Of a stretch of 46,548 nucleotides of DNA, positions 1 to 46,548 are shown in pieces. The DNA is from Wenzhouxiangella sp. XN79A (lineage in GTDB: Bacteria; Pseudomonadota; Gammaproteobacteria; Xanthomonadales; Wenzhouxiangellaceae), in assembly GCF_012272825.1 (NCBI RefSeq), contig NZ_JAAWWS010000151.1, positions 1-46,548 of the forward strand, in the 5' to 3' direction. The position numbers and the translations under genes were made by a program. Numbering within the stretch: the stretch's first letter is position 1; each line of letters opens with the position of its first letter. Below the pieces are notes generated by a model. It saw only the letters and a list, made by a program, of their open reading frames with translations, was not told where the DNA came from and made no database searches.

Positions 1-917
1 GCCCGGCTGCGGTCCAGCGCCAGCCGCTGCCGCCGATGCAGCAGCAGGAACACGATCGCCAGGACCAGTCGCGGCAGCAGGCCGAGCAGGGCCAGCAGGG
101 CCAGCAGCACCCCGGCCCACAGGCCGCGGTCGACCGCCGGCGAGCGATCGATCAGCAGCGCGGCGACGGCTTCGCGATCCGGCGCGGCGACCCCCGGCCA
201 CAGCGCGCCGACCCGGCCCAGTGCCTCGATGACCGGGGCCAGCGCATCCGGGCCGAGCAGCGTCGAGCCCCAGGCGAAGTCGAAGCGCAGGCCGATGAAG
301 GCGGCGGCCAGCAGCAGCAGGGCGCCGGACAGGTAGCCGGCCCAGAACAGGTGGGTCGCGGCGCTGGCGATCCGAGCGCCGCCGGAGCGGCCGTACTCGG
401 CCAGCGCGCCGGCCGCCGCCCGGCCCCGGCCGGAGGCGTCGAAGCGGCGCGCCAGCGCGGCGGCCGCCAGCCAGATCGAGCGGCCGGGCAGGCCGGTGGC
501 GGCATTGCGCGGCCACAGCCAGGCGACCAGCCAGATCGCCAGCATCAGCGACGGCAGGCCGAGCAGCGTCAGCAGCGCCCACGAAAGCTGGACCACGCCG
601 TCGCCGCCGAGCAGCGCCCGGGCCGCCGCAGCACCGAGCAGCGCGCCCAGCACGGCCAGTACGAGCAGGCCGATCCGCACCCCGGCCAGGGCCCGGCGCA
701 GCGATTCGCCGAGGCGCACCCCGGCCGGATGCAGCCGGGCCCTGAGCGCGATCCGCTCGGTCAGGCCGCCGTCGCTACGCGCCGCCCGGCGGGTCGCCGG
801 GTCGTCGAGCGAGGGACCGCCTTCGGCGTCCTCGAAACGGCGCAGCGCCTCGCAGCGCAGCCAGTCCGATGGAGCGAGCGGCATGTCGGCGGGCGGTCGG
901 TGGTGGGCGGTATCCAT
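1..917 (-). CDS. DUF2868 family membrane protein (partial, C-terminus off the window)
   Basis: An open frame runs leftward from an ATG at 917 to the window edge (305 codons, no stop seen). The product has a charged N-terminal half and hydrophobic segments at about residues 80-100, 115-140, 185-205 and 265-290. The stretch around FDFAWGSTLL after the third membrane segment resembles the DUF2868 family, whose function is unknown and which often precedes a DUF3482 GTPase-like gene; that partner would lie outside the window. It is divergent from ccoN, so the 917-1055 gap serves both. No clear Shine-Dalgarno precedes the ATG, so the start is uncertain; an in-frame ATG lies 11 codons further in. 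Confidence 0.7.
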   Translation of the reverse strand, partial: MDTAHHRPPADMPLAPSDWLRCEALRRFEDAEGGPSLDDPATRRAARSDGGLTERIALRARLHPAGVRLGESLRRALAGVRIGLLVLAVLGALLGAAAARALLGGDGVVQLSWALLTLLGLPSLMLAIWLVAWLWPRNAATGLPGRSIWLAAAALARRFDASGRGRAAAGALAEYGRSGGARIASAATHLFWAGYLSGALLLLAAAFIGLRFDFAWGSTLLGPDALAPVIEALGRVGALWPGVAAPDREAVAALLIDRSPAVDRGLWAGVLLALLALLGLLPRLVLAIVFLLLHRRQRLALDRSR

Positions 918-978
918 GAGCGGCAAGGATACCCCGGTCGATGATTCGGGCCGCGTTCGTGGCCGGCCGCGTGAAGAG

Positions 979-992
979 TTGACACCGATCAA
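979..992 (+). promoter_or_regulatory. FNR/Anr box upstream of ccoN
   Basis: TTGACACCGATCAA matches the FNR consensus TTGAT-N4-ATCAA at 9 of 10 defined positions. Its centre is 985.5. A class II FNR promoter would start at about 1027, placing the -10 hexamer at 1015-1020, where GAGAAT is found. ccoN starts at 1055. FNR control of cbb3 operons is well known, and an FNR-type regulator is encoded at 11895-12653. Confidence 0.85.
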
Positions 993-1054
993 CTCGACCC
1001 GATCGCCGGGCCACGAGAATGTCGCCCGAACGCTGCCATCGGAATAAAAAGCTC

Positions 1055-2515
1055 ATGGAACAAGCAACGACGTACGATGATCGGGTCGCGTCCGGGGCCA
1101 CGGCCACGACCTACAACGATCGGGTGGTCAAGCAGTTCGCGGTCATGACCGTGGTCTGGGGGATCGTCGGGATGACGGTCGGTGTCCTGATCGCCGCGCA
1201 ACTGATCTGGCCCGACCTCACCTACGGCATCGAGTGGCTGAGCTACGGCCGTCTGCGTCCGCTGCACACCAACGCGGTGATCTTCGCGTTCGGCGGCTCG
1301 GCGCTGTTCGCCACCAGTTACTACGTGGTCCAGCGCACCTGCCACGCGCGATTGTTCGGCGGGCCGCTGGTCGGCTTCACCTTCTGGGGCTGGCAGGCGG
1401 TGATCGTCGGCGCGGCGGTGACCCTGCCGCTGGGCATCACCATGGGCAAGGAATACGCCGAGCTCGAATGGCCGCTGGCCCTGCTGATCGCCGTGGTCTG
1501 GGTGTCCTACGCAATCGTGTTCTTCGGGACGATCGCGAAACGGCAGATCAAGCACATCTACGTGGCCAACTGGTTCTACGGCGCGTTCATCCTGACCATC
1601 GCGGTCCTGCACATCGTCAACAACCTGTCGATTCCGGCCGGCATGTGGAAGAGCTACCCGGTCTACGCCGGTGCCGTTGACGCGATGGTGCAGTGGTGGT
1701 ACGGCCACAATGCGGTCGGCTTCTTCCTGACCGCCGGGTTCCTCGGCATGATGTACTACTTCGTGCCGCGCCAGGCCGGCCGTCCGATCTACTCCTACCG
1801 GCTTTCGATCGTCCACTTCTGGTCGCTGATCGCGATCTACATGTGGGCCGGTCCGCACCATCTGCACTACACCTCGCTGCCGGACTGGGCCCAGACCCTC
1901 GGCATGGTGTTCTCGCTGATCCTGCTGGCGCCGAGCTGGGGCGGCATGATCAACGGGATCATGACGCTGTCCGGCGCCTGGCACAAGCTGCGCACCGACC
2001 CGATCCTGCGTTTCATGATCGTCGCGCTGTCGTTCTACGGCATGTCGACCTTCGAAGGGCCGATGATGTCGATCAAGACGGTCAACTCGCTGTCGCATTA
2101 CACCGACTGGACGATCGGCCACGTGCACTCCGGTGCGCTGGGCTGGGTCGCGATGATCTCGATCGGCAGCCTCTACACCCTGTTCCCACGGCTGTGGGGC
2201 GTGGAGAAGATGTATTCGATCAAGGCGATCGAGTGGCACTTCTGGACCTCGACCATCGGCACCGTGCTGTACATCACCGCGATGTGGGCCGCCGGCCTGA
2301 TGCAGGGCCTGATGTGGCGCACGTTCAACGATGACGGCACGCTGACCTACACCTTCATCGAGGTCCTGAAGCGCACCGAACCGTTCTACATGCTGCGCCT
2401 GCTCGGCGGTGTCGTGTTCCTCAGCGGCATGGTGTTCATGGTCTGGAACGTCTACAAGACCTGGCAGAACGCGCCGGAACGCAACAAGGCCGTGGCCATC
2501 CCGCAGCCGGCCTGA
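1055..2515 (+). CDS. ccoN: cbb3-type cytochrome c oxidase subunit I
   Basis: 486 residues, the usual length for CcoN. It is the catalytic subunit of the high-affinity cbb3 oxidase in the inner membrane, carrying heme b and the heme b3-CuB site, and reduces O2 to water. It is a multi-span protein with family landmarks such as [20 protein letters not shown] near the N-terminus, the GHNAVGF segment, and GPHHLHY with the adjacent histidines that serve CuB. I chose ATG 1055 rather than an in-frame ATG at 1019 because GGAAT lies 10 nt before it and the predicted FNR-dependent transcript starts near 1027. First gene of ccoNOQP; the stop is followed by the ccoO ribosome site. Confidence 0.97.
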
Positions 2516-2528
2516 AGGAGAGACCGAC

Positions 2529-3167
2529 ATGGCACATGAAACAATCGAGAAGAACATCGGCCTGATGGCCGTGCTGATCCTGGTCGTCATCAGTCTCGGC
2601 GGGTTGACCCAGATCGTTCCGCTGATGTTCAAGGCAACGATCGTCGAGCCGGCCGATGGCGTGGAACCCTACAGCGCGATCGAGCTGGCCGGCCGCGACG
2701 TCTACATCGCCGAGGGTTGCTACGGCTGCCACAGCCAGCAGATCCGCCCGTTCCGCTCCGAGACCGAGCGCTACGGCCACTACTCGGTCGCCGGCGAGTT
2801 CGTCTACGACCGGCCGTTCCAGTGGGGTTCGAAGCGCACCGGGCCGGACCTGGCCCGGGTCGGCGGCAAGTACTCCGACGATTGGCACGAGCTGCATCTG
2901 ATGGACCCGCGCGCGGTGGTGCCGGACTCCAACATGCCGGCCTACCCGTGGCTGGCCGAGAAGCGGGTCGACCCGGCCGAGATCCAGGGCCGGATGCGTG
3001 CGTTGCGCCGCGTCGGCACGCCGTACACCGACGAGCAGATCGCTGCGGCCGGCGACGACCTGGTCGGCGTGACCGAACTGCAGGCGGTGATCGCCTACCT
3101 GCAGGGCATGGGGCAGGACTGGACCGGTCAGCGCACCGCGCCGGTGGTCGCCGGAGGCAGCCAGTGA
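2529..3167 (+). CDS. ccoO: cbb3-type cytochrome c oxidase subunit II (monoheme c)
   Basis: 212 residues with one N-terminal membrane anchor (about 12-33) and a periplasmic cytochrome c domain. The heme c site is C64-Y-G-C67-H68, and the axial methionine is in [12 protein letters not shown]. It passes electrons from CcoP towards CcoN. AAGGAG at 2515-2520 overlaps the ccoN stop and sits 8 nt before the ATG. The last codon overlaps the GTG start of ccoQ, indicating translational coupling. Sequence and context are entirely typical of the family. Confidence 0.97.
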
Positions 3168-3337
3168 GCGGCGGCATCGTCACGCTGCTGTCGCTGCTGG
3201 GTTTCCTGGCCATCGTCGTCTGGGTCTTCATTGTCAAGCGCCGCGAGGATTTCGACGAGCAGGCCCACCTGCCGCTCGAGGATTCCGACGAACAGGGCGA
3301 CGCCGCTGAACACGAGCATCGGGAGAAGGAGTCATGA
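3164..3337 (+). CDS. ccoQ: cbb3-type oxidase small subunit CcoQ
   Basis: 57 residues from a GTG start that overlaps the ccoO stop as GTGA. There is one membrane segment (about 5-23, [17 protein letters not shown]), then a KRREDF turn and an acidic, hydrophilic tail. This is the classic CcoQ/FixQ shape; the family stabilises the assembled oxidase. Its own stop overlaps the ccoP ATG as ATGA. It is called from position and topology, since such short proteins carry few conserved residues. Confidence 0.9.
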
Positions 3338-4245
3338 GCACGTTCTGGCACTGGTACATCATCGCGCTTACGGTCGGCACGCTGATCGTCACGGTCTGGT
3401 TCCTGGTCTGGTCCCAGAAGCTGCGCATCGAATCGAAGAAGGAAGACGACGGCAGCGAGACCACCGGACACGTCTGGGACGGCGACCTGCGCGAACTGAA
3501 CAACCCCCTGCCGCGCTGGTGGCTGGGCCTGTTCTGGATCACGATCGCGTTCTCGATCATCTACCTGATCCTGTATCCGGGTCTCGGTCGCTACGAAGGC
3601 GTACTCGGCTGGACACAGGAAAAACAGTACGAGGAAGAGATGGCCGATGCGCGTGCCGCCTTCGAGACGCAGTTCGCCGAGCTGGCCAACATGGAGCTCG
3701 AGCAGCTGGCCGTCAACGACCAGGCCGTGGACATGGGCCGCAACCTGTATGCCCACAACTGCTCGACCTGCCACGGCGTCGACGCGCGCGGTGCGACCGG
3801 TTATCCCAACCTGACCGACGACCACTGGATCTGGGGCTCGGAGCCGCAGCAGGTCCTGACCTCGATTCTCAACGGTCGCCGTGCAGCGATGCCGCCGTTC
3901 GGTGACGCGCTGGGCGCCGAAGGCGTGACGCGGACCGCCGTCTACGTCCAGCAACTGGCCGGTCAGGAGGTCGACGCGTCGATGGCCGCCGCGGGTCGGC
4001 AGCACTACATGCAGGTCTGCGCGGCCTGCCACGGACCCGAGGGCAAGGGCAACCCGATCCTCGGCGCGCCGGACCTGACCGCCGGGGTCTACACCTACGG
4101 CGGCGACCTGGATACGATCCGCGCGACCATCCGGAACGGACGGGCCGGCGTGATGCCGGCGCAGAAGGACCTGATCGGCGAGACCCGGACGCGCCTGGTC
4201 ACGGCCTACATCCTGAGCATGCAGGACCGGTTCGGCGGAGAGTGA
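3334..4245 (+). CDS. ccoP: cbb3-type cytochrome c oxidase subunit III (diheme c)
   Basis: 303 residues. Two N-terminal membrane segments (about 6-26 and 62-82) precede two cytochrome c domains, with heme sites C143-S-T-C146-H147 and C229-A-A-C232-H233. CcoP takes electrons from soluble cytochrome c or the bc1 complex and hands them to CcoO. The LNNPLPRWWLGLFW stretch before the second helix is a CcoP hallmark. The start overlaps the ccoQ stop by ATGA, so the four subunits appear to be translated as one coupled unit. Confidence 0.97.
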   Translation: MSTFWHWYIIALTVGTLIVTVWFLVWSQKLRIESKKEDDGSETTGHVWDGDLRELNNPLPRWWLGLFWITIAFSIIYLILYPGLGRYEGVLGWTQEKQYEEEMADARAAFETQFAELANMELEQLAVNDQAVDMGRNLYAHNCSTCHGVDARGATGYPNLTDDHWIWGSEPQQVLTSILNGRRAAMPPFGDALGAEGVTRTAVYVQQLAGQEVDASMAAAGRQHYMQVCAACHGPEGKGNPILGAPDLTAGVYTYGGDLDTIRATIRNGRAGVMPAQKDLIGETRTRLVTAYILSMQDRFGGE

Positions 4246-4249
4246 CGGC

Positions 4250-4528
4250 GTGAGCGAATCGACGAGCGGCTTCATCGAGCATCCGCCGCGCCCCCTGGCC
4301 CAGCGCCTGGGGGCGATCCTCTGGCCCTCGTTCTTCGGCGCCGGCGTGGCCACCATGGTGCTGTTCGCCTTCGTCGATCCGATCGACCTGGCGATGATCA
4401 GCTTCCCCGAGGTCGAGATCTCGCGCGAGGCCGGCTACACCATCGCCTTCATGGGCTTCTGGGCCGGCTTCGCCTCGGCCTGCACCTTCACCTGGCTGCT
4501 GCTGAGGCCGCGGTCCCGGTTCCATTGA
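4250..4528 (+). CDS. small two-span membrane protein of the cbb3 cluster, unknown function
   Basis: 92 residues from a GTG four bases after the ccoP stop, so very probably the last gene of the ccoNOQP transcript. Hydrophobic segments lie at about 24-42 and 62-85, separated by an acidic loop (FPEVEISREAGY), with a basic C-terminal end (RPRSRFH). No cofactor-binding motif is visible. I do not recognise a named family. Position between ccoP and ccoG suggests a role in assembly or stability of the oxidase, but that is inference from location only. An inverted-repeat element follows it. Confidence 0.75.
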   Translation: MSESTSGFIEHPPRPLAQRLGAILWPSFFGAGVATMVLFAFVDPIDLAMISFPEVEISREAGYTIAFMGFWAGFASACTFTWLLLRPRSRFH

Positions 4529-4556
4529 TGCCTGGAAGCCTTTTTCGAAAACGTCC

Positions 4557-4711
4557 GAACCGCAGATCACCGCAGATGACAAAAGGAGAAGCGGAGCAAT
4601 CGAGATGCCGGCCGGCAGGCCGGACAGCGAGTATCGAGCGGCGGAGCGCAGACCCGGGTGGTCCCTTTCTTGCTGCTGGTCCTCTGCGTGTCTCCGCGAA
4701 ATCTGCGGTTC
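4557..4711. repeat. 155-bp inverted-repeat element between ccoP and ccoG
   Basis: Bounded by a perfect 11-bp inverted repeat, GAACCGCAGAT at 4557-4567 and ATCTGCGGTTC at 4701-4711. Each arm is built from imperfect 10-bp units of the type CGCAGATGAA; the right arm reads CCTCTGCGTG, TCTCCGCGAA, ATCTGCGGTT. The same arm design occurs at 21230-21514. The interior has no credible gene. It looks like a small non-coding dispersed element; a non-autonomous mobile origin is inference. Confidence 0.6.
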
Positions 4712-4733
4712 ACTGTTTTTCCAGGATCTCAAC

Positions 4734-6116
4734 ATGAGCACGAGTGCACCCGACGAACTGAAGCTCTACGTCAAGGCCCCCAAGGTCTACCCGCGCGAGG
4801 TGTCGGGGCGTTTCTCGCGGCTGCGGGTGCTGGCCGCCTGGGTGTTGCTGGGGCTGTTCTACGTGCTGCCCTGGATCAACCTGGGCGGGACGCAGATCGT
4901 GCTGTTCGACCTGCCGGCCCGCGAGTTCCACGTGTTCGGGCTGACCTTCTGGCCGCAGGACTTCTTCATGCTGGCGCTGCTGCTGGCGATCGCGGCGATC
5001 TCGCTGTTCTTCTTCACCGCGCTGGCCGGGCGCTTGTGGTGCGGGTATGCCTGTCCGCAGACGGTCTGGACCGAGGTGTTCCTGTGGATGGAACGCTTCG
5101 CCGAGGGGCCGCGCAACAAGCGCATGAAGCTCGACAAGGCACCGTGGACGGCCGAGAAGGTGCGCAAGAAGGCACTCAAGCAGTTCCTGTTCATCACCTT
5201 CTCGTTGTGGACGGGCATCACCTTCGTCGGCTTCTTCACGCCGATCCGGGAACTCGTGCCGTCGCTGCTGGCCTTCAACGCCGGCGGCTGGGAGGTGTTC
5301 TGGACCTTCTTCTACGGCTTTGCCACCTACGGCAACGCCGGCTACCTGCGCGAGCAGGTCTGCAAGTACATGTGCCCCTACGCCCGCTTCCAGTCGGCGA
5401 TGTTCGACGACGACAGCCTGGTCATCTCCTACGACCGCGAGCGGGGCGAGCCGCGTGGCAAGCGGCGCAAGGATGCCGACAAGGACGCGCTGGGTCTCGG
5501 CGACTGCATCGAGTGCCAGGGCTGTGTCCAGGTCTGTCCGACCGGCATCGACATCCGCGACGGCCTGCAGATCGAGTGCATCGCCTGTGCGGCCTGCATC
5601 GATGTCTGCGACGAGGTCATGGACAAGATGGGCTATCCGCGCGGGTTGATCCGCTACACCACCGAGAACGCGCTGGCCCACAAGCCCACCCGCGTGCTCA
5701 GGCCGAGGCTGTTCATCTATCTCGGCGTGCTGCTGGCGCTGATTGCATTGTTCGGCCTGGTCCTGACCGGCCGCGAGGCAATCCATCTCGACGTGCTGCG
5801 CGACCGCAACGCGCTGTACCGCCTGGCCGGTCCGGAGATCGAGAACCCGTTCTCGCTGAAGATCACCAACCGCACCGAGCAGATGCAACGCCTGACCGTG
5901 ACCGCCTCGGGTCTGGAGGGATTGCGCGTGGTCACGCCGACCGGCGCGATCGAAGTGCCCGCCGGCGAGGTCGTCGACCGACCGATGACGCTCTCGGTGC
6001 CGGCCGACCGGGTCGGTCCGGGCATGCAGACGATCGAGATCCGGCTCGACGCCGAAGACGAGGACGGCCCCGACACCACCGCCGAGACCCGGTTCTTCGT
6101 GCCGTCCGGCGGCTGA
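4734..6116 (+). CDS. ccoG: cytochrome c oxidase accessory protein CcoG (copper reductase, 4Fe-4S)
   Basis: 460 residues. A membrane-bound ferredoxin-like protein needed for cbb3 biogenesis; known members reduce Cu(II) to Cu(I) for the oxidase. Membrane segments occupy the first half and one more lies near 330-345. The GRLWCGYACPQTVW motif and the two cluster motifs CIECQGCVQVCP and CIACAACIDVCD are intact, followed by an Ig-like periplasmic C-terminal domain. ATG 4734 has an AGGA about 9 nt upstream and begins MSTSAPDELKLYVK. A longer in-frame reading back to 4605 would run through the inverted-repeat element and is unlikely. The element separates it from ccoP, so it may have its own promoter. 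Confidence 0.95.
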   Translation: MSTSAPDELKLYVKAPKVYPREVSGRFSRLRVLAAWVLLGLFYVLPWINLGGTQIVLFDLPAREFHVFGLTFWPQDFFMLALLLAIAAISLFFFTALAGRLWCGYACPQTVWTEVFLWMERFAEGPRNKRMKLDKAPWTAEKVRKKALKQFLFITFSLWTGITFVGFFTPIRELVPSLLAFNAGGWEVFWTFFYGFATYGNAGYLREQVCKYMCPYARFQSAMFDDDSLVISYDRERGEPRGKRRKDADKDALGLGDCIECQGCVQVCPTGIDIRDGLQIECIACAACIDVCDEVMDKMGYPRGLIRYTTENALAHKPTRVLRPRLFIYLGVLLALIALFGLVLTGREAIHLDVLRDRNALYRLAGPEIENPFSLKITNRTEQMQRLTVTASGLEGLRVVTPTGAIEVPAGEVVDRPMTLSVPADRVGPGMQTIEIRLDAEDEDGPDTTAETRFFVPSGG

Positions 6117-6232
6117 CGCCGATTCGATCGGCGCGCTCGGTCAGCCGCCGCATCGATCGGCCTTCCGCTTGCAGATCGGCTCATCCGATCGGCCGGGCCG
6201 ATCGAATTCGGCGCGTACAATGGCGTGAAGGT

Positions 6233-6246
6233 TTGACGCCCATCAA
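6233..6246 (+). promoter_or_regulatory. FNR/Anr box upstream of ccoH
   Basis: TTGACGCCCATCAA, 9 of 10 consensus positions. With the centre at -41.5 the start site would be about 6281, and the matching -10 window 6269-6274 reads GAAGAT. ccoH starts at 6298, giving a short leader. This suggests the ccoHIS genes have an oxygen-controlled promoter separate from ccoNOQP. Confidence 0.75.
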
Positions 6247-6297
6247 CCCGGCGGCCCGGATCGTCGGGGAAGATGCGCAAAACGCCGGAGACCCGCG

Positions 6298-6801
6298 ATG
6301 CAGCGCACCGATTCCACCCCCTGGTACAAGCAGTTCTGGCCCTGGTTCATTCTCGCGATCCTGGGCTGGGGCGTGGTGTCGGCGACCACCACGCTGGTCT
6401 TCGCGGTGCTCAATCCGCCGCAGATGATGACCGGCGACTACGCCAGGCTCGGCAAGGCGCTGGTCGACACCCACGTCCGCTTCGACCGGGCCGAAGCGCT
6501 GGGGCTGGCCGGCCGCCTGGCGCTGAGCGGCGACGAGCTGCGGCTGGACCTGCAGTCGGTCGAGGCCGATGCGCTGGCCGATACCGTCCTGCTGCTGGCC
6601 CAGCACCCGACCGACGCGTCGCGTGATCGCCAGCTGATGCTGATCCGCACGGCCGACGGGCGCTATGCCGGCCGGGTCGAGTCCCTGCCGCCGCGTGGCC
6701 GGATGATCGTGTCCGACCTGGAGCAGAGCTGGTGGATCTCGTCGGCCTATGAGCTCGAGGACGGCGTGGTGGACATCCAGCTCGTCCCGGAACATCTCTG
6801 A
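6298..6801 (+). CDS. ccoH: FixH/CcoH family cbb3 oxidase assembly protein
   Basis: 167 residues. The N-terminus WYKQFWPWFILAILGWGVVS contains the single membrane anchor (about 12-37), the signature of FixH, followed by a periplasmic immunoglobulin-like domain ending in DIQLVP. FixH/CcoH interacts with CcoN and stabilises the assembly intermediate. GGAG at 6288-6291 precedes the ATG. It lies 69 bp before ccoI and directly after an FNR box. Confidence 0.92.
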   Translation: MQRTDSTPWYKQFWPWFILAILGWGVVSATTTLVFAVLNPPQMMTGDYARLGKALVDTHVRFDRAEALGLAGRLALSGDELRLDLQSVEADALADTVLLLAQHPTDASRDRQLMLIRTADGRYAGRVESLPPRGRMIVSDLEQSWWISSAYELEDGVVDIQLVPEHL

Positions 6802-6870
6802 CCGCGGCGCGCGGTCGGTCTTGGACGACGTTCACGTTCGGGTCATGAAATCGATGCCGGTGATTCTTCG

Positions 6871-9312
6871 ATGAGTGAAACTTCCTGCTTCCACTGCGGC
6901 GAACCGGTGCCGCCCGGGGTCGAGCTGTCGGTCGAGATCGACGGCGAGGCCCGGCCGATGTGCTGCAGCGGCTGCCGGGCCGTGGCCACCTTGATCCACG
7001 AATCCGGCCTGGGCCGCTACTACGACTTCCGTGACCGCCTGCCCGAGCGCCCCGAGGCCGACCGGGCCGGCGACTACCTGGCCTGGGATCGAGACGCGGT
7101 GCTCGACTATCACGCCACGGCGCCCGGCGCGGACCGGCGCAGCATCGTGCTGGTGCTGGAAAATGTCCATTGCGCGGCCTGCGCCTGGCTGGTCAACCAC
7201 TACCTGTCGGGGTTCCCCGGCGTTGCCGAGAGCCGGCTCGACGTCGGCGACGGCCGCCTGCGGCTGACCTTCGATCCGGCCGCCACGCCGCTTTCGCAGC
7301 TGGCCGCGGCGCTCGATCGGCTGGGCTACCCGCCGCACCTCGACACCCCGGATTCCGGCGTCGAACGCGATCGCAACGAGCGCCACCGGATGCTGCGCTA
7401 CCTGATGGTCTCGGCACTGGGCATGATGCAGGTCATGAGCTACGCGCTGGCCAAGTACATCGGCGCCTTCCAGGGAATGGATGCCCAGACCGAGGAGTTC
7501 TTCCGGCTGATCAGCATGCTGGTTGCCGTGCCGGTGGCGCTGTATGCCGGCCAGCCGTTCTACCGATCGGCGCTGCGGCATCTCATGCAGCGCCATCTCG
7601 GCATCGATGTGCCGGTGGCCGCCGCGCTGCTGATCGCGCTGTTCTCCAGCGTGCTGATCACGCTGTTCGGCGAGGGCGAGGTCTACTTCGACTCGGTCGT
7701 GATGTTCCTGTTCTTCCTGCTGCTCGGCCGATTCGCCGTGATGGTGGCGCGCCAGCGTTCCGGCGCGGTGCACAGCGCGCTGGCCCGGGCGCTGCCCGAC
7801 CAGGCGCGGCGGGTCACCGACCGCGGCACCGAGACCGTGGGCGTGGTCGAACTGGCCGCCGGCGACCGCGTGCTGGTCGGCGATGGTGAAGTCGTGCCGG
7901 CCGACGGTCGGGTCGTCGAGGGCCGCGGCCGGGTCGACGAGTCGCTGCTGTCGGGCGAATCCGAACCGCGCGGCCGCGTGCCCGGCGATGCCGTGCTGGC
8001 CGGCAGCCTGGTGGCCGGCGGCTCGCTGACCGTGCGGATCGAAGCGGTCGGCCAGGCCACCGTGATCAGCGGCATCATCGAGCTGCTCAGCGAAGCGCGT
8101 CGACGTCGCCCGAGGCTGGCCCTGCTGGCCGATCGTGCGGCCGGCATCTTCATCGCCGTGATCCTGGCCTCCTCCGTCGTCGCCGGCGTCGCCTGGGGCC
8201 TGCACGATCCGTCGCGGGTGATTCCGATCACGCTGGCGATGCTGGTCGTGGCCTGCCCCTGCGCGCTGGCTCTGGGCACGCCCACGGCGCTGGCCGCGGC
8301 CACCCGCAGCCTGGCCGAGCAGGGCGTGCTGACCGCGAACCCCGATGCGCTGGAAGCCCTGCCGGACATCACCCACGTGATGCTCGACAAGACCGGCACG
8401 CTGACCGAGCCGAGAATGGCCATCGTCGATGTCCGCGCCGCGCAGCCCGACCGCGCGCTGGCCGTCGCCGCAGCCCTCGAGCGGGCCAGCGCGCATCCGA
8501 TCGCAAGCGCATTCCGGACCCACGACGACGGCCGCCCGGTCATCGACGCCGACAGCGTGGCCGGGGCCGGGGTCAGTGCCGAAATCGATGGCCGCCGATG
8601 GTGGCTCGGCCGGGCCGACTGGGTCGCCGGGATGGCCGGGCATGCGATCGAGGTACCGGCCGAAGGGATCTGGATTGCGCTGGCCAGCCACGACCCGGCG
8701 TCGATCGCGACCTTCGGCATCGACAGCCGGTTGCGCCGCGGTGCCCGCGAACTGGTCGCCGGCCTCGAGCAGGCCGGCATCGAAGTCCACCTGGCCTCCG
8801 GCGACCGCGCCGTGAACGTGCGGCGGATCGCCGAGCAACTCGGCATCGAGCACGCCGAGGCCGGCATGTCGCCGCAAGACAAGCTCGCGCGCGTGGCCGA
8901 ACTGCAGGCGCAGGGCGCACGGGTGGCCATGGTCGGCGACGGGATCAACGACGCTCCGGTGCTGGCCGGCGCCGACATCGCGATCGCACTGGCCGAAGGC
9001 GCGGCGATCGCACGCACCCAGGCCGACCTGGTGGCCACCGGGCGCGACCTGCGGCCGCTGGTCGACCTGTTCCGGCGCGCCCCGAAGGTTCGCCGCGTGA
9101 TCCGCCAGAACCTGACCTGGGCGCTGACCTACAACATCTCCGCGCTGCCGCTGGCGGCGGTCGGCCTGGTTCCGCCATGGGCCGCGGCGATCGGCATGTC
9201 GGCCAGTTCGCTGGCCGTGGTGCTGAACGCGCAGCGGCTGGGCCGCCGGACGGTGCCGGCCCGCGGCGCTGCGTCGATGGCCGCCGGCGAAACCGCGCCG
9301 GGCGCGGCATGA
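6871..9312 (+). CDS. ccoI: cbb3-associated Cu+ transporting P1B-type ATPase
   Basis: 813 residues. It exports Cu+ across the inner membrane to supply CuB of the cbb3 oxidase. Domains in order: a Cys-rich N-terminal metal-binding module (CFHCGEPV and CCSGCRAV, residues 5-35), a second metal-binding fold with CAACAW near 100, eight membrane segments with the CPC ion-path motif near residue 463, the phosphorylation motif DKTGT near 506, and the hinge GDGINDAP near 690. The N-terminal Cys module followed by CAAC is typical of the CcoI/FixI branch rather than CopA. The stop overlaps the ccoS start as ATGA. Confidence 0.96.
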   Translation: MSETSCFHCGEPVPPGVELSVEIDGEARPMCCSGCRAVATLIHESGLGRYYDFRDRLPERPEADRAGDYLAWDRDAVLDYHATAPGADRRSIVLVLENVHCAACAWLVNHYLSGFPGVAESRLDVGDGRLRLTFDPAATPLSQLAAALDRLGYPPHLDTPDSGVERDRNERHRMLRYLMVSALGMMQVMSYALAKYIGAFQGMDAQTEEFFRLISMLVAVPVALYAGQPFYRSALRHLMQRHLGIDVPVAAALLIALFSSVLITLFGEGEVYFDSVVMFLFFLLLGRFAVMVARQRSGAVHSALARALPDQARRVTDRGTETVGVVELAAGDRVLVGDGEVVPADGRVVEGRGRVDESLLSGESEPRGRVPGDAVLAGSLVAGGSLTVRIEAVGQATVISGIIELLSEARRRRPRLALLADRAAGIFIAVILASSVVAGVAWGLHDPSRVIPITLAMLVVACPCALALGTPTALAAATRSLAEQGVLTANPDALEALPDITHVMLDKTGTLTEPRMAIVDVRAAQPDRALAVAAALERASAHPIASAFRTHDDGRPVIDADSVAGAGVSAEIDGRRWWLGRADWVAGMAGHAIEVPAEGIWIALASHDPASIATFGIDSRLRRGARELVAGLEQAGIEVHLASGDRAVNVRRIAEQLGIEHAEAGMSPQDKLARVAELQAQGARVAMVGDGINDAPVLAGADIAIALAEGAAIARTQADLVATGRDLRPLVDLFRRAPKVRRVIRQNLTWALTYNISALPLAAVGLVPPWAAAIGMSASSLAVVLNAQRLGRRTVPARGAASMAAGETAPGAA

Positions 9313-9524
9313 ACATCATCTACCTGCTGATTCCGCTGTCGCTGCTGCTGCTGTCGCTGGCGGTCTGGGCCTTCTTCTGGGCGGTCCGCAACAACCAGTT
9401 CGACGACCTCGAAACGCCGGCCCTGGACGTGCTCGAAGACGAAGACGATGTGCGCAAGCGTCGGTCGTCACGGCAGGCCGCCGGCTCCGGCGAGAACTCG
9501 ACGGCGGACGAGGACCGGGAATGA
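9309..9524 (+). CDS. ccoS: cbb3-type cytochrome oxidase assembly protein CcoS
   Basis: 71 residues. One N-terminal membrane helix (MNIIYLLIPLSLLLLSLAVW) is followed by FFWAVRNNQFDDLE, the CcoS signature, then an acidic and basic tail. CcoS is required for cofactor insertion into the cbb3 oxidase. The start overlaps the ccoI stop (ATGA) and the stop overlaps the next gene (ATGA), so it is translationally coupled on both sides. The tail beyond about residue 45 is longer and more polar than the minimal family core. Confidence 0.93.
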   Translation: MNIIYLLIPLSLLLLSLAVWAFFWAVRNNQFDDLETPALDVLEDEDDVRKRRSSRQAAGSGENSTADEDRE

Positions 9525-10234
9525 CCCCGGGTGCGGCGCTGGTCACCGGACTGCTCGCCGGGCTGTTCGGTTCGCCCCACTGCGTGGCGATGTGCGGCGG
9601 GATTCTCGCCGTGCTGCACGGCCAGGTGCCGCGCGGCCGGGACGCCCTGGCCGCGGGGTTCCACGTCGGTCGCCTGACCAGCTACCTGATTCTCGGCCTG
9701 TTGCTGACTGCACTGGGCATGCTGCCCGAGCAGGTCCTGCCGGCCGGCGGCGTGGTCGTCTTCCGGGTGGCGCTGGGCCTGCTGCTGCTGCTGATCGCCG
9801 CCTACATCGCGCTGCCGGGCCGGCTGCGCGACGTGCTGGGCGAGGCCGCCGCGCCGCTGACCCGCCGGGTCATGCCGCTGTTCGCCCGCATGCTGCCGGC
9901 CGATCGCTTCGACAAGGCGGTCGGCCTGGGGCTGCTGTGGGGGCTGCTGCCGTGCGGCCTGCTGTACGGCGTCCTGGCCGCGGCCTGGTTGCTCGGCGAC
10001 CCGGTCGCCACGATCGCGCTGGTGCTCGGCTTCGGCCTGGGCACGCTGCCGCTGCTCGTCGGGGGCGGGCTGGCCGTGGCCCGGTTGCGCAGCCGGCTGC
10101 GGGCGGTGTGGCTGCGCGGCACGGCCGCCACGGTCGTTGCGCTGACCGGTGTGCTGGTCGCCGCCGGCCCCTGGCTGGCCCACGCGACCGATCACTCGGC
10201 GGTGCGCTTCCTGGTCGACTGCGTCAGCGGTTGA
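9521..10234 (+). CDS. TauE/SafE-like membrane protein of the cbb3 maturation cluster
   Basis: 237 residues, about six membrane segments. The N-terminal motif GLFGSPHCVAMCGGI carries a C-x3-C pair at the start of the first helix, and LLWGLLPCGLLYG repeats a similar helix start with another Cys near residue 148. This is the sulfite exporter TauE/SafE-like, DsbD-related family regularly found after ccoS. Known annotation is generic; the cysteines and location suggest copper or thiol handling during oxidase assembly, which is inference. The start overlaps the ccoS stop (ATGA). Confidence 0.85.
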   Translation: MTPGAALVTGLLAGLFGSPHCVAMCGGILAVLHGQVPRGRDALAAGFHVGRLTSYLILGLLLTALGMLPEQVLPAGGVVVFRVALGLLLLLIAAYIALPGRLRDVLGEAAAPLTRRVMPLFARMLPADRFDKAVGLGLLWGLLPCGLLYGVLAAAWLLGDPVATIALVLGFGLGTLPLLVGGGLAVARLRSRLRAVWLRGTAATVVALTGVLVAAGPWLAHATDHSAVRFLVDCVSG

Positions 10235-10255
10235 TGCACGAAATCTTCGGCAAAG

Positions 10256-10269
10256 TTGATTGCGGTCAA
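10256..10269 (+). promoter_or_regulatory. FNR/Anr box upstream of hemN
   Basis: TTGATTGCGGTCAA matches the FNR consensus at 9 of 10 positions. The centre at 10262.5 predicts a start near 10304 and a -10 at 10292-10297, where TAGACT is present. hemN begins at 10340. hemN is a standard FNR/Anr target. Confidence 0.85.
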
Positions 10270-10339
10270 TGATTGACCGGTCGACGCTCCCTAGACTGCC
10301 TAGCCATCGGAAACCGCAGCAACTGCCCTCCAGATCGCG

Positions 10340-11743
10340 ATGAGCCAAGCGATGCGACCACGATTCGATGCCGACCTGATCGCCCGTTACGGCGGCGAAG
10401 GGCCGCGCTACACCTCCTACCCGACTGCCCTGCAGTTCGACGACGCGTTCGACGCGCGCGCCTGGAAACGTGCCCTGGGCGAGAGCAACCGGCTGCCGAT
10501 TCCGGCCGACCTGTCGATCTACGTCCACGTGCCGTTCTGCTTCAGCCCGTGCTTCTATTGCGGCTGCAATCGGGTGATCACCCGCTCGCCGTTCGCCGGC
10601 CAGGAGTTCCTCAACGACCTCGAGCGCGAGATCGACCTGGTCGCGCCGAACATCGACGACGATCGCGAGGTCCGCCAGGTGCACCTGGGCGGCGGCACGC
10701 CGACTTTCCTGCAGCCGATGCAGATCGAGCAGTTGATCCGGATGCTCAAGGCCCGGTTCCGGTTCGCCTCGGATGCCGAAATCGGTCTCGAGGCCGATCC
10801 TCGTTCGCTGGAGCCGGAAGACCTGCCGCAGTTGCGGCGGATCGGCTTCAACCGCCTGTCGCTGGGCATCCAGGACCTGGATCCGGACGTTCAGCGCGCG
10901 GTCAACCGGGTGCACGACCTGGCCCGGATCGCCTCGATCTTCGGCGCGGCGCGCGCGGTCGGCATCGACTCGATCTCCGTCGACCTGATCTACGGCCTGC
11001 CGCTGCAGACCACCGAGGCCTTCGCCCGGACGGTCGAGGACATCCTGAACGAGCTTCGCCCGGACCGGATCTCGCTGTTCAACTACGCCCACATGCCCCA
11101 TCGCTTCAAGGCCCAGCAGCGGATCAAGGGCGAGGACCTGCCGACCCCGACGGTCAAGCTGGCGCTGTTTCGCAATACCTTGTCGCGTCTTCTCGATGCC
11201 GGGTACGAGTTCATCGGCATGGATCATTTCGCCTTGCCCGACGACGATCTGGCCCGAGCCCACCGCGACGGCACCATGACGCGCAACTTCCAGGGCTATT
11301 CGACCCATGGCGGGCTCGACCTGCTGGCCTTCGGTCCGAGCGCCATCGGCCAGGTCGGCGACGCCTTCGCGCAGAACCATCGAGGGTTGCCGGACTGGCA
11401 GGCCGACGTGCGCGCCGGCCGGCTGCCGATCGCGCGCGGCCTGGTCCGGACCACCGATGATCGGCTGCGCGCCGAGGTCATCAGCACGATCATGTGCACC
11501 GGTGAGGTCCGCTACGCCGATTTCGAGCAGCACTACGAGTTCCGCTTCCGCCGCTATTTCGCCGACGCGCTGGCGCGTCTCGAGCCGCTGGTCGACGACG
11601 GTCTGATCGAATGGGTCGAGGACGGGTTCCGCGCGACTGCGGCGGGCCTGCTGTTCCTGCGTGCGGTCGCGATGGCGTTCGACGCCTACCTCCAGCCGGC
11701 CGGAGACTCCAGCGGTCCGCGTCGGTTCTCACGGATCATCTGA
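10340..11743 (+). CDS. hemN: oxygen-independent coproporphyrinogen III oxidase
   Basis: 467 residues, normal for HemN. A cytoplasmic radical-SAM enzyme that decarboxylates coproporphyrinogen III to protoporphyrinogen IX without O2, so heme can be made when the aerobic enzyme cannot work. The SAM cluster cysteines are C67-x3-C71-x2-C74 (CFSPCFYC), followed by C76; the GGGTPT motif binds SAM. The N-terminus YGGEGPRYTSYPTA is the HemN substrate-lid signature that separates it from HemW. It lies between the cbb3 cluster and fnr, behind an FNR box. Confidence 0.97.
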   Translation: MSQAMRPRFDADLIARYGGEGPRYTSYPTALQFDDAFDARAWKRALGESNRLPIPADLSIYVHVPFCFSPCFYCGCNRVITRSPFAGQEFLNDLEREIDLVAPNIDDDREVRQVHLGGGTPTFLQPMQIEQLIRMLKARFRFASDAEIGLEADPRSLEPEDLPQLRRIGFNRLSLGIQDLDPDVQRAVNRVHDLARIASIFGAARAVGIDSISVDLIYGLPLQTTEAFARTVEDILNELRPDRISLFNYAHMPHRFKAQQRIKGEDLPTPTVKLALFRNTLSRLLDAGYEFIGMDHFALPDDDLARAHRDGTMTRNFQGYSTHGGLDLLAFGPSAIGQVGDAFAQNHRGLPDWQADVRAGRLPIARGLVRTTDDRLRAEVISTIMCTGEVRYADFEQHYEFRFRRYFADALARLEPLVDDGLIEWVEDGFRATAAGLLFLRAVAMAFDAYLQPAGDSSGPRRFSRII

Positions 11744-11894
11744 GCGCCCTGGATCCGGGCCGAAGGGCGACGGCCGGGCCCGCATCGGCGATCGGAAAAA
11801 CATCGGCGATTCCATTGTCTGACCCTGCTGCGTGAAGGACGCATCGTCTGCTATCCTTCGAATATCAGCAGGTGATGATCCAAGGAGTCCGGCG

Positions 11895-12653
11895 ATGAGT
11901 GAACCGATTTCCCTGAAAGAAGCCGGCCAACCGACGACATCATGCCGCGACTGCGGCCTGTTCGACCTGTGCTTCGCCCAGGATGTGGCCGAGTCGCGCC
12001 GCGACGACCTGGACCGGATCATCCGCCGGCAGCGCCCGCTGGGCCGGGATGTCCATCTCTTTCACGCCGGCCAGAAGCTCAAGAGCATCTGCGTGGTTCG
12101 TTCCGGGACCGTCAAGACCTACCAGATTTCCCGCGATGGCGACGAGATCGTCACCGGCTTTCACTTGCCCGGCGAGCTGATCGGTCTTGATGCGATCGGC
12201 AACGAGGCCCATCCGGAGTTCGCGGTGGCGCTCGAGGACAGCCGGTACTGCGAGATCCCGTACCGCGAGCTGCAGAAGATTCTCGACGACAGCCCGGACC
12301 TGAACCATCTGCTGCTGAAGCTGCTGTCGATCGACATGGCCGAGACGCGCGAACTGATGCTGGTCATCAACCGGCTCGACGCGCGGGCCCGCGTGGCGAC
12401 CTTCCTGCTGAACCTGTCGCGCCGCCTCACGCGGCGCGGCAAGGACGGCGACAGGTTCCGGCTGGCGATGGACCGGCGCGATATCGCCAACTACCTCGGC
12501 CTGACCATCGAGACCGTCTCGCGCACGCTGAGCTGGATGCAGAAGCAGGGCATGCTCGCCGTGCGCGGCAAGCTGGTGTCGATCGTCGAGTCCGACGCGC
12601 TGCTCGACGTGGCCGGCCGGGAACACGAGGACCTGGTGGCCGGCACCGGCTGA
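11895..12653 (+). CDS. fnr: FNR/Anr-type oxygen-sensing transcriptional regulator
   Basis: 252 residues. A CRP-family activator whose oxygen-labile 4Fe-4S cluster drives dimerisation and binding to TTGAT-N4-ATCAA. All four ligand positions are present: C17-x2-C20-x5-C26 and C119 (in DSRYCEIPY). The effector domain is followed by a helix-turn-helix (RRDIANYLGLTIETVSR) with the E206-x2-S209-R210 recognition residues of FNR. ATG 11895 is preceded by AAGGAG at 11882-11887; a longer in-frame start at 11832 lacks this. Next to hemN, as anr is in pseudomonads. No FNR box is visible in its own upstream region. Confidence 0.96.
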   Translation: MSEPISLKEAGQPTTSCRDCGLFDLCFAQDVAESRRDDLDRIIRRQRPLGRDVHLFHAGQKLKSICVVRSGTVKTYQISRDGDEIVTGFHLPGELIGLDAIGNEAHPEFAVALEDSRYCEIPYRELQKILDDSPDLNHLLLKLLSIDMAETRELMLVINRLDARARVATFLLNLSRRLTRRGKDGDRFRLAMDRRDIANYLGLTIETVSRTLSWMQKQGMLAVRGKLVSIVESDALLDVAGREHEDLVAGTG

Positions 12654-12686
12654 TCGAGGCCCGGCCCGGACCCGACCCGGATCCTC

Positions 12687-12720
12687 GAGCCGGGCCGCAG
12701 CCCGGCTCGTTTCGTTGTTC
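12687..12720 (+). terminator. rho-independent terminator after fnr
   Basis: A perfect 9-bp stem GAGCCGGGC / GCCCGGCTC (12687-12695 and 12700-12708) with loop CGCA, followed by the T-rich run GTTTCGTTGTT. It lies 34 bp past the fnr stop and just before the convergent peptidase gene ends. Confidence 0.75.
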
Positions 12721-12743
12721 CTTCAGGATCGCGCCGCGGCGGG

Positions 12744-15356
12744 TTACGGTCGGTTTGTCCGCCGGACCTGCTGGCCGTGGAACAGCGCGTTGGCCAGCAG
12801 CCGCTCGGCGCCGGCCCAGTAGCCCCGGAACACCACGTCGTCGGCAATCCGAACGACCAGGCCACCGCCGAAGCGGTCGGCGCCGATCGCGGTGGTGGCG
12901 GCCAGCTCCTCGGCGACCGGAGCCGCCAGATAGCCGGCCACCAGCGGTGATTCTGTGTAGCGCGCCGGACGCGCGTAGCGATTGTCGGTGGTCTTCAGCA
13001 CGTGCGCGCCCTGGCGGAACAGCACCAGGCGACGATTGTCGCGACGATCGTCGCGACGATCGTCGGCATCATCGCTCCGGGCCCGGCCATAGCCCCAGCC
13101 CAACGGGTGGGTAGGGTCCAGCGTCACCGCCAGCGCCGAGCCGCCGATCAGTCGCCGAGCGGCGTCGAGCTCGAAGTCGGCGTAGCGCGCCGGGGTGGTG
13201 TCCGGGTCGGCGTCGCCTGCCTCTTCGTCGATGAACGACCAGCCCAGGTCCAGCGACTCGACCCAGGCGGCGGCATTGCGCACGGCGATCAGCTGGCCGC
13301 CGCCGCGGACGAACTCGACCAGCCGCGCTTCGAACGCGTCGCCGAACCCGTCGTAGCGGCCGCCCGGCAGCAACAGGTGGGTGTAGTCGTCGAGTTCGCC
13401 GGGCAGGTCGGTGACATCCAGCATCGTCACCGGCTGGTCGAGGTGAACGTCGAACCAGCGCCAAAGGGCGCCGGCGCTGTAGGGGTTCAGCCCGTCGCCG
13501 GTCAGCAGCGCCGCGCGCGGCGGCTCGATCACCGGCAGGCTCGGGCTGCCGAGGTCGAGGCCGTCGCGGGCCAGGCCGGAGCGGACCGCGTGGATCGCGA
13601 CGGCGTGTCGCTCGCCCAGGGCGGCCAGTCGTTCGGCGACCGGCGCCAGGTGGTCGGGCTGGATTCCGCCGTGCACCACCACGCTGCCCCGATCGAAGTC
13701 CAGCGTGCCCGAGCTCGTCTGCAGGGTCATCGGCGCCTCGGCGGCCTGGACGCGGTAGCCGTCGGCCAGCAGGGCGGCGAGCACGGCCGGCGCCCGGTGC
13801 TGGCGCCAGTCGATGGCCCAGGCCACGGCGTCGACGGCCGGGCTGTCCGGCGCCGGCCCTGCCAGCGTGGCCTCGGTCAGCGCTGCGCCGGTCGCCGGCA
13901 GGCGGCGGACCGGCTCCAGCGGCAGGTCGAAGGCGTACTGCAGCGGCCAGGCCGAGACGTCGTAGAAGGTCTCCATCGGCAGCTCGGTCGGCGTGTCGAA
14001 GATCGCCTCGACGAATCGGCCGAGGTCCTGGCGGGCGGGAATCGCCCAGGCCGAGCCGGCCGGAAACTCCCTGCCGTCGATCGAGATCGCGCCGCTGACC
14101 GTACGCACGTCGATGCCGTGACCGACCAGCATTGCCAGCAGCCGTTCGGCGCGGGCCGGGTCGCCGCCGTCACCGAGCAGCCAGCCGCCGCGGCGGTCGT
14201 TGTCCAGCGCCTCGGCGAAGAAGTCGGCCTGGTGGGCGCGCAGCTCGTCGCGCAGCGCCACGCTCGCCTCCAGCGTCGACAGCGAGGTCCGGACCTGGTT
14301 GGCGATGGCCTCGGCGAAGGTGCGCCGGCCGTAGGGCGTGTCCATCACGTGACCGCGCGACGAGCCCTGCTCGAACAGGATGCCGACGCCGCCGGTCAGG
14401 TCGGGGTAGGTCGAGCCCTTGCCGAGGTAGTAATCGTCGAAGCTTTCCCGGCTGTAGTACGGTTCGCCGGCGGCGTCGAGCCGCTCGGCATGGTACTCGG
14501 CGATGCGGGCGGTCAGCGCGTAGACGCGCTCCGGCGTGGCCGGGTTGTTGCGCTCCGGAATGCCGGGCTGGAAGAAATAGGTCGACCGCGATCCCATCTC
14601 GTGGACGTCGGTCAGCACGTGCGGGCGCCACTGCCGGTAGTGCCGGATGCGGTTTCGCGAGACCGGGTGGGTCAGCGGCAGCCAGTCGCGGTTCAGGTCG
14701 AACCAGTAGTAGCTGGTCCGACCGTTCGGCCAGCCCTCGTTGTGCTCGCGGTCGTTCGGATCGGCCGACGGGTTGCGCCCGCGGTGCATGTTGGCCCAGT
14801 GCGCGAAGCGGTCGACGCCATCGGGATTGATGACCGGCTCCATGACCACGACCACGTGCTCCAGCCAGGCCGCGACCTCGGGGTCGTCGCTGGCCGCCAG
14901 CCACCAGGCGACGATCGGCGCGGCCGACGCACCCGAAGCCTCGTTGCCGTGAACCGAGTACCCGAGCCAGACCACGACCGGCCCTTCGCCGTCCCGGCTG
15001 GCCTCGATCCGGCCGCGGCGCAGATCGTCCAGTCGGGCCAGTCGATCGGGCGTGCCGAACACTGCCAGCACCTGTTCGCGGCCGCCGCTGGAGCGGCCGA
15101 TGGTCTCGATCGTCATTCGGTCGGAGACCTCGGCGAGCGCCCGGTAGTACCGCACCAGTTCGTCGTTGCGCGGGTGGCGCGCGCCGGGCTCGAAGCCGAG
15201 CAGCGTGTTCAGCGTCGGCAGCCCGGGGCGCGGCGCGGCCGGCCGGTCGAGCCCCGGCAGATCGTCTGCGCCGACCGCCGAGGCCGATAGCATCAGCAGC
15301 GTGGCGGCGCAGAAAAACGCGGTGAAGCGAGGACGGCGGGGAGTGCACTGGGTCAT
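12744..15356 (-). CDS. secreted M14-family zinc carboxypeptidase with C-terminal glutamine-amidotransferase-like domain
   Basis: 870 residues from ATG 15356. An N-terminal signal peptide (about 1-30, ending ASAVGA) sends it to the periplasm or outside. The M14 catalytic domain shows the zinc pair H136-x2-E139 (YSVHGNEASG) and the third ligand H252 (TDVHEMGS). The C-terminal third contains THLLLPGG and GGGQLIAVRNAAAW segments resembling a class I glutamine-amidotransferase-like fold without obvious catalytic residues. It probably degrades peptides for nutrition; the substrate is unknown. A short Asp/Arg repeat (DDRRDDRRDNRR) near the C-terminus comes from a 12-bp tandem repeat at 13032-13067. 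The gene is convergent with fnr and divergent from the next gene. Confidence 0.9.
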   Translation of the reverse strand: MTQCTPRRPRFTAFFCAATLLMLSASAVGADDLPGLDRPAAPRPGLPTLNTLLGFEPGARHPRNDELVRYYRALAEVSDRMTIETIGRSSGGREQVLAVFGTPDRLARLDDLRRGRIEASRDGEGPVVVWLGYSVHGNEASGASAAPIVAWWLAASDDPEVAAWLEHVVVVMEPVINPDGVDRFAHWANMHRGRNPSADPNDREHNEGWPNGRTSYYWFDLNRDWLPLTHPVSRNRIRHYRQWRPHVLTDVHEMGSRSTYFFQPGIPERNNPATPERVYALTARIAEYHAERLDAAGEPYYSRESFDDYYLGKGSTYPDLTGGVGILFEQGSSRGHVMDTPYGRRTFAEAIANQVRTSLSTLEASVALRDELRAHQADFFAEALDNDRRGGWLLGDGGDPARAERLLAMLVGHGIDVRTVSGAISIDGREFPAGSAWAIPARQDLGRFVEAIFDTPTELPMETFYDVSAWPLQYAFDLPLEPVRRLPATGAALTEATLAGPAPDSPAVDAVAWAIDWRQHRAPAVLAALLADGYRVQAAEAPMTLQTSSGTLDFDRGSVVVHGGIQPDHLAPVAERLAALGERHAVAIHAVRSGLARDGLDLGSPSLPVIEPPRAALLTGDGLNPYSAGALWRWFDVHLDQPVTMLDVTDLPGELDDYTHLLLPGGRYDGFGDAFEARLVEFVRGGGQLIAVRNAAAWVESLDLGWSFIDEEAGDADPDTTPARYADFELDAARRLIGGSALAVTLDPTHPLGWGYGRARSDDADDRRDDRRDNRRLVLFRQGAHVLKTTDNRYARPARYTESPLVAGYLAAPVAEELAATTAIGADRFGGGLVVRIADDVVFRGYWAGAERLLANALFHGQQVRRTNRP

Positions 15357-15523
15357 GGAAGCAGCCTGTTGGAATGGACGTAGGTCGTCGGCAGCGCCGG
15401 GTCGGCCTGCGACGGGGGCCACCGGAAGAACGGTCTCCCTGACAATCCTTCCGATCGTCCGAGTAGGATACCGAGGTCGCATCGACGAGTTTTTCTTCCG
15501 GTCCCACGTTCGACGAGGTGAAC

Positions 15524-16150
15524 ATGAAGCTCAATTCCAACGACATCCAGGACGGCCGGCCGATCGATCCGCGCTTCGCGTTCGGTCGCCTGTCCGACGA
15601 CGCGCCGATGGAGCTGTCCGACAACGTCAGTCCGCACCTGGCCTGGGACGACGTGCCCGAGGGCACCCGCTCGTTCGCGATCCTGTGCGTCGATCCCGAC
15701 GTGCCGTCGATGGCCGACGACGTCAACCGGGAAGGTCGGACGGTCCCGGCCACGCTCAAGCGTGTCGACTTCTATCACTGGGTCATGATCGACCTGCCCG
15801 CCGACCGTCGCGAACTCGAGACCGGTGAATGCGGCCGCGGCGTCACGCCGGGCGGCAAGCGCCAACCGCCGGGCCCGGCCGGCACCCGCCAGGGCCTGAA
15901 CGACTACACCTCGTTCATGGCCGGCGACGAACGGATGGCCGGCCAGTACTACGGCTACGACGGCCCGTGCCCGCCGTGGAACGACGAGCTGCTCCACCAC
16001 TACCGTTTCGTCGTCTACGCGCTGGACGTCGATCGCCTCGAAGTCTCGCCCGACTTCGATGGCCGCGAAGCCGCCGAGGCCCTGCGCGACCATATCCTGG
16101 CCGAGGCCAGCCTGACCGGCACCTACACGCTGAATCCGGAGGTGGGCTGA
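15524..16150 (+). CDS. YbhB/YbcL family Raf kinase inhibitor-like (PEBP) protein
   Basis: 208 residues. A phosphatidylethanolamine-binding-protein fold: the CVDPDVPS segment near residue 57 and the FYHWVMIDLP segment near 87 are the two ligand-pocket motifs of the family, and YYGYDGPCPPWNDE matches the bacterial YbhB/YbcL group. No signal peptide, so likely cytoplasmic. The biochemical role of bacterial members is not settled. ATG 15524 has GAGG about 6 nt upstream; a GTG two codons earlier is less likely. The 167-bp gap before it, shared with the divergent peptidase, shows no motif I can name. Confidence 0.88.
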   Translation: MKLNSNDIQDGRPIDPRFAFGRLSDDAPMELSDNVSPHLAWDDVPEGTRSFAILCVDPDVPSMADDVNREGRTVPATLKRVDFYHWVMIDLPADRRELETGECGRGVTPGGKRQPPGPAGTRQGLNDYTSFMAGDERMAGQYYGYDGPCPPWNDELLHHYRFVVYALDVDRLEVSPDFDGREAAEALRDHILAEASLTGTYTLNPEVG

Positions 16151-16157
16151 AATCGGC

Positions 16158-16262
16158 GGTTTCCGGTTTCCGATTCCCGGTTGTTGGTTGTTGGTTGTTG
16201 GTTGTTGGTTGTTGGTTGTCGGTTGTCGGTTGTCGGTTGTCGGTTGTTGGTTGTTGGTTGTC
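16158..16262 (+). repeat. heptamer tandem repeat array (15 units of 7 bp)
   Basis: Twelve exact or single-base variants of GGTTGTT/GGTTGTC run without a break from 16179 to 16262 in the order five T, four C, two T, one C. Three degenerate units in the same 7-bp phase (GGTTTCC, GGTTTCC, GATTCCC) precede them from 16158. It begins 8 bp after the PEBP stop and ends 98 bp before uppP. No coding role; it resembles the short tandemly repeated heptamers known from other bacterial genomes. The rest of the gap, 16263-16360, shows nothing recognisable. Confidence 0.95.
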
Positions 16263-16360
16263 GGGAAGACCGCTCGGAATGGATGCAATGATCTGCGATC
16301 GTGAGTTCGACCCCGGAGTCCGGAACCCGTGAACCCCTCCGCTGAAGGCGCCGACCCGTC

Positions 16361-17158
16361 GTGACGTTCTTCCAGCTCATCGTGCTGGCCCTGATCCAGG
16401 GCGTCAGCGAGTTCCTGCCGGTGTCCAGCTCGGCCCATCTGGCGCTGGTCGCGCCGCTGACCGGCTGGGCAGACCAGGGGCTGGCGTTCGATGCGGCGGT
16501 GCACGCCGGGACGCTGGTCGCGGTAATGCTCCACCTGCGGCCCGAGCTGACCGGGCTTCTCCGGGACGGGCTGCCGGGCCGCGACCCGGTACAGCGCGTG
16601 CTGCTGATCGGCCTGGTGATCGCAACGCTGCCGGCGCTGCTGGTCGGTGCGTTCGCCGCCGACTGGATCGAGGCCTGGCTGCGCAGTCCGCTGCTGATCG
16701 CGGTGACCACCATCGTGTTCGGGCTGCTGCTCGGCGCGGCGGATCGCTGGGGGCGGGGCGCCCGGCCGGTCGAGTCGGTCGGCTGGCGCAGCGCCCTGCT
16801 GATCGGCCTGGCGCAGACCCTGGCGCTGATTCCGGGCACGTCGCGCTCGGGTGTAACGATCACCGCCGGCCTTGCGCTGGGCCTGGCCCGCGAGGCCGCG
16901 GCGCGCTACTCCTTCCTGCTTTCGATCCCGATCATCGCCGCGGCCGGCAGCTGGGGCTTCGTTCGCGGCCTGCGCGACGGCGGAAGCTTCGAGCTGGCCC
17001 AGTTCGCGCTGGCCGCGGCGGTCTCCGGCCTGTTCGCCTGGCTGACCATCGCGGCGTTCCTGGCCTGGCTGCGCCGGGCCGGCATGCTGCCGTTCGTGGT
17101 CTACCGCCTGATACTGGGCATCGCGCTGCTGGTGCTGTTCTGGCCGCAGCCCGGCTGA
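16361..17158 (+). CDS. uppP: undecaprenyl-diphosphate phosphatase
   Basis: 265 residues, the usual length of UppP/BacA. An inner-membrane enzyme that dephosphorylates C55-PP to recycle the lipid carrier for peptidoglycan synthesis; overexpression gives bacitracin resistance. Both active-site motifs are intact: [14 protein letters not shown] (residues 14-27) and PGTSRSG (about 165-171). Multiple hydrophobic helices. The start is a GTG with only a distant GAAGG upstream, so initiation may be weak. It appears to be a single-gene unit after the heptamer array. Confidence 0.95.
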
Positions 17159-17170
17159 GCCGACCCGGAC

Positions 17171-17199
17171 CGCAGGGCTCAACGGATCGAGCCCCTGCG
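17171..17199 (+). terminator. hairpin after uppP, possible terminator
   Basis: CGCAGGGCTC (17171-17180) pairs with GAGCCCCTGCG (17189-17199) with one bulged base and an 8-nt loop. It sits 13 bp after the uppP stop. There is no T-run, so termination is uncertain. Confidence 0.35.
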
Positions 17200-17327
17200 C
17201 GCGTCCTCGGCGGCCCGGCCGATCCAAACAATCGAAACAATCGAAAAATCCTCTCGTGTGGTGCCGCGAGGCGCGCGCCAATCCGCTACCATACTTTTGC
17301 CTCCCATTCAACAAGGACGACTGTCCC

Positions 17328-18737
17328 ATGAGCGCTGATGACATCCTGAAACGCATCAAGGATGACGAGATCGAATTCGTCGACCTGCGGTTTACCGACA
17401 CGCCGGGCAAGGAGCAGCACGTGACCCTTCCGGCCTCCGCCGTCGACGCCGACCTGCTCGAAGAAGGCAAGATGTTCGACGGCTCGTCGATCACCGGCTG
17501 GAAGGGCATCAACGAGTCCGACATGGTCCTGATGCCGGACCCCTCGACCGCCTTCCTCGACCCCTTCGCCGAACACGCCACCCTGAACGTCACCTGCGAT
17601 GTGCTCGAGCCGGACACGCTGCAGGCCTACACCCGCTGCCCGCGCTCGCTGGCCAAGCGTGCCGAGGCCTACCTGGCCGCCAGCGGCATCGCCGACGCCG
17701 CCTACTTCGGCCCGGAGCCGGAGTTCTTCGTCTTCGATGATGTCCGCTGGAAGAACGACATGGCCGGCTGTTCCTACCACATCGATTCCGAGGAAGCGGC
17801 CTGGAACACCCACAAGGAATACGGCGAGGGCAACACCGGCCATCGCCCGAAGATCAAGGGCGGCTATTTCCCGGTGCCGCCGGTCGACAGCCTGGCCGAC
17901 CTGCGCTCGGTCATGTGCATGACGCTGGAAGCCTGCGGTATCCCGGTCGAAGTGCATCATCACGAAGTCGGCACCGCCGGCCAGTGCGAGATCGGCACGC
18001 GCTTCAACTCGCTGACCCGCAAGGCCGACGAGCTGCTGATGCTGAAGTACATCGTGCACAACGTCGCCCACCTGCACGGTCGGACCGCGACCTTCATGCC
18101 GAAGCCGCTGGTCGGCGACAACGGCTCGGGCATGCACGTCCACCAGTCGCTGGCCAAGGAGGGCAAGAACCTGTTCTCCGGCGACGGCTACGGCGGTCTT
18201 TCGGAAACCGCGCTGCACTACATCGGCGGCATCTTCAAGCATGCCCGCGCGATCAACGCCTTCTCGAACTCGACCACCAACAGCTACAAGCGCCTGGTGC
18301 CGGGCTTCGAAGCGCCGGTGCTGCTGGCCTATTCGGCCCGCAACCGCTCGGCGTCGTGCCGGGTGCCGTGGGTGGCCAACGCCAAGGCACGACGGATCGA
18401 AGTCCGCTTCGGCGACGCCTCCGGCAACCCCTACCTGACCTTCGCGGCGATGATGATGGCCGGCCTGGACGGCATCATGAACAAGATCGACCCGGGTTCG
18501 CCGATGGACAAGGACCTGTACGACCTGCCGCCGGAAGAAGAGCGCGACATTCCGCGCGTCTGCCATGCGCTGGACCAGGCGCTGGACGCACTCGACAAGG
18601 ACCGCGACTTCCTGAAGGCCGGGGACGTGTTCTCCGACGACCTCATCGACGGCTACATCGCGCTGAAGATGAACGAAGTCACCCGGTTCCGGATGGCGAC
18701 CCATCCGATCGAGTTCGACATGTACTACTCCGCCTGA
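17328..18737 (+). CDS. glnA: type I glutamine synthetase
   Basis: 469 residues, standard for GSI-beta. It makes glutamine from glutamate, ammonia and ATP as a cytoplasmic dodecamer. Landmarks: [13 protein letters not shown] (residues 46-58), the glutamate-site segment with [10 protein letters not shown], and the adenylylation loop with Tyr398 in [11 protein letters not shown], so activity should be controlled by GlnE adenylylation. ATG 17328 follows AAGGA at 17312-17316. No ntrBC pair follows; instead there is a DUF4124 gene. I looked for a sigma-54 promoter upstream and did not find one. Confidence 0.98.
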
Positions 18738-18750
18738 ACCGGCGGATGGG

Positions 18751-18780
18751 CGGCGCCGGTCTTCCGGCGCCGCTGTTGTC
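18751..18780 (+). terminator. terminator after glnA
   Basis: A perfect 9-bp stem CGGCGCCGG / CCGGCGCCG (18751-18759 and 18764-18772) with loop TCTT, followed by the modest T-run CTGTTGTC. It begins 13 bp after the glnA stop. Confidence 0.65.
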
Positions 18781-18922
18781 GGGGTTGCGAATCCGGCTCG
18801 CGCGCCGGAACCATCGGTCCCGGACATCGTCCAATGTCGTGAACCGGAAGCGCGCCGTGGCGACACGGCATTGCTTCCATGGAATCCAGTCCGGACCCGA
18901 CTGGCCGGAGGAGTCGACCCCC

Positions 18923-19498
18923 ATGTCCCGAATCAAGTGCCTGAAATTCCTGCCGAATCCGACCGCTATCCTGGTCGCGCTCGTGCTTTCGCTGATCCTG
19001 GCTCCCTGGGCGATTTCCGTGGGGCAGGCGCAGCAGATCTACAAGACGGTCGACGAGAACGGCAACGTAGTCTACACCGATCAGAAGCCCTCGGACGATG
19101 CCGAACCGATTCCCCTACCGGAGTTGACCGTCGTCGATCCGGTCGATCTCGGCAACCCGGCCGTTGCCAGCGATGACGACGAGCCGGAGCCGCGGACGAT
19201 CGAAATGTCGATCGTCTCGCCGCTGGCCGATGAGGTCATCATCAATACCGCGTACCGACTGGACGTCGAAGTCGAATTCGATGCCGAACTGCCGCGCGGG
19301 GTGGAGATCGTCTATCGCATCGACGGCGAGGAACGGCTGACCAGCCGCGAGCGGTCGGTGACGATCGACGAGGTGATTCGCGGCCCGCACACCGTCAGCG
19401 CAGAGCTGCGAACCACCGACGGCCGGGTGCTCGGGCGGACCGAACCGGTGAGTTTCTTCATGCGCCAGCAGTCGGCGCTGTACAACCGCCCGGGTTGA
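18923..19498 (+). CDS. DUF4124 domain periplasmic protein
   Basis: 191 residues. A long signal peptide (about 1-36, ending VGQAQ) is followed directly by the DUF4124 core, IYKTVDENGNVVYTDQKP, then an acidic linker and a C-terminal beta-rich region (about 90-185) predicted to be Ig-like. The function of the family is unknown. GGAGGAG at 18906-18912 gives a strong ribosome site. DUF4124 genes are commonly found next to glnA and ntrBC in gammaproteobacteria, and that pairing is kept here, though the glnA terminator suggests a separate transcript. Confidence 0.85.
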   Translation: MSRIKCLKFLPNPTAILVALVLSLILAPWAISVGQAQQIYKTVDENGNVVYTDQKPSDDAEPIPLPELTVVDPVDLGNPAVASDDDEPEPRTIEMSIVSPLADEVIINTAYRLDVEVEFDAELPRGVEIVYRIDGEERLTSRERSVTIDEVIRGPHTVSAELRTTDGRVLGRTEPVSFFMRQQSALYNRPG

Positions 19499-19505
19499 GC
19501 CCGGC

Positions 19506-19946
19506 TCAGTCCACCTCCAGCCAGAACGTGACCGGGCCGTCGTTGACCAGGTGAAGCTGCATGTCGGCGCCGAATACGCCGAAGCCGGTGCCCGGCCAGG
19601 CGTCGTCGGCCTCGTTCTTCAAGGTCTCGAACAGTGCCCGACCCCGGTCCGGCGCGGCCGCCGGAGTGAAGCTCGGCCGGTTGCCCGAATCGGTGTCGGC
19701 CGCCAGCGTGAACTGCGGCACCAGCAGCAGCCCGCCCTCGATGTCGCGCAGGCTGCGGTTCATGCGGCCCTGGTCGTCGGCAAAGATCCGGTAGTTGAGC
19801 AGCCGCTCGACGAAGCGCGGAATCCGTTCGGCGCGATCGCCGGTGCGGAAGCCGACCAGCACCAGGCTGCCGCGCCCGATCCGGGCGACCTCGCCGCCGT
19901 CGATGACCACGCGGGCTTCGGAAACGCGTTGAATCAGACCGATCAT
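19506..19946 (-). CDS. dtd: D-aminoacyl-tRNA deacylase
   Basis: 146 residues, full length for DTD. It hydrolyses D-amino acids from mischarged tRNA. The C-terminal motif NDGPVT and the NYRIFADDQGRMNRS segment are intact. The other active-site motif, usually SQFTL, reads PQFTL (residues about 78-82), keeping the key Thr but changing the first Ser to Pro; this may be a lineage variant. Convergent with the DUF4124 gene (7-bp gap) and divergent from the acyltransferase gene. Confidence 0.95.
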   Translation of the reverse strand: MIGLIQRVSEARVVIDGGEVARIGRGSLVLVGFRTGDRAERIPRFVERLLNYRIFADDQGRMNRSLRDIEGGLLLVPQFTLAADTDSGNRPSFTPAAAPDRGRALFETLKNEADDAWPGTGFGVFGADMQLHLVNDGPVTFWLEVD

Positions 19947-19999
19947 GACAGGCAGCCATCCGGCGGAGGATCAGCCGCCGGATGGTAGCATTCCGGGCC

Positions 20000-20884
20000 A
20001 TGAAGATCGCCGTGTTCCGACTGCTGCTGGGCCTGCTGGCCCGGCTGCCGCTGTCGCTGGTCCGGATCGCGGGGCGCGCGCTCGGCGCGCTGCCGTTCGG
20101 CGGTCGACGGCGCCGGGTGGCGGCGAACCTGGCGCTGGCGTTTCCCGAACTCGATCCCCCCGCCCGGGCCCGGTTGGCCCGTCGCAACCGGCAGGCGATG
20201 GTGACCACCGCGCTCGAGACGGGCCCGCTGTGGGGGCGTTCGCGCGACTGGGTGATGCGGCACTGGGGGCCGGCCGAGAACCGCGCCTGCGTCGACAGCG
20301 CGCTCGCGTCCGGCCGCGGCCTGCTGCTGATCGGAGGTCACCTCGGCCACTGGGAGGCGAGCATCCTGTACGGCACCCTCCAGCTTCCGATCACCTACCT
20401 GTACAAGCCGCCGGGCGACCCGGCGCTGGACCGTGCGCTGACCGCGCGCCGCAGCCGTTTCGGCGGCGAGTTCGTCGCTACCGGCAGCGCGGGCATGCGT
20501 CGGGCGCTGCGCCGCCTGCGGGCCGGCGAGGCGGTCGGCCTGCTGTTCGATCAGCTGCCGAAGGGCGGTGAGTTCGTCGAGGCGCCGTTCTTCGGCCGCG
20601 ACGTGCCGACCATGACGCTGGCCTGGCGGCTGGCCCGTCGGACCGGGTCTGCGGTGGTCCTGGGCCACGTGCTGCGCACCGAGGCCGGCTGGCAGGCCCG
20701 GTTCCGGGCACTGGACGGGCTGGCCGACGAAACCGACCCGGTCGGTGCCGCGGTGCGGATGAACGCGGCGCTGGAGCAGGAGATCCGCCGCGCGCCCGAG
20801 CAGTACCTGTGGCGCTACCGGCGCTTCGACCCGGTCAGTCGCCCGACGCCTCGCGATCCAGCCGCCGCAGCCAGACACCGATGA
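20000..20884 (+). CDS. LpxL/HtrB family lysophospholipid or lipid A acyltransferase
   Basis: 294 residues from ATG 20000. An N-terminal membrane anchor (about 1-25) and the catalytic H-x4-E motif H114-LGHW-E119 place it in the lauroyl/myristoyl acyltransferase family that adds secondary acyl chains to lipid A on the inner face of the inner membrane. Which chain or substrate cannot be told from sequence. A TAGCAT hexamer at 19985-19990 could be a -10 giving an almost leaderless message; an in-frame ATG at 19982 is the alternative start. The 3' end overlaps the convergent TPR-like gene by 50 bp. Confidence 0.88.
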   Translation: MKIAVFRLLLGLLARLPLSLVRIAGRALGALPFGGRRRRVAANLALAFPELDPPARARLARRNRQAMVTTALETGPLWGRSRDWVMRHWGPAENRACVDSALASGRGLLLIGGHLGHWEASILYGTLQLPITYLYKPPGDPALDRALTARRSRFGGEFVATGSAGMRRALRRLRAGEAVGLLFDQLPKGGEFVEAPFFGRDVPTMTLAWRLARRTGSAVVLGHVLRTEAGWQARFRALDGLADETDPVGAAVRMNAALEQEIRRAPEQYLWRYRRFDPVSRPTPRDPAAAARHR

Positions 20885-21158
20885 CCTTCTCCGATTGCTT
20901 GTCGCCGTTGGCCTGAGCGGCGGTTTGTCCGCGCTCCCACGCAGCGCGGGCGCCGTACGGATCGCCCAGTTCGTTCAGGCATCGCCCCAGTTCCTGCCAG
21001 GCCGCGGTGCGCGACGGCTCGTGCCCGGTGGCGGTCCGGAAGTGCGCCGCGGCCCGCTCCAGGTCCCCTGCCGCCCGCCGCGCCTGCCCGGCCGCCAGCC
21101 GCGCCTCGTAGCCGTCGCGGCCGTTGTCGATCAGCTTTTCGATGGTTTCGGGATTCAT
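20835..21158 (-). CDS. small TPR-like protein
   Basis: 107 residues from ATG 21158. The middle, GQARRAAGDLERAAAHFRTA (about 24-43) and AWQELGRCLNELGDPYGARAAWERG (about 52-76), forms two helix-turn-helix pairs of the tetratricopeptide type, so a protein-interaction role is likely. No signal peptide; partner unknown. The ribosome site is weak. Its last 50 bp overlap the end of the convergent acyltransferase gene. A longer in-frame start exists at 21230, but that would run into the repeat element. Confidence 0.7.
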   Translation of the reverse strand: MNPETIEKLIDNGRDGYEARLAAGQARRAAGDLERAAAHFRTATGHEPSRTAAWQELGRCLNELGDPYGARAAWERGQTAAQANGDKQSEKVIGVWLRRLDREASGD

Positions 21159-21229
21159 GGGGCATGACGCTAGCACGTCGAGCTGATCCGAGGCAGGGCT
21201 ACGGGTGGCCGCACGGCAGAAAACGATCA

Positions 21230-21514
21230 AACCGCGGATGAACGCGGATGAATGCGGATTCGGAACAGAGGAAATCGACCGCCCGGACGAGCTCCATTCT
21301 GCGCGAGCGGTGACGGAGTTCGGGTCGCGAAGATGATCGAGTCATGCCGCAGGGTTCGGCCAACGGTCGAGTGTGTTCGACCTGGCCTGCTTCCGGACTC
21401 CAGCGAACGGGCTGGAGAAACGGCGAACACGTTTGCGGGTGGTGATGAGGCAGGGCTCGGCGTCGGCCGAAGCCCCGGTTTTTCATCTGCGCTTATCTGC
21501 GTTCATCTGCGGTT
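21230..21514. repeat. 285-bp inverted-repeat element with 10-bp arm repeats
   Basis: The left arm is three imperfect 10-bp units (ACCGCGGATG, AACGCGGATG, AATGCGGATT) and the right arm three (TTCATCTGCG, CTTATCTGCG, TTCATCTGCG). The outermost decamers AACCGCGGAT (21230-21239) and ATCTGCGGTT (21505-21514) are inverted with one mismatch. This is the same arm design as at 4557-4711 but with a different interior. It fills most of the 21159-21620 gap; I find no convincing gene inside. Confidence 0.65.
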
Positions 21515-21552
21515 CGATCGAAGGAACGCCATCCAGTGCGCAGCGCGGCCGG

Positions 21553-21587
21553 AAAAGAAAACGCCGGCACCCAGGGGGATGCCGGCG
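21553..21587 (-). terminator. terminator of ompW
   Basis: Stem CGCCGGCA / TGCCGGCG (21562-21569 and 21580-21587, perfect 8 bp) with a 10-nt loop. Read on the minus strand it is followed by TTTTCTTTTCC. It lies 34 bp after the ompW stop. Confidence 0.85.
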
Positions 21588-21620
21588 AATGGACATGGGA
21601 GATGTCCGGGATGGAGAGGG

Positions 21621-22367
21621 TCAGAAGCGGAAGCCGACCGCGGTCGTCAGGACCCACGGGTCGATGTCGACGTCCAGGGTGCTGTTGAAGATGACCTCGG
21701 AGCCGTCGGTGTCGAAGGTCCGGGTGCGCAGCGAGGCATCGGCCTTGATGTCGATGTAGCGGGCGTCGAAGTTCAGGAACCACTTCTCGTTGAGGTCGAT
21801 GTCGACCCCGGCCTGGAACGCCAGACCGAACGAGTCGTCGATGCTCAGCTTGGTCGCACCGCCGGAGTACGAGGTGCCGAGGGCACCGTTGGCGGTCCCG
21901 ACGATGCCGTCCTGCAGGCTCTGGGTGGTGTCTTCGTCGAAGAAGAGCGTGTAGTTGATACCGGCGCCGACGTACGGACGAATGGTCTGGTTCGGCGCGA
22001 AGTGATACTGGATTCCCAGCACCGGCGGCAGGTGCTTGGTGCTGCCCAGCTTGCCGAGTGCGGTCAGCGCACGGTCGCCGTCGATGTCGTGCTCGAACGG
22101 CGTGGCCAGCAGCAGTTCGACGCCCCAGTTCGGCGACAGGAAATAGGTGATGTTGAAGCCCAGCCCCAGCTTGTCGTCGACTTCGGCCTGGAAGCCGTCG
22201 AGCGCGGTGCCTTCGAACACCAGGTTGCCGCTGTCCGAATTCGGTGCCACGTAGGTCGCGCCGATGCGGAACAGCCAGTCGCCGGCTTCCTGGGCCATTG
22301 CCGGTGCGGTCACGGACGAGGCGATGACCGCGGCGGCCAGCAGGGTACGGGGGGTGAGAGTTTTCAT
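21621..22367 (-). CDS. ompW: OmpW family outer membrane protein
   Basis: 248 residues. Signal peptide cleaved after AMA (residue 25), mature start QEAGDWLFRIGATYVAP, and an 8-strand barrel ending in the aromatic FRF required for outer-membrane insertion. The family contains the PVLGIQYHF and GAGINYTLFF strands seen here. OmpW forms a small hydrophobic channel, and in enterobacteria its gene is FNR-controlled. AAGGAG at 22382-22377 gives a strong ribosome site. An exact FNR box lies about 90 bp upstream. The internal stretch around residues 125-150 is longer than in E. coli OmpW. Confidence 0.93.
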   Translation of the reverse strand: MKTLTPRTLLAAAVIASSVTAPAMAQEAGDWLFRIGATYVAPNSDSGNLVFEGTALDGFQAEVDDKLGLGFNITYFLSPNWGVELLLATPFEHDIDGDRALTALGKLGSTKHLPPVLGIQYHFAPNQTIRPYVGAGINYTLFFDEDTTQSLQDGIVGTANGALGTSYSGGATKLSIDDSFGLAFQAGVDIDLNEKWFLNFDARYIDIKADASLRTRTFDTDGSEVIFNSTLDVDIDPWVLTTAVGFRF

Positions 22368-22455
22368 TGGGCTACGCTCCTTGAGCGGGTTGAGAAGACG
22401 GGTGTAGTGTGCGGAGTCTGAAGGGTCGAGCTATTGATGGGTGTCAAACCACCCT

Positions 22456-22469
22456 TTGATCCCGATCAA
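22456..22469 (-). promoter_or_regulatory. consensus FNR/Anr box in the ompW-photolyase gap
   Basis: TTGATCCCGATCAA matches all 10 defined positions of the FNR consensus and extends to a 16-bp palindrome (22455-22470). Measured for ompW, a class II start would be near 22421 with a -10 at 22433-22428 reading TAGCTC on the minus strand. For the divergent photolyase gene the corresponding -10 window is GC-rich. A second, imperfect box TTGACGCCGATCGA lies at 22479-22492. I assign the exact box to ompW; an effect on the photolyase gene is possible. Confidence 0.85.
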
Positions 22470-22540
22470 ATTGCCGTATTGACGCCGATCGAACCGGCCA
22501 TCGGCGACACTTGCAGACCTTTCGGAGGAATCCCGATCGC

Positions 22541-24067
22541 ATGCCGCGTCTGTGCCTCGTCCTCGGCGACCAGCTGTCGCCGTCATTGTCCTCGCTCGCT
22601 GCCGTCGACCGGGGAACCGACCACGTGCTGATGGCCGAGCTGGCCGACGAAGCGAGCTACGTCCGGCACCACCGCAAGAAGATCGCGCTGATCTTCGCTG
22701 CGATGCGCCACTTCGCGGCATCGTTGGAAAACGACGGCCACCGCGTGTTCTACCGTCGCTTCGATCCCGAGTCCGAGGTCCGCAGCTTCTCCGATGCGGT
22801 CCGCGCCCACTGCGCCGAGCATTCCATCGACGACATCGTGGTCACCTGGCCCGGGGAATGGCGCGTGCTCGAGCAGCTCCGGTCGCTCGAGCGGGACATC
22901 GGGGTGCCGGTCCACCTGCTCGAGGACGATCGCTTCGTGTCCACGCCGAAGGACTTCGCCGACTGGGCACAGGGCCGCAAGACGCTCCGGATGGAGTTCT
23001 TCTATCGGGAAATGCGCAAGCGCACCGGCCTGCTGATGGACGACGGCAAGCCGGCCGGCGGGCAGTGGAACTTCGACGCCGACAACCGCAGGAAATGGAC
23101 CGGCGACCCGCCGGCCTCACGGCCGATGCGCTTCACTCCCGATGAAACGACTGCCGAGGTGCTGGCGCTGGTCGCCGATCGGTTCGACGGCTTCGGCGAG
23201 ATCGAGGGCTTCGATTTCCCGGTCACCCGGGGACAGGCGCGCCGCGCGCTGGCCCACTTCGTCGAGCACGCGCTGCCGTGGTTCGGCGATTTCCAGGATG
23301 CGCTGCCCGACGATGAGGACTGGTTGTTCCACAGCCGGGTTTCGATCGGCCTGAACCTGGGCCTGCTCGATCCGATCGAGGTCTGCGAGGCCGCCGCGCA
23401 GGCCTGGCGCGACGGCCACGCGCCGATCAACGCGGTCGAGGGCTTCATCCGCCAGGTCATCGGCTGGCGCGAGTTCATCCGCGGCATCTACTGGCTGAAG
23501 ATGCCGGACTACGCCGAGGCGAATTTCTTCGCCAACCGCGAAGACCTGCCGATCTGGTACTGGAGCGGCGAGACCGGCATGCGCTGCCTGCAGCGCGCCA
23601 TCGACGCGACCCGACGCAATGCCTACGCACACCACATCCAGCGGCTGATGGTCACCGGTAATTTCGCGATGCTGCTCGGCGTGGTGCCGGAGCAGGTCAG
23701 CGAGTGGTACCTGGCCGTCTACGCCGATGCTTTCGAGTGGGTCGAATTGCCGAACGTCGTCGGCATGGCGATGTTCGCCGACGGCGGCAGCTTCGCCTCG
23801 AAACCCTACGCGGCCAGCGGCAAGTACATCCAGCGGATGGGCGACCACTGCGCGAACTGCCGATACAAGGTCGGAAAGCGGACCGAGGACGATGCCTGTC
23901 CGTTCAACGCGCTGTACTGGGATTTCCTGATGCGCCACGAGGACCGGCTGGCCGGCAACGGCCGGATGACGATGATGTACCGCAACGTGGCGCGGCTTGC
24001 GCCGGCCGACAAGGCCGCGATCACCCGCCGCGCGAACTGGATCCGCGCCAACGTCGAGTCGCTGTAG
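22541..24067 (+). CDS. iron-sulfur cryptochrome/photolyase (FeS-BCP, prokaryotic 6-4 photolyase type)
   Basis: 508 residues, the length of the FeS-BCP/CryPro class. It begins LCLVLGDQLS, the class signature, and has the C-terminal FAD-binding helical domain. Four cysteines C349, C437, C440 and C453 (CANC and ACPFN) fall at the spacing of the 4Fe-4S ligands of Agrobacterium PhrB, which repairs 6-4 photoproducts. Repair or light sensing cannot be separated from sequence. ATG 22541 follows GGAGGA at 22524-22529 with a wide spacing. The upstream gap is shared with ompW and holds FNR boxes. Confidence 0.93.
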   Translation: MPRLCLVLGDQLSPSLSSLAAVDRGTDHVLMAELADEASYVRHHRKKIALIFAAMRHFAASLENDGHRVFYRRFDPESEVRSFSDAVRAHCAEHSIDDIVVTWPGEWRVLEQLRSLERDIGVPVHLLEDDRFVSTPKDFADWAQGRKTLRMEFFYREMRKRTGLLMDDGKPAGGQWNFDADNRRKWTGDPPASRPMRFTPDETTAEVLALVADRFDGFGEIEGFDFPVTRGQARRALAHFVEHALPWFGDFQDALPDDEDWLFHSRVSIGLNLGLLDPIEVCEAAAQAWRDGHAPINAVEGFIRQVIGWREFIRGIYWLKMPDYAEANFFANREDLPIWYWSGETGMRCLQRAIDATRRNAYAHHIQRLMVTGNFAMLLGVVPEQVSEWYLAVYADAFEWVELPNVVGMAMFADGGSFASKPYAASGKYIQRMGDHCANCRYKVGKRTEDDACPFNALYWDFLMRHEDRLAGNGRMTMMYRNVARLAPADKAAITRRANWIRANVESL

Positions 24068-24091
24068 CCCCGGCGCAGCGGCCGGGAGGGA

Positions 24092-24358
24092 TCAGAAATC
24101 CTCGAGCTGGGTCGTGCCGATGCCGCGGTCGGGCAGCAGCACCGGCACGCCCTGGTCGACGGCGTAGACGACCTTGCCGTCGCGGCGGATCAGCGCTTCG
24201 CCCAGCGCGCCCTCGACGGCCGAACCATCGACGAACTGCACGTTGCCGGCTTCGATCGCCCGGTTCAGTGCGTTCAGGCGCTTGCGTTCCAGCGGACGCA
24301 GCGGCTCGTGGCTGACCGGGCAGCAGAGGATATCGAGCAGGGAGTCTGGAATCGTCAT
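24092..24358 (-). CDS. Trm112/YcaR-like small protein
   Basis: 88 residues from ATG 24358. The N-terminus SLLDILCCPVSHEPL and the C-terminal VDQGVPVLLPDRG match the Trm112/UPF0434 family, small zinc-ribbon proteins that in other systems act as methyltransferase partners. The second cysteine of the usual C-x2-C is replaced here (CCPVSH), so metal binding is doubtful. There is a central insertion (about residues 22-50) compared with the 60-residue E. coli YcaR. It is convergent with the photolyase gene, 24 bp apart. Confidence 0.82.
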   Translation of the reverse strand: MTIPDSLLDILCCPVSHEPLRPLERKRLNALNRAIEAGNVQFVDGSAVEGALGEALIRRDGKVVYAVDQGVPVLLPDRGIGTTQLEDF

Positions 24359-24476
24359 GCGCGTAGTGTACCCGGAACGCAGCGCTTCGCCAGCCGTCGG
24401 CGCGAGTGGGTGAAGGTCCGGTTTCACGGCCCCTTCTGCTACCATCGGCGCTTGTGTTCGAGGACCGGAACCCGCG

Positions 24477-24974
24477 ATGACCACGACTGCCCGCGTCGGC
24501 CTGATCATGGGCTCGAAGAGCGACTGGCCGACCCTGGTCAGGGCCGCCGAGGTGCTCGATGCGCTCGGCATCGACTACGAGACCGAGGTCGTCTCCGCGC
24601 ACCGCACGCCCGACAGGATGCTCGAGTATGCGAAGACGGCCGCGGCACGCGGGCTGAAGCTGATCATCGCCGGGGCCGGCGGTGCGGCCCACCTGCCGGG
24701 CATGGTCGCTGCGTCCACCGAACTGCCGGTGCTCGGCGTGCCGGTCAAGTCCAAGACGCTCAACGGACTGGACTCGCTGCTGTCGATCGTCCAGATGCCG
24801 AAGGGCGTGCCGGTCGCGACGCTGGCGATCGGCGAAGCGGGCGCGGCCAACGCCGGCCTGCTGGCCGCCTCCATCCTGGCCCTGGACGACCCGGCGCTGG
24901 CCGAGCGCTACCGCGATTGGCGAGCGGCCCAGACCGACCAGGTGCTGGCGAACCCGGACCCGCGCGCGTCGTGA
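24477..24974 (+). CDS. purE: N5-carboxyaminoimidazole ribonucleotide mutase
   Basis: 165 residues. Class I PurE, converting N5-CAIR to CAIR in purine synthesis. The MGSKSDWPT motif (11-19), SAHRTPDRM (about 40-48) and the [10 protein letters not shown] loop are all intact. It ends inside the GTG start of purK (GTGA overlap), giving the classical purEK operon with translational coupling. Confidence 0.97.
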
Positions 24975-26119
24975 AGGTCGGCATTCTCGGCGGCGGACAG
25001 CTGGCCCGCATGCTGGCCGAGGCCGGCCACCCGATGGGCCTGTCGTTCCGGGTCGTCGATCCGAAGTCCGGCGCCAGCGCCTCGCAGGTCGCCGAGCAGC
25101 TCGTGGCCGACTACGACAGCGCCGAGGCCCGCGACGCGCTGGCCGAGTGCGACGTGGTGACCTGTGACTTCGAGAACGTGCCGGCCGCGGCGCTGGAGGC
25201 GCTGGCCGAGCGCGTGCCTGTCCGTCCGTCGGCCGCCGCGCTGGCCGCGGCCCAGGATCGCTTCGTCGAGAAATCGCGGTTCCAGCAGCTCGGCATGGCC
25301 ACGCCGGCCTTTGCCGCCGTCGACAGCCGGCCGGACCTGCTGGCCGCGCTCGACCGGATCGGCCTCCCGGCCGTTCTGAAGACCCGTACGATGGGTTATG
25401 ACGGCAAGGGCCAGGCGGTGCTGCGCGACCGCGAGGACCTCGAGGCCGCCTGGCAGCAGCTCGGCGGCCGCCCGCTGATTCTCGAGCAGTGGGTGGCCTT
25501 CGATCACGAGTGCTCGATCACCGTGGTGCGCGGCGCGGACGGAAACAAGCGCTTCTATCCGCTGTCGCGCACCTGGCATGCCGACGGCATCCTGCGTCTT
25601 GCGGTGGCGCCGTGCCCGAACGCCGGTCGGCTGCAGGCCGAGGCCGAGCGGATGGCCGGCCGGCTGGCCGACGATCTGGACTACGTCGGCTGCCTGACGC
25701 TGGAGCTGTTTGCCTCCGGAAACGAATTACGCGCCAATGAGTTCGCACCACGTGCGCACAACTCGGCCCACTGGACCATCGAGGGCGCGCGCTGCTCGCA
25801 GTTCGAGAACCACCTGCGCGCCGTCTGCGGCCTGCCGCTCGGCGATCCGGGCCTGCGCGGCGGCATCAGCGTGCTGTTCAACTTCATCGGTGAACTGCCC
25901 GAGGTCGGCGACTGGCTGGTCGTCGACGGCCTGGCCTGGCACGACTACGGCAAAGCGGCCCGGCCGGGCCGGAAGGTCGGCCATGCGACGCTGGTCCTCC
26001 CCGACCGCCACGCGCTGGACGCGGCACGTGCGCAGCTCGGCGACCGGCTGCCGGCCGACCTGCGCGGTGCGCTGGACCGGATCCTGCCGCCGGGTGACGG
26101 TCGAGCAGGCCCGGATTGA
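24971..26119 (+). CDS. purK: N5-carboxyaminoimidazole ribonucleotide synthase
   Basis: 382 residues. An ATP-grasp enzyme that makes N5-CAIR from AIR, bicarbonate and ATP, feeding PurE. It begins [15 protein letters not shown], the PurK signature, and has the glycine loop TMGYDGKGQ (about 139-147) and the metal site [15 protein letters not shown]. The GTG start overlaps the purE stop. It is convergent with the ABC ATPase gene. Confidence 0.97.
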
Positions 26120-26125
26120 CTCAAG

Positions 26126-26153
26126 TCGTCCCGCACACGGTGCGGGGAGACGA
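26126..26153. terminator. hairpin between convergent purK and ABC ATPase genes
   Basis: CCCGCAC (26130-26136) and GTGCGGG (26140-26146) form a perfect 7-bp stem with a 3-nt loop, with further pairing possible outside. It lies in the 45-bp gap between two convergent stops and could act in both directions. No T-run. Confidence 0.45.
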
Positions 26154-26164
26154 TCACCGCAGCC

Positions 26165-27226
26165 TCAGGCCGTCCCCTCGATCGCCGCGGACTGCTGCGG
26201 GTCGAACAGGACCAGGTGGTCGGCGTCCAGCGTGATGCCGATCGTGCGGCCGGGTTCGTGGTTGTCGTGGCTGGGAAACAGCGCGCCGACCTGTTCGCCG
26301 CCGGGCAGCTCCAGCCGGTAGAGGATGTCGGCGCCCTGGAACTGGCGCGCGATCACCCGGGCCGGGCAGCCGTCGTCGTCGAGCCGGATGTCGTCGGGCC
26401 GGATCAGCAGCTCCAGTTCGTCGCCGGGCGCGGCCTCGATGTGCCCGGGCAGCGGTGAGCGGCCCAGCGCGTGCCGGATGCCGGCCTCGTCGACCTCGGC
26501 GCGGATGTAGCTGCCGCGGCCGGTGAACGCCGCGACGTAGCGGCAGAACGGCCGGTGGTAGAGCTGGTAGGGCGTGTCCCACTGCAGCATCCGGCCGTTG
26601 AACATCAGGCCGATCCGGTCGGCCAGGGCGAAGGCTTCCTGCTGGTCGTGGGTGACCAGCAGCGTGGCCGTGCCGCGCGAGGTCAGCAGACTACGGATTT
26701 CGTCGCCCATCTGGCGGCGCAGCCCGGTGTCGAGGTTGCTGAACGGCTCGTCCATCAGCAGCACGGCCGGCTCCGGCGCCAGCGCGCGGGCCAGCGCGAC
26801 GCGCTGCTGCTGGCCGCCCGAGAGCTCGTGCGGGTAGCGCTTGTCCAGTCCGCTCAGCCCGGTCAGGGCCAGCAGCTCGCCGATCCGCTCCCTGCGGGCG
26901 GCGCGGTCGAGCCTGCGGATGCCGAAGCCGATGTTGGCCTCGACGGTCAGGTGGGGGAACAGCGCGTGGTCCTGGAACACCATGCCGACCCCGCGGCGCT
27001 CGGGTGCGACCCGGACATCGCGGGCGCTGACCACCCGGCCGTCGATCCGGATCGTGCCGCGGTCCAGCGGCTCGAAGCCGGCGATCGCGCGCAGCGCGGT
27101 GGTCTTGCCGCAGCCCGAGGCGCCGAGCAGGCAGCCGATCTCGCCGGCATCCAGCTTGAAGTCGAGGCCGCAGACGACCGGCGTGCCGTCGTAGCCGAGC
27201 TGGATGTCCTCGACCTCCAGCCTCAT
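26165..27226 (-). CDS. ABC transporter ATP-binding protein, iron(III)/polyamine-type, without adjacent permease
   Basis: 353 residues. Walker A GASGCGKT (about 37-44), the signature LSGGQQQR (about 135), Walker B AVLLMDEP (about 155-162), the switch histidine in LVTHDQ, and a C-terminal TOBE-type domain from about 240. This layout is that of importer ATPases for Fe(III), sulfate or polyamines (FbpC/PotA-like). No permease or binding-protein gene is nearby. Its ATG overlaps the stop of the upstream aminotransferase gene as ATGA, so the two are co-translated. Substrate unknown. Confidence 0.88.
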   Translation of the reverse strand: MRLEVEDIQLGYDGTPVVCGLDFKLDAGEIGCLLGASGCGKTTALRAIAGFEPLDRGTIRIDGRVVSARDVRVAPERRGVGMVFQDHALFPHLTVEANIGFGIRRLDRAARRERIGELLALTGLSGLDKRYPHELSGGQQQRVALARALAPEPAVLLMDEPFSNLDTGLRRQMGDEIRSLLTSRGTATLLVTHDQQEAFALADRIGLMFNGRMLQWDTPYQLYHRPFCRYVAAFTGRGSYIRAEVDEAGIRHALGRSPLPGHIEAAPGDELELLIRPDDIRLDDDGCPARVIARQFQGADILYRLELPGGEQVGALFPSHDNHEPGRTIGITLDADHLVLFDPQQSAAIEGTA

Positions 27227-28392
27227 CGGCCCAGCACGCCGTCGGCGACCGCATCGGCGATGGTCCGGGCCTGGTCGGCATCGATGATCAGCGGCGGCAG
27301 CAGCCGGATGACCCGCTCGTGGGTGACGTTGATCAGCACGTGCTGCTTCAGCGCGTGGTCGCGCACGTCGCCGGCCGGGTCGGCCAGTTCGACGCCGATC
27401 ATCAGGCCGCGGCCGCGAATCTCGACCACCCGCTCGCAGCCGGCCAGCCGCTCGCGCAGGCGTTCGACCAGCCGCGCGCCCATGGTTTCGGCGCGCGCGT
27501 TCAGGTCCAGTGCCTCCATTCGGTCGAGCACCGTCAGCGCGGCGCGGCAGGCCAGCGGGTTGCCGCCGTAGGTGGTGCCGTGGCTGCCGGGCGTCAGCAC
27601 CTCGGCGGCTGCGCCGCGGGCCAGGCAGGCCGCCACCGGCACGCCGTTGCCCAGCGCCTTGGCCGAGGCCAGTACGTCGGGCCGGCAGTCCGGTTCGTGC
27701 TGGTGGGCGTACCAGCGCCCGGTCCGGCACAGGCCGGTCTGGATCTCGTCGACCATCAGCAGCGCCCGGTGCTCGTCGCAGGCCCGGCGCAGCGCGGTCA
27801 GGTAGCCGTCCGGCGGGCGCTTGACGCCGCCTTCGCCCTGGATCGGCTCGAGCAGCATGGCGACGATGGACGGATCGCCGGCCAGCGCGGCGCGCGCCGC
27901 GTCGGCGTCGCCGTAGGGCACCCGGACGAAGCCGTCGACCAGCGGCGCGAAGCCGTGCTGCAGCTTGCCCGGGGCCGAGGCGCTGATCGCGCCGAGGGTG
28001 CGGCCGTGGAAGGCCCCTTCGACGACCAGGATCTTCGGCTGCTCGATGCCGCGCTCGAAGCCGAACCGACGGGCCAGCTTCAGCACCGTTTCGATCGCCT
28101 CGGCGCCGGTGTTGGTGATGAACGCGCGGTCCATGCCGGTGATCGTGCACAGCCGCTCGGCCAGCCGTTCCTGCAGCCGGATGTGGCCGAGGTTGGCGGT
28201 GTGGATCAGCGTGCGGGCCTGGTCGCACAGCGCATCGGCCAGCACCGGGTCGGCGTGGCCGAGACTGCACACGGCGATGCCGCTGATCGCATCGAGATAG
28301 CGGGTGCCGTCCTCGTCGTACAGCCAGGCGCCTTCGCCGCGCACGAAGGCGACGGGCAGCCGGGCATAGGTCTTCATCAGATGGTCGCTCAC
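27223..28392 (-). CDS. argD: acetylornithine/succinyldiaminopimelate-type aminotransferase
   Basis: 389 residues. A class III PLP aminotransferase: HLMKTYARLPVAFVRGEGAW at the N-terminus, FITNTGAEAIE for the cofactor phosphate, VDEIQTGLCRTG with the PLP aspartate, and the Schiff-base lysine in DVLASAKALGNG. It best fits ArgD (arginine and lysine synthesis), though related omega-aminotransferases are hard to exclude. The start is uncertain: GTG 28392 matches the family N-terminus; an ATG at 28377 and a GTG at 28416 are alternatives. It is coupled to the downstream ABC ATPase by ATGA. Confidence 0.85.
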   Translation of the reverse strand: MSDHLMKTYARLPVAFVRGEGAWLYDEDGTRYLDAISGIAVCSLGHADPVLADALCDQARTLIHTANLGHIRLQERLAERLCTITGMDRAFITNTGAEAIETVLKLARRFGFERGIEQPKILVVEGAFHGRTLGAISASAPGKLQHGFAPLVDGFVRVPYGDADAARAALAGDPSIVAMLLEPIQGEGGVKRPPDGYLTALRRACDEHRALLMVDEIQTGLCRTGRWYAHQHEPDCRPDVLASAKALGNGVPVAACLARGAAAEVLTPGSHGTTYGGNPLACRAALTVLDRMEALDLNARAETMGARLVERLRERLAGCERVVEIRGRGLMIGVELADPAGDVRDHALKQHVLINVTHERVIRLLPPLIIDADQARTIADAVADGVLGR

Positions 28393-28430
28393 GCGGTGGA
28401 TTCTACGCGTTCGCACGGTCGGGGGATGCG

Positions 28431-28459
28431 AAATCGCCGGGCCGCGGGGCGGCCCGGCG
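28431..28459 (-). terminator. hairpin terminator after sodB
   Basis: A perfect 11-bp stem CGCCGGGCCGC / GCGGCCCGGCG (28435-28445 and 28449-28459) with a 3-nt loop, 43 bp past the sodB stop on the minus strand. Only a short ATTT follows, so the T-run is weak, but the stem is very strong. Confidence 0.65.
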
Positions 28460-28502
28460 AGGTCGGATCCGGTCGATGGACGAGACCGATCGAGCGGGCC
28501 GA

Positions 28503-29084
28503 TCAGTCGTTCATCTGGCTGGCGACGAACTCCCAGTGGACCAGGTTCCAGAACGCGTCCAGGTACTTCGGACGGGCGTTGCGGTAGTCGATGTAGTAGG
28601 CGTGTTCCCAGACGTCGCAGGTCAGCAGCGGCGTCGCCGAGCCGGTCAGCGGCGTTTCGGCATCGTCGGTGTTGACGATCGCCAGACTGCCGTCTTCGTT
28701 CTGCACCAGCCAGGTCCAGCCGGAGCCGAAGTTGCCGATCGCGCTTTCGGTGAACTTTTCCTTGAAGGTGTCGAAGGCGCCGAAGTCGCGATCGATGGCC
28801 TCGGCCAGCGCGCCGCTCGGGGCACCGCCGCCGTTCGGGCTCAGGCAGTGCCAGTAGAAGGTGTGGTTCCAGACCTGGGCGGCGTTGTTGAACAGTCCGC
28901 CGGATGCACTCCTGATGATTTCCTCGAGCGACTTGTCGGCATCCGGCGTGCCCTCGACCATGCCGTTGAGCTTGTCGACGTAGGTCTGGTGATGCTTTCC
29001 GTAGTGGTAGTCCAGCGTCTCGGCGGAAATATGCGGCTCCAGTGCGTCCTTCGCATAGGGAAGGTCGGGAAGCGAAAACGACAT
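28503..29084 (-). CDS. sodB: superoxide dismutase, Fe type
   Basis: 193 residues, the length of E. coli SodB. It converts superoxide to O2 and H2O2 in the cytoplasm. The metal ligands H27, H74, D157 and H161 (DVWEHAYYIDY) are all in place. NNAAQVWNHTFYW and IGNFGSGWTWLV favour iron over manganese. GAGGAG at 29095-29090 gives a good ribosome site. A strong hairpin follows the gene. It is divergent from hydantoinase B; the 124-bp gap between them has no clear operator. Confidence 0.97.
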   Translation of the reverse strand: MSFSLPDLPYAKDALEPHISAETLDYHYGKHHQTYVDKLNGMVEGTPDADKSLEEIIRSASGGLFNNAAQVWNHTFYWHCLSPNGGGAPSGALAEAIDRDFGAFDTFKEKFTESAIGNFGSGWTWLVQNEDGSLAIVNTDDAETPLTGSATPLLTCDVWEHAYYIDYRNARPKYLDAFWNLVHWEFVASQMND

Positions 29085-29208
29085 GTCGATCTCCTCGGAA
29101 TGGGTGGCGTGGATGGGCGCCCGAAACGGGCCGGCCGTATCGGGCCCTACCCGAGAAATGGTACCGTACCGTTCGAGATCAAGGTGTCGAGCCCGACGAG
29201 GACGCGCG

Positions 29209-30756
29209 ATGTCCCAGTCCGAAGCCGCGGAGCGGATCGAACTGGCGGTGTTCGAAAGCCGCCTGGCGGCGCTGTGCGAAACCATGGGCGCGGTGCTTCG
29301 CCGCTCGGCGTTCTCGCCGAACATCCGCGATCGGCTGGATTTTTCCTGCGCGCTGTTCGATGCCGGCGGCGCGCTGCTCAACCAGGCCACTCACATCCCG
29401 GTCCACCTGGGCTCGATGGCCTGGGCGATGCGCGACCTGGTCGATCGCTTCGACTGGCGTCCGGGCCACCGGCTGATCCTCAACGACCCCTTCGCCGGCG
29501 GCACCCACCTGCCCGACGTCACGCTGATCGCGCCGGTCTTCCATGGTGAAGAATTGGTGGGATTTGTCGCCAACCGCGCCCATCATGCCGACATCGGCAG
29601 CGAAACGCCGGGATCGATGCCGCTCAGCGGGACGCTCGCCGACGAGGGCGTGCTGATCGAGCCGACCTGGCTGTACCGCGACGGGGTGCGCGTGGATGCC
29701 GCGTTCGAGGCGATCTGCGCACCGATGCGCGACCCGGCGCTGGCCGGCGCCGATTTCCAGGCCCAGGTGGCCGCCTCGGCCAGCGGCGAGCGGGCCTTGA
29801 CGGCGCTGCTCGACGAGTACGGCCCGGACCGGTTCCGGGCCCTGTGCGACGGCCTGAATGCCTACGCGGAACGGCTGGCCGCGGCAGCGCTGGCGGCACT
29901 GCCCGGCGGTGTCTACCGCGCCGAGGATGCAATGGACGACGACGGCGCCGGTGGCCCGGGCCCGGTCCTGCGGGTCGCGGTCGAGGTCGGCGACGACGGC
30001 CTGCGGGTCGACTTCGCCGGCACCGACCCGGCCGTGCCCGGCAACCTGAACTGCCCGATGAGCGTGACCGCCGCGGCGGTGTTCTACGTGGTTCGTTGCC
30101 TGCTGCCCGCGGCGACGCCGGCCTGCGCCGGTGCCATGGCCCGGTTGGCGCTGGACGCGCCGGTCGGCTGCCTGGTCAATGCCCAGCGGCCGTCGGCGAC
30201 CGCCGCCGGCAACGTCGAGACCAGCCAGCGGATCGTCGATGTGCTGCTGCGCGCGCTGGCGCTCGCGGTCCCCGGGCGGATTCCGGCCGCCAGCCAGGGC
30301 ACCATGAACAACCTCGGGCTCGGCAGCGCCCGCTGGAGCTACTACGAGACCCAGGCCGGCGGTTGCGGGGCCAGCGCCGGGCACCCCGGCCGGAGTGCGG
30401 TCCACAGTCACATGACCAACACCCTGAATACTCCGGCCGAAGTGCTCGAGCGGCGTTTCCCGCTGCGGCTGGTCGAGTACCGGATCCGCCGCGGCAGCGG
30501 CGGCGAAGGCCGACGGCGCGGCGGCGATGGCCTGATCCGGACCTTCGAGTTCCTCGAGCCGGCCGAGGTGACGCTGATCACCGAGCGCCGGCGGCTTGCG
30601 CCGTGGGGGCTGGAAGGCGGCGGCGACGGGTTGCCTGGCGAGAACCGGCTCGACGATCGAGTGCTGCCGGCCAAGGTCGGTCTTCGGGTCGAGGCAGGGC
30701 AGCGGCTGCGGATCGAGACGCCCGGCGGCGGCGGCTACGGGGCGCCCGGGCCCTGA
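29209..30756 (+). CDS. hydantoinase B/oxoprolinase family protein, stand-alone
   Basis: 515 residues, full length for HyuB. The family hydrolyses cyclic amides such as hydantoins and 5-oxoproline together with a HyuA subunit. Conserved blocks present: LDFSCALFD, ATHIPVHLGSM, LNDPFAGGTHLPDVT, the NRAHHADIG motif, and the C-terminal ETPGGGGYG. No hyuA gene lies on either side, so the partner is either elsewhere or absent. ATG 29209 is preceded by GAGGA. The substrate cannot be inferred. The gene is strongly GC-rich like its neighbours. Confidence 0.9.
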   Translation: MSQSEAAERIELAVFESRLAALCETMGAVLRRSAFSPNIRDRLDFSCALFDAGGALLNQATHIPVHLGSMAWAMRDLVDRFDWRPGHRLILNDPFAGGTHLPDVTLIAPVFHGEELVGFVANRAHHADIGSETPGSMPLSGTLADEGVLIEPTWLYRDGVRVDAAFEAICAPMRDPALAGADFQAQVAASASGERALTALLDEYGPDRFRALCDGLNAYAERLAAAALAALPGGVYRAEDAMDDDGAGGPGPVLRVAVEVGDDGLRVDFAGTDPAVPGNLNCPMSVTAAAVFYVVRCLLPAATPACAGAMARLALDAPVGCLVNAQRPSATAAGNVETSQRIVDVLLRALALAVPGRIPAASQGTMNNLGLGSARWSYYETQAGGCGASAGHPGRSAVHSHMTNTLNTPAEVLERRFPLRLVEYRIRRGSGGEGRRRGGDGLIRTFEFLEPAEVTLITERRRLAPWGLEGGGDGLPGENRLDDRVLPAKVGLRVEAGQRLRIETPGGGGYGAPGP

Positions 30757-30764
30757 ACGCCGAC

Positions 30765-31394
30765 TCAGCCCTTGGCCAGCGTGGCCGGATCCAGTCCGCC
30801 GAGTGCCTGCCAGCGGTTGACGATGGTGCAGAACAGCTGCGCGGTGCGTTCGGTGTCGTAGCGCGCCGAGTGCGCTTCTTCCGATTCCCAGTCCAGTCCG
30901 GCGGCCTGCACGGCCCGCGCCAGCACGGTCTGACCATAGGCCATGCCGCCCAGCGTGGCGGTGTCGAAACTCGAGAACGGGTGGAACGGGCTGCGCTTGT
31001 AATCGACCCGAGCGATCGCCGCGTTGAGGAAGGCCAGGTCGAAGGCCGGGTTGTGGCCGACGAGGATCGCCCGCTTGCAGCCGGTCTCGCGCAGCCGACG
31101 CCGGATCGGCTGGAACACGTCGCTCAGCGCCTGTCGCTCGGGCACCGCCATGCGCAGCGGGTGATCGGGCTTGATGCCGGTGAACTCCAGCGCGGCCTGC
31201 TCGATGTTGGCACCCTCGAACGGCTCGACGTGGCGCATGACCAGGTCGCCGGGCACCAGCCGGCCGTCATCGTCCATCTCGATGATGCAGGCGGCGATTT
31301 CCAGCAGTGCGTCGGTGTCGGCATTGAAGCCGCCGGTCTCGACATCGACGGCCACGGGCAGGAAGCCGCGGAAGCGGACCTTCAGATCGATCAT
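30765..31394 (-). CDS. rnt: ribonuclease T
   Basis: 209 residues. A DEDDh 3'-5' exonuclease that trims tRNA and other stable RNA ends. The catalytic set is visible: D17 and E19 in VDVETGG, an Asp in [11 protein letters not shown], and the His-Asp pair in [12 protein letters not shown]. The [13 protein letters not shown] segment is typical of RNase T. It is convergent with hydantoinase B (8-bp gap) and divergent from the TraB/GumN gene. Confidence 0.95.
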
Positions 31395-31450
31395 GAATTC
31401 TTGACGGGGCGAGCGTGAGCATACGCTACCAGATCGCCGAGGGCTCCAGT

Positions 31451-32359
31451 ATGGCTTCGTGCCGCTGTTTCGACCGCGCGCCTGGAACGGCACGCCGCGC
31501 CGGACTGCGATGGATTCGCCGAGGGCTGGTCGGGCTGGCGCTGCTGCTTGCAAGCGCGCCGCTGTCGGGGCAGGTGTTCTACACCGTCGAAACCGGCGAC
31601 GGCCGGCTCAGCTGGCTGCTGGGGACCCTCCATACCGAGGACCCGCGCGTGCTGGACCTGCCGCCGGTGCTCGTGCAGGCGCTGGCCGACGCCGAACGAA
31701 TCGCGCTGGAACTGGTGCCCGACGCCGAGATGCTCGGGGCCCTGAACGTGGCCATGATGCTGCCGCGTGACGAGCGTCTGTCGGCGCTGCTCGACGAGCG
31801 CCTGTACGCCGACATCCTCGAGCTGCTCGACCCCTATGGCCTCGGGCCCTCGGCGGTCGAGCGGATGCGGCCCTGGGCGGTGGCCATGACGCTGGCCCTG
31901 CCGCCGCCGGAAACCGGTCTGTTCATGGACATGGCGCTGGCTTTCCGCGGCGTCCGCCACGGGGCCGATATGGTGGCGCTGGAGACGCTCGACGAGCAGC
32001 TGGCCTTCCTGACCGGTCTCGGTCGGGACGCGCACATCGAGATGCTGGCGCTGGCGGTCGACGACCTGAAGCGCGGCCGGACCCTGTTCGAGACCCTGAT
32101 CCGCGCCTACCTGGCGCGCGATGCCGATCGGCTGCGCGAACTGACCGAACGTGAGCTGGCGCGGATGGGGCCCGCGATCCGCGAGCGCTTCGAGCGCGAG
32201 GGCCTGACCGAACGCAACGCCCGGATGGCCGAGCGGGCCGCGCCGCTCATCGACCAGGGTCGGACCCTGGTCGCGGTCGGTGCGCTGCACCTGCCCGGTG
32301 AAGACGGGCTGGTGGCCCGTTTGCGGGCGATGGGCTATCGGGTCGAGCCGATCTACTGA
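31451..32359 (+). CDS. TraB/GumN family protein
   Basis: 302 residues from ATG 31451, which has GAGGG 8 nt upstream; a GTG at 31415 is possible. An N-terminal hydrophobic signal or anchor (about 24-38) leads to [16 protein letters not shown] and, near the C-terminus, [15 protein letters not shown], the paired GT-LH and GA-HL motifs of the TraB/GumN (TIKI-like) family. Such proteins are putative metal-dependent proteases; the function in bacteria is unproven. It converges on the DoxX gene of the RiPP operon, 17 bp apart. Confidence 0.85.
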
Positions 32360-32376
32360 CGCGTCGGTCGGCGGCT

Positions 32377-33048
32377 TCAGCCCCGCAGTCGCTGGACCAC
32401 GGCCGCCGCGGCCGCGGCCAGCAGCAGCACCACGCCCCACAGCGGAATCAGGTAGATCAGCGCAAGGCCCGGGACCAGCAGCGCCAGCGACAGCGCGAGC
32501 AGGTCATCGCGGCGCGCCTGGACCAGGTCGGCGCGCTGGCCGAAGCTGATCAGCGCGTGGTCGAGACTCAGCTTGCCGCCGCCCATGAAGACCAGCGGCA
32601 GCAGCATGGCCAGGAACAGCATCGGGATGCGGAAGTTGCCGCGGAACTCGCCGTCCTCCATGACCCGCGAGACCGAATAGCCTTCCCAGAGCTGGCCGAG
32701 GCCGGACCAGGATTCCGGCCAGTGGGTGGAGACGATCGCGACGGTCGTCACCATGACCAGCGAAAACGCCGCGAAGCGGGTGAACAGGCCGAGCATCAGC
32801 GCGATCGCGGCCAGGATCTCGGTCCAGGTCACCATCGCCCAGTTGACGCCGGCCGGCAGCCAGTCGAACGGCAGCGGAAAGCCCTTGTTGGCGAACCAGC
32901 CCGGCACGCCGTCGGCGCCGGCCTTGCCGAGTCCGGCCTTCAGGAATTCATGGCCCAGCAGCAGGCGCAGGCCGAGCGGGGCGATCCAGTCGCCGGCCGA
33001 GCGCAGGCGGTCGGTGAGGCGGTCGTAGGCTTCGATCAATGCAGTCAT
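32377..33048 (-). CDS. DoxX family membrane protein, last gene of the RiPP operon
   Basis: 223 residues with about five membrane segments. GLRLLLGHEFLKAGLGK (about 26-42) is the DoxX start, and WTEILAAIALMLGLFTRFAA the second conserved block. DoxX proteins regularly accompany DUF692/DUF2063 RiPP pairs, and the one in Hvf-type clusters is thought to help copper-peptide maturation or membrane transfer. It lies 53 bp after hvfC in the same direction, so it probably belongs to the operon starting at hvfA. The C-terminal half has an extra two-helix region compared with short DoxX proteins. Confidence 0.85.
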   Translation of the reverse strand: MTALIEAYDRLTDRLRSAGDWIAPLGLRLLLGHEFLKAGLGKAGADGVPGWFANKGFPLPFDWLPAGVNWAMVTWTEILAAIALMLGLFTRFAAFSLVMVTTVAIVSTHWPESWSGLGQLWEGYSVSRVMEDGEFRGNFRIPMLFLAMLLPLVFMGGGKLSLDHALISFGQRADLVQARRDDLLALSLALLVPGLALIYLIPLWGVVLLLAAAAAAVVQRLRG

Positions 33049-33101
33049 CTTCGGGCTCCGGTTGAATCCAGTGTCTGATGGCCGGAGTTCGCCCGTGCCC
33101 G

Positions 33102-33863
33102 TCAGTCGGGGGCGGTGCCGAGGATCAGCTCGCGTGTCTGCAGGTCGTCGAGCAGGGTCCGGCCGTGGTCGATCAGCGTCGCCGGGTCGGCATGGTCCAG
33201 CTCCCCGGCGATACGTTCCAGTGCCATTCGACCGGTGCCCGAGGCATCTTCTTTCAGAATCTCGATCAGGCGGCCGGTGACGGCGTTGATCTGCAGTCGC
33301 GCGAGGCGATCGTCGCGGGTCCGCCAGATCGCCAGCACGGTGGCGGCCGGCTCGGGCGCGGCCCGGTCGGCCCGGATCGCGTGGACCGGCCAGCGGTAGG
33401 CGGCCAGCGCGAGCGTGGGGTTCAGCCGGGGTCGGCCCTCGACCGGATCGCCGTGCGGGTCGGCCTCGATCTCGGCCGGGTCGTGCTCGTCGTTGCGCAC
33501 GGTGGTGTTCAGGAACTGCCAGTGGGCCAGCTCGGCCAGCCACGGCCACTCGGGGTGGCGCTCCGGCTGCTCGGCCAGGAAGCGGACGAACTCGCGGCCG
33601 ATCTCGGGAAACAGCGGCGTGGTCGCGCGGTGCTCGGCGAGAAACGCGCCGATCAGCTCGTTCCAGCGCGGGTCGGGCACGATTCGCCGGACCACGGTGA
33701 AGTTCTTCGAAAACAGGCTCGAGAGGTTGTTGAAGAACAGCCGGCGGTAGATCGCCAGCCGTCGCTCCTCGACGCCGTCCGGCGCCGGGTTCGAGGCCGG
33801 GTCTCGAATGTGGTCGGCAAAGCGCTTCTGCAGCGCCGCCAGCCGCTCAGGAGGCCCGGACAT
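33102..33863 (-). CDS. hvfC: HvfC/BufC-like RiPP maturation partner (DUF2063)
   Basis: 253 residues. The N-terminal DUF2063 region is recognisable from [23 protein letters not shown] (about 36-58), followed by a second domain with [10 protein letters not shown] and [14 protein letters not shown]. In characterised MNIO clusters this protein binds the precursor peptide and works with the DUF692 enzyme. No membrane segment. Its start overlaps the end of hvfB by 17 bp, so the two are translationally linked, consistent with a maturase-partner complex. Confidence 0.9.
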
Positions 33864-34701
33864 GCCGCTCGGACCGCTCCGGATGCCGGGCCTGCAGGCG
33901 GTGAATGGTCCGCACCTCGTCGAGCAGCTGCTCCACGGCCGGGAAGTTGAAGTCGCGCTCCAGCAGCGTCGGCACCGGGCCGAGTTTCTGGTAGGCGGCG
34001 TCGAGCAGGTCCCAGACCGGGTCGATGACGTCGGCGCCGTGGGTGTCGACGATCAGGTCTTCGGCCTCGTTGTGGTGGCCGGCGACGTGGATGTAGGCCA
34101 CCCGATCGGCCGGCAGGCCGTCGAGGAAGGCCCGGGCGTCGTAGCGGTGATTGACGCTGTTGACGTGGATGTTGTTGACGTCGAGCAGCAGGTGGCAGTC
34201 GGCGCGTTCGAGCACCGCGTTGATGAATTCGAGTTCGCTCAGTTCGGTGGTCGGCTGGGCATAGTAGGAAATGTTCTCCACCGCGATTTTCCGACCGACC
34301 AGGTCCTGGGTCCGGCGGATGCGCGCGGCGACCCAGTCGACCGCTTCTTCGGTGAACGGGATCGGCATCAGGTCGTACAGGTGGCCGTGCTCGGAGCAGT
34401 AGCTCAGGTGCTCGGAGTACAGCCGGATGTCGTGGGCATCGAGAAAACGCCGCACCCGCTTCAGGAAGGTTTCATCGAGCGGTTCCGGCGCGCCCAGCGA
34501 CAGCGACAGGCCATGGCAGACGAACGGCAGCCGTTCGGTGTAGCGACGAAAGGCCTTGCCGCGCGCGCCGCCGACCCCGATCCAGTTCTCGGGTGCGACT
34601 TCCATGAAGTCGACATCGCTCAGGTCGGCATGCTCCAGCGGGCCCAGCAGGGCCCGCCGCAGCCCGAGTCCCGCGCCCCGGAGGGGTGGTCGGGCACTCA
34701 T
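33847..34701 (-). CDS. hvfB: HvfB/BufB-like MNIO maturase (DUF692)
   Basis: 284 residues, normal for the family. A TIM-barrel multinuclear iron-dependent oxidase that modifies cysteines of a precursor peptide. Ligand-bearing segments are intact: [59 protein letters not shown] and [15 protein letters not shown]. Close relatives turn Cys in EGxCG motifs into oxazolone/thioamide or thiooxazole groups that bind copper. It lies 29 bp after the precursor gene and overlaps hvfC. The exact product chemistry is inference. Confidence 0.93.
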
Positions 34702-34730
34702 GGTTCGTTCGGTTCGGTCCCGCGGGCCGC

Positions 34731-35123
34731 TCAGGCGGCGCCGCAGGAGCCCTCGCCGCAGGAACCTTCACCACAGGCGCCTTCGGCGTCGTCGCCTTCG
34801 CCGCAGGACCCTTCACCGCAGGACCCTTCACCGCAGGAACCTTCCTTGTCGTCACCCTCGCCGCAGGAGCCTTCCCCGCACGAGCCTTCACCACAGGAAC
34901 CTTCCTTGTCGTCGCCTTCGCCTTCGCCTTCACCGCACGAGCCTTCGCCACAGGCGCCTTCCTTGTCGTCGCCGTGGTCGTCGAAGCCGATCTTGCCGGC
35001 CGACAGGGTCGACAGGTCATCGGCCTGGAACGGATTGGCGGTCGAATCGCCGGCGAATGCGCTCAGGGCGAACGAGGCACCGGCGACAGCACCGATGGCG
35101 GTAACGAGTTGCGTCTTCTTCAT
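34731..35123 (-). CDS. hvfA: HvfA-like secreted RiPP precursor with eleven EG[S/A]CG motifs
   Basis: 130 residues. Signal peptide 1-24 (cut after AFA), a linker with [18 protein letters not shown] (residues 30-47) that resembles the HvfA recognition region, then four repeats at 52-70, 71-90, 91-110 and 111-130. Cysteines sit at 58, 63, 77, 82, 87, 97, 102, 107, 117, 122 and 127, each in EGSCG (nine) or EGACG (two). The first repeat has lost its third Cys (EGEGEG). Relatives carry EGKCG motifs and, after modification, bind copper; here Ser or Ala replaces Lys, making the core strongly acidic. First gene of the operon. Confidence 0.92.
34734..34970 (-). repeat. 60-bp tandem repeats encoding the HvfA core
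   Basis: Four in-frame copies; the last three are exactly 60 bp (34913-34854, 34853-34794, 34793-34734) and the first is 57 bp. The second and third copies encode identical 20-residue peptides but differ at about seven positions, all synonymous, so the protein repeat has been kept by selection and is not a very recent duplication. Confidence 0.9.
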
Positions 35124-35179
35124 GATCAGCCTCCAACAGCTTCAGGAAAGGGTCCGGACCTTGCCGAACCCGGAGAACG

Positions 35180-35278
35180 GGCGCATACCGGATGCGCCTG
35201 CCCGAACAGACCGCGGCCGGGGAGGATTCCTTTCACCGGATTCCACCGATGCGATCGAAACGTAAAGGATCGGATCCT
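35180..35278 (-). promoter_or_regulatory. candidate regulatory palindromes upstream of hvfA
   Basis: In the 224-bp gap between nth and hvfA there are two palindromes. GGCGCAT-ACCGG-ATGCGCC at 35180-35198 is a perfect 7-bp inverted repeat 57 bp before the hvfA start. AGGATCGGATCCT at 35266-35278 is an odd-centred 13-bp palindrome. Either might be an operator or leader hairpin of the RiPP operon. I cannot match them to a known regulator, and no sigma or anti-sigma gene is adjacent. No clear -35/-10 pair is seen. Confidence 0.35.
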
Positions 35279-35347
35279 CCACCAACGACGGCCGGCCCCG
35301 GAGCGGGACGCTACTGATAGCACATCTGCATGGCTGCCAGCAAGAAC

Positions 35348-36022
35348 TCAGTCGGCCGCGGCCGGGGCGTCGGGTGTCCCGGGGGTCTTGTTCGTGAAAT
35401 TGCACAGATCGGCGACCGGGCAATGCGGACAGTCGGGCCTGCGCGCCTTGCAGATGTAGCGGCCGTGCAGGATCAGCCAGTGGTGGGCATGCTGCAGGTA
35501 CTCGGCCGGCACCCGCTTCAGCAGCGCCTTCTCGACGGCCAGCGGGGTCCTGCCGGCCGCCAGACCGGTCCGGTTGGCGACCCGGAAGATGTGGGTGTCC
35601 ACGGCCATGGTCGGCTCGCCGAACGCGGTGTTCATGACCACGTTGGCGGTCTTCCTGCCCACTCCGGGCAGCGCTTCCAGCGCGGCCCGCTCGCGCGGGA
35701 CCTCGCCGGCGTAGAGCTCGACCAGCGCCTTGCACGTACGCATGACATTGCGGGCCTTTGAATTGAACAGCCCGATCGTCTTGATGTGCTCCTTGAGGCC
35801 GTCCTCGCCGAGTTCGAGAATGGCCTGCGGCGTGTTGGCGACCGGGAACAGCCGCCGGGTGGCCTTGTTGACGCCCACGTCGGTGGCCTGTGCCGAAAGG
35901 ATCACCGCGATCAGCAGCTCGAAGGTCGATGAATATTCCAGCTCGGTGGTCGGCTCGGGGTCCAGTTCGGCCAGTCGCCGGAAGAACTCGGCACGGTTGT
36001 CGGGGTTCATCGGGCGGGGCAT
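35348..36022 (-). CDS. nth: endonuclease III
   Basis: 224 residues. A DNA glycosylase/AP lyase for oxidised pyrimidines. The helix-hairpin-helix LPGVGRKTANVV carries the catalytic lysine K124, the catalytic aspartate is D142 (AVDTHIFRVANR), and the 4Fe-4S cluster is C191-x6-C198-x2-C201-x5-C207. AAGGAAG lies 8 nt before ATG 36022; an ATG four codons in is the alternative. Last gene of rnfABCDGE-nth, an order shared with E. coli and pseudomonads. The C-terminal tail is slightly longer and Ala/Pro-rich. Confidence 0.97.
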   Translation of the reverse strand: MPRPMNPDNRAEFFRRLAELDPEPTTELEYSSTFELLIAVILSAQATDVGVNKATRRLFPVANTPQAILELGEDGLKEHIKTIGLFNSKARNVMRTCKALVELYAGEVPRERAALEALPGVGRKTANVVMNTAFGEPTMAVDTHIFRVANRTGLAAGRTPLAVEKALLKRVPAEYLQHAHHWLILHGRYICKARRPDCPHCPVADLCNFTNKTPGTPDAPAAAD

Positions 36023-36067
36023 GGTTGCTTCCTTCGCTGATCGTCGGGCTGTGCGGACCGCTGAGGT

Positions 36068-36769
36068 TCAGGCGGTTTCGGGCCCTGGGGCCGAGGTGCC
36101 GGCGGGCTCGGTCGATGGCGCGGACCGGGGCGCCGGGCGGCGGGTGTGCAGGTGCTGTCGCAGTGCGACCAGCAGGCCCAGGCCGATGAAGGCGCCGGGC
36201 GGAAGGATCGCCAGCAGCAGGCCGTGCTGCTCGGGAAACAGCTGCAGGGTCAGCCCGGCGGCCGCCGGCCCGAACAGCTGGTCGGCCCCGGCCAGCAGCG
36301 AGCCCTGGCCGATCAGTTCGCGCAGGGAGCCTAGCACCACCAGCACCAGCAGGAAGCCGAGCCCCTGGGCCAGGCCGTCGTGCAGCGCATCGATCACCGG
36401 CCGACGCGAGGCGAAGGCCTCGGCCCGGGCCAGCAAGGTGCAGTTGGTGACGATCAGCGGGATGAAGATGCCCAGCGTGGTCCACAGGTCGTAGAAGAAC
36501 GCGGCCAGGATCCGGTCGACCACGGTGACCAGCGTGGCGATGATCAGCACGAAGACCGGAATGCGCAGTTCCGCGGCGACCTGGTGGCGCAGCAGCGAGA
36601 CCAGCACGTTGCTGGCCGCGAGCACCGCCAGCGTGGCCAGGCCGAGGCCGAGCCCGTTGATCGCGGTGCCGGTGACTGCCAGCAGCGGACACAGGCCGAG
36701 CAGCTGGACCAGGCCGGGGTTGTTGGTCCAGAGGCCGTCGCGCCACAAGGTTCGGGTTGTTGCGTTCAT
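36068..36769 (-). CDS. rnfE: Rnf electron transport complex subunit E
   Basis: 233 residues, six membrane segments. It starts [26 protein letters not shown], the RnfE signature, and has the second conserved Cys-bearing helix [15 protein letters not shown], homologous to RnfA in inverted topology; the two Cys share the membrane 2Fe-2S cluster. A Pro/Ala-rich C-terminal tail extends past the E. coli length. The ATG overlaps the rnfG stop (ATGA). Confidence 0.96.
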
Positions 36770-37383
36770 TCCTGACTCGCCGGAATCTCGAAGATGCGCT
36801 CGCGGTTGGCGCGCTGCCAGGCCAGCACCCGGCCGATGGCATCGATGACCGCAGCGGAGGTGATCGTCGCGCTCGACAGTGTATCGAAGGCGCCGCCGCG
36901 ACGGTCGGGACGCCAGTCCCCGGCCGGCGGATCGCCGAGCGCGCGGCCCTCGAACTGCCGGATCCAGTCCGAGCGGTCCGATTCGATGCGGTCTCCGAGG
37001 CCGGGCGTCTCGCGGTGCTCGAGCACGCGCACGCCGATGACTTCGCCGTCGGGTCGCAGCGCGATCAGCAGCCGGATCGGACCGCTGTAGCCCTCGGTGG
37101 TGGTCACGTCGGCCAGCAGCGCGATCGGCTCGCCGGCGCGCCGGGCCCGATGGATCGTCGACGGCGGCTCGAGACCGGCGATCCAGGCCGGGAACCGGTC
37201 GTGGATCGGGTCGTTGTCGTAGCTGCCTTCGGCCAGCAGCTGGGTCAGCGTGGCGTGTGCGCGCTGCTCGGCCTGCTCGGCGATCGGCCCGGCCGTCCAC
37301 TGGTGGACGCCGGCCAGCAGCACGGCCGCGGCCGCTGCGACCAGGCCCAGGACCGGAAGAGGGTGCTGTCGGAAGGACCTCAT
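36766..37383 (-). CDS. rnfG: Rnf electron transport complex subunit G (covalent FMN)
   Basis: 205 residues. One N-terminal membrane helix (about 9-27) and a periplasmic FMN-binding domain. [13 protein letters not shown] is the family motif. The FMN attachment region reads [11 protein letters not shown], keeping the Thr that takes the flavin but with Ser where most relatives have Gly in (S/T)GAT. ATGA overlaps with both rnfD and rnfE indicate coupled translation. Confidence 0.95.
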
Positions 37384-38426
37384 GAGCCGTCCCGGTCGCT
37401 GTCATGGCCGTAGGTCCGCGGCCGGGTCAGCCGGTCGATCATCGGCGCGGCCATGTTCATCAGCAGCACCGCGAACGCGACGCCGTCCGGGTAGCCGCCG
37501 AAGCGGCGGATGGCCAGCGTCAGGATCGCCACGCCGGCGCCGAACACCAGCCGGCCGCGCATTGTCGAACAGCCCGAGACCGGGTCGGTGGCGATGAAGA
37601 ACGCGGCCAGCACCAGCGCGCCGGAAAACACGTGCTGCAGCGGCGAAGGGTGGATGTCCGGCCCGAGCAGCCACATCGGCGTGGAGACCAGCAGGGTGGT
37701 GCCGATCACCGCCACCGGCACGTGCCAGGAGATCACTCGCCGCCAGACCAGGTAGAGGCCGCCGAGCGCGTAGAAGTTGGCGATCCACTCCCAGCCCAGG
37801 CCGCCGAAATCGCCGAAGATCGGCGCGGCGCGGATCTCGGTAACCAGCCGGTTCTCGGCCACGCCGGTTCTCAGCGCATCCAGCGGCGTGGCCTGGCTGA
37901 TCGCGTCCCAGCCCACCGAAGGCGGCAGCTGGCCGGTGAAGATCGCGATCGCGGTCTCGCCGATGCCGGGCAGGCCGGGCGTCAGCGAGCGGGGCGCCAG
38001 CCATTGCGACAGCTCGATCGGAAACGCGATGATCACCGCGGCGAAGCCGACCATCGCCGGGTTGAACAGGTTCGAGCCCAGCCCGCCGTACAGGTGCTTG
38101 GCGATGACGATCGCGAACAGCATGCCGGTCAGCGCGATCCACCACGGCGCCAGCGGCGGGACGCACAGCGCGAACAGCACCGCGGTGACCACCGCGCTGT
38201 AGTCGGACAGGAAAGGCTTCAGCGGCCTGTCGCGGAGCGTGAGCATCGCGGCTTCCAGGGCCAGCGCGAAGGTCACGGCCAGGGCGATCTGGAACAGGAT
38301 GCCGACGCCGAAATAGACCACGTGGGCGACGATGCCGGGGACCAGGGCGTAGAGCACCTGGCGCATCACGCCGCCGACCGTGCTGATCGGGGGCAGGTGC
38401 GGGGCGCCGGCCAGCGACAGGTTCAT
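37380..38426 (-). CDS. rnfD: Rnf electron transport complex subunit D (covalent FMN)
   Basis: 348 residues, about nine membrane segments. [12 protein letters not shown] and [10 protein letters not shown] are conserved Rnf/Nqr blocks. The covalent FMN site is [11 protein letters not shown] (Thr in the S-x-A-T motif). It forms the flavin part of the ion-pumping path. Its start overlaps the rnfC stop as ATGA. Confidence 0.96.
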
Positions 38427-39982
38427 GCGTCGTTGTCCCCCGCGTCGCCGGTGTCCTTCTGCGCCCGGGCCCGGGCGCGCTCGATTGCGGCCCGGACTTC
38501 GTCCTGCGCCCGGTCGGCGTCCTTGAGGCGGCGTTCGCGCGCTTCGCGTTGTTCTCGTCGCGCGGCCTCGCGCTCGGCCAGCCGCGCCTCGCGCGCCTCG
38601 AAGCGGGCTTTCGCCCGGGCCGCGCGGGCGTCCTCGATGCCGCGTTCGCGCAGCACGCCCTTGCCGTGGCGGTAGTGGTCGACCAGCGGAATGTGGCTGG
38701 GACAGACGTGGGCGCAGCAACCGCATTCGATGCAGTCGAACAGGTTCAGTTCCCGGGCAGTGTCGAAGTCGTCGGCGACCAGGTGCTTGTAGAGCATCTG
38801 CGGCAGCAGGCTGGCCGGACAGACCCGGATGCACTCACCGCAGTTGATGCACGGCATCACCGGCTGTTCGCGCGCGGTGTCTTCGGGCCTGAGCGCCAGG
38901 ATGCAGTTGCTGCCCTTGGTGATCGGAATCCGGTCCGAGGCCAGCGGCAGGCCCGACATCGGGCCGCCGAGCACCAGCCGATCGATCGCGCCGGTGGTGC
39001 CGTCGGCGGCGGCGATCAGCCCGGCGATCGGTGTGCCCAGCCGAACAACGAAATTGCGCGGATGCCGGATGCCCGGCCCGCTGACGGTGACGATGCGCTC
39101 GATGACCGGCCGGCCGTCGATCAGGATGTCGCGGGCCGCCGCGGCGGTGGCCACGTTCAGGCAGACCAGGCCGAGGTCCTGCGGCAGCCCGTCGTGCGGC
39201 ACCTCCTGGCCGGTCAGCACCTGGATCAGCTGTTTCTCACCGCCTTCCGGATAGATCGTCGTGACCTGGACGACCCGGATCGGCGCCTCCGCGTCGACGG
39301 CCCGGATCGCTGCGTTCAGGCGCTTGCGGACTTCGCCCATCTGGTCCTCGATCGCGATCACCACGTCGTCGGCGCCGGTGGCCCGGGCCAGCATCCGCGC
39401 ACCCTCGATGATTGCCTCGGGGCGGCTGCGCATGAGCATTTCGTCGCAGGAAATGTAGGGCTCGCACTCCGAGCCGTTCAGGATCAGCGCCCGGATCGGC
39501 GGAAACTCGCCGCGCAGCTTGGCCGCGGTCGGGAAGACCGCGCCGCCGAGGCCGGCCAGTCCCCCGGCCCGCAGTCGTTCGATCAGTGCATCGGTTGATT
39601 CGTAGGTCCAGTCTTCCGGCACGTCCAGCGGCTCGAAGCGGTCTTCGCCGTCGGGGATCAGCACGATGCAGCGCGCCTGCCCGCCGGGCGGCCAGCTGAC
39701 CGGTCCGTCGCGCAGCGCCTCGACGGTGCCCGAGGTCGGCGCGTGGATCGGCACTTCGCGATCGCTGCGGGCGCGGGTCAGCGGCTGGCCGCCGACGACC
39801 CGGTCGCCGGGCTCGACCAGGCATTCGCCGGCCGGTCCCTGGTGCTGGGCCAGCGGCAGCCACAGGCGCTCGGGCAGCGGAGCGGGCGTCAGCGGGTCGC
39901 GGCAGGCGATCTGCTTGTGGTGGCGCAGCTTCAGGCCGCCCGGGAAGCGGTACAGGTGGCGTCCGAGCTCGAACTCAGCCAT
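38423..39982 (-). CDS. rnfC: Rnf electron transport complex subunit C (NADH-binding, two 4Fe-4S)
   Basis: 519 residues. The cytoplasmic subunit that exchanges electrons with NAD(H). It carries the FMN/NAD region ([29 protein letters not shown]) and two ferredoxin-type motifs, [12 protein letters not shown] and [12 protein letters not shown]. The last 65 or so residues are a highly charged Ala/Arg/Glu coiled-coil tail, as in the longer gammaproteobacterial RnfC. ATG 39982 lies inside the end of rnfB (8-bp overlap). Confidence 0.96.
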
Positions 39983-40544
39983 GCCGCACCTCGATCGGGA
40001 TCGAGCGGCGGGGTGCATCGGGCTCGGGCCAGATGAACGGGGCCGGCCGCGGCACCAGGTCGATGCAGTCGACCGGGCAGGGCGGCAGGCAGAGTTCGCA
40101 GCCGGTGCAGTCGGCCTCGATGACGGTGTGCATGCGCCTGGCCGCGCCGACGATCGCGTCGACCGGGCAGGCCTGGATGCACAGCGTGCAGCCGATGCAG
40201 CGGTCTTCGTCGATCAGGGCCACCTGCGGTGGCTTGGTCTCGCCGCGTTCGGCGTCCAGCGGCTTCGGCTCGCGGCCGAGCAGCTCGGCCAGCTCGCGCA
40301 CGCCGGTCTCGCCGCCGGGCGGGCACTGGTTGATGTCGGCCTCGCCGCGGGCAATCGCCTCGGCGTAGGGCCGGCAGCCGGGGTAGCCGCACTGCGCGCA
40401 CTGGGTCTGCGGCAGAACGGCATTGATCCGCTCGACCACCGAATCCTCGTCGGGCGCCAGCCGCTTCGCGCCGATCCGGAGCACCAGGCCGATGCCCAGC
40501 AGCAGGGCCAGCAGCACGACCAGTGCGGTCAGAACGCCGCTCAC
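39975..40544 (-). CDS. rnfB: Rnf electron transport complex subunit B (ferredoxin)
   Basis: 189 residues. An N-terminal membrane helix (about 5-23), then the 4-Cys domain [19 protein letters not shown] ... QCPPGG and two 4Fe-4S motifs, [12 protein letters not shown] and [12 protein letters not shown]. It is the entry point for ferredoxin electrons. The start is a GTG overlapping the rnfA stop (GTGA). Confidence 0.96.
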
Positions 40545-41119
40545 AGCTTGGCGAACCCGGCGAAGCCCATGAAGGCCAGCGCCATCAGTCCGGCGGTGAT
40601 CAGCGCGATCGGCGCGCCGCGGAAGCTGGCCGGGACGTCGGCCAGGTCCAGCCGCTCGCGGGCCGCGGCCAGCAGCACCAGCACCAGCCCGAAGCCGGCC
40701 GCCGCGCCGAAGCCGTACAGCGCCGACTCGACCAGCGAGTGCTGTTCACGCACGTTCAGCAGCGCCACGCCGAGTACCGCGCAGTTGCTGGTGATCAGCG
40801 GCAGGTAGATGCCGAGCACGCGGTGCAGCATCGGCGCGGCGTGGCGCAGGACCAGCTCGGTCAGCTGGACCAGGCCGGCAATGACCACGATGAAGGCCAC
40901 GATGCGCAGGTAGCCCAGCCCCAGCGGCTCCAGCACCCAGGCGGTCAGGACGTAGCTGGCCACGGCCGAGAGGGTCAGTACGAATGCCGTGGCCATCGCC
41001 ATGCCGGCCGCGCCCTCCAGCCGTCCGGACACGCCGAGGAACGGGCACAGGCCGAGAAACTGCACCAGCACGAAGTTGTTGACCAGCGCGGCGCTGACGA
41101 CGATGAGCAGGAGATCCAT
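40541..41119 (-). CDS. rnfA: Rnf electron transport complex subunit A
   Basis: 192 residues, six membrane segments. [19 protein letters not shown] and [16 protein letters not shown] carry the conserved cysteines of the membrane 2Fe-2S site. First gene of the rnf operon. A 109-bp gap with the ftsH terminator separates it from ftsH, so the operon promoter should lie there; I see no clear hexamers. Confidence 0.97.
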
Positions 41120-41183
41120 GGCACCTGCGATTGTGCCATCGGCGCTGCAAAGCTGCGCGCGACGGACCGGCTCGGCCTCGACC

Positions 41184-41216
41184 GGAAACGAACGACCCCG
41201 CGGCGGGGCGGGGTCG
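41184..41216 (-). terminator. terminator after ftsH
   Basis: CGACCCCGC (41193-41201) pairs perfectly with GCGGGGTCG (41208-41216), loop of 6 nt. On the minus strand it is followed by TTCGTTTCC. It lies 13 bp past the ftsH stop. Confidence 0.7.
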
Positions 41217-41228
41217 GGGTGGGTCGGT

Positions 41229-43151
<1,923 letters not shown>

Positions 43152-43222
43152 CGTCGGGCTCCTGGGCTGTCACGTGCGCTGCGGCCGTTCGGGGGCAGCG
43201 CGGAATTCGGGGTTTCGACCGG

Positions 43223-43831
43223 TCAGGACGGCTTCAGACCGTCGCCGACCAGGTAGACCTCGCGGCTCTCTCGCCGGGAGGCGTTCGGCTTGCGGATTCG
43301 AACGACTCTGAATGTAGCACGCGCTTCGCGAACGAACGCGTCAAAGCCTTCACCCTGAAACAGCTTGACCACGAACCGTCCGTTCGGTTCCAGCCACTGG
43401 CGGGCGAACTCCAGCGCCAGTTCGGCCAGGTGCATGCTGCGGGCCTGGTCCGCGACCGCAATGCCGGAGAGATTGGGGGCCATGTCGGAAAGCACAAGGT
43501 CGACCCGCTCGCCGACCCGGGCTTCGAGCTGCTCGAGCACCGGCTGCTCGCGGAAATCGCCCTCGATGACCTCGACGCCGGGCAGCGCATCCATCGGCAG
43601 GATGTCCAACGCCACCACCCGGCCGGTCTCGCCGACCTTCTCGGCGGCGACCTGTGCCCAGCTGCCCGGTGCCGCGCCGAGGTCGACCACCTTCAGGCCG
43701 GGCCGCAGCAGGCGGTCCTTTTCGTCGAGCTCCAGCAGCTTGAAGGCCGCACGGGCCCGGTAGCCGGCCGCGCGGGCCTGCTTGACGTAGGGGTCCTTTT
43801 CCTGGCGGGCCTTCCAGCGGTTGGAGCTCAT
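43223..43831 (-). CDS. rlmE: 23S rRNA (uridine-2'-O)-methyltransferase RlmE
   Basis: 202 residues from ATG 43831. It methylates U2552 of 23S rRNA (heat-shock RrmJ/FtsJ). The catalytic tetrad K31, D116, K156, E191 is complete, the SAM site is [11 protein letters not shown], and DMAPNLSG is the family motif. An in-frame extension upstream to 43945 would overlap the divergent metG promoter and lacks family homology. It precedes ftsH by 71 bp on the same strand. Confidence 0.96.
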
Positions 43832-43874
43832 CGGTCCGGTCCTCGGTTGGAGTGCTCGGCGATCGGGTTCATCG

Positions 43875-43916
43875 ATTATCCCACCCAGTATCGCATCCGG
43901 GCCCCCATGCGATAAT
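43875..43916. promoter_or_regulatory. divergent rlmE/metG promoter region
   Basis: The 116-bp gap between the two start codons has a GATAAT hexamer for each direction: 43911-43916 on the plus strand (32 bp before metG) and 43880-43875 on the minus strand (44 bp before rlmE). The -35 regions are weak in both. Confidence 0.45.
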
Positions 43917-43947
43917 GTCGGGCTTTCCGAGACCGACCGAGACATCC

Positions 43948-45975
43948 ATGAGTCGCCGCCGCATCCTGGTCACCGCCGCGCTGCCCTACGCCAACGGTCC
44001 GATCCACCTCGGCCACATGCTGGAATACGTCCAGACCGACATCTGGGCCCGGTTCCAGCGTGCGCGCGGCCACGAGGTCGTGTTCGCCTGGGCCGACGAC
44101 GCGCACGGCACGCCGATCATGCTCAACGCCGAGAAGCGCGGCATGACGCCGGAGCAGCTGATCGAGTTGTTCGGCGAGCAGCACGAGCGCGACTTCCGCG
44201 ATTTCGGTATTTCCCACGACAACTTCTCCTCGACCCACAGCGAGACCAATCGCGAACTGGTCGAGGAGATCTGGCAGAAGCTCGTCGACGGCGGCAGCGT
44301 GGTCACGCGGACCATCGAGCAGTTCTTCGACACCGAGAAGAGCCTGTTCCTGCCCGACCGCTTCATCCGCGGATCCTGCCCGCGCTGCAAGGCGCCGGAG
44401 CAGTACGGCGACTCCTGCGAGAGCTGCGGGGCGACCTACGAACCGACCGACCTGATCGAACCGCGCTCGGTACTGTCGGGATCCACCCCGGTCATGAAGT
44501 CCACCGAGCACCACTTCGTCACCCTCAAGCCCTTCGAAGAGGGCCTGAAGGCCTGGATGCGCTCCGGCCCGCTGCAGGACGAGGTCGCCAACAAGCTCGA
44601 CGAGTGGTTCGAGGGCGGCCTGCGCGACTGGGACGTGACCCGCGACGCGCCGTACTTCGGCTTCCGGATTCCCGGCACCGAGGACAAGTACTTCTACGTC
44701 TGGCTGGATGCGCCGGTCGGGTATCTCTCGAGTTTCAAGGAAGTCTGCCGGGCGCGCGGCCTGGACTTCGACGCCTGGGTGCGGCCCGGGGCCGACGCCG
44801 AGATGCACCACTTCATCGGCAAGGACATCATCTACTTCCACTGCCTGTTCTGGCCGGCGATGCTGGAAGGTGCCGGGTTCAAGCGCCCCGACACCGTGCA
44901 CGCGCACGGCTTCCTGACCGTCAACGGCACCAAGATGTCGAAGTCGCGCGGCACCTTCATCATGGCCCGCACCTGGCTGGACCACCTGCCGCCGGACGTG
45001 CTGCGCTACTACTTTGCCGCCAAGCTGGGCCCGGGCCTGGCCGATCTCGACCTGAACTTCGACGACTTCATCAACCGGGTCAACTCGGATCTCGTCGGCA
45101 AGCTGGTCAACATCGCCAGCCGCGCCGCCGGTTTCGTCCACAGGCTCGGCGGCGGAACGCTCTCGGCCACCCTGCCGGACGCCGACCTGTACCGCGAGTT
45201 CACCGACGCCAGCGAGGCCATCGCCGAGGACTACGAGCAGCGCAACTTCGCCTCGGCCATCCGCCGCATCATGGCGCTGGCCGACCGCGCCAACCAGTAC
45301 GTCGACGAACACAAGCCGTGGAAGATGGCGAAGGAAGAAGGCCGGGCGGTCGAGGTCGTGGCCGTCTGCACCCAGGCGCTGAACCTGTTCCGCGTGCTGA
45401 CCACCTGGCTGTCGCCGGTCATCCCGACCATTGCCGAAAACGCCGGCACCTTCCTGAACGACGACCTGATGAGCTGGGCCGGCCTGGACGAACCGCTGCT
45501 CGATCACCGCATCGAGAACTTCCAGCCGCTGGCCCGCCGGGTCGAACCCCGACAGATCGAGGCATTGATGAACGACGCGAAAGAATCGCTCGAGTCCACC
45601 GAGTCATCGTCCGACACCGCAGAGACCGCGCCGAAGCTCGAGCTGGCGCCGGAAATCACCATCGACGACTTCATCAAGGTCGACCTGCGCGTGGCGCGGA
45701 TCGCCGAGGCCGGCTTCGTCGAAGGCGCCGACAAGCTGCTGCGCCTGGTCCTCGACCTTGGCGGCGAGACCCGCCAGGTCTTCGCCGGCATCCGCGGCGC
45801 CTACGAACCGGCCGACCTCGAGGGCCGGCTGACCGTCATGGTCGCCAACCTCAAGCCGCGCAAGATGCGATTCGGGATGTCCGAGGGCATGGTGCTGGCG
45901 GCCGGCGGCGACGACGGCGGGCCGTACCTGCTCTCACCGGATTCCGATGCGCAGCCGGGCATGCGGGTGAAGTAG
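43948..45975 (+). CDS. metG: methionyl-tRNA synthetase
   Basis: 675 residues, the dimeric long form. The HIGH motif is H20-LGH23, KMSKS is near 330, and the zinc-binding knuckles are [18 protein letters not shown] (near 146-163). A low-complexity Glu/Ser linker (about 540-565) joins the catalytic and anticodon parts to a C-terminal tRNA-binding OB domain ([14 protein letters not shown] onward). ATG 43948 gives the normal N-terminus [16 protein letters not shown]. Divergent from rlmE. Confidence 0.97.
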
Positions 45976-45979
45976 GTTT

Positions 45980-46016
45980 TCCGGGCGCTGCCCCGGGGCC
46001 CGCTTTTCACTTTTTC
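45980..46016 (+). terminator. probable terminator after metG
   Basis: CGGGC (45982-45986) and GCCCG (45998-46002) form a short stem around a C-rich loop, followed by CTTTTCACTTTTTCC. It begins 6 bp after the stop. The short stem makes it moderate. Confidence 0.5.
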
Positions 46017-46548
46017 CTGTTCGAGGCCGCTCGCGGGCGAAGGGCGGCCGATTCGGTTCGCGCGCAAGCGCCCTCCAACCGTCGATCGGATCGAGGCGGC
46101 TGGAGCTTCCTGTTGGAGGCCGCTCGCGGGCGAAGGGTGGCCGATTCGGTTCGCGCGCAAGCGCCCTCCAACAGTCGATCAGGGCGAAGCGGCTCGATTC
46201 ACCTGTTGGAGGCCGCTCGCGGGCGAAGGGTGGCCGATTCGGTTCGCGCGCAAGCGCCCTCCAACAGTCGATCAGGGCGAAGCGGCTCGATTCACCTGTT
46301 GGAGGCCGCTCGCGGGCGAAGGGTGGCCGGTGCGGTTCGCGCGCAAGCGCCCTCCAACAGTCGATCAGGGCGAAGCGGCTCGATTCACCTGTTGGAGGCC
46401 GCTCGCGGGCGAAGGGTGGCCGATTCGGTTCGCGCGCAAGCGCCCTCCAACAGGTGAATCAGCGCCGAGGCCGGATCGAAGGTCTGTTGGAGGCCGCTTG
46501 CGGGCGAAGGGTGGCCGATTCGGTTCGCGCGCAAGCGCCCTCCAACAG
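46017..46548. repeat. REP-like palindrome array, six copies, 93-bp period, running to the window end
   Basis: Six 65-bp palindromic units start at 46017, 46110, 46203, 46296, 46389 and 46484. Units 2-6 begin CTGTTGGAGG and end CCTCCAACAG (perfect 10-bp ends), and the inner arms CGCTCGCGGGCGAA / TTCGCGCGCAAGCG also pair at 12 of 14 positions, so each can fold into one long hairpin. Spacers are 28 bp, nearly identical for units 2-5, and 30 bp before unit 6. Unit 1 is the most diverged. This is the structure of repetitive extragenic palindromes; it may continue beyond the window. Confidence 0.93.

Follow-up and report, generated by a model that had tools for sequence, protein, structure and literature searches.

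A four-gene HvfABCX operon of Wenzhouxiangella sp. XN79A encodes a repeat precursor in which Ser or Ala stands before every core Cys, in place of the Lys of its described relatives, and most probably yields a thiooxazole-bearing, periplasmic copper-buffering peptide. The operon occupies positions 32377-35123 of the window, the whole stretch of 46,548 nucleotides of contig NZ_JAAWWS010000151.1 that was analysed. The operon type itself is known, having already been described, named and modelled. What is new here is the replacement of Lys, which recurs in most of the sampled operon-bearing Wenzhouxiangellaceae and, judged from the sequences, is a trait of the lineage. The features of the operon are as follows.

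34731-35123, minus strand: hvfA-like precursor, 130 aa (NF050137 match; 11 EG[S/A]CG motifs)
33847-34701, minus strand: HvfB-family MNIO (DUF692) maturase, 284 aa (NF003818 match, alignments, AlphaFold model)
33102-33863, minus strand: HvfC-family partner (DUF2063 and NGO1945_C), 253 aa (NF050145; 3dee at 1.2e-11)
32377-33048, minus strand: HvfX-family DoxX membrane protein, 223 aa (NF050144; DoxX 52.1 bits)
35124-35347, minus strand: intergenic stretch toward nth, presumed promoter and 5' leader (GGAGG ribosome-binding site at 35130-35134)

An earlier note, made from the letters alone, had described four same-strand genes with short gaps or overlaps, and the spacing bears this out: the precursor and MNIO genes are separated by 29 nt, the MNIO and DUF2063 genes overlap by 17 nt, and 53 nt lie between the DUF2063 and DoxX genes. 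The start of the DoxX gene was set at the ATG at 33048, as the longest open reading frame, from 33549, would enter the DUF2063 gene. Upstream are an endonuclease III-like nth gene (35348-36022) and then FMN-binding-domain and RnfC matches, and the downstream neighbour, on the opposite strand, encodes a TraB/GumN-type protein. The XN79A genome (171 contigs, 99.97 % complete) contains one MNIO-family match and one HvfC match, both within the operon. The best 80 of 521 confirmed loci were taken as the named set, in which near relatives are therefore over-represented. Among these 80, HvfC is located 3' of HvfB in all 76 loci where 1 kb or more is available, and HvfX was found downstream in 38 of the 70 loci with 2 kb of room, by a single-sequence search that may miss some. 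In total 164 loci were read, 155 of them with HvfB; a repeat precursor of at least three motifs adjoins HvfB in 142 of the 155 (duplicates included), giving 96 distinct loci. The 13 HvfB loci without a precursor, some of them at contig ends, were dropped, and a few of the 96 precursors are truncated at contig ends (e.g. L033 and L031).

The eleven EG[S/A]CG motifs reported in the earlier note were confirmed by counting, with nine Ser, two Ala and no Lys before Cys. The repeat region is a 60-bp tandem array (20-residue unit) with acidic spacers between the motifs. The precursor scored 39.2 bits against the HvfA-family repeat model NF050137 (cut-off 19.5) and 19.2 bits against the strict HvfA equivalog NF050188 (cut-off 95), and by these scores is placed in the wider HvfA family, with no claim of orthology to HvfA. 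A chance repeat was ruled out by the NF050137 score, by matches of this model in 39 of 61 genomes (that of XN79A and its relatives), by the HvfB-linked loci counted above and by the 60-bp array. A putative Sec signal peptide was recognised by eye at approximately residues 1-24, with Lys at 2-3, a hydrophobic stretch and A-F-A before GDS. The leader carries NPFQADDL, and an NPF-type stretch is present in 15 of 21 precursors with no Lys before Cys, 26 of 31 with only Lys and 29 of 37 mixed ones (7 of the 96 leaders were too short), which would be consistent with a single type of HvfC recognising Lys-free and Lys-rich precursors alike. The codons before Cys in the window are TCC (7), TCG (2) and GCC (2), and across 27 loci of the family there are 17 kinds, most of them coding for Ser or Ala and others for Lys, Asn, Thr or His; changes of codon spelling that preserve small residues would fit selection on the protein.

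The MNIO protein scored 438.7 bits against NF003818 "HvfB family" (cut-off 360), and fell below the cut-offs of the BufB model (269 bits, cut-off 310) and the MbnB model (44.8 bits, cut-off 325). Its AlphaFold model (pLDDT 88.3) had 3bww as the top PDB match (E 5.1e-25, 42 % identity), followed by TglH and MbnB. The earlier note would have counted its reading as refuted had an alignment shown the DUF692 homologue to lack the iron ligands, and this check is passed: none of H63, H98, E142, D174, N176, N177, H205, D219, H221 and E248 varies among the 96 distinct HvfB sequences (that of the window among them), all ten of these putative metal-site residues align with 3bww, and MbnB 7dz9 aligns with the same residues except N176, where it has Ser (with Asn at N177). 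From alignments that did not include the HvfB sequence itself, HvfB D242 and H244 would be matched by D219 and H221, and its N175 by N176 or N177; H63, H98, E142, D174, H205 and E248 are presumably the remaining site residues, going by the alignments and by the metal site of MbnB. The protein in 3bww is closely related to HvfB and has a diiron site, and the Ala variants of HvfB N175, D242 and H244 are inactive (PMC13419390). Additional MNIO genes occur in two members of the family (G008:C1:44821-45600, G012:C60:234116-234892 and G012:C12:466059-466832); these are below the HvfB cut-off (250-268 bits) and are possibly bufferin-type.

The partner protein passed the NF050145 HvfC model (242.1 bits, cut-off 142) and the DoxX protein the NF050144 HvfX model (110.5 bits, cut-off 80). 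The HvfABC operon with a DoxX partner proposed in the earlier note is thereby upheld, with HvfB, HvfC and HvfX passing NCBIfam cut-offs and the precursor passing the repeat model only; of its label "HvfABC/bufferin-like" the HvfB-type half was retained and the bufferin half, on the BufB score, was not. On these matches the operon is assigned to the described HvfABCX/oxazolin/captophorin class and not to bufferins proper. The bufferins (BufABC) have a related MNIO with a DUF2063 partner, and a signal peptide and a copper role like those predicted here, but membership was rejected on the BufB score and on the lack of a DUF2282 match in the precursor. The oxazolin/HvfABCX system of non-typeable H. 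influenzae likewise has four genes together, a signal peptide (putative in the window precursor), the metal-site residues and repeated five-residue Cys motifs. Its HvfA carries Lys in its AEGKCGEGKCG motifs, which hold six Cys (PMC13419390), whereas the window precursor counts 11 motifs in which each Cys follows Ser or Ala, has acidic spacers and failed the strict model. The fontiphorin (FonABC)/captophorin systems share an MNIO-PME1 cluster and EGxCG repeats, often with DoxX nearby (PMC13097082). FonA is of the Lys-Cys type, the group under which that paper places repeat precursors, in contrast to the window core, in which 0 of 11 motifs have Lys. The Buf_EGKCG/oxazolin family, mostly of Pseudomonadota, also combines a Sec precursor, as predicted here, with MNIO, DUF2063 and DoxX genes, but is described by EGKCG in 17-residue repeats (PMC12452194), compared with the 20-residue unit without Lys in the window. 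The AlphaFold model of the window precursor is disordered and gave no structure (pLDDT 45.8), in particular no beta-helix, a further point of difference from that family.

In the proposed mechanism, the precursor would be synthesised with its Sec signal peptide, HvfC would bind the leader and present the repeats to HvfB, and the mixed-valent iron cluster of HvfB would use O2 to convert the Cys in as many as 11 EG[S/A]CG motifs to 5-thiooxazole. In characterised relatives HvfC engages the leader, HvfB oxidises the repeat Cys and the product binds copper (PMC13419390, PMC13097082). The earlier note had these enzymes turning Cys into copper-binding heterocycles, and that statement is amended here in that 5-thiooxazole is the present assignment of the ring (PMC13097082; PMC13419390). 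The modified peptide would be exported and hold periplasmic copper, its most likely function being to buffer an excess of the metal, and HvfX/DoxX would act as an accessory membrane protein. Export and buffering are predicted from the signal peptide and from work on bufferins, which are reported to enhance growth under copper stress (PMC12452194). With no Lys before Cys and with acidic spacers, the product would be a polyanionic peptide, unlike the EGKCG products.

The same reports on bufferins argue against copper acquisition, in which a released peptide would capture copper and pass it on, the cbb3 oxidase of the window being one possible recipient. Methanobactin, also an MNIO product, does scavenge copper (PMC13419390), and the window contains cbb3 genes, a copper-type P-type ATPase and fnr, but acquisition is an unlikely role for the peptide, as none of the four operon genes matched an uptake receptor or a TonB-dependent transporter and the cbb3 block is 20-28 kb away. 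This block (ccoN at 1019-2515, ccoO, ccoP to 4245, CcoG, the P-type ATPase, HemN and Fnr) lies outside the operon, at distances from approximately 28 kb (ccoNOP) to approximately 20 kb (fnr). The oxidase in the same segment to which the earlier note drew attention is therefore real but too distant to count as evidence for a copper link or for copper supply. A role with another soft metal, or in a wider redox or sulfur stress response in which DoxX would participate, is quite unlikely: nothing in the operon points to another metal and the characterised products of the enzyme group generally bind copper (PMC13097082), even though DoxX genes recur in such clusters and MerC fusions, other metals and oxidative or sulfur stress have been discussed for them (PMC12452194).

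It is very unlikely that, with Lys missing, few or none of the Cys are modified and the peptide is no more than a Cys-rich protein resembling metallothionein. The described EGKCG products do have Lys-Cys, and flanking residues alter FonBC turnover, with Phe or Glu at position 3 (the Lys position) severely impairing processing, but FonBC tolerates Ala, Arg and Thr at this position in vitro (PMC13097082); in section 12 of that paper Ser is not named among the position-3 variants. The maturases of Lys-free lineages keep the metal-site residues and still adjoin the precursor gene. No compensating maturase change tracking Lys loss was seen among the 30 HvfB columns listed, none of which, as a set, is common to the Lys-free lineages outside the main clade; these columns were the most different ones chosen from the main clade, so that a column special to small lineages could be missed. 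D104E was considered as a compensating residue and rejected: it is found in 25 of 26 main-clade rows (one has Ala), but also in the Lys-rich L014, and is absent from other Lys-free lineages. On the simplest view, maturation would not require Lys, the residue having drifted or been selected for reasons at the level of the product.

The Lys-free core that the earlier note singled out as a departure from the EGKCG type is indeed without Lys, but is not peculiar to this locus. In a sample of the class, EGKCG doublets were present in 79 of 369 genomes and doublets with a small residue instead of Lys in 5 of 369, namely that of XN79A and four others. The doublet pattern allows Ala, Ser, Thr, Gly and some further residues but neither Lys nor Asn, a match does not imply a wholly Lys-free core, and reversed-pattern controls gave zero matches in the rows listed. 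Within the Wenzhouxiangellaceae, 30 of the 43 genomes examined carry non-Lys doublets. HvfB was over the cut-off in 32 of the 43, and 30 of these 32 carry a non-Lys doublet; the precursors of the other two (G011 and G018) have Lys or Asn. Outside this family, non-Lys EGxCG doublets were observed in four other families of the class, at L113 (G220), L116 (G197), L115 (G225) and on contigs C34 and C37 of G155. G155 has both Lys-type and Ser-type doublets, G220 has Gly and Ser, and no HvfB was found within the short locus of L115.

Across the 96 distinct loci (window included), 23 cores have no Lys before Cys, 34 only Lys and 39 are mixed. The residue before Cys in the 739 motifs is K in 430, S in 175, A in 81, T in 15, N in 14, Q in 10, R in 5, G in 5 and H in 4. 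By the HvfB tree 30 of the 96 rows belong to the family, and 21 of these 30 (a few cut at contig ends) are without any Lys. The Lys state changes in at least 7 or 8 steps on this tree, depending on the threshold; the tree was built by a fast method and many of its forks are weak (37 of its 93 inner branches are drawn open). Repeated loss of Lys inside the family was rejected as a conclusion, as the tree splits the family rows in two but a single clade was not rejected (p-AU 0.244). In the mixed cores of L028, L064 and L090, inspection by eye showed EGKCG where motifs are paired and [E/D]GSCG where they stand singly, a pattern hinting that position in the array may matter. The repeat type was described around the Lys-Cys motif, and the natural gradation of cores (all-Lys, mixed and no-Lys), served by a maturase whose metal site stays constant, offers a comparison for separating the needs of the enzyme from those of the copper-binding product. 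Motif filters based on EGKCG may undercount Lys-free precursors. A literature search found no experiment on a natural Lys-free precursor, and a search for Wenzhouxiangella with MNIO found nothing. Full-text searches for EGSCG, EGACG and EGNCG gave, among the matches listed, one on-topic paper, PMC12668002, holding only EGACG; this is the preprint of PMC13097082, whose supplementary motif tables may list Ser or Ala motifs, and in the published text EGACG belongs to an engineered FonA variant.

Precursors lacking Lys before Cys have the more acidic spacers (mean net charge per residue -0.48 in 22 no-Lys rows vs 0.015 in 34 all-Lys rows), so the product is expected to be strongly anionic. Spacer charge correlated with the Lys fraction (rho 0.61, 95 rows, one with a spacer of fewer than 5 residues having been dropped), but this association was not upheld with kinship allowed for, because independent changes are few: a phylogeny-controlled test found 4 independent pairs on supported branches, in which the traits rarely differ together (median p 1). 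An adaptive origin of the spacer acidity or of Lys loss is therefore not demonstrated. A Wenzhouxiangella strain described from soda lakes is haloalkaliphilic and proteolytic (PMC7691419), which makes adaptation to salt, pH or proteases an attractive guess for the cause of Lys loss, though a guess and not a finding. Acidity of the maturase as a mark of a salt-adapted cytoplasm was rejected, as the net charge of HvfB does not follow the fraction of Lys (rho -0.17, p 0.11, 96 rows), and resistance to trypsin-like proteases is a weak candidate because Lys remains in the spacers. GC content is weakly related to the Lys fraction (rho -0.31, uncorrected for kinship). The broader proposal of a Lys-free, polyanionic subclass of thiooxazole metallophores in one family, in which Lys would be dispensable for maturation, charge would alter copper affinity, solubility or partners, and the change would be an adaptation to salt, high pH or proteases of the cell itself, is possible but rather doubtful.

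Just upstream of hvfA in the window neither a sigma-70-like nor an FNR-type site was found, the 5' leader matched no Rfam element, the RNA fold of 35124-35260 was not significant (z-score -0.08), and a comparison over all of the family brought out no conserved upstream motif other than the ribosome-binding site. Exact FNR-type boxes occur elsewhere in the window at 979-992, 6233-6246, 10256-10269, 22434-22447 and 22456-22469, shortly upstream of ccoN, the open reading frame at 6298 and hemN, and also between ompW and the open reading frame at 22511. With at most one mismatch, 9 such boxes were observed in the window against 1.29 expected, which makes an FNR regulon with a TTGAYN4RTCAA-type box likely. 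The box TTGAYN4RTCAA lies 56-59 nt upstream of hvfA in 9 of the 90 loci with at least 150 nt upstream (L003, L009, L026, L037, L038, L041, L042, L043 and L146), all of the main HvfB clade of the family, compared with 0.095 loci expected by mononucleotide shuffling and with 1 match in 517 kb elsewhere in the loci. In these loci the box stands just after a TGCTAG element that is -10-like by eye, a position suggestive of repression when oxygen is absent; such control would fit a maturase that uses O2.
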